Assembly (NCBI RefSeq): GCF_022227765.1
Contig: NZ_JAJMLZ010000005.1
Span: forward strand, 186,001-250,000
Source: Ectothiorhodospira shaposhnikovii
GTDB taxonomy: Bacteria > Pseudomonadota > Gammaproteobacteria > Ectothiorhodospirales > Ectothiorhodospiraceae
DNA length: 64,000 nt
Direction of reading: 5' to 3'
Position 1 is the stretch's first letter. Each line of letters opens with the position of its first letter. The position numbers and the translations under genes were made by a program. This document shows, in pieces, positions 1-64,000 of this stretch. The notes under the pieces were generated by a model. It worked only from the letters and a program-made list of their open reading frames with translations. It was not told where the DNA came from and ran no database searches.

Positions 1-1144
1 GGGTCTGGGACATGTTCAGGGTTTCCATCACCACGCCCTGACCGGCAAAGGCGGCATCGCCGTGGATCACCACCGGCAGCACCTCGTCTCCGTCCCGGTC
101 GTCACGGCGGGTCTGCCGGGCACGCACCGAGCCTTCCACCACCGGTCCCACGATTTCCAGGTGGGAGGGGTTGAAGGCCAGGGCCAGGTGCATGGGGCCG
201 CCGGGGGTCTGGATGTCGGAGGAGAAGCCCATGTGGTATTTCACGTCGCCGGTGCCGGGGTGCCGGCGGCCGGTGCCCTCGAATTCCTGGAACAGCTCCG
301 CCGGGGATTTGCCCAGGATGTTCACCAGCACGTTCAGGCGGCCCCGGTGGGCCATGCCCATGACCATCTCCCGAACCCCCTGCTCACCACCGCGCCGGAT
401 CAACTCGTCCAGCATGGGAATCAGGCTCTCGCCCCCTTCCAGGGAGAAGCGTTTCTGGCCCACATAGCGGTTGTGGAGGTAGCGCTCCAGGCCTTCGGCG
501 GCGGTGAGGCGGTCGAGGATGTAGCGCTTGCGATCGGCGGTGAAGCCGGGTTCGCCGCGCACCGGCTCCAGGCGTTCCTGCAGCCAGCGTTTTTCGGTGG
601 TCTCGGTGATGTGCATGTATTCGGCACCCAGGGTCTTGCAATAGGTGCTCTTGAGAATGCGGCCGATCTCCCGCAGGGAGGCCTCTTTCGGGCCGAACAG
701 GGAACCGGTGTTGAAGACGGTGTCCAGGTCGCCTTCCGAGAGCTCGTGGTGTTCCAGGGTCAGTTCCGGCAGGGCGCTGGCGGGTTCATACAGGCCCAGC
801 GGGTCCAGGTCCGCCTGCAGGTGGCCCAGGAAGCGATGGGCATTGATGTACTGAAGTACCCGGACCTGCTTGCGTTCATGTTCCAGGCTGCCCATGGGCA
901 GGCCGCGCTGGGTGCCGGCCTCGGCCATCTGGCGGAATTCATCGCGGATCCGGCTGTGGATGACCTGGGGCTCCCGGCCGGCTCGGGTCATATCCTCGAA
1001 ATAGGTTCGCCAGGCTTGTGACACCTGCTGGGGGTCTTCCAGGTAGGTCTCGTAGAGCTGGTCCAGGTAGGCGGCATTCCCGGCATCCAGATGGGAGGTG
1101 TTCCATTGGGCCTGCATGTCGCGGGTTTGGGTCGCTTTGGTCAT
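1..1144 (-). CDS. sucA: 2-oxoglutarate dehydrogenase E1 component, N-terminal part (runs off the left edge)
   Basis: Thiamine-diphosphate-dependent E1 of the 2-oxoglutarate dehydrogenase complex of the TCA cycle. It decarboxylates 2-oxoglutarate and passes the succinyl group to the E2 lipoyl domain. The ATG is the complement of 1142-1144. About 381 N-terminal codons are visible of a protein that is normally about 930-950 residues. Seen: the typical E1 opening around AYLDQLYETYLEDPQQV, the block MGMAHRGRLNVLVN, and FNPSHLEIV near the left edge, all hallmarks of the SucA/OdhA family. It is divergent from uvrD, with about 140 bases between the two starts that must hold both promoters. sucB and lpd would be expected beyond the left edge. 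The long rightward open frame over the same DNA is its antisense shadow. Confidence 0.95.
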   Translation of the reverse strand, partial: MTKATQTRDMQAQWNTSHLDAGNAAYLDQLYETYLEDPQQVSQAWRTYFEDMTRAGREPQVIHSRIRDEFRQMAEAGTQRGLPMGSLEHERKQVRVLQYINAHRFLGHLQADLDPLGLYEPASALPELTLEHHELSEGDLDTVFNTGSLFGPKEASLREIGRILKSTYCKTLGAEYMHITETTEKRWLQERLEPVRGEPGFTADRKRYILDRLTAAEGLERYLHNRYVGQKRFSLEGGESLIPMLDELIRRGGEQGVREMVMGMAHRGRLNVLVNILGKSPAELFQEFEGTGRRHPGTGDVKYHMGFSSDIQTPGGPMHLALAFNPSHLEIVGPVVEGSVRARQTRRDDRDGDEVLPVVIHGDAAFAGQGVVMETLNMSQT

Positions 1145-1282
1145 CGGCGCGTCCGCTGGTGGCGTGAATAGCGTGAGTTTATGGTTTCGGGGGTCCCTAT
1201 ATATGTAGACCTTTCCGGCGTTCTATCCAAGAGGAATCACCCCCGGATTCACCCGGCCACGGGTTTTGATAGACTCCCCCGG

Positions 1283-3469
1283 ATGGATGCTGCTCCCCTG
1301 CTTGAATCACTCAACGAAGCCCAGCGCGAAGCGGTGGGCAGTCCCTGCGGTCCTCTGCTGGTGCTGGCCGGTGCCGGCAGCGGCAAGACCCGCGTCCTGG
1401 TCCATCGGGTGGCCTGGCTGATCCAGGTGGAGGGACTCTCGCCCCACAGTATCCTCGCCGTGACCTTCACCAACAAGGCCGCCGGTGAGATGCGCGGGCG
1501 GCTGGAGAGCCTGCTGGGCATCCCGCCCCGGGGACTGTGGGTGGGGACCTTCCACGGTCTGGCCCATCGCCTGCTGCGTACCCACTGGCGCGAGGCCGGC
1601 CTGCCGCAAGCCTTTCAGATCCTCGATTCGGAGGATCAGTTCCGCCTGGTGAAGCGGGTACTCAAATCCCTGGAGCTGGACGAGGCCCGCTGGGTGCCCC
1701 GGCAGATGCAGTGGTACATCAACAGCCGCAAGGATGAAGGGGTACGGCCCGAACACATGCAGGACACCGGCGATCCGGTGAACCGGCAGATGATTCGCAT
1801 CTACAGCGCCTACGAGGCCGCCTGCCGTCGCGCCGGGGTGGTGGATTTCGCCGAATTGCTGCTGCGCAGCTTGGAGCTGTTGCGGGACAACCCCGACCTG
1901 CTGGAACACTATCGCCATCGCTTCCGCCATATCCTGGTGGACGAGTTCCAGGATACCAATGCGATCCAGTATGCCTGGTTGCGACTGCTGGCGGGTGAGC
2001 GCACGCCGGTGTTTGCCGTCGGCGACGACGATCAGTCCATCTACGGCTGGCGCGGTGCCCGCATCGAGCACATCCAGAAATTCTGCCGTGACTTTCCGGG
2101 TGCCCGCACCGTGCGCCTGGAGCAGAATTACCGCTCCACCGGGACCATCCTCCAGGCCGCCAATGCCCTGATCCGCAACAACGGTGAGCGTCTGGGCAAG
2201 GAGCTGTGGACCGAGGATACCGCCGGTGCTCCGGTCACCCTCTATGCGGCCTACAACGAGCATGACGAGGCCCGCTTCGTGCTGGACCAGATCCGTGCCT
2301 GGCGGGCGGCGGGTGGCGCCTGCCGCGACGTGGCCATTCTCTACCGGTCCAATGCCCAGTCCCGGGTGTTCGAGGAGGTGCTGATCCAGGCCGCCGTGCC
2401 CTACCGCGTCTATGGCGGGCTGCGCTTTTTCGAACGGGCGGAAATCAAGGACGCCCTGGGGTATCTGCGCCTGGTGGAAAACCGGGCGGATGACACCGCC
2501 CTGGAGCGGGTCATCAACCAGCCGGCCCGGGGGTTGGGAGAGCGGACCCTGGCCCTGATCCGGGAGCAGGCCCGTGAACAGGGCAGCAGCCTGTGGGCGG
2601 CCGCCGACCGTCTGTTGTCGCAGGGGACCCTGACCGCCCGCGCCGGCAATGCCCTGCGCGGCTTCATGCAACGGATCGATGCCATGCAGCAGGCCTGTCA
2701 GGGCATTGAACTCCACGAACAGGTGGAACATGTGGTGGCCCATTCCGGTCTGAGGGAACACTATGCCCAGGAGAAGGGTGAAAAGGCCCAGACCCGGCTG
2801 GACAACCTGGACGAACTGGTCAGTGCCGCCAGGGGCTTCGTGCCCGATGGCGAGGCCCAGGGAGACATGTCGCCCCTGACCGCCTTTCTCTCCCATGCCG
2901 CCCTGGAGGCGGGGGAAGGGGAGGCGGACCCCTGGGAGGACTGCATCCAGCTCATGACCCTGCATTCCGCCAAGGGGCTGGAGTTTCCGCTCGTGTTCCT
3001 GGTGGGCATGGAGGAGGGGCTGTTTCCCCATCGCATGTCCCTGGACGAACCCGGGCGCCTGGAAGAGGAGCGGCGACTGGCCTACGTGGGCATCACCCGC
3101 GCCTGTCGCCGGTTGGTGATGAGCTATGCGGAGACCCGTCGGCTGCATGGCCGGGAGACCTATAACGCCCCCTCCCGCTTTGTTGGGGAGCTGCCTGCCG
3201 AACTGTTGGAGGATGTCCGGCCCCGGGCCATGATCCGGCGCCCGATGCCCGAGAGTCCGGCCCGGCCCCCGGCGCGACCGTCTCCGTTCCGGGCACCGCC
3301 GCAGGAGGGTGGGCTGTCCATGGGCGCCCGGGTGCGTCATCCCAAGTTCGGGGAGGGCGTGATCACCGACCTGGAAGGGCAGGGCAAGTCGGCCCGGGTC
3401 CAGGTAAGATTTGCCGGCCAGGGCAGCAAGTGGCTGGTGGTGGGCTTTGCCAAGCTTGAGCCCATCTGA
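1283..3469 (+). CDS. uvrD: ATP-dependent DNA helicase II (UvrD/Rep family)
   Basis: Superfamily 1A 3'-5' helicase of nucleotide excision and mismatch repair. It is 728 residues from the ATG at 1283; E. coli UvrD is 720. The open frame extends upstream to 1181, but only from 1283 does the protein start like UvrD (MDAAPLLESLNEAQREAV). Seen: Q-motif and Walker A (LVLAGAGSGKTR), motif Ia (TFTNKAAGEM), DEFQDTN (motif II), GDDDQSIYGWRGA (motif III), QNYRST (motif IV), the TLHSAKGLEFPLVF block and VGITRA (motif VI). The C-terminal tail ends in the small Tudor-like domain (GARVRHPKFGEGVI...). The start is divergent from sucA. About 28 bases separate it from the following TRAP-type gene, so they could be co-transcribed. 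Confidence 0.95.
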   Translation: MDAAPLLESLNEAQREAVGSPCGPLLVLAGAGSGKTRVLVHRVAWLIQVEGLSPHSILAVTFTNKAAGEMRGRLESLLGIPPRGLWVGTFHGLAHRLLRTHWREAGLPQAFQILDSEDQFRLVKRVLKSLELDEARWVPRQMQWYINSRKDEGVRPEHMQDTGDPVNRQMIRIYSAYEAACRRAGVVDFAELLLRSLELLRDNPDLLEHYRHRFRHILVDEFQDTNAIQYAWLRLLAGERTPVFAVGDDDQSIYGWRGARIEHIQKFCRDFPGARTVRLEQNYRSTGTILQAANALIRNNGERLGKELWTEDTAGAPVTLYAAYNEHDEARFVLDQIRAWRAAGGACRDVAILYRSNAQSRVFEEVLIQAAVPYRVYGGLRFFERAEIKDALGYLRLVENRADDTALERVINQPARGLGERTLALIREQAREQGSSLWAAADRLLSQGTLTARAGNALRGFMQRIDAMQQACQGIELHEQVEHVVAHSGLREHYAQEKGEKAQTRLDNLDELVSAARGFVPDGEAQGDMSPLTAFLSHAALEAGEGEADPWEDCIQLMTLHSAKGLEFPLVFLVGMEEGLFPHRMSLDEPGRLEEERRLAYVGITRACRRLVMSYAETRRLHGRETYNAPSRFVGELPAELLEDVRPRAMIRRPMPESPARPPARPSPFRAPPQEGGLSMGARVRHPKFGEGVITDLEGQGKSARVQVRFAGQGSKWLVVGFAKLEPI

Positions 3470-3497
3470 CTGAGAGCACACAGAACCGAGGTCATCC

Positions 3498-4580
3498 ATG
3501 CATCGACGGGATTTCCTGGGCAAGGCCGCCCTTACCGCCCTCGCGGCCGGCGGCGCCCTGACCGGTTGCGGTATTCCCCAGGGGAGTGAAACTTCGGCGC
3601 CGGACACCGGCCGTCGCTTCCACTGGCGCATGATCACGGCCTGGCCCCATGAGTCTCCCGGCCTGGGGGGCGGTGCGCAGCTACTGGCGCGAACCCTTCA
3701 CGAGCTGTCCGACGGTCGCATTCAGGTCCGGATCTTCGCGGCGGATGATCTGGTGTCGCCCTTCGATATCTTCGGGGCGGTCTCCCGCGGTGCCGCCGAG
3801 ATCGGTCACGGTGCCGCCCATTACTGGCAGGGCCTGAGCGGTGCCGCGCAGTTCTTCACCGCGGTGCCGTTCGGCATGGGCGCCCTGGAGACCCAGGCCT
3901 GGCTGCATGCGGGTGGCGGTCTGGAGCTCTGGCGGGACCTGTACCGTCCCTTTGACGTGATCCCCTTTCCCTGCGGCAACACCGGAGCCCAGATGGGGGG
4001 CTGGTTCCGGCGCGAGATCCGGACCATCGAAGACTTCCGGGGGCTGCGCATCCGTGCCGTGGGGCTGGGGGGCGAGGTCCTGCGGCGCGCCGGTGCCGAG
4101 GTGATCCGGCTGCCCGGTGACGATCTGCCGGAGGCCATGCAGTCGGGGCTGCTGGAGGCGGCCGAGTGGATGGGGCCTTACGAGGACATGGCGCTGGGCC
4201 TGCATCGCCAGGCGCCCTATTACTACCACCCGGGCTGGCAGGCCCCCGGTTCCCAGGTGGAGGCCCTGATCAATCGGGACGCCTACGAGGCCCTGCCCCA
4301 GCATCTTCAGATTGCCGTGGCCCAGGCCTGCCGCCTGGCCGGCGAGCAGATGATCCATGAATTCCTGGCCCGCAATCAGCAGACCCTGGATCGACTGGTG
4401 AGTGAGCAAGGGGTTCAGCTGCGGCGTTTCCCGGATGCCGTGCTGGATGATCTGCGCCGGCTGAGCCGGGACATGCTGCTGGAGATGACGGCGGACGACC
4501 CCTTCATCCGCCGGGTTCATGCCTCCTACATGGGGTTCGAGTCGGAGATGGTCCGCTGGAAGGAAATTCACTCGATTTGA
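3498..4580 (+). CDS. TRAP transporter solute-binding protein (DctP family), Tat-exported lipoprotein
   Basis: Periplasmic high-affinity binding protein of a tripartite ATP-independent transporter; the family mostly binds carboxylates or 2-oxo acids. It is 360 residues, normal for DctP proteins. The N-terminus MHRRDFLGKAALTALAAGG is a twin-arginine signal, and LTGCG just after it matches a lipobox, so it is probably Tat-exported and lipid-anchored. The body has the DctP pattern: an N-terminal lobe with LSDGRIQVRIFAADDL, then EIGHGAAHYWQG, and the arginine block IEDFRGLRIRAVGLGGEVL that holds the ligand carboxylate in this family. It most resembles the 2-oxo-acid-binding TakP branch (from memory). 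No DctQ or DctM membrane subunits are adjacent, so the transporter partner lies elsewhere. Its stop overlaps the TTG start of the next ORF. Confidence 0.85.
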   Translation: MHRRDFLGKAALTALAAGGALTGCGIPQGSETSAPDTGRRFHWRMITAWPHESPGLGGGAQLLARTLHELSDGRIQVRIFAADDLVSPFDIFGAVSRGAAEIGHGAAHYWQGLSGAAQFFTAVPFGMGALETQAWLHAGGGLELWRDLYRPFDVIPFPCGNTGAQMGGWFRREIRTIEDFRGLRIRAVGLGGEVLRRAGAEVIRLPGDDLPEAMQSGLLEAAEWMGPYEDMALGLHRQAPYYYHPGWQAPGSQVEALINRDAYEALPQHLQIAVAQACRLAGEQMIHEFLARNQQTLDRLVSEQGVQLRRFPDAVLDDLRRLSRDMLLEMTADDPFIRRVHASYMGFESEMVRWKEIHSI

Positions 4581-4807
4581 CCGTGCTGGATCCTTCCACA
4601 CTGGGAGATTCGCCCGACCGTTGCCAGCTCTGCGGTCGGGCCGAAGTGCTTACCCGGCATCATCTGATTCCCAAAACCCGACACCGCAACCGGCGCGCTT
4701 ATGAATTCAGGCTCTGGCTGAAAGATCACCTGGCGCTTTATGGCGTCAAGAAGGCTGTGTTGGCACCGGGTTACCGCTCGCCCGACCAAAACAATGGAGA
4801 GCAATAA
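4577..4807 (+). pseudogene. HNH-endonuclease-like gene truncated by the island; chimeric ORF
   Basis: A 76-codon frame that starts with TTG overlapping the stop of the TRAP gene. Its first half (CQLCGRAEVLTRHHLIPKTR) is the start of a small HNH family, with the first CxxC zinc pair and the HH-LIPKTRHRNRR core. Complete members of this family, as I remember them, are about 100 residues and continue with a second zinc pair and a CRPCHxQIH-type segment. Here homology stops after TRHRNRR at about 4698 and the frame continues into unrelated sequence ending QNNGEQ. That tail may be the C-terminus of a lost island protein. I read the junction as the left edge of the island. The stop sits one base before the GTG of the helicase gene. 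Confidence 0.6.
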
Positions 4808-4808
4808 C

Positions 4809-6883
4809 GTGATCTACGATCCAAGACGCGCGATGGAACTGCTACGGATCGGCTCCCGACACGCCGATGCCACTTTCCGCGAAGGCCAAGAGGACGCTAT
4901 TCGTCACATCGTCGAAGGCAAAGGCCGCTTGCTGGTCGTGCAGAAGACCGGATGGGGTAAGAGCTTTGTCTACTTCATAGCGACCAAGTTGCTGCGGGAA
5001 GCTGGGGCTGGTCCTGCGTTATTGATCTCGCCGCTACTGGCGCTGATGCGAAATCAGATTGCTGCCGCAGAGCGGATGGGGGTTCGCGCCGCCACCATCA
5101 ACTCCAACAACATGGACGACTGGACGGGAGTCGAGGGCAAGCTGGTCAAGGGGGAGATCGACATTCTCCTGATCTCGCCGGAGCGCCTGGCGAACGAGCG
5201 CTTTCGGACGCAGGTTCTGGCCAGCATCGCTGAACAGATTTCGTTGCTGGTCATCGACGAGGCCCATTGCATTTCCGACTGGGGGCACGACTTCCGACCT
5301 CACTATCGCCTGTTGGAGAGGATCGTCAAGATACTACCGCCAAACCTGCGACTGCTTGCCACCACGGCAACAGCGAATAACCGCGTGATGGACGACCTTA
5401 CAGCCGTGCTTGGCCCGAAGCTGGACGTCTCACGTGGCGACTTGAACCGGACCTCGCTTTCCCTGCAAACGATCCGCTTACCCAGTCAGGCTGAGCGCCT
5501 TGCCTGGCTGGCAGAGCAACTGACCACGCTGCAGGGCCACGGCATCATCTACACGCTGACGGTTCGTGATGCCAATCAAGTGGCGCAATGGTTGAAGACC
5601 CAAGGCTTCAATGTGGAAGCCTACACTGGTGAGACTGGAAATCGCCGAGAACAGCTTGAGCAGGCGCTGCTCAACAACCAAGTCAAAGCGCTGGTTGCCA
5701 CAACGGCACTTGGCATGGGTTACGACAAGCCGGATCTGGCATTTGTCATCCACTACCAAATGCCGGGATCGGTCGTCGCCTACTACCAGCAGGTTGGTCG
5801 CGCGGGACGCGCACTGGACTCCGCCTATGGAGTACTCCTCAGCGGTCAGGAAGAGTCTGACATCACTGACTGGTTTATCCGGACTGCCTTCCCGACCCGA
5901 CAGGAAGTTGCCGATGTCCTGGGAGCGCTTGAAGACGAGCCCAACGGGTTATCAGTCCCCGAACTGCTGAGCCGAGTCAATCTGAGCAAAGGACGTATCG
6001 ACAAGACGATTGCACTTCTATCCCTCGAAGCGCCGGCACCCATCGCCAAGCAAGGCAGCAAGTGGCAGCTCACGGCGGCAAGGCTAAGTGAAGTGTTCTG
6101 GGAGCGAGCGGAACGCCTCACTGCGCTACGGCGAGACGAGCACCAGCAGATGCAGGACTACGTCAGCCTGCCGTTTGGTGAGCACATGGGCTTCTTGATT
6201 GGCGCGCTCGACGGCGATCCAAGTGTTGTCACAGAACCTGCCTTACCGCCATTGTCTACAACCGTGGATACCGAGCTGGTCAAAGCTGCCGTCGAATTTC
6301 TCCGTCGAACCAGCTTGCCCATCGATCCGCGCAAAAAATGGCCTGATGGTGGAATGCCCCAGTACGGCGTCAAGGGATTCATCGCTCCTGCCCATCAGGC
6401 TGAGTCCGGCAAGGCCCTCTGCGTCTGGGGCGATGCCGGCTGGGGTGGTTTGGTTCGACAGGGCAAATACCACGATGGCCACTTTTCTGATGACCTCGTT
6501 GCTGCGTGCGTGAAGATGATCCATGAGTGGAATCCGCAGCCGAGCCCGACTTGGGTGACATGTGTTCCTTCACTTCGGCATCCCGAATTGGTACCGAATT
6601 TTGCGCAACGCTTGGCTGCTGCGCTGTGTCTGCCGTTTCGTATGGTCATCGCGAAAACAGACGCAAGGCCCGAACAGAAAACGATGGCAAACAGTACACA
6701 ACAGGCGCGCAACATTGACGGTTCACTCGCACTCAATGGCCAGCCCATTACTCCCGGCCCGGTCCTCCTGGTGGATGACATGGTCGACTCGCGCTGGACG
6801 CTGACGGTGTCTGCATGGCTGCTGCGCAAAGGCGGTAGTGGCGCCGTTTGGCCTATGGTCCTTGCTCAGACGGGGCACGACGA

Positions 6884-6887
<4 letters not shown>
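4809..6887 (+). CDS. RecQ-like superfamily 2 helicase with C-terminal phosphoribosyltransferase domain
   Basis: A 692-residue protein from the GTG at 4809, chosen because GGAGAG lies 8 bases upstream; the ATG at 4794 lacks a ribosome-binding site. Residues 1-370 are a RecQ-type helicase: Walker A QKTGWGKS (about 45-52), [14 protein letters not shown] (about 150), TATAN (motif III), and QQVGRAGRA (motif VI). The four-cysteine zinc-binding site of ordinary RecQ is not visible. A middle region (about 370-450) looks like winged-helix DNA-binding segments. The C-terminus has a PRPP-binding loop, [13 protein letters not shown] (about 652-664), as in type I phosphoribosyltransferases and ComF. Its stop overlaps the ATG of the DprA-like gene (ATGA), so the pair is translationally coupled. 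Likely role: DNA unwinding or processing in defence or uptake. The substrate of the PRTase domain is unknown. Confidence 0.85.
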
Positions 6888-8293
<1,406 letters not shown>

Positions 8294-8339
8294 TCGATAA
8301 AACGGTTACGCCCCTGTCATAGCCAGATCCATCGGGTAG

Positions 8340-8486
8340 GACCACTCAGCCGTAGATCACCTGCGCGTCAACTGCAAGGACATTGAGGCGTGTCTCACCT
8401 GCGATCTGGACGAGTTCGACGACAGCCCGTTCAGGGATGAGGTGCAGGCGTTCATGCCGGTGCCGAGAACCAAGGCGGAGGAATGA
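8340..8486 (+). pseudogene. C-terminal remnant of an unidentified gene
   Basis: An open stretch of 48 codons after an in-frame TAG at 8337-8339, ending with TGA at 8484-8486. It reads DHLRVNCKDIEACLTCD and then LDEFDDSPFRDEV, with codon use like a real gene (GAC, GAG, CTG, TTC in frame). No start codon precedes the conserved-looking part. It ends 22 bases before the next ATG and looks like the tail of a gene lost when the two island modules were joined. I do not recognise the family. Confidence 0.4.
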
Positions 8487-8508
8487 TGGCCGCAATCAGG
8501 AGAAGAGC

Positions 8509-11355
8509 ATGAGCCAACCCTGGTCCTATCCCGGCGCACGCTGGTGGAAGTTCGATTTCCATACTCACACCCCGGCTTCCAAAGATACGAATGCCTGGCA
8601 AGCCGCCATCGGCACGTCCGATGAACTGACGCCGCAAACCTGGCTGCTCAAGTACATGGCCGCCGAGATTGACTGCGTGGCGGTCACCGACCATAACACG
8701 GGTGAGTGGATCGACAAGCTCAAGACTGATTATGCAGACATGAAGCGCCAGGCCGACGCTGGAACTCCGCCTGTCGGTTTCCGTGAATTGCACCTGTTCC
8801 CTGGCGTGGAAATCTCGGTGCAGGGCGGCTTTCATATATTGGCGATCTTCGACCCGTCGGCTACCAGCCAGACCGTCAGCGACCTGCTGGCGAGGGTGGA
8901 CTACCAAGGCACGCGCGGCGACAGCGATGGCGTCACTCGAATCGGTGCCGCCCAGGTGGTGGAGCGCATTCTGGCGGAGGGCGGTCTTGCCATTCCGGCA
9001 CATGTAGAGGGTGACAAGGGACTGCTGCAGGTCGAGCCCGGCACGCGCAAATGCCTGCTGGATACCATCACGGTCAAGCAGGTTTTGCAGGAACCCGGCA
9101 TCCTGGCCCTGGAGTGGGCAGCATCTTCCAGTCCTACGCCGATGGTGCTGGACGAACTGAAGCTGCGCTTTGCCAGCGTGGTCGGCAGCGATTGCCACAG
9201 CTTCCAGGGTGCGGCTGTTCCAGGGTCGCGCTACACCTGGATCAAGATGGCCAAGCCCAGCCTGGAAGGCTTGCGCCTTGCGCTGCTGGATGGGCAAGAG
9301 ATTTCCGTTCGGCGCAGTGATGAAAGCAGCGGTTTTACGCCGTTCAACACGCCCGAGCATTTCATCGAGTCGATTGAAATCCGCGAGGCGCGCTATATGG
9401 GGCGCGGCAGCTTGCCCGCCAGCTTGCCCCTCAACCCCTACTTCAATGCCCTGATCGGCGGACGCGGTACTGGCAAATCAACCATTGTGCATGCCCTGCG
9501 TTTGGCCTATCGGCGGGAGCGGGAGCTGTCACCCGCCTCGGAAGCGGGGCAGACCTTCAACCGCTTCAACAAAATCGCAAAGACCCGCAACGACGAAGGC
9601 GGTTTGCGCGCGGAAACCGCCATTCACGTGCAAGTGCATCGTGATGGCACGTCCTATCGCCTGATCTGGCGGCAGGATGGCCACGGGCATGCGGTGGAAG
9701 AATGGGACGTCGTCACAGCTGGTTTCAAACCCTCGGTCAGCCAAACCATCACCGAACAACGCTTCCCGCTGCGCTTGTTCAGTCAGGGGCAGATTGCGGC
9801 CTTGGCCGGCGACAGCCAGCAGGCATTGCTGAAGGTGATCGACGATGCGGCTGGCACGCAGTCGCAGCAGGCTGCCTTCGAAGAGGCCAAGCGTGCTTTC
9901 CTGGCCGCTCGGGCACAGATGCGCGAGCTGGAAGGCAAGCTGCAAGGGCGCGAGTCGTTGACGCTTTCCCTGCAAGACATTCAGTGCAAGCTTGCCCGCT
10001 TCGAGGGTGCTGACCATGCGGCGGTATTGAAGAACTACCAGCGCACCAGCCGACAAAGCCGCGAGCTGGAACGTCAGTTTGAAGCTTCCGCCGAACTGGC
10101 TGCCCGCTTGAAGGACGTTGCTGCAGACTTGCTGGCGGAAGACTTGCCGGAGAGGTTGTTCGATGCCGCCGAAGACGGTCCAGCACTGAGTCTCGTCCAG
10201 GCGCTACACGCGGCCATCGACAAAGCGAGGCAGGAGGTCGAAAGCGCGGCTGCCGCGCTGCGGGAGCGCGGGCAAGTCCTGCGCGGAGAACTGGACGCAT
10301 CGCTCTGGTTTGCGCGGATCGGTGTGGCCGAGGCGGCTTACGCTCAGCTCAAGGCCGATTTGCAGCAACAGGGGGTCAGCGACCCCAGCGAGTACGGCCG
10401 TCTGGTGCAGGAAAAACAGCGGCTGGAAACTGAGTTGAGGCGGTTGGAGGCCTTGCAGAAGCAGCACGCGAATCTGCGCGAAAAAGCCAAAGCGTTACTG
10501 GAGCAGGTGCAGTCCGCCCGCCGCGCCATCAGCGCGCAGCGCAGCGCGTTTCTACAGGCAACGCTGCACGGCAATCCCTTTGTGCGGATTGAACTGATCC
10601 CTTACAGCCGGGATGCGCAAGGCATCGAGCACTCATTGCGGGAGGTGCTCGGCGCTGCTGACGGCAAATACGTGGACGACCTGTATCAGGCGCAAGATGG
10701 TGAGTCCCCCAAGGGGCTTGTAGCGGACCTGCTGGGCACGGTTGATCTTATCGAGCAGCCGGGAGCATGGGACACAACGGCCTTTGAGCAGGCGTTGCTG
10801 GCGCAAAAGAAGCGCCTGTTGCAGGCATGTGGTGGTAGCGCGGAGTTTGGCGGGTGGTTCAATAGATTCCTGAAAGCTGAGGCCGACAAGCGCCCTGAGT
10901 TCGTCGATCACATCCTCTGCTGGTTCCCCGAAGACGGTTTGCAAGTAGAGTACAGCCGCAAAGGCGATGGTCGGGACTTTCAATCCATCGGCCAAGCTTC
11001 CGCCGGACAGCGCGCAGCCGCCATGCTGGCCTTCCTGCTGGCGCACGGCAACGAGCCGCTGGTGCTCGACCAGCCCGAGGATGATCTGGACAATCACCTG
11101 ATCTACGGCCTGGTGGTCCAGCAAATTCGCAGCAACAAACTGCGCCGTCAGCTCATCATCGTGACCCACAACCCCAACATCGTTGTCAATGGTGACGCGG
11201 AGCTGATTCATGTGCTGGACTTCAACCACCAGTGCCATGTGAAGCAAACCGGCTCCTTGCAGGACAAGACCATGCGCCGGGAAGTCTGCCAAGTGATGGA
11301 GGGTGGCGAAGAGGCGTTCGAACGGCGTTATCAGCGCCTGGGAAGGGAGGTTTGA
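8509..11355 (+). CDS. TrlF-type PHP-domain / SMC-like AAA ATPase
   Basis: A 948-residue protein from ATG 8509 (AGGAGA 6 bases upstream). The N-terminus is a PHP metallophosphoesterase domain: WKFDFHTHTPAS (about 11-22), VAVTDHNTGEW, PGVEISVQGGFH, IPAHVEGDKG and VGSDCHSF supply the expected His/Asp metal ligands. From about residue 310 it is an ABC/SMC-type ATPase: Walker A GGRGTGKST, a long helical coiled-coil stretch (about 460-720), then ASAGQRAAAMLAFLL as signature and LVLDQPEDDLDNHLI as Walker B, and THNPN as the H-loop. This is the architecture annotated as TrlF. A PHP-ATPase protein called Ppl was reported as a single-gene anti-phage system, and this may be a relative. It ends one base before the GTG of the next gene, so the two are coupled. 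Confidence 0.85.
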   Translation: MSQPWSYPGARWWKFDFHTHTPASKDTNAWQAAIGTSDELTPQTWLLKYMAAEIDCVAVTDHNTGEWIDKLKTDYADMKRQADAGTPPVGFRELHLFPGVEISVQGGFHILAIFDPSATSQTVSDLLARVDYQGTRGDSDGVTRIGAAQVVERILAEGGLAIPAHVEGDKGLLQVEPGTRKCLLDTITVKQVLQEPGILALEWAASSSPTPMVLDELKLRFASVVGSDCHSFQGAAVPGSRYTWIKMAKPSLEGLRLALLDGQEISVRRSDESSGFTPFNTPEHFIESIEIREARYMGRGSLPASLPLNPYFNALIGGRGTGKSTIVHALRLAYRRERELSPASEAGQTFNRFNKIAKTRNDEGGLRAETAIHVQVHRDGTSYRLIWRQDGHGHAVEEWDVVTAGFKPSVSQTITEQRFPLRLFSQGQIAALAGDSQQALLKVIDDAAGTQSQQAAFEEAKRAFLAARAQMRELEGKLQGRESLTLSLQDIQCKLARFEGADHAAVLKNYQRTSRQSRELERQFEASAELAARLKDVAADLLAEDLPERLFDAAEDGPALSLVQALHAAIDKARQEVESAAAALRERGQVLRGELDASLWFARIGVAEAAYAQLKADLQQQGVSDPSEYGRLVQEKQRLETELRRLEALQKQHANLREKAKALLEQVQSARRAISAQRSAFLQATLHGNPFVRIELIPYSRDAQGIEHSLREVLGAADGKYVDDLYQAQDGESPKGLVADLLGTVDLIEQPGAWDTTAFEQALLAQKKRLLQACGGSAEFGGWFNRFLKAEADKRPEFVDHILCWFPEDGLQVEYSRKGDGRDFQSIGQASAGQRAAAMLAFLLAHGNEPLVLDQPEDDLDNHLIYGLVVQQIRSNKLRRQLIIVTHNPNIVVNGDAELIHVLDFNHQCHVKQTGSLQDKTMRREVCQVMEGGEEAFERRYQRLGREV

Positions 11356-11356
11356 C

Positions 11357-12625
11357 GTGTTCGATAACATTGCCGACTTGATTGACAAGATTCGCCTGGG
11401 GGAGGACTCCTATCTGGAACTGAAGGAAGTGCGCTTTACCGGTCCAAAGGTATCGGCACCCCATAAAGATTCCCTGGCCGATGAACTGGCGGCCTTTGCC
11501 AACAGCCGTGGCGGTGTATGCGTGCTGGGCGTTGATGATACCCGGGAGGTGCTTGGCATTCCCCTTGAGCGTCTGGACTTGGTGGAGGATTTCGTCCGGC
11601 AAATTTGCCTGGACAGCATCACCCCACCGCTGACGCCAGTGATCGAGCGCCTGACCCTGCCCAGTACCTCTGGCGAACAACTGCCGGTTTTGAAAGTCGA
11701 TGTCACGGGCAGCCTGTTCGTGCATAAAAGCCCTGGTGGTTATTTGCACCGCGTTGGCAGCGCCAAGCGCGAGATGGCACCGGATTATCTGGCACGATTG
11801 TTCCAGCAACGCAGCCAAGTCCGCATTATCCGCTTCGACGAGCAGCCGGTGCCCGGCGCCACACTCGACGATCTTGCCGACGACCTGTGGCAGCGTTTTG
11901 CCAGCCCCCGCGTGCAGGACTCGCGCGAGGTGCTGCTGGACAAGCTCGCCATGGCGCGTTCCGATGCCGACGGAGCACTTCGCCCTACGATTACCGGCGT
12001 GCTGATGGCGAGTACAGACCCCCGCCGCTGGTTGCCGAATGCCTTCATTCAGGCCGTGGCGTATCGTGGCACCGAGGTGCTGCCGCAGGGTGACACGGCC
12101 TATCAGCTCGATGCCCAGGACATCACAGGGCCGCTCAACGTCCAGGTGCTGGCGGCCTGTCACTTCGTCCGCAAGAACATGCAGGTCTACGCCATTAAGG
12201 ATGAGGGCCGGCGTGATTTGCCGCAATACGACATGACGGCCGTCTTCGAGGCGTTGGTCAATGCCGTTGCCCACCGGGATTACTCCATCCACGGCGCCAA
12301 AATCCGTCTGCGGATGTTTGCGGATCGGCTTGAGCTGTATTCTCCCGGCGCCATCCCCAATACCATGACGGTGGACAGCCTTCCCTACCGTCAGGCCGCC
12401 CGCAACGAAGCCATCACCAGCCTGCTGGCCAAGTGCCAAGTGCCCGCGGCTGACAAAGCCATAACAGGTCGCGGCGCCATGATGGATAAGCGTGGCGAGG
12501 GTGTTCAGATCATCCTGGATCAGAGCGAACGATTGTCCGGCAGGCGCCCGGTGTACCGGTTGATTGGTGATTCCGAGCTGTTGTTGGTCATCCCGGCAGC
12601 CGTACCGCCCGAAGCGGATGAATAA
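11357..12625 (+). CDS. AlbA_2 (Schlafen-like) and HATPase domain protein
   Basis: A 422-residue protein starting at GTG 11357 (GGGAGG 6 bases upstream, inside the end of trlF). The N-terminal half has the divergent AAA_4/AlbA_2 fold: SYLELKEVRF, then ELAAFANSRGGVCVLGVDD, followed by a substrate-type block SPGGYLHRVGSAKREM. The C-terminal half has the histidine-kinase-like ATPase region typical of RecG-like regulators: EALVNAVAHRDYSIHGAKIR, then DRLELYSPGAIPNTM. Proteins of this class are annotated as ATP-dependent DNA helicases or transcriptional regulators and often sit in defence islands. Schlafen-like AlbA_2 domains include nucleases. Its tight coupling to trlF suggests one functional unit. 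The biochemical role is not established here. Confidence 0.8.
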   Translation: MFDNIADLIDKIRLGEDSYLELKEVRFTGPKVSAPHKDSLADELAAFANSRGGVCVLGVDDTREVLGIPLERLDLVEDFVRQICLDSITPPLTPVIERLTLPSTSGEQLPVLKVDVTGSLFVHKSPGGYLHRVGSAKREMAPDYLARLFQQRSQVRIIRFDEQPVPGATLDDLADDLWQRFASPRVQDSREVLLDKLAMARSDADGALRPTITGVLMASTDPRRWLPNAFIQAVAYRGTEVLPQGDTAYQLDAQDITGPLNVQVLAACHFVRKNMQVYAIKDEGRRDLPQYDMTAVFEALVNAVAHRDYSIHGAKIRLRMFADRLELYSPGAIPNTMTVDSLPYRQAARNEAITSLLAKCQVPAADKAITGRGAMMDKRGEGVQIILDQSERLSGRRPVYRLIGDSELLLVIPAAVPPEADE

Positions 12626-12626
12626 G

Positions 12627-12779
12627 ATGAACGGGATGATCGAACGCGGCGAGCCCGTGTCGGTGCGAGGTCGCCGCCGCCCCATCGCGCTGGGAAGCGC
12701 ACCGGGAGGGCAGTCGGATCGCGACCTTCAGCATTCAGGTCAAGCCATGCTTTCCCCATCTGCGAGACATACCGACTAG
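12627..12779 (+). pseudogene. Possible degenerate Phd/YefM-like antitoxin fragment at the right island border
   Basis: A 50-codon open stretch (ATG 12627, stop TAG 12777-12779) just after the AlbA_2 gene. Only MIERGEPVSVRGRRRPIAL resembles the 'ERGEPVVVTRxGRPVARL' core of Phd-type antitoxins. The rest does not fit. It may be a relic with a frameshift or simply chance. It overlaps the 3' end of the native DUF2782 gene by 4 bases. Confidence 0.2.
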
Positions 12780-13126
12780 AACCGGAAGATCACCCAGGCC
12801 GGCACCAGGATCTTGGCATCCAGCTCCGTCATGCGGGTCTCCAGCTGGCCGTCTCCGTCCGTGTCCACCAGGTAATAGGGGGGCGCGTTGGCCGGTGTGA
12901 CCCGGATCATGTAAAGCTCCCCATGGAGCCGGTATTCCTCGATCCGTTCCCCCTCCCGCTCGATGATGGTCACTGTGGGCTCCAATAGCTCCCGGGTGGC
13001 CATGTCGCTGTCGTCCAGCAGCGGCGGCGGGGGAGGCGCCGCCTGCTCCTGGGCCGACAGGGGGAGGGCGGCCGGCCAGAACAGGAGGGCGGCAAGAACA
13101 ACGGGCAGGGTGCGATAGCTGTTCAC
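12776..13126 (-). CDS. DUF2782 family exported protein
   Basis: A 116-residue protein starting at GTG (complement of 13124-13126), overlapping the stop of the upstream LOG-family gene by 4 bases. A signal peptide (SYRTLPVVLAALLFWPAALPLSAQ) is followed by a proline-rich linker and the conserved DUF2782 core: VTIIEREGERIEEYRLHGE, MIRVTPANAPPYYLVD and ILVPAWVIFRF. Function is unknown. Members are periplasmic and commonly encoded beside polA in gammaproteobacteria, which is the arrangement here. This is the first native gene to the right of the island. Confidence 0.85.
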   Translation of the reverse strand: MNSYRTLPVVLAALLFWPAALPLSAQEQAAPPPPPLLDDSDMATRELLEPTVTIIEREGERIEEYRLHGELYMIRVTPANAPPYYLVDTDGDGQLETRMTELDAKILVPAWVIFRF

Positions 13127-13848
13127 AGGTCCATCAGCCTCTCTCTCTCTTCGGAGGTCGGTTCCAGGCCGCCGAATTCGTAGAAATTGAAGATCGCGTC
13201 CACCACGGACTTGGCGTCATCCACGAGAGTATAGAGGTCCAGGTCTTCCTCGCTGATGGTGCCTTCCGTCACCAGGGTGGTTTCAAACCATTCCAGCAGC
13301 CCCCGCCAGAAGCTGCTGCCCACCAGGATGATGGGGATGCGCCGGGTCTTGTTGGTCTGCACCAGGGTGAGGATCTCCGCCAGTTCGTCCAGGGTGCCGA
13401 AGCCTCCGGGCAGCACCACATAGGCGGAGGCATATTTCACGAACATCACCTTGCGGGAGAAGAAATGCCGGAAATCCAGCGAGACATCCTGATAGGGGTT
13501 GGCCGTCTGCTCGTGGGGAAGCTGGATGTTCAGGCCGATGCTGGGGGACTTGCCGGCAAAGGCGCCCTTGTTGGCCGCCTCCATGATGCCGGGACCGCCA
13601 CCGCTGACCACGGCAAAACCCGCGTCGGAGAGCTGACGGGCGATGTCCTCCGCCAGTGCATAGGTGGGGTGTCCGGGGGGGATGCGGGCGGAGCCGAAGA
13701 TGCTCACCGACGGCTTGATGCGGGCAAGGCGCTCGAATCCTTCCACGAACTCCCCCATGATCTGGAATATCTTCCAGCTCTCGCGGGTGAGCATGGTGTC
13801 GTCCATGGGTTGCAGTCCCGGATGGCTGGCGCGTTCGTGGCTCTTCAT
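13123..13848 (-). CDS. LOG-family nucleoside 5'-monophosphate phosphoribohydrolase (TIGR00730)
   Basis: A 241-residue Rossmann-fold protein. Seen: SVSIFGSARIPPGHP near the N-terminus, VVSGGGPGIMEAANKGAF (nucleotide-binding loop), and the family signature LPGGFGTLDELAEILTLVQ. The LOG/YgdH/PpnN family cleaves the N-glycosidic bond of purine monophosphates; plant homologues release cytokinin bases. Other starts within the first 20 codons are possible (M15, M19). It forms a two-gene leftward operon with DUF2782 and is divergent from polA, with about 135 bases between them. Confidence 0.85.
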   Translation of the reverse strand: MKSHERASHPGLQPMDDTMLTRESWKIFQIMGEFVEGFERLARIKPSVSIFGSARIPPGHPTYALAEDIARQLSDAGFAVVSGGGPGIMEAANKGAFAGKSPSIGLNIQLPHEQTANPYQDVSLDFRHFFSRKVMFVKYASAYVVLPGGFGTLDELAEILTLVQTNKTRRIPIILVGSSFWRGLLEWFETTLVTEGTISEEDLDLYTLVDDAKSVVDAIFNFYEFGGLEPTSEERERLMDL

Positions 13849-13983
13849 GTCGGCCCCTTTTTCATTGTTGTGTACTCCGGCAAGGTTAGCCCTCCGGGCG
13901 GCCAGTGGCTAGTGGCTGGCCTGATCCCTTGCGCCCGGGTACCCTGTGGTCCCGGTCCTTGAACACTGCTGAGAACCCGCCTG

Positions 13984-16686
13984 GTGAACACTTCATCTCC
14001 CCTGATCCTGGTGGACGGATCTTCCTACCTCTACCGCGCCTTCCATGCCCTGCCTCCCCTGACCAATTCCCGCGGCGAGCCCACCGGGGCGATCTATGGT
14101 GTGGCCGGCATGTTGCGTAAGCTGATCGGTGAGTATCAGCCCAGCCACATGGCCGTGATCTTCGATGCCAAGGGCCGGACCTTCCGCGATGATCTCTATG
14201 CCGAGTACAAGGCCCATCGCCCACCCATGCCGGAGGAGCTGTCGGCCCAGGTGGCGCCCCTGCACGCGCTGGTACAGGCCATGGGCATTCCCATGCTGGT
14301 GGTGGCCGGCGTGGAGGCCGACGACGTCATCGGCACTCTGACCCGGCAGGCCCGCCGGGCGGGCATGGAGGTGATCATTTCCACCGGCGACAAGGACCTG
14401 GCCCAGCTGGTGGAGCCGGGGGTGACCTTGGTCAACACCATGAACGGCACCGTGATGGACGAGGCCGGGGTGGAGGAGAAGTTCGGTGTCCCCCCGGCGC
14501 GCATCGTGGATTACCTGACCCTGGTGGGAGATGCCGTGGACAATGTCCCCGGTGTGGACAAGGTGGGTCCGAAGACGGCGGTGAAATGGCTCAAGGCCCA
14601 TGGCAGTCTGGACGAGATCATGGCCCGGGCCGACGAGATCAAGGGCAAGGTGGGGGAAAACCTGCGCACCGCCCTGGCCTGGTTGCCCCTGTCCCGGGAG
14701 CTGGTCACGGTGCGCTGTGACGTGGCACTGGACCGGGAGCCTTTGGACCTTCAGTTGCAGGGGGCCGACACGTCGCAATTGCGGGAGTTGTTGGCTCGTC
14801 TGGAGTTCCGCCAATGGCAGGCCGAGCTGGAAGGGGGCGAACCGGTCCCCGAGCCGGACCCTGACGCGGCGCCCGAGGTCCGTTATGAAACCATCCTGGA
14901 AGCGGAGCAGCTGGAGCGCTGGATGACGCGACTGGCCGAGGCGCCGCTGTTCGCCTTCGACACCGAAACCACCAGCCTGGACTACATGCAGGCCCGGGTG
15001 GTGGGACTGTCCTTCAGCGTGACCCCCCATGAGGCGGCCTATCTGCCCCTGGCCCACGACTATGGGGATGTACCGGACCAACTGCCCCTGGACGAGACCC
15101 TGGAGAAGCTGCGCCCCCTGCTGGAAGATCCGGACCGACCCAAGCTGGGGCATCATCTGAAATACGATCGCAATGTCCTGCTCAACCACGGCATCGAGCT
15201 GCGGGGCATCACCCATGACACCATGCTGGCCTCCTACGTGCTCAACAGTACCGCCGGGCGCCATGACATGGACAGTCTGGCCCAGCGCTGCCTGGGGCTG
15301 AAGACCATCCACTACGAAGACGTGGCCGGCAAGGGGGCGAAGCAGATCCCGTTCTCCCAGGTGCGGCTGGACGAGGCCGCCCCCTATGCGGCCGAGGATG
15401 CGGACATCACCTTGCGGCTGCACCGGCATTTCTGGCCCCGGCTCAAGGACCTGGAGGGGCAGCGGCGGATCTACGAAACCCTCGAAATCCCCCTGGTCCC
15501 GGTACTCTCCCGGATGGAGCGAACCGGGGTGCTGGTGGACCCGGAACTGCTGTTCACCCAGAGTCATGAACTGGCCGACCGCATGGGCCAGATCGAGCGG
15601 GAGGCCTACGATCTGGCCGGCGCCGCCTTCAACCTGAGCTCACCCAAGCAGATTCAGGAGATCCTGTTCGAGCGCCAGCAGTTGCCTGTGATCCGCAAGA
15701 CCCCCAAGGGCCAGCCCTCCACCGCCGAGGATGTCCTGGAACAGCTGGCCCTGGACTACCCTCTGCCGCGCCTGATCCTGGCGCATCGTGGGCTGTCCAA
15801 GCTCAAGTCCACCTACACCGACAGGCTGCCGGAGCGCATTGACCGGGATACGGGGCGGGTCCACACCTCCTATCATCAGGCGGTGGCCTCCACCGGGCGG
15901 CTGTCTTCCTCGGAGCCCAATCTGCAGAACATTCCCATCCGCACCCCGGAGGGCCGCCGCATCCGGCAGGCCTTCGTTGCGCCCGAGGGGCGCCGGATCC
16001 TGGCGGCGGACTATTCCCAGATCGAACTGCGCATCATGGCCCATCTGTCCGGTGACCGGGGGCTATTGCAGGCCTTTGCCGACGGGCAGGATATCCACCG
16101 GGCCACCGCCGGCGAGGTCTTCGGCGTGGGGGTGGAGGCTGTGACCACGGAGCAGCGGCGGGCGGCCAAGGCCATCAATTTCGGTCTGATCTACGGCATG
16201 TCCGCCTTCGGGCTGGCCCGGCAGCTGGGGATCGACCGGGGTTCGGCCCAGGACTATGTGGACCGTTATTTTGCCCGCTATCCGGGGGTGAAGGCCTACA
16301 TGGACGGCACCCGTGAGCAGGCCCGGGAGCAGGGGTACGTGGAAACCCTGTTCGGGCGTCGTCTCCATCTGCCGGATATCCGTGCCCGCAATGCCCAGGT
16401 GCGCGCCCAGGCGGAGCGGGTGGCCATCAATGCGCCCATGCAGGGCACCGCCGCGGACATCATCAAGCGGGCGATGCTGGCGGTGGACGGATGGATTCAG
16501 GCGGAATCCCCCGGTGTCACCATGATCATGCAGGTGCATGACGAGCTGGTGTTCGAGGTGGATGCGGCCGAGGTGGCCTCGGCCCGGGAGCGGATCACCG
16601 CGCTGATGTGCGGCGCGGCCGAATTGGATGTCCCGCTACTGGTGGAAGTGGGGGTGGGGGACAACTGGGACGCCGCCCATGCCTAG
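13984..16686 (+). CDS. polA: DNA polymerase I
   Basis: A 900-residue repair and Okazaki-fragment polymerase starting at GTG 13984. Residues 1-290 are the 5'-3' nuclease (LILVDGSSYLYRAFHALPPL, then VEADDVIGTL and STGDKDLAQLV). About 300-500 is the 3'-5' exonuclease with an intact FAFDTETTSLD metal site, so proofreading should work. The polymerase domain carries STGRLSSSEPNLQNIP, DYSQIELRIMAH (motif A), KAINFGLIYGMS (motif B) and MQVHDELVFE (motif C). Downstream come the two C-loop small RNAs and then convergent engB, the same neighbourhood as spf (Spot 42) in enterics. Confidence 0.97.
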   Translation: MNTSSPLILVDGSSYLYRAFHALPPLTNSRGEPTGAIYGVAGMLRKLIGEYQPSHMAVIFDAKGRTFRDDLYAEYKAHRPPMPEELSAQVAPLHALVQAMGIPMLVVAGVEADDVIGTLTRQARRAGMEVIISTGDKDLAQLVEPGVTLVNTMNGTVMDEAGVEEKFGVPPARIVDYLTLVGDAVDNVPGVDKVGPKTAVKWLKAHGSLDEIMARADEIKGKVGENLRTALAWLPLSRELVTVRCDVALDREPLDLQLQGADTSQLRELLARLEFRQWQAELEGGEPVPEPDPDAAPEVRYETILEAEQLERWMTRLAEAPLFAFDTETTSLDYMQARVVGLSFSVTPHEAAYLPLAHDYGDVPDQLPLDETLEKLRPLLEDPDRPKLGHHLKYDRNVLLNHGIELRGITHDTMLASYVLNSTAGRHDMDSLAQRCLGLKTIHYEDVAGKGAKQIPFSQVRLDEAAPYAAEDADITLRLHRHFWPRLKDLEGQRRIYETLEIPLVPVLSRMERTGVLVDPELLFTQSHELADRMGQIEREAYDLAGAAFNLSSPKQIQEILFERQQLPVIRKTPKGQPSTAEDVLEQLALDYPLPRLILAHRGLSKLKSTYTDRLPERIDRDTGRVHTSYHQAVASTGRLSSSEPNLQNIPIRTPEGRRIRQAFVAPEGRRILAADYSQIELRIMAHLSGDRGLLQAFADGQDIHRATAGEVFGVGVEAVTTEQRRAAKAINFGLIYGMSAFGLARQLGIDRGSAQDYVDRYFARYPGVKAYMDGTREQAREQGYVETLFGRRLHLPDIRARNAQVRAQAERVAINAPMQGTAADIIKRAMLAVDGWIQAESPGVTMIMQVHDELVFEVDAAEVASARERITALMCGAAELDVPLLVEVGVGDNWDAAHA

Positions 16687-16732
16687 GGAAGCGCCGCACG
16701 ATCCCTCGGTCATCGCTTCCGGCATGCCGTCG

Positions 16733-16760
16733 CTGGATTCCCGCTTTCGCAGGAATGACG
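16733..16760. repeat. Degenerate REP family A palindrome
   Basis: One arm-pair of the dispersed repeat (GATTCCCGCTTTCGCAGG followed by AATGACG) just downstream of the polA stop. The G-to-A change in the second arm (CGCAGGAA instead of CGCGGGAG) weakens the stem. Confidence 0.5.
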
Positions 16761-16944
16761 CATTCAGGGCGGCCCTGCCCCTGGGTGGAGGGGCGGCGAT
16801 GGCGGAGGTGTCCCGGCCAGGGCGTTCCCGGTGGCGGAGGTGCCTGTCCCGGTCCTGATGTTCCTGTCGGAATCCGCTGAAAACGGCGCTGAATCCGCCC
16901 TGATAGGCCCCTTTTTTGAGAGATCTTTCACAGATCCGAAAAGT

Positions 16945-16973
16945 CCCGCCGGCATCAAGAACTTCCCGGCGGG
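16945..16973. other. Perfect 8-bp inverted repeat upstream of the small RNAs
   Basis: CCCGCCGG (16945-16952) and CCGGCGGG (16966-16973) enclose a 13-base loop. No U-run follows, so it is not a classic terminator. It could end or stabilise the polA message, or bind a regulator of the first small RNA, whose 5' end must lie just to the right. The rest of 16687-16944 holds nothing I can identify. Confidence 0.4.
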
Positions 16974-16989
16974 CAGATAGTCTTTAATC

Positions 16990-17105
16990 AGTGAGCACCA
17001 TTTCCATGGGTGCTCCCCGCTTAACCCCCTAGGCGGGAAGCTCTGACTCCCCCAAGTCGAGCCCAACCTGACCCCGGACCACGTAAGTGCTCCGGGGTTT
17101 TTTTT
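16990..17105 (+). ncRNA. C-rich-loop small RNA candidate, copy 1 (polA-engB intergenic)
   Basis: About 116 nt of tightly packed hairpins: AGCACC/GGTGCT (16994-17014); an 8-bp stem CCCGCTTA/TAGGCGGG (with one U-G pair) whose loop is ACCCCC (17016-17037); GCTC-GACT/AGTC-GAGC with one bulge and loop CCCCCA (17040-17062); and a terminator stem CCCCGGA/TCCGGGG followed by eight T (17072-17105). C-rich loops presented on short stems are typical of small RNAs that pair with G-rich ribosome-binding sites. From memory, Xanthomonas sX13 has this design and size and also lies downstream of polA, and enteric Spot 42 occupies the same polA-engB gap. Copy 2 follows directly. The 5' end is estimated; no promoter was confidently recognised. 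Confidence 0.7.
17072..17105 (+). terminator. Rho-independent terminator of small RNA copy 1
   Basis: Stem CCCCGGA (17072-17078) with TCCGGGG (17091-17097), an inner CAC/GTG extension, then an uninterrupted run of eight T at 17098-17105. Confidence 0.85.
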
Positions 17106-17174
17106 CGGTACGCGGAAAATTTCTTCTTTACCCGACCTATTTGGTGAACCATGTGCGAAACGGGGAGTCATATC

Positions 17175-17298
17175 ACACAAGCGCTGCAGCCCGGCGCTTC
17201 CCGCTTACCTCCCTGAGCGGGATGGCTCGAACTCCCCCAAGTCGAGCCGGATTCTGCCCCGGTCCACGCCAACCCCCAATGGCAGCCGGGGCTTTTTT
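17175..17298 (+). ncRNA. C-rich-loop small RNA candidate, copy 2
   Basis: Same architecture as copy 1, diverged in sequence but with compensating changes in stems: AAGCGC/GCGCTT (17179-17199); CCCGCTTA/TGAGCGGG with one U-G pair and loop CCTCCC (17200-17221); GGCTCG-ACT/AGT-CGAGCC with a bulged A and loop CCCCCA (17224-17248, loop 17234-17239 identical to copy 1); terminator stem GCCCCGG/CCGGGGC with an inner GCCA/TGGC hairpin whose loop is ACCCCCAA, then six T (17256-17298). Loop CCTCCC is the complement of a Shine-Dalgarno core. A possible -10 (TCATAT, 17168-17173) lies close to the estimated 5' end. Its end abuts the stop codon of convergent engB. Confidence 0.7.
17256..17298 (+). terminator. 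Rho-independent terminator of small RNA copy 2
   Basis: GCCCCGG (17256-17262) pairs with CCGGGGC (17286-17292), an internal GCCA/TGGC stem sits within, and six T follow at 17293-17298. The last T residues are part of the engB stop codon complement. Confidence 0.85.
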
Positions 17299-17953
17299 AT
17301 GCCTCTTCCATGGGGCATGCAGGGTTTTCTTCAGGGAACAGCCACCCGTCCAGTACGGAATGGGCATCATCCACCCCCTGTTTCTTCAGAGAAGAAAACG
17401 GCTGCACCGTTGCCTCCACTCCCTCGCCGCCGAGGGTCCGGGCCACTTGACGCACCGTATCCATCACCGGCCCCCGCTTGAGCTTGTCGGACTTGGTCAG
17501 CAGCACGTGCAGGGGAAGTCGGCGGGCATGGGCCCAGCCGATCATCTGCCAGTCATGGTCCGTCAGGGGATGACGGATATCCATGACCAGCACCAGCCCT
17601 TGCAGACAGGTGCGACGGGTCAGATAATCCTCCATCAATTTCCCCCAGCGACGCCGCATCGCTTCCGGCACCTTGGCATAGCCGTAGCCGGGCAGGTCCA
17701 CCAGTCGACGTTCACCATCCAGGGCAAAAAAATTGATCAACTGGGTTCTACCGGGTGTCTTACTGGTGCGCGCCAGGGCGCGTTGCTGGCACAATGTGTT
17801 GATGGCGCTGGACTTGCCCGAATTGGACCGACCGGCAAAGGCCACTTCACGGCCCTGCTCCGGTGGCAGGCCCTTGAGGCTGGCGGCGCTGGTGAGGAAT
17901 TCCGCCTGGTGATAGGCCGGGTTCATGGATGATCTGACTCGCTGTGTTGTCAT
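17297..17953 (-). CDS. engB: Ribosome biogenesis GTP-binding protein EngB/YsxC
   Basis: A 218-residue essential TRAFAC-class GTPase of ribosome assembly and division. Seen: G1 FAGRSNSGKSSAINTL, a G2-region threonine in TSKTPGRTQLINFF, G3 LVDLPGYGYA, G4 TKSDK and the G5-like PFSSLKKQG. The start at 17953 gives MTTQRVRSSMNPAYHQAEF; M10 is an alternative. It converges on polA and the two small RNAs. Upstream it is divergent from cytochrome c4, with an inverted repeat CCGTCG/CGACGG (17964-17985) between them. Confidence 0.93.
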   Translation of the reverse strand: MTTQRVRSSMNPAYHQAEFLTSAASLKGLPPEQGREVAFAGRSNSGKSSAINTLCQQRALARTSKTPGRTQLINFFALDGERRLVDLPGYGYAKVPEAMRRRWGKLMEDYLTRRTCLQGLVLVMDIRHPLTDHDWQMIGWAHARRLPLHVLLTKSDKLKRGPVMDTVRQVARTLGGEGVEATVQPFSSLKKQGVDDAHSVLDGWLFPEENPACPMEEA

Positions 17954-17963
17954 GTCGGGTTGA

Positions 17964-18000
17964 CCGTCGTCGACTTTTGCGACGGTGGAGTTAGTATGAT
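17964..18000. promoter_or_regulatory. Inverted repeat and -10-like element between engB and cytochrome c4
   Basis: CCGTCG (17964-17969) and CGACGG (17980-17985) form a 6-bp inverted repeat. Just downstream, TATGAT (17995-18000) preceded by AG resembles a -10 hexamer for the cytochrome c4 message, but no good -35 sits at 17 bases. This could be an activator-dependent promoter. Low certainty. Confidence 0.3.
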
Positions 18001-18098
18001 ATACATTGCGACTATTTTTGAGGCTGCGCCCGGCGCGCGAGTCAGTGTCAGGTTACCAACGAAGCGCTTATTGTTTCAGGTTCAGGAGTCAACCCACG

Positions 18099-18722
18099 AT
18101 GAAAAAACTTGTCCTTATCGCCGTCGCCACACTGGGTATGAGCATGTCGGCGTCGCTGCTGGCCGAGCCCGGTGACCCGGTGCGCGGCAAGGAACTCTCC
18201 AGCCCCTGCGTGGCCTGCCACCAGGCCGACGGCAACAGCGTGGTCCCGGCGTGGCCGAAGATCGCCGGCAAGGACGAGGCCTACCTGCTCAAGCAGCTGC
18301 GCGACTACAAGGCCGGTCGTCGTAGCCACGCCCTGATGAACCCCCAGGTCGCCGTGCTGGATGAGGAAGACCTGCCTCACCTGGCCGCCTACTTCGCCAG
18401 CCAGACCCCCGCACCGGGCCGTACCGCCGCCAGTGCGGAAAAGCTGGCTCTGGGCAAGCAGATCTACTTCGGCGGCAATACCGCCACGGGTGTGGCCGCC
18501 TGCGTGGCCTGCCATGGCCCCAACGGCAAGGGCAACCCCGCCGCCGTGTTCCCCAGCGTGTCCGCCCAGCACGGCGTGTACACCCTGGACCAGCTCAAGC
18601 AGTTCCGTGATGGTCTGCGTGCCAATGATCCCGGCCGCATGATGCGTAACGTGGCCGGCCGCATGACCGACGAGGAAATGTCCGCCGTGGCAGAGTACAT
18701 CGCCACTCTGCCGGCCAAGTAA
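18099..18722 (+). CDS. Dihaem cytochrome c4
   Basis: A 207-residue periplasmic dihaem electron carrier, normally feeding terminal oxidases in gammaproteobacteria. The ATG at 18099 is preceded by AGGAG and starts a signal peptide (MKKLVLIAVATLGMSMSASLLA) cut before EPGDP. Two class I cytochrome c domains are visible, each with a CVACH haem site and a downstream methionine ligand region (SHALMNPQ; PGRMMRNVAGRM). The frame upstream of 18099 is not family-like and was left out. A strong terminator follows, separating it from resB-ccsB, whose products would attach its haems. Confidence 0.92.
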   Translation: MKKLVLIAVATLGMSMSASLLAEPGDPVRGKELSSPCVACHQADGNSVVPAWPKIAGKDEAYLLKQLRDYKAGRRSHALMNPQVAVLDEEDLPHLAAYFASQTPAPGRTAASAEKLALGKQIYFGGNTATGVAACVACHGPNGKGNPAAVFPSVSAQHGVYTLDQLKQFRDGLRANDPGRMMRNVAGRMTDEEMSAVAEYIATLPAK

Positions 18723-18744
18723 GACCGGATCGGCAAGACCTTTG

Positions 18745-18773
18745 AAAGGGTGGCCCGGCGGCCACCCTTTTTT
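18745..18773 (+). terminator. Rho-independent terminator after cytochrome c4
   Basis: AAAGGGTGGCC and GGCCACCCTTT form an 11-bp stem around CGGC, followed by T residues. Confidence 0.9.
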
Positions 18774-18915
18774 GATTCCATCCGGCAGGTCCCGAGTCCC
18801 GGGGGTATTTGATCCAGGACAACAAGACCTGCTGATCACGTGGTTTTTGTGCCCGGTGGCAGAACTTGTCTGCCCTTGAGGGTCAAACAGGCAACCACTT
18901 TCCGACCCGAGAATC

Positions 18916-20955
18916 ATGAGCAGCACGCCCACCGACCCGACGCCGCCAGGCCGGCGTTCCACCTTTGCCGTTCTGATGGCCTTCCTCGGGTCCATGGGCC
19001 TGGCCATCACGTTGCTGGTTGCGCTGGCCGTGGCCTCGGTGGTGGGTACCGTCCTGCAGCAGAACCAGTCCTACGAAACCTACCTGCTGGACTACGGCCC
19101 CTTCTGGCACGAACTGTTCCGTACTTTGGGCATCTATCACGTCTACTCCGCCGGCTGGTATCTGCTCATTCTCGTCTTTCTGGTGATCTCCACCAGCGTG
19201 TGTGTCTATCGCAGCACGCCGGCCATGATCCGTGACATGAGCCGGTTCCGGCTCGGGGTGAAGGACAAGTCCCTGCGCAGCTTTCAGCACAACGTGCAGC
19301 GGGATGCCCATCCCGAGGCGCCGGCGGTGCTCATGTCCCGGGCCGAGGCCGTGTTCCGGGCCCGGGGTTATCGTGTGCGGCAGGCGGATCAGGGTGATCA
19401 CCGGGTGCTGTCGGCCATGCGCGGCAGTGCCGGCCGTCTGGGCTATTTCTTCACCCATGTGGCCATCGTGGTCATCTGTATCGGTGGTCTGGTGGACGGG
19501 CGTCTGCCCTTGATGCTGGCCGAACTCACCGGCCGACTGGAGATCGAAACCCGTCAGGTTCCCGTCTCGGAGATTCCCGAGCAGAGCCGTGTCTCCGTTT
19601 CCAACCCCTCATTCCGTGGCTCGGTGGAGATCCCGGAAGGGCAGCGGGTGGACGTGGCCTTCGTGACCATGCGGGACGGCTATGTGGTTCAGGAACTGCC
19701 GTTTCACATCGAGGTGAAGGCATTTCGGGTGGAGCGCCACGCCACCGGCCAGGAGCGTTCCTTTGAAACCGATCTGGTTATCCATGATGAATTGCTGGAT
19801 GAACCCCTGGCGCATACCATCAGCGTGAACCATCCGCTGGTGCACCGGGGCTATACCATCTATCAGGCCAGTTTCAGGGACGGAGGGTCCCGCCTGAACC
19901 TGGACATGCATCCCCTGGGGCGGGGCGCCGACCGTCCCATGCCGCTTAATGCCCGCGTTTTCGGCACCTACTCCCAGACCGGTGAAGATGGCACCCGCCT
20001 GCGGGTGGAGTTCACCGATTTCAACGACACCAATCCGACTCTGATCGAGGAAGACGGCGTGCGCGAGCGCATGGACATGGGGCCGAGCTTCGAGTACGTG
20101 GTCCGGGACAGCAGCGGTGCCGGCTGGTTTCATCGCAACTTCCAGCAACCCATTGAACGGGATGGCCGCCGGTATCTGCTCAGTGGTGTGCGGCAGAATC
20201 CGGCGGAACCCTTCAGCTTCCTCTATATCCCCCTGGACCCCCAGGGGGATGGCGTGGATCGCTTCATGCGCTTTCTGGCTCGGCTGACCGATCCCGCCGT
20301 GGTGGCCGATGTGGTGGACGAGGCCACCCGGACCGCCGCCGGACAATTCGAGGGGGTGGATGAAGGAATCCGTGCCCAGGTGGCCGAGACCATGCGCGGT
20401 CTGCTGGAAACCTTTACCGTCGGCGGCTATGAAGAGGTGATCGCTCAGGTACAGGAACAGGCACCCGAGGGACAATGGGACCGGATGGCGGATATTTTCC
20501 TCCGGATCCTCAACTCCGGGCTGGATGCCATCTATCTGCGGGTGCTGGCGGAAGAAGGGATCGAGGTGGTCAGCGACGAGGATGAACGGTTTCTGGAAGA
20601 TGCCCTGCGGGCCATCAATGCCCTGCCGTTCTACGGCTCGCCGTTCTTCCTGCGCCTGAACGATTTCGAGCATATCCAGGCCTCCGGCCTGATGATCACC
20701 CGGGCCCCCGGGCAGGCGGTGGTCTATGCCGGCAGCGTGATGCTGATCCTGGGCATCTTCCTGCTCCTGTATGTGAGCCATCGCCGTTGCTGGCTCTGGG
20801 TACAGCCCCGTCCCGAGGGTTCGGGGCTGGTGCTGGCGGGGACCAGCAACCGCAACACAACGGATTTCAACAGGGAATTCGATGAAATATCCCGGGCCGT
20901 TCTGGGTGAGTCACGGCCCATGCCGGCGGATCAGGATGCCCGCGCCCGACCATGA
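18916..20955 (+). CDS. resB: Cytochrome c biogenesis protein ResB/Ccs1
   Basis: A 679-residue membrane protein of System II cytochrome c maturation, which with CcsB carries haem across the membrane and attaches it to apocytochromes. Seen: TM1 about 18-40 (FAVLMAFLGSMGLAITLLV), the ResB signature around TVLQQNQSYETYLLDYGPFWHELF, TM2 about 73-93 (GWYLLILVFLVISTSVCVYR), TM3 about 176-194 and a final TM near 600-620 (VVYAGSVMLILGIFLLLYV). Between TM3 and TM4 lies the large periplasmic domain with VNHPLVHRGYTIYQASF, a conserved ResB block. The next gene, ccsB, starts 21 bases after the stop. Confidence 0.93.
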   Translation: MSSTPTDPTPPGRRSTFAVLMAFLGSMGLAITLLVALAVASVVGTVLQQNQSYETYLLDYGPFWHELFRTLGIYHVYSAGWYLLILVFLVISTSVCVYRSTPAMIRDMSRFRLGVKDKSLRSFQHNVQRDAHPEAPAVLMSRAEAVFRARGYRVRQADQGDHRVLSAMRGSAGRLGYFFTHVAIVVICIGGLVDGRLPLMLAELTGRLEIETRQVPVSEIPEQSRVSVSNPSFRGSVEIPEGQRVDVAFVTMRDGYVVQELPFHIEVKAFRVERHATGQERSFETDLVIHDELLDEPLAHTISVNHPLVHRGYTIYQASFRDGGSRLNLDMHPLGRGADRPMPLNARVFGTYSQTGEDGTRLRVEFTDFNDTNPTLIEEDGVRERMDMGPSFEYVVRDSSGAGWFHRNFQQPIERDGRRYLLSGVRQNPAEPFSFLYIPLDPQGDGVDRFMRFLARLTDPAVVADVVDEATRTAAGQFEGVDEGIRAQVAETMRGLLETFTVGGYEEVIAQVQEQAPEGQWDRMADIFLRILNSGLDAIYLRVLAEEGIEVVSDEDERFLEDALRAINALPFYGSPFFLRLNDFEHIQASGLMITRAPGQAVVYAGSVMLILGIFLLLYVSHRRCWLWVQPRPEGSGLVLAGTSNRNTTDFNREFDEISRAVLGESRPMPADQDARARP

Positions 20956-20976
20956 TTTCGAATGCGAGGTAAGCAC

Positions 20977-22317
20977 ATGTCCGTCACCCAAGACACCGTA
21001 AGCGCCGAATATCCCGGTTATTTCCGTCGCCTGTCTCCGGCTGACTGGCTTTGGGCCGCCGGCGTGGTCGTGGCCACGATCTTCATCCTGGCCGTTTACG
21101 GCCACCGGATGGATATCTACCAGTCCGGAACCCTGGTGGTCACCGCTGCCTCCGGTCTGTGGCTGGGCTGGTTCTGGAAATCGTTCAAGGGCTATGCCCT
21201 GGCGGTGACCGGCATGAGCCTGCTGGGGGTGTTCAGCTACGGCGACACCCTGGCCAGTGCCCAGACCAATTTCTTCCTCAAGTACCTGGTCTCGGGCGAG
21301 GCCGCGGTCATGTGGATGTGTGCCTTGCTGTACATGTCCACCACCGCCTATCTGGCATCGTTGTTCCGGCGCGAGGCCGGCCGCGGCGTGATGCCGGCCC
21401 TGGTTACCGCCGCGGTGACCGGTGCCGTGGGCCTGCTGGGGCTGTGGATGGGGCGCAGTGGTCTGGTCCCGGGATTGGAATGGGCCAGCCCCCTGGTCCT
21501 GCTGGTGGCGGTGGGTGCCCTGCTGGGTCCCATTGCCAGCACCGATTTCGCCGCCCGAGTGGGCAGTGCACTGGCCTGGTGCGCCGCCGCCTTCGGCCTG
21601 GCCGGATTGCTGGTGCGCTGGCGTGAAACCTACCTGCACGACCCCACCTGGGGTTACATCCCGGTGAGCAACCTGTGGGAGGTCTTCGTCCTTTTCTGTG
21701 TCATCACGGTGCTGATGTACCTCTATTACCAGGGTCGTACCCGCAACCTGGGCATGGGCGGCTTCGTCATGATGGTGGTCAGCGCCGCCGTCGCCTTCCT
21801 GCTCTGGTACACCCTGGACCGGGAGGCCCATGTGGTACAGCCGCTGGTACCGGCCCTGCAGAGTTGGTGGATGAAGGTCCATGTCCCCACCAACTTCGTG
21901 GGCTACGGCGGCTTTGCCATTGCCGCCATGCTGGGCGTGGCCTATCTGATGCGGGTCCGTGGCGAGCGCCGCCGTCCCGACGGCCTGCTGGCCCGGCGGC
22001 TGCCCAGCCGCGAGGTGCTGGATGATGTGATGTACAAGTCCATCGCCATCGGCTTTGCCTTCTTCACCATTGCCACGGTGCTGGGCGCCATGTGGGCGGC
22101 GGAGGCCTGGGGTGCCTACTGGTCATGGGATCCGAAGGAGACCTGGGCCCTGATCGTGTGGCTGAACTATGCCGCCTGGCTGCACCTGCGCTTCACCAAG
22201 GGCTGGCGCGGTGTCCCCATGGCCTGGTGGGCCATCCTGGGCCTGCTCATCACCACGTTTGCCTTTGTCGGAGTGAACATGTTCCTGGGCGGGTTGCATT
22301 CCTATGGCAGTCTCTGA
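20977..22317 (+). CDS. ccsB: Cytochrome c biogenesis protein CcsB/CcsA (haem handling)
   Basis: Polytopic partner of ResB, 446 residues from ATG 20977, preferred over the ATG at 20962 because GAGGTAA precedes it. The haem-binding tryptophan-rich WWD motif is present (WGAYWSWDPKETWALIVWL, near residue 380), with flanking histidines in the periplasmic loops (NYAAWLHLR; WMKVHVPTNFVGYG). About eight or more hydrophobic segments are visible, typical of the CcsA/CcmC family. Its end overlaps the EEP-family ORF by 14 bases. Confidence 0.93.
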   Translation: MSVTQDTVSAEYPGYFRRLSPADWLWAAGVVVATIFILAVYGHRMDIYQSGTLVVTAASGLWLGWFWKSFKGYALAVTGMSLLGVFSYGDTLASAQTNFFLKYLVSGEAAVMWMCALLYMSTTAYLASLFRREAGRGVMPALVTAAVTGAVGLLGLWMGRSGLVPGLEWASPLVLLVAVGALLGPIASTDFAARVGSALAWCAAAFGLAGLLVRWRETYLHDPTWGYIPVSNLWEVFVLFCVITVLMYLYYQGRTRNLGMGGFVMMVVSAAVAFLLWYTLDREAHVVQPLVPALQSWWMKVHVPTNFVGYGGFAIAAMLGVAYLMRVRGERRRPDGLLARRLPSREVLDDVMYKSIAIGFAFFTIATVLGAMWAAEAWGAYWSWDPKETWALIVWLNYAAWLHLRFTKGWRGVPMAWWAILGLLITTFAFVGVNMFLGGLHSYGSL

Positions 22318-23197
22318 GTCCGGATACATGCAAGGCAACAACGGATATGATCATGCTGCCCTGGCGGACACCCTGTCCATCGGACCCAGCACCCCGCCGG
22401 TGGCGGGGGGGCAGCGGCTGCGGATTCTCAGCTACAACGTCCAGGTGGGCATCGCCTCGGGGCGCTTCCACCATTACCTGACCAACAGCTGGAAGCATGT
22501 GCTGCCCTACGAGGGGCGCATGGGTAACCTGAACAGCATCGCTCGCTTCATTTCCGGGTTCGATCTGGTGGGGTTGCAGGAACTGGACGCCGGCAGTCTG
22601 CGCAGCAACTTCATCAACCTGGCCGAATACCTGGCCCATCGGGGGGAATTCCCCTACTGGTACAGCCAGACCAACCGCAACCTGGGCAAGCTGGCCAAGC
22701 ATAGCCTGGGGCTGCTATCCCGCTTCCGGCCCCACTCGGTGGTGGAGCATCGCCTGCCCGGTCGCATCCCCGGGCGGGGTGCCCTGGAGGCCCATTTCGG
22801 TGCCCATCATGGGGAGGACTCCCTGGTCATCATGCTGGTGCACCTGTCCCTGGGCCGCAAGGCCCGCATGTTGCAGATGCAGTACATCGCCGAGGTGCTG
22901 CGCGACCATGAGCACGTGGTGGTGATGGGCGACATGAACACCCCGGCCCATTCCCAGGAAGTGCAGCGTCTGGTCAGTCATACCCGGCTGCAGGAGCCCC
23001 TGGCCAGTGCCAAGACCTATCCCAGCTGGCGGCCCATGCATGCCTTCGACCACATCCTGGTGACCCCGGGGCTGGGGCTGGAGCAGGTCCATGTCTATAA
23101 CCTGAACTATTCCGATCACCTGCCGGTGGGCGTGGAGCTGGTGATTCCCGAAACCGTGCGGATGGCCCATACCCGCATCGAACAGTTCTGCCAGTAA
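22304..23197 (+). CDS. Endonuclease/exonuclease/phosphatase (EEP) family protein
   Basis: A 297-residue member of the Mg-dependent EEP fold. Seen: RILSYNVQVGIASGR (Asn of motif I), FDLVGLQELDAGS (Glu of motif II), IMLVHLSLGRKARMLQ, VVVMGDMNTPAHS (GDxN catalytic block), HAFDHILVTPG and NLNYSDHLPVGVEL (SDH catalytic end). There is no signal peptide, so it is likely cytoplasmic. The substrate could be DNA, RNA or phospholipid. The start at 22304 overlaps ccsB; M9 at 22328 is an alternative. It sits at the end of the resB-ccsB operon without an obvious functional link. Confidence 0.85.
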   Translation: MAVSESGYMQGNNGYDHAALADTLSIGPSTPPVAGGQRLRILSYNVQVGIASGRFHHYLTNSWKHVLPYEGRMGNLNSIARFISGFDLVGLQELDAGSLRSNFINLAEYLAHRGEFPYWYSQTNRNLGKLAKHSLGLLSRFRPHSVVEHRLPGRIPGRGALEAHFGAHHGEDSLVIMLVHLSLGRKARMLQMQYIAEVLRDHEHVVVMGDMNTPAHSQEVQRLVSHTRLQEPLASAKTYPSWRPMHAFDHILVTPGLGLEQVHVYNLNYSDHLPVGVELVIPETVRMAHTRIEQFCQ

Positions 23198-23210
23198 TGC
23201 CTCCCAAGGC

Positions 23211-23242
23211 CGCTGTGGGAGCGGCCCTGGCCGCGAACAGCG
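23211..23242. repeat. REP family B palindrome
   Basis: CGCTGT (23211-23216) and ACAGCG (23237-23242) bracket an inner GCGGCC/GGCCGC stem. The centre GTGGGAGCGGCCCTGGCCGC closely resembles the REP elements of pseudomonads. It lies between the EEP gene and the PfkB kinase. Confidence 0.6.
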
Positions 23243-23340
23243 TGGCCCATCAGTATCTCGCCCGAAACCTGCATCGGGTTGCACACTGGCATCCCCCCGC
23301 CTAAGCTGAAAGGCCACTCACCGACGGCGGGAGGCCTCCT

Positions 23341-24237
23341 GTGACCCGGACACCTCGGAACCAGCCCGTGATCTTCGGCGAAGTCCTGTTCGACTGCTTC
23401 GAGGATCGCTCCATCCTGGGCGGCGCGCCCTTCAACGTCGCCTGGAATCTCAGGGGACTGGGGGCGGATCCGCTCTTTGTCGGCGCCGTGGGGGATGATG
23501 AACTGGGCCGTCGTGTCATGCAGGCCCTGAATCACTGGGACATGCGTCCGGAGGGATTGCAAATGGACCCCGGTCATCCCACCGGCCAGGTCAGGGTGAC
23601 CCTCAAGGGTGGCGAGCCTCGCTATGACATCCTCCCCGACCAGGCCTACGACCACATCGACACCGCTTTGGCCCTGGCGGCAGCTCCCGCCCGGGCCGGG
23701 GTGCTCTACCACGGCAGTCTGGCTCTGCGCGATCCCGTCTCCCGACAGGCCCTGGAAGCGCTGCGCGAGCAGCTGTCGGTCCCGGTGTTCATGGACGTGA
23801 ACCTGCGCGCTCCCTGGTGGGATCGTGACACCGTGCAGGGGTGGATGGCCCATGCCCACTGGGTCAAGCTCAACCAGGATGAACTGACGGCGCTGTCCCC
23901 GGCGCCCGATGAGCCGGATCTGGTGGTTCAGGCCCGTCTTACCCTGGAACGGTACGGGTTGTCGGCGGTGATCGTCACCCGGGCGTCGGAGGGCGCGATG
24001 GTGCTCACCCGCGAGGGTGAGCTTCACCAAAGATCGGCGCCGCCGGTGACGGGGTTGGTGGATACCGTGGGGGCCGGAGACGCCTTCAGTGCCGTCACCC
24101 TGACCGGCATTCTGCGGGGCTGGGACTGGGAAACCATCCTGACCCGCGCGGCGGATTTTGCCGCCAAGGTCTGCACCCTGCACGGGGCCACCACGGAGGA
24201 TCGGGGGTTCTATCAGTCGTCCCGGCAGGACTGGTGA
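23341..24237 (+). CDS. PfkB-family sugar kinase (fructokinase-like)
   Basis: A 298-residue kinase starting at GTG 23341 with a GGGAGG site upstream. Ribokinase/PfkB fold: VIFGEVLFDCFEDRSILGGAPFN is cut in two here as the sugar-binding N-terminal block (GGAPFNVAWNL), with VGAVGDDELGRRV, then WVKLNQDELTAL and the anion-hole signature DTVGAGDAFSA containing the catalytic Asp. The GAPFN variant and overall pattern resemble bacterial fructokinases. Sucrose synthase at 31389 releases fructose, so phosphorylating that fructose is a reasonable but unproven role. It appears monocistronic, flanked by repeats on both sides. Confidence 0.8.
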   Translation: MTRTPRNQPVIFGEVLFDCFEDRSILGGAPFNVAWNLRGLGADPLFVGAVGDDELGRRVMQALNHWDMRPEGLQMDPGHPTGQVRVTLKGGEPRYDILPDQAYDHIDTALALAAAPARAGVLYHGSLALRDPVSRQALEALREQLSVPVFMDVNLRAPWWDRDTVQGWMAHAHWVKLNQDELTALSPAPDEPDLVVQARLTLERYGLSAVIVTRASEGAMVLTREGELHQRSAPPVTGLVDTVGAGDAFSAVTLTGILRGWDWETILTRAADFAAKVCTLHGATTEDRGFYQSSRQDW

Positions 24238-24270
24238 TCGAATCCCGGTTCAGATTCCCGAACCAGAACC

Positions 24271-24341
24271 TCTGGACTCCCGCTTTCGCGGGAGTGACGG
24301 CAAGGTTGAGATCGTCATTCCCGCGCAGGCGGGAATCCAGG
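24271..24341. repeat. REP family A pair
   Basis: Two inverted copies head to head: CTCCCGCTTTCGCGGGAG (first) and TTCCCGCGCAGGCGGGAA (second), separated by about 20 bases. They lie between the convergent PfkB and MscS genes, where they may act as a bidirectional transcription or mRNA-stability barrier. Confidence 0.75.
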
Positions 24342-24363
24342 CAGGGAGCGGGGCAGGTCTGGT

Positions 24364-25326
24364 TCATCTTTCCCCGGCGTGTGAGTTTTCCCGCTGGAGG
24401 GGGGGTGCCGGGGGAACGGGGGCCGCCTCGGCGCGGTTGAGCATCTGCGCCAGCACCGGCGGGCTGGCGGCACCGAAGTACAAGGTCCGATGGGGGAAGG
24501 GGATCTCCACGCCCTCGGCATCAAAGGTCTGCTTCACCCGTCGCAGGAACTCCCGTCCCACCTCCCACTGCTTGATGGGCAGGGTCTTGATGCGTCCCTT
24601 GATGATCACCCCGGAGTCATCGAACTTGTCCACCCCGAATACGTCCACGTCTTCCAGCATGCTGCGCCGGAGTCTGGGATCGGCCCGCATTTCGGCGCCC
24701 ACCCGCTGGATCAGTGTCACCACCCGATCGGTATCCTCCTTGTAGGCCACCGGGATGTCGAACACATAGGCCGACCAGCCGTGGGTCACGTTGGTCATGA
24801 AGGTGATGGTGCCATTGGGGATGATGTGCAGCTTGCCCTCCAGGTCCCGCAGCTGCAGGGTACGGAAGTTGATGGCCTCCACCAGTCCGCCGGTACCGTT
24901 GATCACCGCCACGTCCCCCACCCGGACCTGGTTTTCCAGGATGATGAAGAACCCGCTGATCACGTCACGGACCAGGTTCTGGGCCCCGAAGCCCACCGCC
25001 AGGCCGACCACGCCGGCGGAGGCCAGGATGGGGGCGATGGAAATGCCCATCTCGTTGAGGATCACCAGCAGGGACATGATCCAGATGAGGATGACGATGG
25101 CTTGGCGCAGCAGTCGGACCAGGGTCTCGGCCCGCTTGTGGGCCTCGGAGGGGACGTCGCCCTGTTTCTTGCCCCGTTCCACCAGGCGTTTTTCCATGCG
25201 TCCCAGCCCGGCCCGGATGAGGGACATCACCACCCAGGCCATGGTGAGGATGAGCAGGATGCGCAGTGAAGCGAAGATCAGGTGTTGCCATTCCACCTGG
25301 GTGAAGTAGTCAAGGACATGTTCCAT
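24364..25326 (-). CDS. Small-conductance mechanosensitive channel (MscS family)
   Basis: A 320-residue channel that opens on hypo-osmotic shock and releases solutes. Seen: TM segments at about 15-37 and 75-95, then the pore helix TM3 and its continuation (ASAGVVGLAVGFGAQNLVRD, then VISGFFIILENQVRVGD), which is the MscS signature, followed by a beta domain (NFRTLQLRDLEGKLHIIPNG) and an alpha/beta C-terminus. It is last in the leftward cluster of the candidate compatible-solute genes, separated from asnB by 194 bases with a REP pair, so it may have its own promoter or reduced co-transcription. A release valve beside solute-synthesis genes would make sense. Confidence 0.9.
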   Translation of the reverse strand: MEHVLDYFTQVEWQHLIFASLRILLILTMAWVVMSLIRAGLGRMEKRLVERGKKQGDVPSEAHKRAETLVRLLRQAIVILIWIMSLLVILNEMGISIAPILASAGVVGLAVGFGAQNLVRDVISGFFIILENQVRVGDVAVINGTGGLVEAINFRTLQLRDLEGKLHIIPNGTITFMTNVTHGWSAYVFDIPVAYKEDTDRVVTLIQRVGAEMRADPRLRRSMLEDVDVFGVDKFDDSGVIIKGRIKTLPIKQWEVGREFLRRVKQTFDAEGVEIPFPHRTLYFGAASPPVLAQMLNRAEAAPVPPAPPLQRENSHAGER

Positions 25327-25399
25327 GGGTGTCTCCTTGTCGTATGGGTTTTCCTTGTCGTATGGGTGTTTCCTTATCGGGTCGATGCCCTCTTATCTG

Positions 25400-25471
25400 G
25401 TCATTCCCGCGCAGGCGGGAATCCAGTTACGGCTCGAAACTTCCGGACTCCCGCTTTCGCGGGAGTGACGG
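25400..25471. repeat. REP family A pair
   Basis: TTCCCGCGCAGGCGGGAA then CTCCCGCTTTCGCGGGAG in inverted order, between asnB and mscS on the same strand. Confidence 0.75.
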
Positions 25472-25520
25472 CAGTGGCTTTCCCTCATCCCCGCGCTCTC
25501 TCCGGGGAGAGAAGCCCGGA

Positions 25521-27533
25521 TCAGACCCTCCAGCCCAGCGCCTCGGCCCGGCGTCGGGCCAGGGCGGGGATGTCCTGGGCCACGAAGTGGCTGTGCAGCA
25601 CCTGAACCCCGATCATGTGATTGATCACCGCATCCAGCTGCACCTGGGTGGAGGCGGAGGTCTCCGGCGCCTCGTGCAGCGCGAACAGGGCCTTCACCCC
25701 GGCGGGGTCCAGCAGGCCCGCGTCCTGGATGGCCTGATCCGACAGGTACTGGTCCGCCAGGGCCTTCATCGCCGCCCACTTCTTCGGGTCCGTGTGGGCC
25801 GGCGGGGCCATGAAGGCGAACTTTTCGCGCTCATACAGCACCTTGGGCAGCAGTCCCTTCATGGCCTCCCGCAGCACGTACTTCTCGGTCCGGCCCTTGA
25901 TGCGCATGGACGGCGGCAGGTGTACCGCCAGATCCGCCAGATGGTGGTCCAGGAACGGCGGTCTGGCTTCCATGGAATTGGCCATGTCCACCCGGTCACC
26001 GCCCCAGGTGAGGATCTGACCTTCCAGCATGGTCTTGATCCAGACGTACTGGGCCTTGTCCAGGGGATGGCGGCCTTCGATCATGTCGCCGTCCAGGGCC
26101 TCGGCAATGGCGCGGCCCGGCTCGTAGCCCCGGACCGCATCCCGATGATGGACGGCCATCAGGCCCGGGGCATGGGCGGCGCTGGCCAGCCAGGGCTGCA
26201 GGCAGGAAGGGGTGAAGCCCACCAGGGCATCCAGGGCCGGGTCATGCAGTTCGTTTTCCGCCAACATGGCTCCCTTGAAGAGCTGGTTGCTCTCCGCCAG
26301 CAGCTGTTCCCAGCTGGCCCGCTCCGCCGGAGACAGGGTGTCCAGGCCATGCAGGAACATGTCCCGACGGAAGGAGGGGTAGCCGGCAAACAGCTCGTCG
26401 GAACCCTCCCCGGTGACCACCACCCGGTAGCCGGCCCGGTTCACATGGCGGCTCATCAGGAGCTTGGCCACCCCCAGGGTGTTGTAGATGGTGCGTTCCG
26501 CGTGCCAGAGGGTTTCCACCAGGTTGTCGTAAAGATGGCTGGCATCCAGGCGCATGATGTCCTGGTCCGCCCCCACACTGCGGGCCATCTCCTGGGCAAT
26601 GGCGGTCTCGTCGTAGTCGGCGTTGTCGAAGCCGATGGTGAAGGCTTTGACCGCCGACTGCTGGTGAGCGGCCGACAGGCCCAGGGTGATGCAGGAGTCG
26701 ATGCCGCCGGAGAGATAGCAGGCCACCGGCACGTCGGCCTCCAGGCGTAACTGCACCGCCTCCATGAGCTTTTCCCGGATGCCTTCGATGTAGAACGCCT
26801 CGTCCTTTTCCTCGCCCCGCTCCGACAGCAGGGGAAAGTCCATGTCCCAGTAGCGGTCGTCGCGGATCTGGAACTTGCCGTGACGACGCTCGATGGTGAC
26901 CACGTGTCCTGGCTTGACCTGATGGATGCCCTCGAAGGCGGTGCTGCCGGGGACCATGGTCTGCATCAGCTGGTGATACAGGCCCCGGGACTCGAACCGG
27001 CGCGGCACGTCCGGATGGGCGAACAGCACTTTCAGTTCGGAACCGAACACCACGCTGCCGTTGACCTCGGTCCAGTACAGGGGTTTGACGCCGAACCGGT
27101 CGCGGATCAGCATCAGGCGATCCCGCTGGCGATCATAGAGGGCGATGGCGAACTCACCCCGCAGGTGGGGCAGCATGTCCTCCAGGCCCTGGCGCCGGTA
27201 CAGGTGCAGCACCATCTCGGAATCGCTTTTAGTGCGGAATCTTGCGCCCCGGGAGGTGAGGTCGGTGCGGATGCGCTTGTAGTCGTAGAGTTCACCGTTG
27301 ACCGCCAGCATCAGGCTGCCGTCCTCGGACAGGAAGGGCTGGCGGCCCCGGTTCTCGTCCAGGTCGATGATGGTCAGGCGGGCATGGGAAAAGCCCACCC
27401 CGCGGTCGTCCTGTACCTTGTAACCGAAGCCGTCGGGGCCGCGATGGTGCTGGATGGCGGCCATGGCCACCAGGTTTATGGGGTCAACGGGTTTTTGCGG
27501 GTCGGCATGAATGACGCCGGCGATACCACACAT
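25521..27533 (-). CDS. Asparagine synthetase B-type glutamine amidotransferase (candidate amidating enzyme of a solute pathway)
   Basis: A 670-residue class II amidotransferase. The start at 27533 puts the catalytic Cys at position 2 (MCGIAGVIHA), as needed for maturation. GATase domain: HHRGPDG (30-35) and AVNGELYD. The synthetase domain has the ATP PP-loop YLSGGIDS (275-280) and VVTGEGSDELFAGYPSF. The reaction is ATP activation of a carboxylate and transfer of ammonia from glutamine. It is longer than housekeeping AsnB (about 555) and resembles the AsnO-type enzymes that make the C-terminal amide of N-acetylglutaminylglutamine amide. It follows a carbamoyltransferase homologue on the same strand, which suggests amidation of a carbamoylated amino acid rather than asparagine synthesis. 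Housekeeping asparagine synthesis cannot be excluded. Confidence 0.8.
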   Translation of the reverse strand: MCGIAGVIHADPQKPVDPINLVAMAAIQHHRGPDGFGYKVQDDRGVGFSHARLTIIDLDENRGRQPFLSEDGSLMLAVNGELYDYKRIRTDLTSRGARFRTKSDSEMVLHLYRRQGLEDMLPHLRGEFAIALYDRQRDRLMLIRDRFGVKPLYWTEVNGSVVFGSELKVLFAHPDVPRRFESRGLYHQLMQTMVPGSTAFEGIHQVKPGHVVTIERRHGKFQIRDDRYWDMDFPLLSERGEEKDEAFYIEGIREKLMEAVQLRLEADVPVACYLSGGIDSCITLGLSAAHQQSAVKAFTIGFDNADYDETAIAQEMARSVGADQDIMRLDASHLYDNLVETLWHAERTIYNTLGVAKLLMSRHVNRAGYRVVVTGEGSDELFAGYPSFRRDMFLHGLDTLSPAERASWEQLLAESNQLFKGAMLAENELHDPALDALVGFTPSCLQPWLASAAHAPGLMAVHHRDAVRGYEPGRAIAEALDGDMIEGRHPLDKAQYVWIKTMLEGQILTWGGDRVDMANSMEARPPFLDHHLADLAVHLPPSMRIKGRTEKYVLREAMKGLLPKVLYEREKFAFMAPPAHTDPKKWAAMKALADQYLSDQAIQDAGLLDPAGVKALFALHEAPETSASTQVQLDAVINHMIGVQVLHSHFVAQDIPALARRRAEALGWRV

Positions 27534-27568
27534 AGGGCACTCCTTGAGGCTGTGAATTCGATATCTGC

Positions 27569-27628
27569 GCGGGAGCCGGCCCGTGGATCCAATGGGCACG
27601 GCAGTTCGCCGGCAAGGCCGGCTCCCGC
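27569..27628. repeat. REP family B element: perfect 13-bp inverted repeat
   Basis: GCGGGAGCCGGCC (27569-27581) and GGCCGGCTCCCGC (27616-27628) pair perfectly. The right half, TTCGCCGGCAAGGCCGGC, is pseudomonad-REP-like. It lies between the carbamoyltransferase homologue and asnB and could attenuate or stabilise the polycistronic message. Confidence 0.65.
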
Positions 27629-27639
27629 AAGGCGAGGGA

Positions 27640-28707
27640 TCAGGGGGTGTCCATCACTTCGCTGATGCGACGGACGATGCAGGTGAGCAGGGCCATGCGG
27701 ATGAAGACCGCCCCCCGGGCCTGGGCGAAGTACCAGTTGTGGGGGGTGCCGTCCAGATCCGTGGACAGCTCCTCCCCCCGCGCCAGGGGATGCAGGATGA
27801 TGGCCCCCTGCTTGAGGGGAGAGGCGGTGGACAGCTTGAGGTCTGCACCCATTTCCTCGTAGCCGTCACCCACCCAGGCAATGGCGTTGATATACACCAC
27901 GTCCAGCCCGGGCAGTTCGGTGTTCAGGTCCTGGGCCACGCGCACCGACAGGCCCTGTTCGGCCAGTTCTTCCTGCTGACCCGGGTCGAAGGGCTCGGTT
28001 TCGTCGGTGAGGATCACGACCTCGCTGAAGGCGCTGGAGAAACGGGCCAGCAGCAGCAGCAGGCTGCGCACGGTCCGCATGCGGTTGGGGACGCCGATGA
28101 TGCCCACCCGAACCCGCCGGTTCGCCGGCAGCTCCGGGTCCAGCAGTTCCGGTCGCCATTTGAAGATGGTGTACAGGTCCGCCATGGCCTGGGTGGGATG
28201 CTCGTCGATGCCGTTGCCGGCATTGACGATGGGGATGCGCAGGGTGTCGAGCATCTCGTAGATGGCCCGGTCCTGATTGCTGCGCAGGACGATCACGTCA
28301 CCATAGTTGTTGAACATCTCGGCGATGTCCGCCAGGGATTCTCCCTTGGCCATGCCCGTGCTCTTGGGGTCGGTGATGGACATGATGTCGCCGCCCAGCC
28401 GGTGCCAGGCGCTCTCGAAGGAGAGGCGGGTACGGGTGCTGGGCTCGTAGAAGGCACTGATCAGGATCTTGCCCTGCAGGGGCAGGTGCATCAGTGCCGG
28501 GGTGCTCTCGTACTGGGCCGCCAGGCGGAACAGCTGGGTGAGGGTGTCCCGGTCGAACTGGCGCGACGACACCACGTGGCGGCTGGACAGGGCCACCAGG
28601 TGCCGGGGGTCTTCGGCGATGCTTTCCATGAGTGCCTTGGGGCGCTCGATGCCGGCGGTGCCGTCCTTGGGCCTGAGCGGCTTTTGCAGCTGGGCGTCGA
28701 CTACCAT
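27640..28707 (-). CDS. Aspartate/ornithine carbamoyltransferase homologue with altered amino-acid site
   Basis: A 355-residue protein, start at 28707 (AGGAG upstream; the frame continues to 28749 without support). Carbamoyl-phosphate site intact: STRTR (90-94), K121 in the 80s-loop, R142, HPTQ (170-173) and HPLAR (306-310). These match E. coli PyrB Ser52-Arg56, Lys84, Arg105, His134 and the Pro266 loop. R211 in RTVRS matches PyrB Arg167, which binds the alpha-carboxylate side. The PyrB segment YMTRVQKER with Arg229 and Gln231, which grip the aspartate side chain, is replaced by YINAIAWVG (272-280). The enzyme therefore probably carbamoylates another amine. I propose glutamine, giving N-carbamoylglutamine. 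No pyrI or pyrC is adjacent. Alternatives are ureide metabolism (YgeW-like) or a relaxed PyrB. Confidence 0.85.
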   Translation of the reverse strand: MVVDAQLQKPLRPKDGTAGIERPKALMESIAEDPRHLVALSSRHVVSSRQFDRDTLTQLFRLAAQYESTPALMHLPLQGKILISAFYEPSTRTRLSFESAWHRLGGDIMSITDPKSTGMAKGESLADIAEMFNNYGDVIVLRSNQDRAIYEMLDTLRIPIVNAGNGIDEHPTQAMADLYTIFKWRPELLDPELPANRRVRVGIIGVPNRMRTVRSLLLLLARFSSAFSEVVILTDETEPFDPGQQEELAEQGLSVRVAQDLNTELPGLDVVYINAIAWVGDGYEEMGADLKLSTASPLKQGAIILHPLARGEELSTDLDGTPHNWYFAQARGAVFIRMALLTCIVRRISEVMDTP

Positions 28708-28776
28708 CGTTGCGTGTCTCCTGATGCGTCTTGAAAGCCCCTCTCCCACGGGGTGAGGGGGGAGGGAATATCCATC

Positions 28777-29517
28777 TCAGGCGGCCCCTTCCACCTTGGA
28801 AATCTCCGCCAGGGCCTGCTGCGTGCTCATCACCCGGGCATAGCGGTCCTTCATGGTGAGGATCGTGGCTCGCTCCAGTTCCGGGGTCACGGTGGCCACG
28901 GCATCCTCGATGAGGGTGACGTAGAAGCCCAGGTCGCAGGCATCGCGGATGGCGGTGGAGACGCACTCGTTGCTGTAGACCCCGACGATGAACAGTGCCG
29001 TCACTTCCAGATTGCGCAGCACGTACTCCAGGTTGGTGGAGGTGAACACCCCGCTGGCGGTCTTGTTGATGATGATCTCGTCCCCCTGGGGTGCCACCAC
29101 CTCCAGAAACTCCGCTTCCTTGGAGCCGGGCGCCGCGTGCAGACCCAGGCGCTTGTGTCCCGGCCCGCGGTCACGTCCGTCCCGGGTCAGAGACTGGATG
29201 CGGGTATGGATCACCTCCAGGCCCAGGGATCGGAAACCATCCTGCAGCCGGCGCACATTGGGCAGTACCAGCCGGTCCAGGCGGTCGAAGTAGTAATCCT
29301 GGGCTTCCGGCGGCAGGCCGGAGCGCTCGGCGTCGGCAAACACCCCCCAGCCCCGGGCCGCGTCCAGGTACTGCAGGTCAACGCACAGCAGTGCCGCGTG
29401 ATGGGAGACCAGGGCCCGGTTCAGGGCCCGGTTGGTGATCAGGGTTTCCCGGTACTGCTCCCGCAGTGGGTCGATGTTGTCGTAGGCCGGATCACGGCCG
29501 GAGGTCTTGTCGTTCAT
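28777..29517 (-). CDS. Isochorismatase-fold cysteine amidohydrolase (N-carbamoylsarcosine-amidase/RutB-like)
   Basis: A 246-residue hydrolase. The catalytic triad is visible: Asp in ALLCVDLQYLD, Lys in EIIINKTASGVFTST, and Cys in GVYSNECVSTAIRDACDLG. The family includes N-carbamoylsarcosine amidase, ureidoacrylate hydrolase, nicotinamidase and biuret hydrolase, all acting on amides or carbamoyl groups. Its start overlaps the stop of the M20 hydrolase gene by 4 bases (ATGA), so they are coupled. Beside a carbamoyltransferase homologue, a role in opening or recycling a carbamoylated amide is likely, but the true substrate is unknown. Confidence 0.85.
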   Translation of the reverse strand: MNDKTSGRDPAYDNIDPLREQYRETLITNRALNRALVSHHAALLCVDLQYLDAARGWGVFADAERSGLPPEAQDYYFDRLDRLVLPNVRRLQDGFRSLGLEVIHTRIQSLTRDGRDRGPGHKRLGLHAAPGSKEAEFLEVVAPQGDEIIINKTASGVFTSTNLEYVLRNLEVTALFIVGVYSNECVSTAIRDACDLGFYVTLIEDAVATVTPELERATILTMKDRYARVMSTQQALAEISKVEGAA

Positions 29518-30770
29518 CGCAGTGTCTCCGTGTCCCGGGCCGCCAGCGACAGCACCGCCTGCAGCATGAGGTTGGCGCCCCGTTCAATATCTTCCCAGTT
29601 GGTCCACTCGGCGGGGGAATGGCTGCGTCCTTCCAGGCTGGGCACGAACACCATGCCGGTGCGGGCGATGCAGGACATGATCTGGGCATCGTGAGCGGCG
29701 CCGCTGGGCATGCGCAGATGGGCAAAGCCGAGGGCGTCCGCCTTGTCCGACAGCAACTGCACCAGACCCGGATCGCAGCGCTGGGGCGGCAGCTCCGAGA
29801 GCACCTCGAATTCAAACATCAGCCCCCGGCGACGGGCCATGGTGGACAGGGTGCGGCGGAAGGCGTCGGACAGCCCCTTGAGGGTGTCCGGGTCCGTGTC
29901 CCGCACATCCAGGGAAAAGGTGGTATGGCCGGGTACCGTGTTGGCGGCGCCGGGACGCAATTCCACCCGGCCGATGGTGGCCCGGCTGTGGGGGCTGCCG
30001 TGCTCCTCCAGAATGCGGTCGATCTCGCCGGCAAACTCGGCCAGGCCCTGGAAGGTGTCGTTGCGCATGTCCATGGGGGTGGTGCCCGCGTGGTTGGTCT
30101 GGCCCTTGAGCTGGACCTCCCACTTGAACAGGCCGGTGATGGCCTCCACCACGCCGACGCTGATATCGCCCCGATCCAGCACCGGTCCCTGCTCGATGTG
30201 CATTTCCAGATAGGCGTGAATGGATTCCTTGGAACGGCGGGCGAACAGGGCGGCATTGGCATCCAGGCCCCAGGCCGCCATGGCCTCGGTGAGGCTGATG
30301 CCGTCCAGATCCCGGGCGTTGTGGACCTGGGCCGGACTGAGCTGCCCCGCCATGGCCTGGGAGCCGAACAGACCGCCGAATCGCCCCTCCTCGTCGGTGA
30401 AGTTCACCACTTCCAGGGGGTGACGCAGGGTGATGCCGGATTCCTTGACCGTGCGCAACACCTCCAGCCCCACCAGCACCCCGAGGGCGCCGTCCAGGGG
30501 GCCGCCCCCGGGCACCGTGTCCAGATGGGAGCCCATCATCACGCTGGGGCGGCTGCCGTCCCAGTCCAGGCGACCGTGCAGATTGGCGGCGCCGTCCTCA
30601 TAAAAATCCAGATCGGCGGCCAGGATACGTTCCTTGAACCAGCGTCGCCCGGCCAGATCCCCCTCGCTGAAGGCCATGCGATGGATGCCCCGGTCGGCAT
30701 CCCGGCCGATGGCGGAAAGATCCTGGATATCCTGCTGCAGACGCTGGAAATCAATGCGGGCGTGGGTCAT
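29514..30770 (-). CDS. M20-family N-carbamoyl-L-amino-acid hydrolase / allantoate amidohydrolase-like
   Basis: A 418-residue dinuclear-metal amidohydrolase (HyuC/AllC/AmaB type). Metal and substrate residues: GSHLDTVPGGGPLDGALGV, FTDEEGRFGG, LEMHIEQGPVLD, GQTNHAGTTPMDMRND and the C-terminal histidine region. Members remove the carbamoyl group from N-carbamoyl amino acids as CO2 and ammonia, or hydrolyse allantoate. It is the second gene after the MarR regulator (28-base gap) and overlaps the isochorismatase gene. In the proposed pathway it would degrade N-carbamoylglutamine back to glutamine. No allantoinase or hydantoinase gene is nearby, which argues against purine catabolism. Confidence 0.87.
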   Translation of the reverse strand: MTHARIDFQRLQQDIQDLSAIGRDADRGIHRMAFSEGDLAGRRWFKERILAADLDFYEDGAANLHGRLDWDGSRPSVMMGSHLDTVPGGGPLDGALGVLVGLEVLRTVKESGITLRHPLEVVNFTDEEGRFGGLFGSQAMAGQLSPAQVHNARDLDGISLTEAMAAWGLDANAALFARRSKESIHAYLEMHIEQGPVLDRGDISVGVVEAITGLFKWEVQLKGQTNHAGTTPMDMRNDTFQGLAEFAGEIDRILEEHGSPHSRATIGRVELRPGAANTVPGHTTFSLDVRDTDPDTLKGLSDAFRRTLSTMARRRGLMFEFEVLSELPPQRCDPGLVQLLSDKADALGFAHLRMPSGAAHDAQIMSCIARTGMVFVPSLEGRSHSPAEWTNWEDIERGANLMLQAVLSLAARDTETLR

Positions 30771-30798
30771 GGGCGCTCCCGGAAGGGGGTCGAGGGAA

Positions 30799-31305
30799 TC
30801 AGTCGTCGGCGATGGGCCGCAGGGCGGCCTGCTCGTCGCGGGCCTCCATGGTGTCCAGCAGCAGGCCCAGGCCGGTTTCCAGTCGGGCCAGTTCCATCGG
30901 CGGCATGGCGCGCAGGGCCCGGTTCAGGGCGCCCTGGGCCGGGGCAGGCGCATTGTCCAGCAGCGCCTGACCGGCGGCGGTCAGATAAAGACTGACCACC
31001 CGCTGATCCCTGTCCGCCCGGCGCCGCTCCATCAACCCCCTGGATTCCAGCTTGTCCAGCATGTTGGACGCGGTGGAGGCATGGATGGACAGGCGCTGGG
31101 ACAGGTCACTCACGTTCAGGCCCGGTTCCAGGTGCATTTCCCACAGGGCCCAGAGCTGGGCGGCACTCACTCCGCAGTCGGTGCTGATCCGCCGGGAATG
31201 GGCCTGCAGGGAACGAAACAGCACTCGTAAGTGCTGAATCACCAGCTGCACCCGGTCATCGTTGCCGGCCGGAGAAATGGCGGTGGGGGAGTCGGTTTGC
31301 ACCAT
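30799..31305 (-). CDS. MarR-family transcriptional regulator
   Basis: A 168-residue winged-helix regulator: [14 protein letters not shown], then [21 protein letters not shown] (recognition region) and [20 protein letters not shown] (wing). It is the first gene of the leftward cluster and is divergent from sucrose synthase. The 83-base gap between the starts contains two TTGYACAA sites (31323-31345) that suit a MarR dimer. A role repressing both directions in response to an osmotic or metabolite signal is inferred. Confidence 0.88.
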
Positions 31306-31322
31306 GGATAGGGGCGATCTTT

Positions 31323-31345
31323 TTGCACAAAGTGTTTTTGTACAA
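31323..31345. promoter_or_regulatory. Paired palindromic operator candidate for the MarR regulator
   Basis: TTGCACAA (31323-31330) and TTGTACAA (31338-31345, a perfect palindrome) are spaced 15 bases apart start to start, roughly one and a half helical turns. They lie in the gap between marR (start 31305) and sucrose synthase (start 31389). MarR proteins bind such short palindromes near their own promoters. Confidence 0.5.
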
Positions 31346-31388
31346 TAACATCAGTCCGGTGAATGACACAAATCAAAAGGGGGCACAC

Positions 31389-33773
31389 ATGCTGGAATCC
31401 CTGTGCAACGACATCACCACTCACCGGGAATTTTCCTATCTGCTGTTGCGGCGGTTTCAGGGCATGGGACGCGCCTTCGTGCTGCGTTCCGACCTGCAGG
31501 ATGAATACCAGGCACTGGCCGCGGAGCATCCCGAGCCGCCGCCGGAACACAGTCCACTGGTGCAACTGGTGGAGGATGTCCAGGAGGCCGTCATCGCCGC
31601 GCCCTGGGTGTGTCTGTCCGTGCGCCCGCGGGTGGGTCGCTGGTGGTACCTGCGCATTCATGCCGACGAACTGGCCGTGGAGCCGCTGACCGTGGGCGAG
31701 TTCCTCGCCTTCAAGGAGCATCTGGTCAGTCCCCGTCGGCTCCATGACAAGCCCCTGGAGTTCGATATCGGCGCCTTCCAGCGCAACTTCCCCAGCATGC
31801 GCGAATCCCGCTCCATCGGCCGCGGTCTGGAATTCCTCAATCGCAAGCTCTCCAGCCAGCTCTTCGACCGGGATGGGGTGGGGCTGCACAAGCTGTTCCT
31901 GTTCCTGCGCGAGCACCGCAGCAACGGCCGGCAACTGATGATCAACGACCGCCTGAGGGACGTGGACACCCTGCGCTCCGCCATTCGCGCCGCCGAAAAA
32001 CGGCTGCGGACGCATAGCCACGACACCCCCTGGGCGGACGTGGCCCACGCCCTGCAGGATCTGGGCCTGGAGCCCGGCTGGGGCAAGGACGTGGGGCGGG
32101 TGTTGGAGAGCCTTCGGCTGCTGTCGGATCTGCTGGAAGCGCCTTCGCCGGAGACCCTGGAGCGGTTCCTGGCCCGCATCCCCATGATCTTCAGCATGCT
32201 GATCCTGTCGCCCCACGGTTTCTTCGGCCAGGCCAACGTGCTGGGATTGCCGGACACCGGGGGGCAGGTGGTTTACATCCTCGACCAGGTGCGTGCCCTG
32301 GAGCGGGAGATGCACCGCCGCCTGGAGGAACAGGGGCTGGACATCCAGCCCCGCATCCTGGTGATGACCCGGCTGATTCCGGAGGCCCGGGGCACCACTT
32401 GCGATCAGCCGGAGGAGGCCATCTCCGGCACCCAGAATGCCAAAATCCTGCGGGTGCCCTTTCGCAACCGGGACGGCGAGGTGGTGTCCCAGTGGATCTC
32501 CCGCTTTGAGATCTGGCCCTATCTGGAGCGCTATGCCGATGATGTGGAGACCCGGGTCAAGGCGGAACTGGGGGGGCGTCCCGACCTGATCGTGGGCAAC
32601 TACTCCGACGGCAACCTGGTGGCCACCCTGCTGTCCGCGCGCATGCAGGTCACCCAGTGCAACATCGCCCACGCCCTGGAAAAGACCAAGTACCTCTACT
32701 CGGACCTGTACTGGAAGGACAACGAGGACCAGTATCACTTCTCCTGCCAGTTCACCGCAGACCTGATCGCCATGAACGCGGCGGACTTCATCATCACCAG
32801 CACTTATCAGGAGATCGCTGGTACCGACCACGCCATCGGCCAGTACGAGAGTTACGACGCCTTCACCCTGCCGGACCTGTACCGGGTGGTGAAGGGGGTG
32901 GATGTCTTCGACCCTCGGTTCAATATCGTCTCGCCGGGGGCGGACGCGGAGGTCTACTTCTCCTATCAGGACACCGAGCGACGCATCCGGGGCCTGCATG
33001 AGGAGCTGGAGGAGATGCTCTTCGGCGGTCCTCATCCGGAAGGGCGCGGGGTGTTGGCGGACCCGGACAAGCCGGTGATTTTCACCATGGCCCGACTGGA
33101 TCGCATCAAGAACATCACCGGGCTGGTGTCCTGGTACGCCAACAGCCCCGAGCTGCGGGAGCAGGCCAACCTGGTGGTGATCGCCGGCTATGTGGACGGC
33201 TCCCGCTCATCGGACCGGGAAGAGCAGGAACAGATCGGTCACATGCATCACCTGTTCGACGAACACGGCCTGGATGGGCAGGTGCGCTGGCTGGGGGTGC
33301 GTCTGGACAAGGTGCTGTCCGGTGAGTTGTACCGCTTCATTGCCGACCGCAAGGGGGTGTTCGTGCAACCGGCCCTGTTCGAGGCCTTCGGCCTGACGGT
33401 GATCGAGGCCATGGTGTCCGGTCTGCCCACCTTCGCCACCCTCTACGGCGGTCCCCTGGAGATCATCGAGCACGGCCGTTCCGGCTACCACATCGATCCC
33501 AACCACGGCGACGAGGCGGCCCGGACCCTGATGGCGTTCTTCCAGCGCTGCGCCGAAGACCCCAACCACTGGGCGCGGATCTCCGAGTCCGGCATGCGCC
33601 GGGTGGAGGCCCGCTATACCTGGCAACGCTACGCCGAGCGCATGATGACCCTGTCGCGGATCTACGGCTTCTGGAAATACGTCACCAACCTGGAGCGGGC
33701 GGAGACCCGGCGCTACCTGGAGATGTTCCACGCCCTCCAGTACCGGCCCCTGGCGGCCCGGCTGGAGGGGTGA
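31389..33773 (+). CDS. Sucrose synthase
   Basis: A 794-residue GT-B glycosyltransferase (GT4) that reversibly converts sucrose plus NDP to NDP-glucose plus fructose. The ATG at 31389 follows AAGGGGG; the frame upstream to 31323 overlaps the operator and was not used. Full family length: N-terminal regulatory domains (about 1-250), then [20 protein letters not shown] (about residue 287), the middle [18 protein letters not shown] block, [14 protein letters not shown], and the nucleotide-sugar EX7E site [11 protein letters not shown] (about 663). Bacterial members are known from cyanobacteria, Nitrosomonas and relatives. It is divergent from the MarR-led cluster, and sucrose is also a compatible solute, so a common osmotic response is plausible. 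Confidence 0.92.
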
Positions 33774-33782
33774 GCTTGCCGG

Positions 33783-34184
33783 TCAGTTCAGCAGCAATGC
33801 CTGCCTGACCCAGCCGTGGGGCAGGTCGGTGGCTTCCGTCAGAATGTCCAGGAAGGTGTCGCAGGTGTCGGGGCTTCTCTGCCGGAGAAGGGAGAAGTGC
33901 CCGAATACCAGGACCACCGACTTTGCCTCATGGATCTCGTCATCGCCGAGGGTATCGGCCAGGGCATCCCAGTTGAAACCGAACCAGGCGGGCAGGCCGC
34001 AGCTCTGATAGAGGGCGTGCAGCAGGGTGTCCTTGTCGAACACCGGCGCCCGGTCCACCCGCACCACCCGGAGGCCGCGGGCCTGAAGGGTCTCCATCAG
34101 GGCCTCCAGCTCTCCCTCCAGGGGGGCTTCGATGATGGGTTTTGTGCCGTGCAGGACGGCCTCCACGATGGCTTCGGGCAGCAT
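33783..34184 (-). CDS. Barstar-family ribonuclease inhibitor
   Basis: A 133-residue cytoplasmic inhibitor. The barstar core is plain: DKDTLLHALYQSCGLPAWFG, then FNWDALADTL (with the acidic helix that plugs the RNase active site) and KSVVLVFGHFSLL. It starts at 34184, directly at the end of the ribonuclease gene with a 1-base overlap, forming an immunity pair. It is convergent with sucrose synthase, 9 bases apart. Confidence 0.9.
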   Translation of the reverse strand: MLPEAIVEAVLHGTKPIIEAPLEGELEALMETLQARGLRVVRVDRAPVFDKDTLLHALYQSCGLPAWFGFNWDALADTLGDDEIHEAKSVVLVFGHFSLLRQRSPDTCDTFLDILTEATDLPHGWVRQALLLN

Positions 34185-34606
34185 CAGCGTATCCTTGTAA
34201 ACGTCCGGTAATGGTCCGCCGTATAGTAGACCTCCCCTTCCTGGCCGATCACCAGGCGCTGGGGTCCCGCATGCCGGATACCGGGGGTTCTCACCACATA
34301 TTCCCGGTAATAGCCCCTTTCCCTGGCCGGCAGCCTGCCTTCCCGGTTCTGGAACACGCTGCCGTCATTGCGATGGGGGTCGCGCTCGCCGCGCTCGATG
34401 CGGGCCAGCTCCGGCGCCAGATCCACATCCCCCTGAAACGCCAGGCGGCCATCCAGGTCATGGACCCGGACATCCTTCACGATCAGGGAAGTGTCCGCCC
34501 CGGCCCGGCTGCCCGGGTCGGAGTCCGACGCCGAGAAGCATCCGGTGAGTCCCGTCATCAGGACGATGAGCAGGGTGAAAAGGAGTGTCAGTGATCGTTT
34601 CATCAT
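34184..34606 (-). CDS. Barnase-like guanyl-preferring ribonuclease, lipoprotein type
   Basis: A 140-residue exported RNase. The N-terminus (MMKRSLTLLFTLLIVLMTGLTGC) ends in a lipobox LTGC, so it is probably lipid-anchored in the envelope rather than freely secreted. The nuclease domain aligns with barnase: GSVFQNREGRLP, YYREYVV (general base Glu, barnase E73), GPQRLVIG (Arg87) and YYTADHYRTFTRIR (general acid His102). All three catalytic residues are present. It is co-transcribed with its barstar. M2 (34603) is an equally good start. Possible roles are competitor inhibition or RNA scavenging; the lipid anchor is unusual. Confidence 0.88.
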   Translation of the reverse strand: MMKRSLTLLFTLLIVLMTGLTGCFSASDSDPGSRAGADTSLIVKDVRVHDLDGRLAFQGDVDLAPELARIERGERDPHRNDGSVFQNREGRLPARERGYYREYVVRTPGIRHAGPQRLVIGQEGEVYYTADHYRTFTRIR

Positions 34607-34658
34607 TTTATGCGGTACACCTTGGTTTCAATGGATCGGTTTCGGACGCCCTGAACAC

Positions 34659-34728
34659 GTCATTCCCGTACCAGCGGGAATCCATTCACAGCCTGGATCC
34701 CGGACTCCCGCTTTCGCGGGAGTGACGG
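34659..34728. repeat. REP family A pair (first copy degenerate)
   Basis: TTCCCGTACCAGCGGGAA then CTCCCGCTTTCGCGGGAG in inverted order, between the DUF2845 gene and the RNase gene. Confidence 0.65.
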
Positions 34729-34751
34729 CGGGGGGCCTTGGCGTCACGGTA

Positions 34752-35051
34752 TCAGAACCGGCTCCACTCGATCTTGAGGATCTGTCCGCCGCTGACGGTG
34801 ATGGTGTAGTTGAGGTCATTGTGGCGATAGAACCAGGTCTCCGAGACCCGCCATTCCAGGCAGCCGCGCCGATCCCGCCGCACACAGGTTTCCTGGCTGC
34901 TGCGGTAGCGGGGCTCGCCCATGTGTTCCAGCAGCAGCCAGGCGGGGCTGCCTTCGCGGATGAGCACGCCGTCGAAACGCAGGCTGGAGGCCTGGGATGT
35001 GGTCGCTACCAGGAGTAGTGGCAGGAGGAGCCATGTCCAGTGTTTGATCAT
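34752..35051 (-). CDS. DUF2845 family exported protein
   Basis: A 99-residue protein from the ATG at 35051 (MIKHWTWLLLPLLLVATTSQAS), a typical signal peptide; the longer frame upstream is not family-like. The mature part has the DUF2845 pattern: LRFDGVLIREGSPAWLLLEH, GEPRYRSS, two cysteines (ETCVRRDRRGCLEW, probably a disulphide), then WFYRHNDLNYTITVSGGQI. Such proteins are small periplasmic, SmpA-like beta proteins of unknown function. Confidence 0.8.
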   Translation of the reverse strand: MIKHWTWLLLPLLLVATTSQASSLRFDGVLIREGSPAWLLLEHMGEPRYRSSQETCVRRDRRGCLEWRVSETWFYRHNDLNYTITVSGGQILKIEWSRF

Positions 35052-35140
35052 GTGTGCACAGGCCTCGCCGGGAGGATTCTGCCGACATGATAGCAGCGGT
35101 CCCGCCGCAGCCTCACCGCCCACGGCGACCGCCGCCGAGG

Positions 35141-38100
35141 TCATTGCACCACGATGGGGTGTCGCTGCCGGACCTCATAGCCTCCCGCGGGCCAGTCATG
35201 GTAGATCCTCAGTTCATACTGACCCGGCGGCAATGGATTGAAGACGGCTGTTCCGGCGGTTTGGCCCTGGGTATAAAACCACTGTCCATAACGGTTATCC
35301 GGCAGGCTGCTTTCAACCAGGGTGAGCCAGTCCTGCGGATGACCGGGCAGCGTGTCGTAGTCAAGGGTGATCGGTTCACCCGCGGTGAAATACCGCGCTT
35401 CACCATCGGTTTCCGTGCGGGGAGGAAGGTGTTCGAGCTGGTGGTTCAGCTCCAGGATCGGCGGGTATTCCGGATAGGCCCGGCGCAGCCGCTGGACGAT
35501 GGCCCGGGCTTCATCCTCCCGCCGGCTTGTCAGCAGACGTGAGGCTTCGGCCAGGTCGCGGTCAACGGTGTCCCGCAGATAGCTGAGTCGTTGCAGGTGG
35601 CGACCGGCCTCGGTGTGGGCCGGATCAATGGCCAGTGCGTTCTGGACGGACCTCAGGGCGGAATCCAGTCGTCCCGCGCGGGCGTGGTCCCGCATGCTGT
35701 CCAGGTGGGCCTGGATCTGCCGGGCTCGTTCGTCGTCATCATCCGGCGGGGTATTTGACAGGACGTTGAGGGTGCGCCGGGTACTGCCCAGCATTCTTCC
35801 TTCCGCATCGTGCACGGAGAGTTCGATGGCATAGGTCCCCGGGGCATGGGCTGAAAACCGCGTATCCCGCCCGCCGGGGCTGAACAGTCGGGCGCCCGAG
35901 GGGCTGACCTGCCAGCGGTAGCGGACCTGATCCGCTGTTCCGGGCACTATGTGGGCGCTAAGGTAAACCTCCTCATGGGTGACAATGGCACCCTCGGGGA
36001 CCGGGGTCAGGCCACCTCTGGCCGCGTCCCAGACCTGGGCCGGTGGGCCGGGCCGGCGTGGATCGGAGATGGACACCCGATAACCACTGCCGGTGTAATT
36101 ACTGCGAACCGTTGCCAAGGCGTCCCCGTGGTGTGGGACCTGGACATGGACTTCCAGCGCCACGGGCTTTTCATCCTGAATCACGAAGGCGATCTCGGCG
36201 GCGTGGCTGCCGTATTCCCGGCGATGGTCGGCACGGGGTTCCATCCAGCGATGATCCACCAGTGCGTCCGCGACGGCGGGGCGGCTGATGACCCGTGCAT
36301 GCACGGTGTCGCCGATCCTGGCCTGGCCGTCCGGTCGCGAAAACTGCAGGGCAAACTCGGGTGCGGCCACATCCACCGCCACGGGCTGGGACTCGGCGTG
36401 CAGGCGCCAGGTATTGCCTTCGCGAGCGAGTACCTGCACCCAGACCAGGACGCGACCCATGCGATTGTAGGTCACGGTGGTGCGGGGGCTTTCCGTGGTG
36501 GGCTGGTCGAAATGAAGGTCGGGGCTGCCGTGCCACACGTAACGATAGGATGCCGGCTGGCGGCCGGTAGGCCGGGATGACTGTGTTCCTGCATCGATTC
36601 CCCCGATCCGGATATCGGCGCAGTAGCGGAACGGGTTGCCCGATTCGTCGGCAACCGCAAAGGGTGACTCTGGTCCGGGTTCCACGCATTCCACCGGCTC
36701 GGGCGGCGGGGGTTCGGGGACGCTGACGGTCAGGGTGGCCTGGCTGCCGTAAAGCACCCGTCCCTGCAGGCCCTGCAGGGAGGCGGTCAGGATCGCGGTA
36801 CGCTGGGCCGAGGTGCCTGCACCCGCACTTGCGCCGCCCCGGTCGGAGGCGGACGGCAACCCGGGTGAGGGCGCGGTCGGTGCCGCCACGGTATCGTCCG
36901 GGGTTGTGGCGGCGGCCGGTTGCGGGCTTGCGGGCCGGGAGTCCGGTTGAGATGCCGACGGTGGCTGGTCCTCGGGGGGACGGTCGGGTTCCAGACGGAT
37001 TGGCAGTGCGCTCAGCGTGCCATAGGCCTCCACGTGATTGCGTTCGAAGGGCTTGTGATCCTTGGCGGTTGCGTGAAGGGTAAAAGGCGTGCGCCGGGTC
37101 ACGACGGCAGAGAAGCGACAGCCGGATCGCGTGCATTCCAGGGGCTGGGTCTGGCCATCGATGCGCACCACCACATCGGCAAGCGGCACATCATGTGCGG
37201 TTGAAGTCACCTGTCCCGGTATCACGATCTGGTGCTGATGGGCTTCCACCCATTGGCTGATCAGGGACCGGAAGGACTGACTGAAGAAGTTCAGGGCCGC
37301 AAATTCGTCCCGCCGACCGCTGCGCAGCAGATAGCTGGTGCCGTCCTGGGCGGTCAACCGCTGGCCGTCGGTCTTGCCGGTCCTTTCCAGGACTTTCTGG
37401 AATTCATCGCTGCCGGGTCCGTCAACGATCTCGAAATACCGGCTGAAGGTCTGGTGCTGCTGGGTGATGGGCCGGGTCATCGCCATGGCGATGCTCACCA
37501 GGCGTTCGGGCGTGACCATGTTGCGGTGTCGCTCTTCGGTGCTGCCTTGCAGGGCCCGGTAATAGGAATAAAGGATGGCGAAGCTGCCGCCATCCACCAG
37601 GGCGTGCATGCGCTCGTCCAGATAGATGAAGTGGCTGTTGTCTTCCACCCCCTGCCAGACCCGGATCGGACTCAGCCCCGGGTACTGATCGTCCTCGGCC
37701 AGAAAGGCGGCGCAATTGCAACTGCCGCCGCAGCTTGCCTCGAAGGCACGCTGTACGGCCTTGTCCCTGCCCATCTGACCGCACAGCGCACCCTGGCGGG
37801 CCTGGGCGATCTGTGCATCGAGCCGGGTAAGTGCGTCGATGAAGGCATCGGTTGCCTCCACGTAAAAATTAATCATGGCGTTGAGGGCCGGGACCTTGTC
37901 GGTGAATTTTTCCATGGAAGTCAGCACGTTCCGGATCCGGCGCAGGCTTTCGGTGGGGACTTCCGGGTTGGAGCTGGTGGGGTCGAACAGCTTGACGAAT
38001 TCCACCATGCCGCCGGCCGTCTTCAGGTGGGCTTCGCCCCGGTCCAGGTGGGCCTTGGCTGTGCGCAGGTGTCTGACCGCGTCGCTGTTCCGGTAGGTGC

Positions 38101-38572
38101 GTTCCAGTTCGCTCAGCCGGTACATGTGACCGAAGGCCTCGGAGCGGTTGCCGCGAAACCAGGAGAGCAGGTCCACCTGGTCGGAAATCCTGAACCCGAG
38201 GGTGTCCTGAAACTGGCTCAGGGCCTTGAAACCTTCCTCCCCAAGTCCCAGTGCCAGAAGCTTGTTCATGGCATCCTGGTTGAGCTCCTGAAGCAGGTCT
38301 TCCACGCCCTGGATGTTCTTGTCCTGGGCTTCCCGCGTGGTGGCCCGCCGCCAACCGTCGATGGCCTGCTGGAACCGCTCCATCTGGGTGGCCACGTAAT
38401 CCACCCGGGATTTGACCTCATCAAAAGTCGCCTTGACGTCCTGGTAGGACTGCTCGTAGATCCGTTTTTCGATGTCGTTGGAGGCTGTTGCCATGGTTGG
38501 CAGGAGCAGGAGCACCAGCAGTGCCAGGGTCCCGACGAGGTTTCGGGCAAGGATCAGGGGCAGGACGGGCAT
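35141..38572 (-). CDS. Large exported multidomain protein (helical N-terminus, Ig/PKD-like middle, TPR-like, C-terminal beta domain)
   Basis: A 1143-residue protein from ATG 38572. Signal peptide (LVGTLALLVLLLLPTMATAS), then a helical, coiled-coil-prone region to about 280, a Cys cluster CGGSCNCAAF, and a mixed domain to about 470. One Ig-like segment (IVIPGQVTSTAHDVPLADV) is followed by a proline/alanine/serine-rich linker (about 535-600), then PKD-like repeats with GTYAIELSVHDAEG, and a tetratricopeptide-like stretch (RLDSALRSVQNALAIDPAHT). The end (ITLDYDTLPGHPQDWLTLVE ... GQYELRIYHDWPAGGYEV) matches a small beta domain common at the ends of caspase-like and lipoprotein architectures. No enzymatic motif was recognised. 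Likely periplasmic or surface, in protein-protein contacts. Confidence 0.65.
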   Translation of the reverse strand: MPVLPLILARNLVGTLALLVLLLLPTMATASNDIEKRIYEQSYQDVKATFDEVKSRVDYVATQMERFQQAIDGWRRATTREAQDKNIQGVEDLLQELNQDAMNKLLALGLGEEGFKALSQFQDTLGFRISDQVDLLSWFRGNRSEAFGHMYRLSELERTYRNSDAVRHLRTAKAHLDRGEAHLKTAGGMVEFVKLFDPTSSNPEVPTESLRRIRNVLTSMEKFTDKVPALNAMINFYVEATDAFIDALTRLDAQIAQARQGALCGQMGRDKAVQRAFEASCGGSCNCAAFLAEDDQYPGLSPIRVWQGVEDNSHFIYLDERMHALVDGGSFAILYSYYRALQGSTEERHRNMVTPERLVSIAMAMTRPITQQHQTFSRYFEIVDGPGSDEFQKVLERTGKTDGQRLTAQDGTSYLLRSGRRDEFAALNFFSQSFRSLISQWVEAHQHQIVIPGQVTSTAHDVPLADVVVRIDGQTQPLECTRSGCRFSAVVTRRTPFTLHATAKDHKPFERNHVEAYGTLSALPIRLEPDRPPEDQPPSASQPDSRPASPQPAAATTPDDTVAAPTAPSPGLPSASDRGGASAGAGTSAQRTAILTASLQGLQGRVLYGSQATLTVSVPEPPPPEPVECVEPGPESPFAVADESGNPFRYCADIRIGGIDAGTQSSRPTGRQPASYRYVWHGSPDLHFDQPTTESPRTTVTYNRMGRVLVWVQVLAREGNTWRLHAESQPVAVDVAAPEFALQFSRPDGQARIGDTVHARVISRPAVADALVDHRWMEPRADHRREYGSHAAEIAFVIQDEKPVALEVHVQVPHHGDALATVRSNYTGSGYRVSISDPRRPGPPAQVWDAARGGLTPVPEGAIVTHEEVYLSAHIVPGTADQVRYRWQVSPSGARLFSPGGRDTRFSAHAPGTYAIELSVHDAEGRMLGSTRRTLNVLSNTPPDDDDERARQIQAHLDSMRDHARAGRLDSALRSVQNALAIDPAHTEAGRHLQRLSYLRDTVDRDLAEASRLLTSRREDEARAIVQRLRRAYPEYPPILELNHQLEHLPPRTETDGEARYFTAGEPITLDYDTLPGHPQDWLTLVESSLPDNRYGQWFYTQGQTAGTAVFNPLPPGQYELRIYHDWPAGGYEVRQRHPIVVQ

Positions 38573-38728
38573 CGGATCATGTCTCCCGGGCGGCGCGCGA
38601 CGTGGCGGCAAGGACGGAGCGGTCAGCGGCCAGTGTAGGCAAATCCCGCCTCGCCGGCTGTCGTCCGCGTGTCATCCGTCGCCGCCTTGCCTGCCTGAAA
38701 CCATCTGGCAGCCCCGCCCTCTACTCTG

Positions 38729-39481
38729 TTACCCCTGCCGGCTTGCCTCGCACAGGGCGCGCATCTGTTCCGGCACATTGTCCGGGCAGGCGCCGCACTG
38801 TTCGTTGCCGGGCAGCGCGAAATCGATCTTGCGGGGGTAGGGCAGGTCCATTTCGTGCATGATCTTCACGAACTCCGCCTCCGTGCGGCCCTTGCCCAGC
38901 CGCGGGTTGCGCAGCTTTTCCTGGGCGATGGTGGTGATGCGCCGGTCTTCGTAGTCGTGGGCGGGATAGACCAGGGTCTCGTCGGGCAGGCTGAAGAACT
39001 TGTCGTGGATGCTGCGATACAGCACATGAGCATCACCGGACTGGAAATCGGTGCGTCCGCAGCTCTCGATCAGCAGGGCATCTCCCGAGAACAGGAGCTT
39101 GAGGCCGTGATGATCCAGCAGATAGGCGTGATGGGTGTCGGTATGTCCGGGGGTGAACAGGGGGTTGAGGGTGATGCCGCCCACCTGGAAGGGTTCCCCT
39201 TCCCGCAGTCCCAGATCCCGGCAGGGCAGCGCGTCCAGGGCCGGGCCCGCGATCCGGCAGCCGGTGAGTTGCTTGAGTCGCCGCGCCCCGGTGATGTGAT
39301 CGGCGTGGATGTGGGTTTCCACCGCGTAATCCAGGGTCAGCCCCATGGACTGCAGGACCTCCAGGTCCCGGTCCACCGTTTCCAGCACCGGGTCGATGAG
39401 GGCCGTGACACCGGTGTCGGGACAGGCCAGCAGGTAGGTGAAAGTGGAAGAATCCGGTTCGAATAGCTGCCGAAAATGCAT
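38729..39481 (-). CDS. ETHE1-type persulfide dioxygenase (MBL-fold sulfur dioxygenase)
   Basis: A 250-residue non-haem iron enzyme that oxidises glutathione persulfide to sulfite. Metal ligands and signatures: VETHIHADHITGARRLK, TPGHTDTHHAYL, LLFSGDALLIESCGRTDFQ and VYPAHDYEDR. CGRTDFQ distinguishes ETHE1 from glyoxalase II. The C-terminus carries CGACPDN. No fused rhodanese domain is present. It fits a sulfur-oxidising lifestyle. It is flanked by unrelated large secreted-protein genes, so it is probably its own transcription unit. Confidence 0.92.
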   Translation of the reverse strand: MHFRQLFEPDSSTFTYLLACPDTGVTALIDPVLETVDRDLEVLQSMGLTLDYAVETHIHADHITGARRLKQLTGCRIAGPALDALPCRDLGLREGEPFQVGGITLNPLFTPGHTDTHHAYLLDHHGLKLLFSGDALLIESCGRTDFQSGDAHVLYRSIHDKFFSLPDETLVYPAHDYEDRRITTIAQEKLRNPRLGKGRTEAEFVKIMHEMDLPYPRKIDFALPGNEQCGACPDNVPEQMRALCEASRQG

Positions 39482-39688
39482 TGGGTTTTCCTCTTCCAGT
39501 CGTGAGCCCGTTGCGTCGGTTTCAGTATAGTCGCTCAGGTGCTCTCCCCTGGCGGGATAAGGGGGCCGTCATTCCGCGCGGACCAAAAGACGACAGAGAG
39601 TCGACTTTCGCACGTTGCCCGGGCGGGGCAGTATGGTCTCGAACCTTATCATGACGATTTTCCGACCCTGGGAGCGTCCCGTTTGCAC

Positions 39689-41503
39689 ATGGTCTTTCCA
39701 ACCGCTTCGGTGCTCTTCCGGTATCCGGTCGCCATCCCGCGCCTGGCGATGCTGTCCATGCTTCTCTTCTGTGCCGGTACCGTTCAGGCGCAGCCGGTAC
39801 TGAGCATCCTGCCGGAGTCCACGGGCTGCATGGCAGTGCTGACCAGCCAGGCCGGCGGCTTGTATCGGGGTTGCGGACCGCACTGGCGGTTCCGGCGCGT
39901 CGCCGGTGCGCCCGAGGCACTGCCGGTTGCCCTGACCGAGAGCCACCGTTCGCTGATCCTCGGCACACGCACCGGCCTCTACCAGCGTCCATCCGACCAG
40001 ACCGGGTGGCAACGACTCAGCGATCAGCCCACCGGCGCGCTGGCCTGTCACGGCGCCCACTGCGTGGTCCGATTCTTCGGCCAGGGGCCTCGGCGGTTAT
40101 CGGATGGCCGGCTCTCCCCGCCGCAGGTCCGGGGCCTTCCGGATCAGCCCCTGCAACAGTTCGTCATCGCCGGAGACGGTGCCCTGTATGGCGCCGGTAT
40201 GGGCGCGGGTGTCCTGTGGCTCAAGCCCGGCAGTGATACTTGGCAGCCCGTCGGGTCCGGTCTGGGCAATGGCAACGTGCTGACCCTGGCGCGGGCGGAT
40301 GATGGCACCCTCCACGCCGGAACCTATGGTGGCGGCCTTTACCGACTGCGCCCCGGTGAGACTCGCTGGCAGCGCCTGTCGGGTCTGCCGGCCGTGAAGG
40401 TGACGGCCCTGGCTGTGTCCGCCGATGGTCGCCGGGTGCTGGCCAGTGTCGGCGATGGGGTGCGGGAATCGCGGGATGGCGGCGACAACTGGCGGGAGGT
40501 GCCTGCGTTGGCGGGTATCCCCGTGCTCAGTCTGGCCTTCGACGGGGCAGGACGGGCCTGGGCCGGGACCCGGGAGGGGCGGCTGTACCGTCAACAGGAC
40601 TCGGACTGGATGCGGGTCCGTTTCGGGGCTGATCTGATCGTCCACCAAGTGGCGTCGGTGGGGCAGGGCGGGCTATTCGTTCTCATGGGGGATCGGTTGT
40701 ACCGGCGCCCGTACCCCGGCGCGGAGTGGCAGCGGATCGAGACGCCGTTTCCCATGACTGATGGGTCGGCGGCCCTTGCCATGGACGCGGCGGGTCGCCT
40801 TTATCTGGGCAGTACACGGCAGCCGCCCCGGCGTCTGGACAGCCGGACCGGGGAATGGCGGATGTCGGCATCGGGATGGCCGGAGCCGGGAGGGGTACGT
40901 GCCCTGCGCACCGGCCCGGAGGGTGTCGTGTACGGGATACATGCCGACACGGGTCAGCTCCACCGCCTGGATCCGGAGCAGGATCGCTGGACGCCGGTCG
41001 AGGTCGGTGAGGCCCGTCCGGGCCACCCGCTTTGGGATCTGCGGCGGCTGCCGGGAGACCATGGGGTGGCCTGGGGTCCCAATGATCTGGTGTGGCAGCG
41101 GCCCGGCGAACCCTGGGGGCACAGCCGGTTTGCCCAGCTTGAGCGCGGGGCGCCCGGACTGGACGCCGACGGGGTGTTGTGGACGCGTCGACAGGTCACG
41201 GTGTTTTCGCTGGCACCCGGTGAGAACCGCTGGCGTGACAACGCCATCCGACATCCGCTGTATGTGGAGGCCGTGGCCCTGATCGACGGCACGGAACTGG
41301 CGCTGACCGAAGACAACCGTCTGGTACGCCTGCGGCGTCGGGAGGATGGCACCTGGGTGGAACGCAATGCCTACCAACCGCCGGGGCCGCCGCCTTACGC
41401 ACTGACCGCCACGGGGGACAGAGTCTATCTGGGCACCGTGGACGGCCTTCATGAACTGGACCCGGTGCATGGCACCTGGCGGGACATCACCCCTACACAC
41501 TGA
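39689..41503 (+). CDS. Exported beta-propeller-like protein
   Basis: About 604 residues from ATG 39689; the frame opens at 39539, and M at 39749 is another candidate start. Signal peptide around LAMLSMLLFCAGTVQAQ. The body is a run of about 40-45-residue repeats with the pattern 'W..L.....G.V.AL....DG.LYAGT..GGLYR', for example LTLARADDGTLHAGTYGGGL and VTALAVSADGRRVLASVGDG. This is typical of BNR/YVTN-like or two-component-sensor propellers. No catalytic residues are apparent. It is first of a three-gene rightward set; the next gene starts 14 bases after its stop. Confidence 0.7.
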   Translation: MVFPTASVLFRYPVAIPRLAMLSMLLFCAGTVQAQPVLSILPESTGCMAVLTSQAGGLYRGCGPHWRFRRVAGAPEALPVALTESHRSLILGTRTGLYQRPSDQTGWQRLSDQPTGALACHGAHCVVRFFGQGPRRLSDGRLSPPQVRGLPDQPLQQFVIAGDGALYGAGMGAGVLWLKPGSDTWQPVGSGLGNGNVLTLARADDGTLHAGTYGGGLYRLRPGETRWQRLSGLPAVKVTALAVSADGRRVLASVGDGVRESRDGGDNWREVPALAGIPVLSLAFDGAGRAWAGTREGRLYRQQDSDWMRVRFGADLIVHQVASVGQGGLFVLMGDRLYRRPYPGAEWQRIETPFPMTDGSAALAMDAAGRLYLGSTRQPPRRLDSRTGEWRMSASGWPEPGGVRALRTGPEGVVYGIHADTGQLHRLDPEQDRWTPVEVGEARPGHPLWDLRRLPGDHGVAWGPNDLVWQRPGEPWGHSRFAQLERGAPGLDADGVLWTRRQVTVFSLAPGENRWRDNAIRHPLYVEAVALIDGTELALTEDNRLVRLRRREDGTWVERNAYQPPGPPPYALTATGDRVYLGTVDGLHELDPVHGTWRDITPTH

Positions 41504-41517
41504 GGCCGGCCATCGAC

Positions 41518-42828
41518 ATGTTGCCCGTGTTTCGCAGTCTGACCGTTGCCGTGCTTCTGGCTATGGGCGTCACGCTCTGGTGGTATCCCGCCGCCACCCT
41601 GGTGATGGTGGAACCGGTTGCCTGGGGACAATTGCACGAGCAGCAATATGCTCCCCGGCAGCGGGCGTCGCCATTTCTGTCTTCCGCCGTGATCGAGCAG
41701 TCCCGGCAGTCGCGTCCCTTCATGCCGATGGCGGAGTTCATCCAGAACCAGGTCGGCGGGGCGATGCTGGAGGTCGAGGCCGGTGAGTGGAGTCGGGACC
41801 TGCCGGGTTCCGATGGCGACCGGGCCTGGCTGGCACCGGACCGGGTGCCCGTCACCGATCCTCCGCGCGGCTGGGTGCATCTGGCCCTGCGGGACGGGGA
41901 GGCGCTGGATTTCTACCGCCTGCAATGGGTGGATCCGCTGCAGCATCTGGGTGACATACCCCCGGCGCAGGCCCATCCTTTCCGGGGTTTTCCGCTGCTC
42001 TGGGCGTGCATGGGCATCGTCCTGGTGGTGATGCTCGCGCTGCCGGTTCGTGAATCGCCTGCCCAGGCCAGCAATTTGGCCAGGGGCATGCGGGCGGGAC
42101 TGGGCCTGCTGTTTTTTTTCCTGCCGCCGACCCTGGTAAGCCTGTGGCTATCGCAGCGTTCGGCGCCGGACGCGGTCTACGCCCTGATCGTGATCGGGGG
42201 CATGCTGGCATTGACCGGTCTTGTCACGGCCCTGATCTTCGGTCGGCAGTACGCCTGGCTCAGGCGACTCATGGCCGGTGAGGGTTTGCTGGCCCATTGG
42301 CGACTGGCACCCGAGCACTGGCGGGATTTCGTGCAGCGGGACATGCGGCGCAGCCGGGGGGAGAAGCTGGCCAGGTTGGTGATGGTGGCGGTGATGGCCG
42401 TGGTGGTGGGCCTGGGGTTTGTGCTGTTTGCGCCGGACCGGGGAGCGGGTCTGGTGGTGGCGGGGGTGCTGACGGGCATGGTGCTGCTGCTTGCACTGAT
42501 CGTGTTGCTCATGCCCCTGTGGACCCGTCGACGCCTGTTACAGGCGTTACCGCAGGTCTGGCTGGGGCTGGAGGGTGTCTGCATCGGCCATCAGGCCCAC
42601 CATTGGTCGGGGCTGGGATCACGGCTTGAGTCGGCGCGATTGCAGAGGGGCAAGCAGGGCCGTCCTGCCCGGATCGAGCTGACGTATTCCGGATTGCGCG
42701 GGGTGAGCAGTGGTCGAGGGGTGTATGTCTATCGTGACCAGCAGAACGTGGTGGTACCGGTCCCCCCCGGAAAGGAAGCGGAGGCGGAAGGGGTCATTGC
42801 CCGGCTGCGAGCCGGCAAGGGGAAATGA
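41518..42828 (+). CDS. Membrane protein of unknown function
   Basis: A 436-residue protein. An N-terminal hydrophobic segment (about 5-30) is followed by an extracytoplasmic domain (about 35-155) with AEFIQNQVGGAMLEVEAG. Transmembrane segments follow near 160-178, 195-213, 222-241, and a pair at about 285-330 (LVMVAVMAVVVGLGFVLFA and a following hydrophobic stretch). The C-terminal cytoplasmic domain contains IELTYSGLRGVSSGRGVYVY. No family recognised; the topology resembles TMEM43-like bacterial proteins only loosely. Its stop overlaps the start of the 1456-codon gene (ATGA), so they are coupled. Confidence 0.7.
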   Translation: MLPVFRSLTVAVLLAMGVTLWWYPAATLVMVEPVAWGQLHEQQYAPRQRASPFLSSAVIEQSRQSRPFMPMAEFIQNQVGGAMLEVEAGEWSRDLPGSDGDRAWLAPDRVPVTDPPRGWVHLALRDGEALDFYRLQWVDPLQHLGDIPPAQAHPFRGFPLLWACMGIVLVVMLALPVRESPAQASNLARGMRAGLGLLFFFLPPTLVSLWLSQRSAPDAVYALIVIGGMLALTGLVTALIFGRQYAWLRRLMAGEGLLAHWRLAPEHWRDFVQRDMRRSRGEKLARLVMVAVMAVVVGLGFVLFAPDRGAGLVVAGVLTGMVLLLALIVLLMPLWTRRRLLQALPQVWLGLEGVCIGHQAHHWSGLGSRLESARLQRGKQGRPARIELTYSGLRGVSSGRGVYVYRDQQNVVVPVPPGKEAEAEGVIARLRAGKGK

Positions 42829-45800
42829 GGATGGGTATGAACACCCTGTTGCTGTCCCGGCGCCGCGGAATATCACGGCTTGTTGTCGGCATGATGGGTG
42901 TCTGCACCCTGTCCCTGCTCCTGGACTGCACTGCGCCCGCAAGGGCCGACACACCGGCTCTGGCCCCGGAACTGCAGACGCTGGCGGCCCAGGGCAAGCT
43001 GACCGTGCGCGCCCTGCGGGCCTGGGGGCTGCTATCGGACGCCCATCAGGGTTTGGTGATGGCGCTGCATGGCCGTTCGCTGGACCTGCTCGCGGCGGAT
43101 CAGGCGCAGATTGATCGCTGGGTTGAGGATGCCGATAGAGGGCGCCTGTCCTTGTCGGCGGATCAACTGGGCCATCTCCGGGATCTGCAGGCTCTGATGG
43201 GTCGTATCACGGCCCTGAGCATGGAAGCATCCGGCGCCGACTCCGCGCTGGCGGGTGCGCTGGATATCGAGCAGACCTGGACCCTGGAAGACTGGGAGTC
43301 TCTCGAAAAGGCCCCGGCCTTGATGTCAGGCGGGGCGTTCGGCGCCGTTCTGTTCGCCCAGGACCCCGCGGAGGCGGCAATGATGGCGCGTCTGGAACGT
43401 CCGGAGGGTTTTGATCCTCCGCTGCGTCTGGATGCCCGGGCCACCCGCGAGTTGCTGTTCCCACCGGAGAAGGACATACCCGATGCCGCTGCCTCGCCAC
43501 CCCCCACCCCGCCCGCCTTGACTGCGGGGTTGATCCGCGCCGAATTGGCCCAGGGCGTCAATATCCTGGGGGATACCTACTGGGCAGGGCAGGTGATCTT
43601 TGCCATGCAGGGCATGCGCATGCTGTATGGCGTCCTGTCGGAAGCCGACGAGGCGGCCTTCAGCCGTCTCTGGGCGCCCTTGTTCGAGCATCCCAGTGAG
43701 GCCGTGCTGGCCTGGCTGCAGGCCCTCAACCCCTTGTTGATGGAGTTTCTGGCCGCCCAGCAGGAAATGGCGGCGCTGCTGGAGGGCCTGGACGAGGCGG
43801 ATTTTGCCGTGGAACTGGCCATCGCCTACGGCGAGGACGAAGACATCGCCGCAGCCATGCATCGGGTGGGACTGCTCAATGCCCGTATCGGTGACATGAA
43901 GCGGCACATGGAACAGCTGGTGGCGGCCATTGATGTCCTGGGCGATCCACCCGACGTGCGTCTGGAACAGGCGCGCGCCCGGGCCAGAACCCGCCAGGCC
44001 GTCGAGTTGGTGAAATCACTGGCCCCGCCCGCCGGGATCCATCACGTCCCCCGTCCCGGCTGGTCGGCGGAGACGGCCTGTGAGTTTGCCGGCGGCTGCC
44101 CCCGTCACGAGGATTTCGGTGAATTGAGCAAGGTGTTCCACTACGCCTTTGAACATCGCTATTTGCGGCCGGATGGTTCCATTTCCCGGGATCAGATCAC
44201 CGCGCCGCTGATGCTGGCCTTCGTGATCCACGATCCCGTGCCGGCGGAGGCCATTGTGCAGGGACGCTGGGCCGGATGGCAGTGGATCGATGAATGGATG
44301 ATTCCCCATTTCATGAGTCCGGACGCCGGTGACTGGGTCCGGACCCACCGGATGCAGGGAAGGTATGACGATGCCATGACCGGGCTGACGCAGACCACGG
44401 TGGATGGCCGTCCCGCCCTGCGCTGGCCCTACCCGTGGCTGTACGGCATTGAGCTGGTGAACTATCTGATCCAGCCGGGGGGGGATGAAGGTCCACGCAT
44501 CCTCGTGATTCAGGTGCCGAACTGGGCCGTGATCGGCAATGCAGGGGGATTGCGGGATCATATCCAGCGCCATCAGGGGTTTGAACTGGAGGCGATGGTG
44601 GGGCATCTGCGCCTGGGTCCCGCCGGGGACCGGGAGGACGCCGAGCCGGGCTTTCCGGATATCGCTTTGGAATATACTGAATATCGGCGGCAGACCCTGG
44701 AATGGCTCGCGGAGCGGGTGGAGGCGCAGCGAGGACTGGTGGAAGGCGCGCGCGGCCATGATGCGAGGCGAATCACGCAGAGTCTCCTGCACGAGTTGCA
44801 AGACCTGATGGAGATCCTGCGGGACGGGCGATATCGCTGGACGCCCGCCCCCCTGTACGAGCGCTGGGCCGGGCATGGCTACGGCAGTCACGGTGAGTAC
44901 GCTCTGCGAGATGCCCGTCTGGAGCAGGCCCCGGCATCCTGGCTGCCCACGGCAAGGGTCGTGCTGGAGCCCGGCGCGCCTCTGGATCTGCTGCCCCAGC
45001 CCATCGAGGAAGTGGGGGAGTTGGCGCCCTGTGTCGACTGCCGCGTGCTCATGCCGGAAGTGATACCGGGTTTTCCCCTGAACAACGAGAACGAATATCT
45101 CACGGTGCGTGAACTGGTGGCGGCGGGCCGCCTGCGCTTGTTACCAACGGATCACAGCCTGCCGGTGGGCAATCTCTTCGGCGTGGGTGATCTGGATGTG
45201 GCGCGCATCCACATTCCGGCGGCGTCGGAGGGATCATCGGCCCCGGCGGAGGATGATCCGCTGCAGGCCCGGGTGCGCTTCCACGAGAACAACATCGGCT
45301 GGCTGCAAGGCGACATCCAGCGCCTGGAACAGGCCATGCGCGGCAGCGGCAACGAGGATGAACGCCGGTTTCTGGCCCATCAACTCACCATCAAGCGGGC
45401 CGATCTGCAGGGAGAGCGGGATGCCATCACCACCCTGCGGACGGGCAATTTCGTCCGCACCCCCACCGCCTGGGACCAACTGGTCAAGGAGCAGATGCTG
45501 GCGCAGGGGCGGGAGATGGCAGCCCGGGTGGAGCGGTCACGGCGCAACCTGGACCGCATCGAACACATGATGGATACCCTGCCGCCGGAAGAGCGCCGCG
45601 ACCTGAGGGACTGGGTGGATCGCCAGTTGCGGGATGCCGGGATGGATCTGGAACGGCAGGTGCAGGTGGGGCATGTGGTGGCCAGGAACCTGCAAGCGCG
45701 GGCGGAACAGCAGCGTGCCGCCGCCCAGGAGGATGAGGCCTGGGCTCAACTGGCGGTGGACATCCTGGAGAATTATCAGCAGGCGGCCACCTACGCCATG

Positions 45801-47195
45801 TATGCCACCCCCTTCGTCAGCGGGGGCGGCGTGCTGTCGGTGGCCTACGGCATCACCAGCGGCGGCATCGCCGGTTATGCGGAGCAGGGTGATATTCACG
45901 GCGCCATCCGGGGCGCGGCGCTCACCTCCCTGCGTTACTGGTCGCCCAAGGCGGACTATGCCCTGACCGCCTATGAAGGCTACCAGGCCGGTGGCGTCGA
46001 GGGCGCCGCCCGGCGCGTGGCCTCCACCTATGTGCAACGCAAGGTGGTCCAGACCGCCACCCAGGCCGCCCTGAACGTACAGGGGCAGATCCAGGCTTCC
46101 CATCGGCAGGCCCGCCGGGAGGCCTGGCGCGAGGCCCAGCGCAAGGTGAATTTCCGCGAGGAGCGGGCCGCGGGCCGCGCCCTGGCGGAGCAGCACCAGG
46201 CCCAGTTCGCGCAAGTCCGTCGCCTTGAACGGAGCATGCGGCAGCAGGGTTATATCGAAGTGGATGGCGTGCGCTACAGCGGTGACCTGATGTGGAGAAC
46301 CCGCACCTGGACCGACGCCAACCGGGCGCTAATGGACACCACCGCCGCCATCAAGCACTCCCCCCATGCCAAGCTCTGGATGAAGCGGGGCGCCGATCCG
46401 CTGGCCCAAAGGGACTACAACTTCACCGACCGGTTGCACACCCGCCAGGTGGTCAGGGATCTGCGTGCCGATCTGCAGGCCCAGGGGATTGCCCCCGATG
46501 CCCTGCAGTTTCGGCCCATCCGCAACGCGGGCAACCACTCGCCGGGCATGGACCTGGACCTGGCGATGCGTTTCACGGGCGATGCCGGCCATCTGTGGCG
46601 GGTCGATCCCGCCACCGGGCAGGCGCAGCAACTGAGCCTGGCCGAGGCCAACGCCTTCGTACAGGGACGCTTCAATCGGGTCTATGCCCGCAATGCCGGA
46701 GGGAGAACCGCGCAGGGTTCCTGGCAGATGGTCACCAGCAGTGCCCATGCCGAGGCCTACCAGGACACGGCATGGCTGCATGTGCGTGACATCGTGCGTT
46801 CCGGGGTGGACCCGAATTCGGTCATCAACCCACGGCATGCGACCCAGGCAGGTGGTGTGACCGTCCACAAGGCACACGAGATGCGCCGTTTCACCGGCAT
46901 GGGGACGGACAACCAGAACTTCGAGATCTACCGCGGCACCGCCAAGGATATCGATTCCAAGGTGATCCCGTTGCTGCAGTCACGGGCGCGGCAAGCGCCC
47001 GATGCGGGGCAACGGCGGGCCGCCCAGGAGTCGCTGGATTTTTACCGGGGTTTGTCTCGGGCGATGAACCGGGCGGTGATGGATCCCATCGCCGCCGACA
47101 AGGAGGTACGACAGATGACCGGCATGGATACGCTGGGCGCGGTGGAATTGGTGGGTGGGGCCATACAGGCCCTGGGGCAGGGGCTTCGGCACTGA
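42825..47195 (+). CDS. Very large exported protein of unknown function
   Basis: A 1456-residue protein. Starts at 42825, 42831 and 42837 are all possible; the last (MNTLLLSRRRG) has GAGG at good spacing. The signal peptide ends near ARADTP. Residues 40-420 are mostly helical. A middle domain (about 480-780) is unlike anything I recognise. About 790-980 is coiled-coil-prone (HENNIGWLQGDIQRLEQAMR). A glycine-rich hydrophobic segment near 990-1030 (TPFVSGGGVLSVAYGITSGG) resembles the membrane or pretoxin regions of polymorphic toxins. The C-terminal 280 residues hold a compact domain with RNAGNHSPGMDLDLAM (about 1235-1250) that might be an enzyme or effector domain. No repeats, secretion tag or immunity gene was found. 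Function unknown. Confidence 0.65.
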   Translation: MRMGMNTLLLSRRRGISRLVVGMMGVCTLSLLLDCTAPARADTPALAPELQTLAAQGKLTVRALRAWGLLSDAHQGLVMALHGRSLDLLAADQAQIDRWVEDADRGRLSLSADQLGHLRDLQALMGRITALSMEASGADSALAGALDIEQTWTLEDWESLEKAPALMSGGAFGAVLFAQDPAEAAMMARLERPEGFDPPLRLDARATRELLFPPEKDIPDAAASPPPTPPALTAGLIRAELAQGVNILGDTYWAGQVIFAMQGMRMLYGVLSEADEAAFSRLWAPLFEHPSEAVLAWLQALNPLLMEFLAAQQEMAALLEGLDEADFAVELAIAYGEDEDIAAAMHRVGLLNARIGDMKRHMEQLVAAIDVLGDPPDVRLEQARARARTRQAVELVKSLAPPAGIHHVPRPGWSAETACEFAGGCPRHEDFGELSKVFHYAFEHRYLRPDGSISRDQITAPLMLAFVIHDPVPAEAIVQGRWAGWQWIDEWMIPHFMSPDAGDWVRTHRMQGRYDDAMTGLTQTTVDGRPALRWPYPWLYGIELVNYLIQPGGDEGPRILVIQVPNWAVIGNAGGLRDHIQRHQGFELEAMVGHLRLGPAGDREDAEPGFPDIALEYTEYRRQTLEWLAERVEAQRGLVEGARGHDARRITQSLLHELQDLMEILRDGRYRWTPAPLYERWAGHGYGSHGEYALRDARLEQAPASWLPTARVVLEPGAPLDLLPQPIEEVGELAPCVDCRVLMPEVIPGFPLNNENEYLTVRELVAAGRLRLLPTDHSLPVGNLFGVGDLDVARIHIPAASEGSSAPAEDDPLQARVRFHENNIGWLQGDIQRLEQAMRGSGNEDERRFLAHQLTIKRADLQGERDAITTLRTGNFVRTPTAWDQLVKEQMLAQGREMAARVERSRRNLDRIEHMMDTLPPEERRDLRDWVDRQLRDAGMDLERQVQVGHVVARNLQARAEQQRAAAQEDEAWAQLAVDILENYQQAATYAMYATPFVSGGGVLSVAYGITSGGIAGYAEQGDIHGAIRGAALTSLRYWSPKADYALTAYEGYQAGGVEGAARRVASTYVQRKVVQTATQAALNVQGQIQASHRQARREAWREAQRKVNFREERAAGRALAEQHQAQFAQVRRLERSMRQQGYIEVDGVRYSGDLMWRTRTWTDANRALMDTTAAIKHSPHAKLWMKRGADPLAQRDYNFTDRLHTRQVVRDLRADLQAQGIAPDALQFRPIRNAGNHSPGMDLDLAMRFTGDAGHLWRVDPATGQAQQLSLAEANAFVQGRFNRVYARNAGGRTAQGSWQMVTSSAHAEAYQDTAWLHVRDIVRSGVDPNSVINPRHATQAGGVTVHKAHEMRRFTGMGTDNQNFEIYRGTAKDIDSKVIPLLQSRARQAPDAGQRRAAQESLDFYRGLSRAMNRAVMDPIAADKEVRQMTGMDTLGAVELVGGAIQALGQGLRH

Positions 47196-47248
47196 CGGAA
47201 GGTGGCCCGTGCGGTATTTCCATGGACACCGGAACGTCGACCTCCGGA

Positions 47249-48565
47249 TCAGGCACGTGGCGCGGCCACGGTCACGTTCCGGCAGCCGGTTTCCACCAGC
47301 CGCCAGGAGGCGATGGCGGCCAGGGCCGCAAAGCCGGTGAGCAGCCACAGTCCGCGTTGGTAATCGGCCGCCGTGTACACGGGGACACCGCCGCTCATGA
47401 GACCTTCCCAGCCCAGGTCCATGGCCCAGCCGAACAGGGGCTGGAACAGGGCGGCTCCCAGGAACAGGCCGGTATTGACCAGGGCGATGGCCATGCCCGA
47501 GAGGGCCGGGTCCGCCACTTCCTTGGCATGGGCGTAGGCCACCACGAAACAGCCGGCACTCAGGCCCATGAGGGTGAACAGGGTCAGTCCGGAGGCTCCC
47601 GGACCCCAGGGCAGGAACAGCAGCCCCAGGCAGACGCTCAGGTAGACCAGGGCACCGGCCTGCAGCACGGGACGGCGCCGCCCCAGACGGTCGGAAAAGC
47701 TGCCCGCCAGCAGGCAGCCGACGGCAAAGGCCACCGTGGCCACGGTGGTGTAAACCGAGGCATCTCCCCGGCTCAGGCCGTGCACGTCCCGCAACAGGGG
47801 GATGGCCCAGAGTCCCAGCATGCCGAACAGGCTGCCGGTGATGCCGAAGTCATAGACAAACCCCGGCCACAGCCGGCGGTTGGCCAGCACGGCCCGCAGA
47901 TCCTTGATCCAGTGCTGTTTTCTGGGGGCATGGGGCGGCAAGCCTTCCATCTCCCGCACCGAGGGAAAGCCCAGTTGTTCGGGACGGTCCCTGACCAGCC
48001 ACCAGGAGAGCAGGGCGAGGACAATGGCGACGATCCCCAGGGCCACGAACAGGCTGCGCCATTCCACGTAGAGCAGCATCAGGGCCAGGGGGCCGGTGGC
48101 GGCAATGGCGCCCAGATTGCCCAGCAGCAGGGTGAGTCCGCTGATGCTGCCGTACTTGCGCTCGCTGAACCAGACGGTGTTGCTTTTCATGAGACCGACG
48201 AAGACCACCGAGACCCCCAGGCCCACCAGGAAACGGCCCACGCTGGCGGTGGCCAGGGTATCCGCCAGCCCGAAGACGATGGAACCGCTGCCGGCCACCA
48301 GGTTGCCCAGGGTGACGGCATAGCGGGATCCCAGGGTGTCCGCCAGCACCCCGGCGGGGATCTGCATGGCGGTATAGATGTAGAAATACATGGCCGACAG
48401 CGAGCCCAGGGCCGCCGCCGTCACGCCGAACGCGGCACTCAGTTCGCTGGAGACCATCGCCGGTGCGAAGCGGTGGAAGAACACCAGCATGTAGGCGGCG
48501 ATGAGGACGCTGTAGATGGTCCAGCGGATCCGTTCGAAACGGGCCGGATCGTAATGGGGGGGCAT
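47249..48565 (-). CDS. Major facilitator superfamily transporter
   Basis: A 438-residue, 12-TM MFS protein from ATG 48565 (AGGA upstream; the frame runs to 48592). Seen: the TM2-3 loop motif GVLADTLGSRYAVTLG (MFS motif A), the counterpart in the second half SFSDRLGRRRPVLQAG, and an N-terminal block WTIYSVLIAAYMLVFFHRFA typical of the oxalate/formate-antiporter and nitrate-like sub-branches. Substrate unknown. It converges on the large exported-protein gene. Confidence 0.88.
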   Translation of the reverse strand: MPPHYDPARFERIRWTIYSVLIAAYMLVFFHRFAPAMVSSELSAAFGVTAAALGSLSAMYFYIYTAMQIPAGVLADTLGSRYAVTLGNLVAGSGSIVFGLADTLATASVGRFLVGLGVSVVFVGLMKSNTVWFSERKYGSISGLTLLLGNLGAIAATGPLALMLLYVEWRSLFVALGIVAIVLALLSWWLVRDRPEQLGFPSVREMEGLPPHAPRKQHWIKDLRAVLANRRLWPGFVYDFGITGSLFGMLGLWAIPLLRDVHGLSRGDASVYTTVATVAFAVGCLLAGSFSDRLGRRRPVLQAGALVYLSVCLGLLFLPWGPGASGLTLFTLMGLSAGCFVVAYAHAKEVADPALSGMAIALVNTGLFLGAALFQPLFGWAMDLGWEGLMSGGVPVYTAADYQRGLWLLTGFAALAAIASWRLVETGCRNVTVAAPRA

Positions 48566-48742
48566 GCTGACTGTTCCTGTGCACTTGGGCAAAGTAAGCG
48601 AGAGCTAAGGTATGCACGATTGCCACCGGATGTTCAACCACGCCGGGTAGTGTGCAGGGCGGCGACCCTATGGCACGTTGATCAGGCCGGCCCCCGCAAT
48701 GAGTGTCTCCAGGAGGTCGACGATGCCGGTGAGCTGCTTATA

Positions 48743-48770
48743 GTCATTCCCGCGCAAGCGGGAATCCATG
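48743..48770. repeat. REP family A single copy
   Basis: TTCCCGCGCAAGCGGGAA palindrome between the MFS and DUF938 genes. The rest of the 48566-48799 gap shows no clear gene. Confidence 0.7.
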
Positions 48771-48799
48771 GCCGTGTTGAGGGAGCCGAGAGAGGGATT

Positions 48800-49450
48800 T
48801 TACGGTCCTGCTCCGTCAGGTACGCGCTTCAGGATGATGGAGACATTGTTCACCGGCATGTCGATCACGGATTGCAGGGAAAGCCCCTGTTCCCGTCCCG
48901 CAGTTTCGATGCTGGCGATGTCCCGCACCCCCCAGGCCGGGTTTTGGGCCCGCAGATACTGGTCAAACCGCTGGTTGCTGGGCGCGGTATGCCTCCCATC
49001 GCGGGAGTAGGGGCCATAGAGATAGAGCAGGCCGCCCGGCAACAAATACTTGCCGGCATTCCTGAGCAGGCCCGCCGTGGTGGCCCATGGGGAGATGTGC
49101 GCCACGTTGATACACACCATGACTACAAAGCCATCGCCGGGTGGCCGATTGGATTGTCCCAGTTCCCAGTCAGTCTGACTCGCATCCAGCCGCACCGGTG
49201 CGTTCAGGTTGGGCAGGGAGACATACTGCCGCCAGGCCTCGATGCTTTTCAGGTGATGCGGGTCAATATCGGTGGGCCACCAGGTGATCCCGGGGAATTC
49301 GCGCGCAAAGTCAACCACATGCTGACCGGTCCCGCTACCGACTTCCAGGGCGTGGCCTTCCAGATCCTGGAAGGCATCCCGCAGTACCGCCAGAATGGGC
49401 GTGATGTTTTCGTGGTAGGAAGCTGAATCCAGGCGGGTGTCGGGGGGCAT
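48800..49450 (-). CDS. DUF938 SAM-dependent methyltransferase-like protein
   Basis: A 216-residue class I methyltransferase fold from ATG 49450. Seen: SASYHENITPILAVLRDAF (DUF938 N-terminal signature), the SAM loop ALEVGSGTGQHVVDFA, TDIDPHHLKSI, and the VVMVCINVAHISPW block. The frame upstream to 49570 belongs to the preceding gene and is not used. It lies 10 bases after the thioredoxin-fold gene and is probably co-transcribed with it. Substrate unknown. Confidence 0.88.
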   Translation of the reverse strand: MPPDTRLDSASYHENITPILAVLRDAFQDLEGHALEVGSGTGQHVVDFAREFPGITWWPTDIDPHHLKSIEAWRQYVSLPNLNAPVRLDASQTDWELGQSNRPPGDGFVVMVCINVAHISPWATTAGLLRNAGKYLLPGGLLYLYGPYSRDGRHTAPSNQRFDQYLRAQNPAWGVRDIASIETAGREQGLSLQSVIDMPVNNVSIILKRVPDGAGP

Positions 49451-49460
49451 CGGGTCGCGC

Positions 49461-50063
49461 TCATCTTGGCGGTATGAACGGAAACCGCTCGCTGGTGGCG
49501 AAGTCATGGATGATGGTCTGCATCTCCGTGGCTTGCAGATAACCGATGTAACGGTACCAGGTCCGCCCATCGGGACCGATCAGCAGGTGTTGTGGCAGGG
49601 TGCGGATGCTGTGCCCTTCCGCCAGTACCCGTTCGGGGGGAAGGCCAAAGCGGCCGGCCCAACGGTGGGCCTCAGCGACCCCCGCCGGCTGAAACGGTTC
49701 ATCGGCACTGGTGAGCACGGTGTAGACCTGCAGTGAAGGCCCGGCCGACCGGAGCAGTTCACGAATGGCGGCAGCCTGGGTCTGGCTAGCCCCGCACCAG
49801 GCTGCCGCATAGGTCACCCAGATCCAGCCCTCCTCCACCTTGTCGCACACATCTACCCGGCGCCCCGTTCCATCCACACGCTCGTCGGCTACCAATTGAA
49901 CAGCGGCACAGCCACCGGCACGATCCCAGTCGGTATAGAACTCACCGGTCTGATCCCTGGAAGAACCACAGGACAGCAGGGGCAAGGCCATCAGGCAGCC
50001 GAGCAGCCCGGCATGACGGCGTAGACGCTCAAAAAGTCGGGGCGGAACGGACGGATGGTGCAT
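49461..50063 (-). CDS. Thioredoxin-fold lipoprotein with a single active-site cysteine
   Basis: A 200-residue exported protein. The signal peptide ends in the lipobox LLSC. The TlpA/AhpC-like domain shows WVTYAAAWCGASQTQAA, where the usual CxxC is CGAS, so only the first cysteine remains. FGLPPERVLAEGHSIRTLPQ and HLLIGPDGRTWYRYIGYL follow, with the cis-proline region (RTLPQ). Extra cysteines at the mature N-terminus (GGCAAV, VDVCDKV) could act as partners. A monothiol TlpA would favour glutathionylation or isomerase-type chemistry over dithiol reduction. Upstream of DUF938 on the same strand. Confidence 0.7.
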   Translation of the reverse strand: MHHPSVPPRLFERLRRHAGLLGCLMALPLLSCGSSRDQTGEFYTDWDRAGGCAAVQLVADERVDGTGRRVDVCDKVEEGWIWVTYAAAWCGASQTQAAAIRELLRSAGPSLQVYTVLTSADEPFQPAGVAEAHRWAGRFGLPPERVLAEGHSIRTLPQHLLIGPDGRTWYRYIGYLQATEMQTIIHDFATSERFPFIPPR

Positions 50064-50214
50064 CTTCCCGGCTCACGGAAGTGACGAGGCATTTCCTATC
50101 CGTATAGCACGGATCAGGATGGGCTGTTCGGTGGATATGAGGCCGGGTACTCTCGTGCGCCGGCAAAACGGCAAAATGCTTCTGGATTCTCCGGTTTTTC
50201 CGTAGACTCTTCCC

Positions 50215-51480
50215 ATGTCACTGACAGGCAAACATATCCTTCTGGGCGTTTCCGGCGGCATTGCCGCCTACAAGGCCTGCGAGCTCACCCGGCGGCTGAT
50301 GGATGCCGGTGCCGAGGTCCGGGTGGTGATGACCCCTCACGCCACCGAGTTCGTGGCTCCGCTCACCTTCCAGGCCCTGTCCGGCCATCCCGTGCGCACG
50401 GCCCTGTTCGACGCCGAGGCCGAGGCGGGCATGGATCACATCAGCCTGGCCCGCTGGGCCGATGCCGTGCTCATTGCCCCGGCCACCGCCAATGTGATGG
50501 CCCGACTGGCCCAGGGCATGGCCGACGACCTGTTGACCACCCTCTGCCTGGCCGCGGAGGCGCCCGTCTGCCTGGCCCCGGCCATGAACCGGGTCATGTG
50601 GGCCAACGCCGCGACTCAGGCCAACGTGCGCACCCTGACGGCGCGGGGCGTCCGTCTGTTCGGTCCCGGTGCTGGTTATCAGGCCTGCGGCGAGGTGGGG
50701 GAGGGGCGCATGCTGGAGCCGGGGCAGATCGTCACGGCGGTGGAAGGCCTGTTTGCCGGTGGTCCATTGGCGGGGGTACGGGTGATGGTGACCGCCGGTC
50801 CGACCCGGGAGCCTCTGGATCCGGTGCGTTATCTCACTAACCGAAGCTCCGGGCGCATGGGGTTTGCGGTGGCGGCGGCGGCGGCCGAGGCCGGGGCGCA
50901 GGTTTGTCTGGTGAGTGGCCCGGTACACCTGGATACCCCTCGCGGTGTGACCCGGGTGGATGTGGAAACGGCCTTGCAGATGTACGAGGCCGTCATGGCC
51001 AGGGCCGCCGGGACGGATCTGTTCATTGCCACGGCGGCGGTGGCGGATTACCGCATGGCCCAGCCGGCGGAACGCAAGATCAAGAAGCAGGCGGACGAGT
51101 TGCCACTGACCCTGGTGAAGAACCCGGACATCCTGGCGGCGGTGGCGGCCCTGCCGGATGGGCCGTTCACGGTGGGATTCGCGGCGGAAACCGATGATCT
51201 GGAAACCTATGCCCAGGGCAAGCTCGAAGCCAAGGGGCTGGACATGATTGCCGCCAATGATGTTTCCGGCGGGCGCGGGTTCGATGTGTCGGACAATGCC
51301 CTGACGGTGTTCTGGCGGGGCGGTTCCTTGTCCCTGCCGCGGCAGTCCAAGTCGCAACTGGCCCGTGAGCTGGTGGCGCTGATTGCCCGGCATCATGGGG
51401 GCTGTTTCCCCTCCCATTCCTGTTCCCATCCGACGATCGATCATCAACATCATGCATGCCATCCAGATCAAGATTCTTGA
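50215..51480 (+). CDS. coaBC: Bifunctional phosphopantothenoylcysteine decarboxylase / phosphopantothenate-cysteine ligase
   Basis: A 421-residue coenzyme A biosynthesis enzyme. The N-terminal CoaC flavoprotein shows [20 protein letters not shown], the [19 protein letters not shown] block and APAMNRVMW. The C-terminal CoaB shows [29 protein letters not shown] and [10 protein letters not shown]. The end of the gene overlaps the start of dut by 29 bases, the usual coaBC-dut arrangement in gammaproteobacteria. Confidence 0.96.
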
Positions 51481-51907
51481 CCCCCGTGTCGGCACGGACT
51501 TCCCCTTGCCGGAGCCGGCCACACCGGGTTCCGCCGGCATGGATCTGCGGGCCTGCCTGGACGCGCCCCTGACCCTGCAGCCCGGGGAGACCCATCTCAT
51601 CCCCACCGGCATCGCCATGCATCTGGCGGACCCCGGCCTGGCGGCCATGATCCTTCCCCGATCCGGGCTGGGCCATAAACACGGCATCGTCCTGGGGAAT
51701 CTCGTCGGCCTCATCGATTCCGACTACCAGGGGCCGCTCATGGTCTCCTGCTGGAATCGGGGGGCGGAGCCGTTCGTCGTCCAGCCCGGCGAGCGCATTG
51801 CCCAGTTGGTGGTGGTGCCGGTGGTGCAGGCCCGTTTCCAGGTGGTGGATGATTTCGAGGCGACCCACCGGGGCACCGGCGGGTTCGGGTCCTCGGGTAG
51901 GGGTTAG
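51452..51907 (+). CDS. dut: Deoxyuridine 5'-triphosphate nucleotidohydrolase (dUTPase)
   Basis: A 151-residue trimeric dUTPase that keeps uracil out of DNA and makes dUMP for thymidylate. The five conserved motifs are visible: [11 protein letters not shown] (1), [16 protein letters not shown] (2), [11 protein letters not shown] (3), [10 protein letters not shown] (4) and the P-loop-like [11 protein letters not shown] at the end (5). The start at 51452 gives [14 protein letters not shown], inside the end of coaBC. Confidence 0.97.
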
Positions 51908-51963
51908 CCCGGGGCAGACATGGGCAGATACCGGGAGCACCGTCACATGCAGGGGAGCAGATC

Positions 51964-53349
51964 ATGAGCATGAGTGTGGACCCCGGCATCTTCCGGGCCT
52001 ATGACATCCGCGGCGTGGTGGGCGAACGCCTCAATCCGGATACCGCCCGGGCCATCGGCCGGGCCTACGGTGCCGAGGCCCGCGAGCTGGAGGTGACCCG
52101 GGTAGTGGTCGGGCGTGACGGCCGCCTGTCGAGCCCCGAGCTGGAGTCCGCCCTCATCGAGGGGCTGCTGGCGTCGGGATTGCGGGTGATCCGGCTGGGC
52201 TGCCTGCCCACGCCGGTGACCTATTACGCCGCGCTCAGGGAAGCCGACGGCAACGGCATCATGGTCACCGGCAGTCACAATCCCCCGGCCTACAACGGCT
52301 TCAAGCTCATGCTGGCGGGGCGCACCCTGCATCAGGAGACGGTGCAGCGTCTGCGGCGCCGGATTGACGAGGGGCGCCTGCCCGTTGCGCCCGGGGGTAC
52401 CCTGGAGACTGCGGAAGTCTGCAGTCGTTACCTGAACGAACTCTGTGCCGACATTCACCTGGATCGCCCCCTGCGGGTGGCGGTGGATTGCGGCAACGGC
52501 GCCGCCGCGGTGGTGGCACCGGAGATTTTCCGGCGTCTGGGCTGCGAGGTGGTCCCTCTCTACTGCGAGGTGGATGGACATTTTCCCCACCATCATCCCG
52601 ATCCGTCGCGTCCCGAGAACCTGGAAGATCTGCGGCGCGCCGTGGAGTCCGGCGGTCTGGACCTGGGGCTGGCCTTCGACGGCGACGGGGATCGCCTCGG
52701 CGTCGTCGACGGCCGGGGGCGTATCCAGTGGCCGGACCGCCTGATGATGTGTTTTGCCGCCGATGTGCTGGCCCATCATCCCGGCAGCACGGTGGTATTC
52801 GATGTGAAATGTTCTCATCACCTGGCCGAGCGGGTGCGGGCGCTGGGGGGCGTGCCGGACATGTGGCGTACCGGCCACTCCCTGCTCAAGGCGCGCATGG
52901 AAGAGACCGGGGCCCTGTTGGCGGGAGAGATGAGTGGTCATGTCTTTTTCCGGGATCGCTGGCTCGGGGTGGATGATGCGATCTACGCCGGGGCGAGGTT
53001 GTTGGAGTCTCTTGCCCGGGACTCCCGGTCGCCGGCGCGGATATTCGACGAGTTGCCCCAGGGTTGTCATACCCCGGAGCTGCTGGTGACGCCGGGCGGG
53101 GAAGAGGGGCACGGTGCCTTCATGGCGCGCTTCCTGTCCGAGCCGGATCCCGAAGGTGGCCGGGTGAATCGCATCGACGGCCTGAGGGTGGATTTCGATG
53201 ATGGCTGGGGGCTGGTGCGGGCTTCCAACACCACGCCTTGTCTGACCCTGCGCTTCGAGGGGAGCTGCCCCGAGGCCCTGGCACGGATCCAGACGCTGTT
53301 CCGTGAGCGTCTGCTGGCGGTGGATCCGGAGCTGGAACTGCCGTTCTAG
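51964..53349 (+). CDS. algC: Phosphomannomutase/phosphoglucomutase
   Basis: A 461-residue alpha-D-phosphohexomutase that supplies mannose-1-P or glucose-1-P for polysaccharides. Seen: FRAYDIRGVVGERL (substrate entry), the phosphoserine loop GIMVTGSHNPPAYNGFK, the metal loop AFDGDGDRLGVVD, a sugar loop AGEMSGHVFF and the phosphate-binding RASNTTPCLTLRFE. Its place between dut and argB is the same as algC in pseudomonads. Confidence 0.94.
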   Translation: MSMSVDPGIFRAYDIRGVVGERLNPDTARAIGRAYGAEARELEVTRVVVGRDGRLSSPELESALIEGLLASGLRVIRLGCLPTPVTYYAALREADGNGIMVTGSHNPPAYNGFKLMLAGRTLHQETVQRLRRRIDEGRLPVAPGGTLETAEVCSRYLNELCADIHLDRPLRVAVDCGNGAAAVVAPEIFRRLGCEVVPLYCEVDGHFPHHHPDPSRPENLEDLRRAVESGGLDLGLAFDGDGDRLGVVDGRGRIQWPDRLMMCFAADVLAHHPGSTVVFDVKCSHHLAERVRALGGVPDMWRTGHSLLKARMEETGALLAGEMSGHVFFRDRWLGVDDAIYAGARLLESLARDSRSPARIFDELPQGCHTPELLVTPGGEEGHGAFMARFLSEPDPEGGRVNRIDGLRVDFDDGWGLVRASNTTPCLTLRFEGSCPEALARIQTLFRERLLAVDPELELPF

Positions 53350-53364
53350 CGCTCTCCCGTCGCC

Positions 53365-54402
<1,038 letters not shown>

Positions 54403-54410
54403 CGGGCCTT

Positions 54411-55064
54411 TCAGCGCCGGGGCTGGGTGTCGGCCTGTTGCCGACGCAGCTCCCGGAACCGCTCCAGATCCCGGGCAAACCGGGCCAGCACGGCATCCCG
54501 TTCCTGTCGGCGTTCTTCCAGGTACGCTTCCTGTACCCGGATCTGGCGTTGCAGGGAGTCGGCCTGTTCCCGCAGGCCTTCCGGTACCGGCCTGCCGCCG
54601 GCCTCAAGGCCGGCGATGCGTGTATTGGCCTGTGTCAGCTGATCACGCAGATTGCCCAGTTTGTCCCGGGTGAGGTTCATGTTGGCCTCGATCAGGGCCA
54701 CGCGGTCATCCCGTGCGTGCAGCAGTTCGCGCTCGGAGCCGAAGGATTGCAGCAGAACCCGGTCGACCCGCTCCTGTTCCGCCCGTTGCTGTTCCAGGGC
54801 CTCCCGACGTTCCCGTTCCGCCTGTTCGGCGGCCAGCTCCTGTGGCGTTCTCGCCCGGTCCAGGCGCTGGATCACCAGTCCCCTGTGATCAAGGACCTCG
54901 CGGTCATACCGGGTCGTGTCCGGGGGCGGGGTGTCGCTCATGTGAGTCTGACCGGACTCGTCCACCCAGCGGTAGACCTGTGCGGAGGCCGTGCCGATGA
55001 GCCCGGCGGCCAGCATGGCCGCCAGTATCGGTGTGGTTCCTGCTGTTGGAAAAATCCTGGGCAT
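54411..55064 (-). CDS. DUF4124-domain exported protein with coiled coil
   Basis: A 217-residue protein with a signal peptide (ILAAMLAAGLIGTASA) and the DUF4124 start VYRWVDESGQTHMSDTPPP. The remainder (about 75-215) is charged and helical, a long coiled coil (RERREALEQQRAEQERVD, then LGNLRDQLTQANTRIAGLEA). Such proteins are common in Chromatiales envelopes; function unknown. It lies 56 bases upstream of pyrE's stop on the same strand. Confidence 0.8.
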   Translation of the reverse strand: MPRIFPTAGTTPILAAMLAAGLIGTASAQVYRWVDESGQTHMSDTPPPDTTRYDREVLDHRGLVIQRLDRARTPQELAAEQAERERREALEQQRAEQERVDRVLLQSFGSERELLHARDDRVALIEANMNLTRDKLGNLRDQLTQANTRIAGLEAGGRPVPEGLREQADSLQRQIRVQEAYLEERRQERDAVLARFARDLERFRELRRQQADTQPRR

Positions 55065-55120
55065 GCCTCATTCCCGCCACGGGTTCAGGGGTGCCGTCGC
55101 CCGCGTATTCGCGGGGCAGG

Positions 55121-55762
55121 CTAGATGCCGAATTCTTCCCGATAGGCCTGCACGGCGGCACGATGCTGCGCCATGTCCGGCAGGTCCTCCAGAAAGACGA
55201 TCAGGTCCGATAGGGACGCAATGGCATGGACCTGCAGACCGTAATCCCGTTCCACTTCTTGAATGGCGGACAGCTCGCCGCGCCCCCGTTCCTGTCGATC
55301 CAGTGCGATCAGCACGCCGGCCGGTTCCGCGCCGGCGGCCTTGATGATCTCCACGGATTCACGGATGGCGGTGCCCGCGGTGATCACATCGTCCACGATC
55401 ATGACCCGCCCGGACAGGGGGGCGCCCACCAGGGTGCCGCCTTCGCCGTGGTCCTTGGCTTCCTTGCGATTGAAGCAGAAGGGGTAGTCGCGGTCGTGCT
55501 CCTGGGCCAGGGCCACCGCGGTGGCGGCCACCAGGGGGATGCCCTTGTAGGCGGGGCCGAAGAGCATGTCCACCCGGGCGTTCGATTCCACCAGGGTACG
55601 GGCATAGAAGGCACCCAGGCGGGCCAGGTCCCGGCCGGTGTTGAACAGGCCGGCATTGAAGAAATAGGGGCTGGTACGGCCGGATTTGAGGGTGAAGGAA
55701 CCAAAGCGCAGGACGCCGCGTTCCAGACAAAACTGAAGGAATTGGGTGCGATAGGTATTCAT
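55121..55762 (-). CDS. pyrE: Orotate phosphoribosyltransferase
   Basis: A 213-residue pyrimidine-biosynthesis enzyme converting orotate and PRPP to OMP. The ATG at 55762 gives [21 protein letters not shown]. Seen: [33 protein letters not shown], and the PRPP loop [18 protein letters not shown]. Its start is divergent from xthA. Confidence 0.96.
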
Positions 55763-55882
55763 GATTGAGAAATTACAATGTCCTGTGGGAGGGCACAAGC
55801 CGGGCTGGACGCCCCCTGTCGGTGGGCTGTGTTAAGTTGTCGGATTGTACCCGGACCCCGTGAACACTGCCCTGTCGATCCG

Positions 55883-56659
55883 ATGCGAATCATCACGCTC
55901 AACGCCAACGGCATTCGTGCCGCCGCCCGTAAGGGCTTTTATGCATGGCTCAAGGCCCAGGACGCGGACGTGGTCTGCCTTCAGGAGACCAAGGCCCAGA
56001 TCCATCAACTGACCGACGAGGCCTTTCATCCCGCCGGCTATTTCACCTGTTACCTGGATGCCCGGAAAAAGGGTTACAGCGGGGTGGCCCTGTATGCCCG
56101 GCGCAAGCCCGATGAAGTCGTCATGGGGATGAATTCCGAGGAGTTCGACCCCGAAGGCCGCTATATCGAGGCGCGTTTCGGTGATTTGTGTGTTGCGTCC
56201 GTGTATGTGCCCTCCGGGTCTTCCGGCGAACTTCGCCAGGCGGCCAAGTACCGTTTCATGGACACCTTCATGGCGCAGTTGCGGCAGAAACAGGCCAATG
56301 ATCGCGAATACATCCTGTGCGGGGACTGGAACATCGCCCACAAGCCCATCGACCTGCGCAACTGGAGGAGCAACCAGAAGCACTCCGGTTTCCTGCCCGA
56401 GGAGCGGGCCTGGCTGGATGTGCTATTTAATGAAGTGGGCTGGGTGGATACCTTCCGACGGTTGAATCAGGCGCCGGAACAGTACACCTGGTGGGCCAAC
56501 CGGGGGCAGGCCTGGGCGAAGAACGTGGGGTGGCGTCTGGATTACCAGATTGCCACGCCGGGCGTGGCGGCGACGGCTCGTGGGGTGAGCATCTACAAGG
56601 ATGAACGGTTCTCGGATCATGCCCCGGTCATCACCGACTACGACTGGCCGTTCCCATAG
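55883..56659 (+). CDS. xthA: Exodeoxyribonuclease III / AP endonuclease (Xth family)
   Basis: A 258-residue base-excision-repair nuclease from ATG 55883 (the frame to 55778 is not family-like). Seen: MRIITLNANGIRAAARKGF, DADVVCLQETKAQ (catalytic Glu), SVYVPSGSSGE, CGDWNIAHKPIDL (GDWN), NRGQAWAKNVGWRLDYQIAT and FSDHAPVITDYDWPF (SDH end). It sits beside pyrE like crc in pseudomonads; the active-site residues appear intact, unlike in Crc. Confidence 0.9.
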   Translation: MRIITLNANGIRAAARKGFYAWLKAQDADVVCLQETKAQIHQLTDEAFHPAGYFTCYLDARKKGYSGVALYARRKPDEVVMGMNSEEFDPEGRYIEARFGDLCVASVYVPSGSSGELRQAAKYRFMDTFMAQLRQKQANDREYILCGDWNIAHKPIDLRNWRSNQKHSGFLPEERAWLDVLFNEVGWVDTFRRLNQAPEQYTWWANRGQAWAKNVGWRLDYQIATPGVAATARGVSIYKDERFSDHAPVITDYDWPFP

Positions 56660-56675
56660 GGATATCCCGGGCAGG

Positions 56676-56702
56676 TCATTCCCGCGCAGACGGGAATCCA
56701 GG
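56676..56702. repeat. REP family A single copy
   Basis: TTCCCGCGCAGACGGGAA in the 220-base gap between xthA and betT. The rest of the gap probably holds the betT promoter; the AT-rich part near 56770-56815 is the likely site, but I did not identify clear hexamers. Confidence 0.7.
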
Positions 56703-56879
56703 CAAGGGCCGGCATTCTGGGCTTCCGCATCCCAGGTGAACGCGGTGCCAAGGCCGGTCTTGCTGGCTATTTTTTAACCAGTTCGCATTATGTCAAAGGT
56801 TCGTGTTAGCGTAAAAAAAGGCTGCGGAAGGTCTGCTTTCCGCTGAATTCCGGCGATCCAGCCCACGAAGGGAGGTTAC

Positions 56880-58868
56880 ATGACCGAACAGAGTGCGTCT
56901 CCAGCCCGTGCTCCACGCATCCTGATGAACCCGCCGGTGTTCATCACCTCCGCGGTACTCACCCTGGTCTTCGTGCTGTTTGCCGCCATCTTCACCGAGA
57001 CGGCGGGCACCGTCTTCAGTGCCGTGCAAGGCTGGATCTCCGATTCCGCCGGCTGGTTCTATGTGCTGGCGGTGGCTGGATTCGTGGTCTTCATGGTCGG
57101 AGTAGCGGTGTCCAGTTATGGCAACATCAAGCTGGGTCCGGATCACAGTCAGCCCGACTACAGCTATGCCTCCTGGTTCGCCATGCTGTTCTCCGCCGGC
57201 ATGGGCATCGGCCTCATGTTCTTCGGCGTGGCCGAGCCGGTCATGCATTACGTCAGTCCGCCGGTGGGCGATCCGGAGACCGTCGAGGCCGCCCGCCAGT
57301 CCATGCGCATCACCTTCTTCCACTGGGGGGTTCATGCCTGGGCCATCTATGCCGTGGTGGCCCTGTCCCTGGCCTACTTCGCCTTCCGACACGACCTGCC
57401 GCTGACCATCCGCTCCTCCCTGTATCCGTTGATCGGTGACCGCATCCACGGCGGCATCGGCCACACGGTGGATACCTTTGCCGTGCTGGGCACCATCTTC
57501 GGCGTCGCCACCTCCCTGGGGTTCGGCGTCATGCAGATCAACTCCGGCCTGAACTACCTGTTCGATATTCCCAATGCCCTCTCGGTGCAGATCATCCTGA
57601 TCGTGGTCATCACCGCCATCGCCACCCTGTCCGTGGCCCTGGGGCTGGATGGCGGCATCCGCCGGATCTCGGTGCTGAACATGATCCTGGCCGCGGGCCT
57701 GCTGGCCTTCGTGCTGGTGGCCGGCCCCACCGTCTATCTGCTGCAGACCCTGGTGCAGAACACGGGGAATTACGTCTCCAACCTGTTCTACATGACTTTC
57801 AATCTGTATGCCTACGAGCCCACCTCGTGGATCGGCGGCTGGACCCTGTTCTACTGGGGTTGGTGGATTGCCTGGGCGCCCTTCGTGGGCATGTTCATCG
57901 CCCGGGTTTCCCGGGGCCGCACCATCCGTGAATTCACCTTCGGTGTGTTGCTGGTGCCGGTGGGCTTCACCATCATGTGGATGACCTTCTTCGGCAATAC
58001 CGCCCTGCACATGATCATGGTGCAGGGCATCACCGAGCTGTCGGACGCGGTGGCGGCGGATACCTCGGTGGCCCTGTTCCAGTTCTTCGAGCATCTGCCC
58101 CTGTCCTCCATCATGGCCCTGGTGGCGACCCTGCTGGTGGTGACCTTCTTTGTCACTTCATCGGACTCCGGTTCCCTGGTGGTGGACATCCTCACCTCCG
58201 GCGGCAAGGAGGAATCCCCCACCTGGCAGCGCATCTTCTGGGCCGTGATCGAGGGCATCGTGGCGGCGGCCTTGCTCATCGCCGGCGGCCTTGCGGCCCT
58301 GCAGACCGCCACCATCGCCAGTGCCCTGCCGTTCGCCATCATCATGTGCTTCATGTGTTGGGGGCTGCTCAGGGCCCTGCGCATCGACACCATGAAACGG
58401 ATCAGCCTGCGCGAGGCGCGGGTGGCCCCCATCGGCCCCCATGCCCCGGTGAGCTGGCAGCATCGCCTGCGGACCATTGTCCATCAGCCCCGGCGTAACG
58501 AGGTCCTGCGCTATATCCAGGAGGCCGTGAAGCCGGCACTGGAAGCGGTGGCCGAGGAGCTGCGCAAGCAGAACCTGGATGCCCACACCGGCGTGGGCGA
58601 GGACGGCCGCTGCTGGGTGGAAGTCCGTCACGGCGAGGAGATCGATTTCTTCTATTCCGTGCGGCCCCGCGCCTATGAACCGCCCACCTTCGTCATGCGC
58701 GACACCCGCAGCCAGCGTGCCGAGGCGCTCAAGTACTTCCATGCGGAAGTGCATCTGAGCGAGGGCGGCCAGGACTACGACGTCATGGGCTGGAGCAAGG
58801 ACGCCATCATCAATGATGTGCTGGAGCACTACGAGCGTCACATGCACTTCCTGAGTGCCGTACGCTGA
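56880..58868 (+). CDS. betT: Choline/glycine betaine transporter, BCCT family (BetT-like)
   Basis: A 662-residue high-affinity, probably proton- or sodium-driven, osmoprotectant importer with 12 TM segments and a long C-terminal osmosensing tail (about 510-662), as in E. coli BetT (677). Seen: the substrate-site motif FSAGMGIGLMFFGVAEPVMHY, the FGVATSLGFGVMQINSGL block, FYWGWWIAWAPFVGMFIARV, and the tail motif EVHLSEGGQDYDVMGWSKD. ATG 56880 is preceded by AGGGAGG. A terminator follows, so the ABC system downstream is a separate unit. No betA or betB is in the window. Confidence 0.92.
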   Translation: MTEQSASPARAPRILMNPPVFITSAVLTLVFVLFAAIFTETAGTVFSAVQGWISDSAGWFYVLAVAGFVVFMVGVAVSSYGNIKLGPDHSQPDYSYASWFAMLFSAGMGIGLMFFGVAEPVMHYVSPPVGDPETVEAARQSMRITFFHWGVHAWAIYAVVALSLAYFAFRHDLPLTIRSSLYPLIGDRIHGGIGHTVDTFAVLGTIFGVATSLGFGVMQINSGLNYLFDIPNALSVQIILIVVITAIATLSVALGLDGGIRRISVLNMILAAGLLAFVLVAGPTVYLLQTLVQNTGNYVSNLFYMTFNLYAYEPTSWIGGWTLFYWGWWIAWAPFVGMFIARVSRGRTIREFTFGVLLVPVGFTIMWMTFFGNTALHMIMVQGITELSDAVAADTSVALFQFFEHLPLSSIMALVATLLVVTFFVTSSDSGSLVVDILTSGGKEESPTWQRIFWAVIEGIVAAALLIAGGLAALQTATIASALPFAIIMCFMCWGLLRALRIDTMKRISLREARVAPIGPHAPVSWQHRLRTIVHQPRRNEVLRYIQEAVKPALEAVAEELRKQNLDAHTGVGEDGRCWVEVRHGEEIDFFYSVRPRAYEPPTFVMRDTRSQRAEALKYFHAEVHLSEGGQDYDVMGWSKDAIINDVLEHYERHMHFLSAVR

Positions 58869-58881
58869 TCCCTCGATGGAC

Positions 58882-58924
58882 CGGGGGCCGTGGATCAAGC
58901 GATCCCCGGCCCCTTTCCTTTTTA
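58882..58924 (+). terminator. Rho-independent terminator after betT
   Basis: GGGGGCC pairs with GGCCCC, with an inner GGATC/GATCC stem, followed by TTTCCTTTTT. Confidence 0.8.
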
Positions 58925-58983
58925 CCCGTCGTCAGACACTGACACCGACCCGCCCCTTCCGGGGTGAAGACAGGACAGTAGCC

Positions 58984-60237
58984 TTGCAACAACCGAAAAT
59001 CGCAGTCAAAAACCTCACCAAGGTCTTCGGCGACCCGCCGGCACCGGCCTTGAAACTCATGGAGGAGGGACATGACCGCAAGGAGATCCAGCAACGTACC
59101 GGACTTACCCTGGGTATTGCCGACGTCAGTTTTGATGTGGCGCAAGGGGAGATCCTGGTGGTCATGGGTCTGAGCGGATGCGGCAAATCCACTTTGATCC
59201 GCTGTCTCAACCGTCTGATCGAGCCGACGGCCGGGCAGGTGCTGATCGATGGGGAAGACATCACCGGATTGAGCAACAAGGACCTGCTCGCCCTGCGGCG
59301 CCGCAAGTTCGGCATGGTGTTCCAGAATTTCGCCCTGTTCCCCCACCGCACCATCCTGCAGAACACGGCCTTCGGGCTGGAGATCTGCGGGATGGGCCAG
59401 GACGAGCGGGAGCAGCGGGCGGCCCAGGCTCTGCAATTGGTGGGCCTGGAAGGCTGGGAGCAGGCCTTTCCGTCCCAACTCTCCGGGGGCATGCAGCAGC
59501 GGGTGGGTCTGGCCCGGGCGCTGGCCGTGGACCCGGATATCCTGCTCATGGACGAGGCCTTCAGCGCGCTGGACCCGTTGATACGTCGGGACATGCAACA
59601 GGAACTGATCAATCTGCAGGCGCGGGTGAAGAAGACCATCGTGTTCATCACCCATGACCTGGACGAGGCCCTCAGGCTCGGTGATCGCATCGTGCTGATG
59701 AAGGATGGGCGGGTGGTCCAGATCGGCACGCCGGAAGAGATCCTGAGTTCCCCCGCCAGTCGTTATGTGGAGCGCTTCGTGGAGGATGTGGACAAGACCC
59801 AGATCCTCACCGCCGGCGGGATCATGCGCGATGCAAGGGTGCTGGCCCTTCCCTCGGACGGCCCTCGCACCGCCCTGCACAAGATGGAAAAGGAGAGTTT
59901 CTACAGCCTGTTCGTGGTGCGGCGGGACGGCACCCTGGAGGGGTATGTGTGGGCGGATGACATGGGCCGGGCGATCGAGCAGGGAGACAGGCAGATTGGC
60001 CCCCACATCCAGCGGGACCATCAGACGGTGGCGCCGGACGAGCCGGTCAGCACCCTGATCGCCATGCTCGCGGACAGCCGCATTCCGGTGGCGGTGGTGG
60101 ACGAGGCCGGGCGCCTGCTGGGCACCATCGTCAAGAGCAACGTGCTGGCGGCCCTGGCGGCCGGTCAGTCGGATCAGGCAGTGACGGCGGCAGACGCCGC
60201 AACCGCCGCGGACAAAACCAGTGAAGCATGCTCATGA
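58984..60237 (+). CDS. proV: Glycine betaine/proline ABC transporter ATP-binding protein (ProV/OpuAA)
   Basis: A 417-residue ATPase starting at TTG 58984, chosen because family-like sequence (QQPKIAVKNLTKVFG) begins there; no ATG is nearby. Seen: Walker A VVMGLSGCGKSTLIRCL, Q-loop MVFQNFALFPHRT, signature LSGGMQQRVGLARAL, Walker B ILLMDEAFSALDP, H-loop FITHD. A tandem CBS domain pair follows (about 285-400), the ionic-strength sensor of OpuA-type systems. The N-terminal extension with HDRKEIQQRTGLTLG is typical of ProV. Overlaps proW by 10 bases. Confidence 0.93.
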   Translation: MQQPKIAVKNLTKVFGDPPAPALKLMEEGHDRKEIQQRTGLTLGIADVSFDVAQGEILVVMGLSGCGKSTLIRCLNRLIEPTAGQVLIDGEDITGLSNKDLLALRRRKFGMVFQNFALFPHRTILQNTAFGLEICGMGQDEREQRAAQALQLVGLEGWEQAFPSQLSGGMQQRVGLARALAVDPDILLMDEAFSALDPLIRRDMQQELINLQARVKKTIVFITHDLDEALRLGDRIVLMKDGRVVQIGTPEEILSSPASRYVERFVEDVDKTQILTAGGIMRDARVLALPSDGPRTALHKMEKESFYSLFVVRRDGTLEGYVWADDMGRAIEQGDRQIGPHIQRDHQTVAPDEPVSTLIAMLADSRIPVAVVDEAGRLLGTIVKSNVLAALAAGQSDQAVTAADAATAADKTSEACS

Positions 60238-61082
60238 ATCATGATTTTCCTTTCTTCGGCAAATTTCCCCTGTCGGATTACATCGACGACGGCCTGGACT
60301 GGCTGACCGATACCTTTTCCGGTCTGACCCGTGCCATCAGTAACGTGCTGGGCGACGGCGTGGACGGCGTGGTGATGTTGCTGAGCTTTCCACCCCCCTG
60401 GCTGGTGATCCTGGTCTTTGCCGGCATTGCCTGGCTGGCGGCGGGGCGTCGGGTGGCCATCGGCACCGCGGCCGGTCTGCTGTTTTTGTGGAACTTGCAA
60501 CTCTGGCAGGCCACCATTGAGACCCTCACCCTGGTGTTGTTCGCCACGGCGGTGGCGGTGGCCATTGCGTTGCCCATCGGCATCCTGGGCGGGCTGTCGG
60601 AGCGCTTCCACCGGGCCACCATGCCGGTGCTCGACTTCATGCAGACCATGCCCGCCTTCGTCTATCTGATCCCGGCGATTCCCTTCTTCGGTCTGGGTCA
60701 GGTGTCGGCCATGTTTGCCACCGTGATCTTTTCCATGCCGCCGGCCATCCGTCTCACCATCCTGGGCATCCGTCAGGTGCCCCGGGAGCTGGTGGAGGCC
60801 GCGGATGCCTTTGGCGCCAGCCGGCGGCAGAAACTGTTCAAGGTCCAGCTGCCGCTGGCGGTGCCCACCATCATGGCGGGCATCAACCAGACCATCATGT
60901 TGGCCCTGTCCATGGTGGTGATCGCCGCCATGATCGGCGCCGGAGGCCTGGGGGGCGAGGTCTGGCGGGCGATCCAGCGTCTACAGCCGGGCAACGGTTT
61001 CGAGGCCGGCATTGCCATCGTGATCCTGGCGATGATCCTGGACCGGGTGACCCAGCGCATTGGCCGGAAACGCGGATCGTAA
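60228..61082 (+). CDS. proW: Glycine betaine/proline ABC transporter permease (ProW)
   Basis: A 284-residue permease with about six or seven TM segments. The EAA loop that contacts ProV is visible (VEAADAFGASRRQKLFKVQLP). A conserved N-terminal segment DGLDWLTDTFSGLTR precedes TM1. It overlaps the end of proV and is followed by a 269-base gap of repeats before proX. Confidence 0.93.
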   Translation: MLMNHDFPFFGKFPLSDYIDDGLDWLTDTFSGLTRAISNVLGDGVDGVVMLLSFPPPWLVILVFAGIAWLAAGRRVAIGTAAGLLFLWNLQLWQATIETLTLVLFATAVAVAIALPIGILGGLSERFHRATMPVLDFMQTMPAFVYLIPAIPFFGLGQVSAMFATVIFSMPPAIRLTILGIRQVPRELVEAADAFGASRRQKLFKVQLPLAVPTIMAGINQTIMLALSMVVIAAMIGAGGLGGEVWRAIQRLQPGNGFEAGIAIVILAMILDRVTQRIGRKRGS

Positions 61083-61090
61083 CCGGGTAG

Positions 61091-61160
61091 GTCATTCCCG
61101 CGAAAGCGGGAATCCGGTGGGGGCTCGGCGCCTGGGCTCCCGCTTTCGCGGGAGTGACGA
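61091..61160. repeat. REP family A pair
   Basis: TTCCCGCGAAAGCGGGAA and CTCCCGCTTTCGCGGGAG in inverted order, between proW and proX. It continues directly into the short tandem array. Confidence 0.75.
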
Positions 61161-61294
61161 CTTGAGGGTATCGGGAGTGACGACCAAAGGGTGTCGGGAG
61201 TGACAATCGGGGGCATCAGCCGTAACGGCTTGGAAGTATTGGGAATGACCACCCCGGGTATCGGGAGTGACGGTTGGGGGTGGTTGGAAGTGAC
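61149..61294. repeat. Degenerate ~23-bp periodic array of GGGAGTGACG units
   Basis: The right arm end of the REP (CGGGAGTGACGA) recurs at 61149, 61171, 61194, 61240 (GGGAATGAC), 61261 and 61285 (GGAAGTGACG). Steps are about 22, 23, 46, 21 and 24 bases, as though one unit near 61217 was lost. It lies in the proW-proX gap. Confidence 0.6.
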
Positions 61295-61351
61295 GGCAGG
61301 AGGCTTTTTGAGAACTTTCTGAGTATCCATGCAATTCTTCGGAGGAAAATG

Positions 61352-62215
61352 ATGACTTCAATGACAAGGCCGGGAATCCCGGTGATCGCCAGTCTGATCC
61401 TGGCGGCAACTCTGGTATTTGCCCCTCTGTCGGCCCTGGCGGGCGACAAGGGACGGATCAACATCCCCTATGTGGAGTGGGCCAGTGAAGTGGCCAGTAC
61501 CAACGTGATCCGGGTGGTGCTGGAAGAGGCCGGCTACGACGTGCGGCTGACGTCCGTCAGCGCCGCGGCCATGTGGCAGTCCGTCGGCACCGGTGACCAG
61601 GATGCCTTCGTGGCCGCCTGGCTGCCCACCACCCATGAGCATTATCTGGAGCGGGTCAGGGACCGGGTGGAAGACCTGGGGCCCAACCTGGTGGGTACCC
61701 GTATCGGTCTGATGGTCCCCACCTATGTGGAAATTGACTCCATTGAGGAGCTTAATGACCACGCCCGCCGTTTTGACCGTCGCATCATCGGCATCGACCC
61801 CGGTGCGGGCCTGATGAGCAGCACCGAGCGGGTGATCGACGAATACGGCCTGAGACTGCGCCTGATCGAAGGTTCCGATGCCACCATGACCGGCGTGCTG
61901 GCCAATGCCGTCCGCAACAATGACTGGGTGGTGGTCACCGGTTGGACGCCTCACTGGAAGGAAAGCCGCTGGGAGCTGAAATATCTGGACGACCCCAAGG
62001 GTATCTATGGCGGCGAGGAAGCCATTCACACCATCGTGCGTGCCGGCCTGAAGGACGACATGCCCGAGGCCTACGCCATCCTCGACAACTTCAACTGGAC
62101 GCCCGCCCACATGGCCGAGTTGATGATGATGAACGAGGAAGGGGGAGATCCCTACGAGAACGCCAGGCGCTGGGTCGAACAGAACCGGGACCTGGTGGAC
62201 ACCTGGTTGCCCTGA
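61352..62215 (+). CDS. proX: Glycine betaine/proline ABC transporter substrate-binding protein (ProX)
   Basis: A 287-residue periplasmic binding protein. GGAGGA at 61341-61346 fits ATG 61352 better than ATG 61349, 3 bases earlier. Signal peptide IPVIASLILAATLVFAPLSALAG. Family blocks: INIPYVEWASEVASTNV, the QDAFVAAWLPTTHEHYLERV region, IDPGAGLMSSTERVID, and VVTGWTPHWKESRWELKYL with aromatic residues for the trimethylammonium cage. It belongs with proV and proW despite the repeat-filled gap. Confidence 0.93.
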   Translation: MTSMTRPGIPVIASLILAATLVFAPLSALAGDKGRINIPYVEWASEVASTNVIRVVLEEAGYDVRLTSVSAAAMWQSVGTGDQDAFVAAWLPTTHEHYLERVRDRVEDLGPNLVGTRIGLMVPTYVEIDSIEELNDHARRFDRRIIGIDPGAGLMSSTERVIDEYGLRLRLIEGSDATMTGVLANAVRNNDWVVVTGWTPHWKESRWELKYLDDPKGIYGGEEAIHTIVRAGLKDDMPEAYAILDNFNWTPAHMAELMMMNEEGGDPYENARRWVEQNRDLVDTWLP

Positions 62216-62226
62216 GTGTTCCGGGT

Positions 62227-62259
62227 GGCGGGTTGCCGGGGTGTTTCCGGCTCCCCGCC
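62227..62259 (+). other. Inverted repeat between proX and the porin
   Basis: GGCGGG (62227-62232) pairs with CCCGCC (62254-62259) around an inner CCGG/CCGG. There is no T-run; it may stabilise the proX message end or act as a weak terminator. Confidence 0.35.
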
Positions 62260-62310
62260 GCCGGCTCATCAATCGATATCACCGATGTATCTGACTGGAA
62301 AAACCGACTT

Positions 62311-63315
62311 ATGAACAGAAAGACCCTGATTGCCTCTTCCGTCGCCGCTGCCCTGGCCGTGCCCGCCATGGCTCAGGCCGGTGAACTCAACTTTGATTTC
62401 TACGGCTCCGCCCGAGTGCAGGTGGAGTCCGTGCGTCCCGATAACCGGGAGCATCTGGACTCCTATACCGGCGTGCGGGATGCCTATTCCAACATCGGTT
62501 TCAACGCGGACTATCCCCTGATGGAAGGCCTGACCCTGATCGGTCAGCTGGAACTGCCCCTGGATCTGGCCAACAAGGCCGTTCAGGACCCGTGGGACCA
62601 GGAGCAGGATGTGCGCGTGGCCCAGATCGGTGTCCAGGGCGAGATGGGGACCTTCCTGTACGGCCAGATGTGGTTGCCCTACTACAATGCCATCGCCGCC
62701 CCGGTGGACATGTTCAGCACCTACTACAGCGGGTTTGCCACCTATACGGCATTTCGTCGCGGCGACACCATCAGCTACTACAGCCCGGACATGAATGGCC
62801 TGTCCTTCGCCTTCGCCTGGAGTGAGGACAACGGTGCCGACGGGGATAACCGGGTTCAGCTGACCGGTAGCTACAGCTTCGGCGACACCACCCTGTCCAT
62901 CGGCATGGATGAGCTCAATGGAAATGACAATACTCGAATCATGGGTGTTTCTGCCGCTCATGCCATCGGTAATCTGTATCTGGCAGGCAAGTTCGAGCGT
63001 ATCAGCAGCGATGATGATGCGACTGACGGGAACAATGCCGTCAATGTCTATGCCGGCTATACCCTGGGCAAGAACACCTTCAAGCTGATGGTGGCCGAGG
63101 TGGAAGGGTACGGCGATAGCATCGTTCATGTGGGGATCGACCATCAATTCACTCCCAGCCTGAAGTTCTTCGCCGAGTACTATTTCGAGCAGGAAACCGC
63201 CGCGATCACCGAGAAGCGGGGTGGACTGCAGCAGCCTTATGACAGCAGCCAGGATACCCTGGGCGATGTTCGTGGCGGCCAGGTCTTCGCCGCTGGCATG
63301 CGTTTCGACTTCTGA
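62311..63315 (+). CDS. Gram-negative trimeric porin
   Basis: A 334-residue outer-membrane porin. ATG 62311 starts a signal peptide (TLIASSVAAALAVPAMAQA); the frame upstream runs through proX and was not used. The mature part begins ELNFDFYGSARVQVES, shows the alternating hydrophobic strands of a 16-strand barrel and ends in the C-terminal aromatic signature AAGMRFDF required for BAM insertion. There are many acidic residues, as expected for a halophile. Downstream of proX, 95 bases away. Confidence 0.9.
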   Translation: MNRKTLIASSVAAALAVPAMAQAGELNFDFYGSARVQVESVRPDNREHLDSYTGVRDAYSNIGFNADYPLMEGLTLIGQLELPLDLANKAVQDPWDQEQDVRVAQIGVQGEMGTFLYGQMWLPYYNAIAAPVDMFSTYYSGFATYTAFRRGDTISYYSPDMNGLSFAFAWSEDNGADGDNRVQLTGSYSFGDTTLSIGMDELNGNDNTRIMGVSAAHAIGNLYLAGKFERISSDDDATDGNNAVNVYAGYTLGKNTFKLMVAEVEGYGDSIVHVGIDHQFTPSLKFFAEYYFEQETAAITEKRGGLQQPYDSSQDTLGDVRGGQVFAAGMRFDF

Positions 63316-63329
63316 TTGACCCTTTCGTC

Positions 63330-63360
63330 GGCGGGCCGGCTCCCAAGGGGGTGGCCCGCC
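63330..63360 (+). terminator. Possible terminator after the porin
   Basis: GGCGGGCC (63330-63337) and GGCCCGCC (63353-63360) form a perfect 8-bp stem. No strong T-run follows, so termination is uncertain. Confidence 0.4.
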
Positions 63361-63462
63361 GCTTCCCGGCCGTGCTTTTGCGCTGCAATACCTTTACCCC
63401 GCTGCCTCCCTTTCACTATCCTGTGCGCAACACCACCACAGGCCCTCGGGGCACCATCCACC

Positions 63463-64000
63463 ATGGCCCATATTCTCGGCATCGGCGTCGCCACCCTGGA
63501 CATCATCAACATCGTTGACCACTATCCGGTGGAGGACGAGGAGATCCGCGCCCGGGAACAGCGCGCCTCTCCCGGCGGCAATACCGCCAACAGCCTGTAT
63601 GTGCTGCAGCAACTGGGGCACCAGTGCGACCTGGCCGCCGTGGTGGCCGATGATCCGGACGGCGAACATCTGCTGTCCCTGCTGGCGGAGCGGGGGATCA
63701 ACGTGGAAACCTGTCGCCGGCGCACCGGGCGCACCCCCTGTTCCTACATCACCCTCAATGCCGCCAACGGTTCCCGCACCATCGTCCACTACCGCAACCT
63801 GCCGGAACTGGACGCCCCTCATGTGGCCAAGCTGAACCTGGACAAGTATCAATGGGTGCACGTGCAGGCCCGGGATACCCACACCACCAGCCGCATGCTC
63901 CAGGCCCTGCGCAGCCAGCAGAAATCCCATCAGCCCATCTCCCTGGAGGTGGAAAAGGACCGGGACGGGGTGGACATGCTGTTCGGGCAACCGGATGTGA
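63463..64000 (+). CDS. PfkB-family carbohydrate kinase, N-terminal part (runs off the right edge)
   Basis: About 179 codons are visible from ATG 63463 with no stop before the window ends. The start MAHILGIGVATLDIINIVD, the sugar-binding GG motif (ASPGGNTANSLYVLQQLG) and AAVVADDPDGEHLL are PfkB/ribokinase signatures, closest to ketohexokinase-like members. The catalytic DTxGAGD block lies beyond the window. This is the second PfkB gene in the window. Confidence 0.85.
   Translation, partial: MAHILGIGVATLDIINIVDHYPVEDEEIRAREQRASPGGNTANSLYVLQQLGHQCDLAAVVADDPDGEHLLSLLAERGINVETCRRRTGRTPCSYITLNAANGSRTIVHYRNLPELDAPHVAKLNLDKYQWVHVQARDTHTTSRMLQALRSQQKSHQPISLEVEKDRDGVDMLFGQPDV

Follow-up and report, generated by a model that had tools for sequence, protein, structure and literature searches.

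Tandem C-rich-loop small RNA genes in the polA–engB gap and a proposed polA-linked superfamily with sigma-E-type promoter motifs

The gap between polA and engB in the 64-kb stretch of DNA analysed here (the window), from a purple sulfur bacterium, holds two tandem, diverged RNA genes of four hairpins each, termed copy 1 (a) and copy 2 (b). By computation, they are folded members of a covarying family, belong to a large polA-linked group and have a conserved promoter motif, in a genome that encodes both RpoE and Hfq. They probably represent tandem trans-acting small RNA (sRNA) genes that are driven by RpoE, end at their own terminators and use their loops to block G-rich ribosome-binding sites; from the computed features we infer transcription, RpoE dependence, anti-Shine–Dalgarno (anti-SD) pairing and a division of labour between the copies. 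This kind of RNA is already known as Rfam family RF02837 (anti-hemB, ncS04), and a shared polA locus of sRNAs is already in print (PMC3771888, in its accessible text). New in this study are the breadth of the family, the promoter, and the links to ErsA and sX13. We propose a polA-linked C-loop sRNA superfamily, and the window copies agree with it in model match, locus, C-rich loops and promoter.

Both RNA genes lie between polA and the convergent engB (ysxC/yihA), beyond which homologues of cytochrome c and resB follow; the source genome (G000) comprises 3.34 Mb in 39 contigs. An earlier note on the same DNA had described tandem copies in this gap, which is borne out, and its coordinates proved correct to within a few bases (Table 1). 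Farther along, a stem-loop with a T-run occupies positions 18673–18781, close to the end of the cytochrome c gene; it is probably an ordinary terminator, and its Rfam matches to ncS025 and MicX are weak and below the cut-offs.

Table 1 Features of the polA–engB region, in window positions; the start coordinates of both sRNA copies are predicted
Feature	Position	Strand	Basis or remark
polA	13984–16686	+	ORF of 900 aa, 59.8% identity to E. coli polA product; same-strand neighbour 5' of the RNAs
CRP/FNR-like palindrome, TGAGA-N6-TCACA	16917–16932		9 of 10 consensus letters; upstream of copy 1
Sigma-E/AlgU-type promoter motif of copy 1, AGAACTT-N15-GTCTTT	16958–16985	+	Motif scan
Predicted sRNA copy 1 (a)	16990–17105	+	About 116 nt; fold z -6.85; RF02837 36.5 bits; R2 78.2 bits
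Copy 1, hairpin 1	16993–17015	+	Free folding
Copy 1, hairpin 2, 8-bp stem, loop ACCCCC	17016–17037	+	Free folding
Copy 1, hairpin 3, bulged, loop CCCCCA	17040–17062	+	Free folding
Copy 1, hairpin 4, terminator stem and T-run	17070–17105	+	Free folding
Sigma-E/AlgU-type promoter motif of copy 2, TGAACCA-N15-GTCATA	17145–17172	+	Motif scan
Predicted sRNA copy 2 (b)	17178–17300	+	Fold z -5.49 (for 17172–17300); RF02837 50.6 bits; R2 113.2 bits
Copy 2, hairpin 1	17180–17198	+	Free folding
Copy 2, hairpin 2, 9-bp stem, loop CCTCCC	17199–17222	+	Free folding
Copy 2, hairpin 3, bulged, loop CCCCCA	17224–17248	+	Free folding
Copy 2, hairpin 4, terminator with C-rich loop ACCCCCAA and T-run	17256–17300	+	Free folding
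engB (ysxC/yihA)	17297–17953	-	ORF of 218 aa, 54.7% identity to E. coli yihA product; convergent neighbour

Unconstrained folding yielded -54.6 kcal/mol for copy 1 and -58.9 kcal/mol for copy 2, and in neither case was any of 200 shuffles as good. The hairpin order and loops that had been described for both copies were reproduced. The accompanying statement that stems differ between copies while pairing is kept applies mainly to hairpins 1 and 4. The copies have almost the same hairpin 2, and what separates their versions of hairpin 3 is chiefly where the bulge sits. Together with covariation in relatives, the fold z-scores and shuffles support the view, already expressed in the earlier note, of a functional RNA with C-rich loops.

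Covariation, whose absence among relatives had been named, along with a lack of expression, as evidence against such an RNA, was evident: none of 500 shuffles scored as high on any of five measures. The alignment comprised 59 matches (56 distinct rows), two of them weak and probably not members. Pairing was found in 95.0% of its cells, a value that leans towards structure because the alignment was fitted to the model; structures slid along the same alignment paired in 24 to 53% of cells. Both sides had changed in 21 of 30 pairs, and the cells with such changes numbered 133 against 37.3 in shuffles. RNAalifold on MAFFT alignments lost hairpin 3, or kept it in a smaller set alone, because its register shifts between genera.

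Folding that needs no alignment points the same way. The family set was drawn from 60 of the stronger RF02837 matches; its 54 distinct copies formed 216 hairpin loops, 176 of them C-rich, and every copy had at least two C-rich loops, compared with 39 of 162 shuffled copies. At class level, the same held for 115 of 117 copies against 42 of 351 shuffled ones, and loops were 55.4% C against 37.2% C. Three matches without the loop pattern, L045 (33.3 bits), L046 (36 bits) and L047 (29.8 bits), were dropped by eye, and L127:300-425 (21.5 bits) was excluded from the class-level promoter and loop counts, yet stands among the rows of model R2 described below.

An Rfam search of positions 15500–19000 returned 12 matches up to E 10. 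Copy 2 exceeds the RF02837 gathering score of 49.5 bits, whereas copy 1 stays below it (E 4e-6) and is filed with copy 2 solely because it is a close paralogue, with 87 of 108 aligned bases identical. Anti-hemB has the CCUCCC-loop hairpin 2 nearly letter for letter, as well as hairpin 3 and the terminator, as in the window copies. Its Rfam model (81 positions) begins at hairpin 2, whereas the window copies also have hairpin 1; the window further differs in having polA upstream and two copies. According to the accessible text of PMC5688073, B. cenocepacia makes ncS04/anti-hemB as a transcript, which is said to bind Hfq and which was unchanged by qPCR in all seven listed conditions, including osmotic stress and low pH. 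The Betaproteobacterial toxic sRNA (RF02278) was rejected as a candidate, at 21.1 and 17.6 bits with a cut-off of 50.

A scan for the hairpin-2 motif produced at least 120 stretches, 80 loci of which were examined. In 50 of these, engB lies within 2.5 kb of the RNA, 49 times convergent as in the window, and 29 loci have none of the four neighbour genes within that distance. Two side observations concern loci away from engB. L177 and L178 carry, at about 2501–2797, two tandem shorter relatives that exceed the RF02837 cut-off; a tmRNA gene is about 1.5 kb away, and neither polA nor engB adjoins them. Comamonadaceae-type loci such as L183, L197 and L229 have the hairpin-2 motif away from engB, followed downstream by a conserved tract GTGTGACAGCAAAA, and most lack a sigma-E-type motif; they are probably a separate paralogous RNA.

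RF02837 matches at E <= 0.001 occur in 45 of 47 family genomes, nine of them over the cut-off; at the same threshold, sub-cut-off matches also appear in 3 of 14 control genomes. The RNA adjoins polA and/or engB in all 31 loci examined (L001–L031, from 30 genomes, L001 and L002 being the same locus). Two copies stand at the locus in 9 of 10 genomes of the genus, the tenth (G003) having one there, and a contig of Ectothiorhodospira mobilis DSM 4180 (L230) carries the same RNA. A second genus has two copies in 5 of 5 genomes, in opposite orientation in three. At L006, L007 and L014 (G041, G042 and G045), the second copy is inverted relative to the first, and engB was not found in the stretches examined. 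In a midpoint-rooted tree of the 54 distinct copies, shown without support values, the a copies of the genus cluster with one G007 copy and the b copies with the other. Because the a and b copies group separately, the duplication seems to date back at least to the origin of the genus. The suggestion that a tandem pair would be new does not stand, given that copy 2 passes RF02837, that the pair recurs in nine genomes of the genus and that some other lineages have two to five copies.

To chart the class, two covariance models were used. R1, with a structure given by hand, was trained on 14 family copies that include those of the window, so that its window score is no test; of 370 class genomes sampled, it matches 145. 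Synteny was assessed at 100 places taken among the R1 matches listed, three genomes contributing two each, and the model itself holds no gene information. At 82 of these places the RNA lies beside polA and/or engB, and at 7 more beside a cytochrome c or resB homologue alone; the other 11 have none of the four genes within 2.5 kb or up to the contig end. R2 was built from 118 class-level matches, with rows aligned by R1 and no copy from the window's family among them. It nevertheless matches both window copies (Table 1). In the class it matches 205 of 370 genomes (200 of the 364 that are good) and 157 of 272 genera. In comparison, 8 of the 40 class-level loci run against Rfam, from the 100 above, reach the RF02837 cut-off. 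Nine genomes from outside the class also had R2 matches, all weak (best E 1.3e-4) and read as background.

Longer arrays also occur, with four copies in L154 (G198) and L126 (G291) and five in L166 (G277). In the last of these (positions 2501–3246), the hairpin 2 loop is GCAA in three of the five copies and ATCAC in one, and the C-rich loop of hairpin 3 is retained in all, a pattern that suggests a division of labour between copies.

Each window copy is preceded by a motif of the form GAAC-N15/16-TC, which we take to be that of sigma-E/AlgU promoters. These promoters are absent from the earlier note and new in this analysis. A pattern covering both of them, written after they had been seen, has just these two matches on the two strands of the 64-kb window. 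Under a looser rule (AAC and TC cores, a spacer of 14 to 18 and at least 8 of 13 letters), the motif turns up in 55 of the 56 distinct upstream stretches of the family, compared with 8.6% of shuffles when any position is allowed; its spacer is 15 in 51 and 16 in 4, and all 55 lie within 7 positions. Class-level copies carry it in 108 of 117 cases, 96 of them at -27 to -33 (shuffles, 12.4% at any position). The source genome encodes RpoE (310.4 bits, cut-off 236.15), and its rpoE gene has AGAACTT-N15-GTCCAT upstream, the same form as in the sRNA promoters.

The motif is less uniform elsewhere. In a mostly betaproteobacterial set, 49 of 77 upstream stretches score at least 9 (shuffles, 7.1%). 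Unlike in the window copies, it is changed or absent in Burkholderia-group anti-hemB copies, with 6 of 9 loci showing GAAACTT-N15/16-ATCATA about 8 bases further upstream. Only 3 of 20 Comamonadaceae-type loci reach a score of 9, these with a spacer of 18, and none of three Cupriavidus loci does so. Such departures, two of the three full sX13 loci discussed below and the flat ncS04 qPCR (PMC5688073, accessible text) count against RpoE control and anti-SD action. The departures in the Burkholderia group, Cupriavidus and the Comamonadaceae type, with the same qPCR, also favour a different explanation, in which the RNAs are real family sRNAs, but a housekeeping sigma factor drives them here and the GAAC..GTC motif is a relic. 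We regard this as unlikely in view of the near-fixed position of the motif across the family and its recurrence in the same form at rpoE. A simple scan of 16680–17310 also found no sigma-70-like site, a weak negative, since the same scan missed terminators that folding shows. Control by RpoE is our preferred reading of the promoter evidence.

The palindrome upstream of copy 1 is CRP/FNR-like. Upstream of copy 2, where the best match has 5 of 10 letters, there is none, and the two copies may therefore answer partly different signals. Of the 56 distinct family upstream stretches, 26 contain a palindrome scoring at least 8 of 10, compared with 2.3% of shuffles; in family loci these palindromes lie at about -87 to -106. 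A separate inverted repeat, CCCGCCGG...CCCGGCGGG at 16946–16974, overlaps the -35 element of copy 1 and is possibly a polA terminator or an operator.

Like the window RNAs, sX13 is described in the accessible text of PMC3771888 as lying downstream of polA and having stable stems with apical C-rich loops. The correspondence in location with sX13 that the earlier note had drawn is correct. Its Rfam model (RF02232) gives 17.5 bits for copy 2, below the gathering score of 50, and no match in the source genome at E <= 0.001. Nonetheless, R1 and R2 match sX13 loci, which upholds relatedness. R2 scores 36.8, 37.0 and 32.9 bits at three loci over the sX13 cut-off and 54.4 bits at one just under it (49.5 of 50); all four are outside its training set and adjoin polA. 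The sX13 model has matches at E <= 0.001 in 15 genomes, six of which (G198, G117, G165, G251, G291 and G065) coincide with a listed R1 place; for G151 and G103, the sX13 model points to another place than the one listed for R1 or R2. Unlike in the window copies, the promoter motif is weak or absent in the three full sX13 loci, with a score of 8 in L301 and below 8 in L302 and L303. The sX13-model locus L304 has no promoter by the rule; by eye, CGAACCT-N15-GTCTTA runs into the match start.

Three sX13 genomes also contain off-locus C-rich-loop RNAs (L340 1268–1378, + strand; L341 1310–1414, - strand; L342 1317–1422, - strand), with R2 scores of 31.0 to 39.1 bits. Two of them weakly match RF02344 ar14 (35.5 and 36.1 bits, cut-off 58.8); two have no promoter motif of at least 8, and in the remaining one the score is 8 and the spacer 17. 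Because these RNAs score alike, an R2 score of about 30 to 39 bits does not by itself establish homology, and the sX13 link therefore leans on the locus and on hits common to two models.

The case for ErsA (Pseudomon-1, RF01719, gathering score 50) is built differently. The Rfam search of 15500–19000 up to E 10 did not list RF01719 among its 12 matches. In G190, a Pseudomonas-type genome by its CrcZ match (306.8 bits), it scores 121.3 bits at a place 103 bp downstream of a polA match; polA was not found in the 3.6-kb stretch at engB of this genome. R2 gives this locus 27.8 bits (E 1.2e-6 in 4.2 kb) and missed it in the whole-genome scan. The scan did list six further genomes of that family, and seven of the places matched in them were examined. 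Five, all lying in the polA–engB gap, are RF01719 (107 to 139 bits); the other two, L347 and L348 (29.0 and 30.5 bits by R2), are not RF01719, do not lie beside polA or engB and lack the motif. At each of the six RF01719 loci a promoter motif scores at least 8; its spacer is 16, and it lies at -56 or -57 relative to the Rfam match. PMC7565897, in its accessible text, reports that ErsA expression is strictly sigma22-dependent. R2 scores for ErsA are low (27.8 to 31.4 bits), and hairpin 2 is nearly absent from the G190 alignment, unlike in the window copies. As such low scores alone do not prove descent, the argument is carried by locus and promoter.

On balance, we lean towards common descent, in which anti-hemB, sX13 and ErsA stem from one ancestral sigma-E-driven RNA gene at the polA–engB locus of Gammaproteobacteria (taken, as in GTDB, to include Betaproteobacteria). 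Tandem duplications to between two and five copies would have allowed the copies to split signals and loop specificities, and the promoter would have altered in the Burkholderia group and disappeared from Comamonadaceae-type copies. This reading is made more probable by the fact that R2 finds ErsA in whole-genome scans, with the same promoter. Rfam has no clan for RF02837, RF02232 or RF01719. In the open-licence literature, we found no family uniting anti-hemB, sX13 and ErsA, and no paper naming ErsA and sX13 together. If true, common descent would make the three one family, with promoter, locus and loops comparable over more than half of the sampled class genomes (205 of 370), and would recast single-species findings as a testable claim, namely that the envelope-stress response has an ancient non-coding arm. 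The tandem copies would offer a natural series for studying how duplicated sRNAs divide work.

Functionally, each window copy would be transcribed from its own promoter by RNA polymerase carrying the envelope-stress sigma factor RpoE, and each transcript would end at its own terminator. The resulting four-hairpin RNA would display C-rich loops of the CUCCC and CCCCC types, which could base-pair with G-rich ribosome-binding sites on target mRNAs and so prevent their translation, the mode of action reported for sX13. The hairpin 3 loop is common to both copies, which differ in other stems and in upstream DNA. This reading draws on three accounts, each in its accessible text: the need for both C-rich loops and G-rich target motifs when sX13 represses specific mRNAs (PMC3771888), the sigma22 dependence of ErsA (PMC7565897), and an analogue among sibling sRNAs of Neisseria (PMC5362039). 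Anti-SD action of the loops is plausible.

The same loops could instead act as a decoy for ribosomes, another sRNA or a protein, with global effects and no specific mRNA targets; several C-rich loops per molecule and up to five copies would suit such titration. We think this improbable, since sX13 acts on specific mRNAs through its loops and their G-rich motifs (PMC3771888, accessible text) and ErsA is reported to bind amrZ mRNA in vitro, the pairing sites being predicted (PMC5819304, likewise). That the elements are merely tandem terminators or structural repeats, giving no free RNA, would fit two convergent genes and the strong terminator at the end of each copy, but is very hard to reconcile with a promoter motif per copy, conserved unpaired loops, three further hairpins, and the transcripts reported for relatives in the accessible texts of PMC5688073, PMC3771888 and PMC7565897. 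Pairing of C-rich loops with target mRNAs is the mechanism we prefer.

Spot 42 (spf) of E. coli occupies the same polA–engB(yihA) gap in the same orientation. The earlier note's comparison with it holds for the location, but relatedness finds no support in the present evidence: the best score in R1 and R2 tests was 13.4 bits, mostly from the terminator, with the C-rich loops of hairpins 2 and 3 missing. RF00021 is not among the Rfam matches up to E 10 at 15500–19000, and the Spot 42 locus has no promoter motif by the rule. The sX13 authors, in the accessible text of PMC3771888, note the polA locus of Spot 42 and the alpha-r7 sRNAs without sequence similarity to sX13. In Neisseria, NmsRA/NmsRB and NgncR_162/163 are tandem sibling sRNAs that repress translation through anti-SD sequences (PMC5362039 and PMC9973317, accessible text). 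The likeness is one of description; the Neisseria RNAs differ in having another locus (dsbB–lrp; PMC5362039, accessible text) and three stem-loops.

The reported action of sX13 is Hfq-independent (PMC3771888, accessible text). The source genome encodes hfq, which is not supported as a target in common with sX13, no four-G run being present within 60 bases upstream of its start, just GGGAG; this too counts against the preferred mechanism. Besides this normal hfq, the genome contains a second, weaker Hfq-like match at L339 (G000:C33:122081-122269; 33.2 bits, cut-off 61.7).
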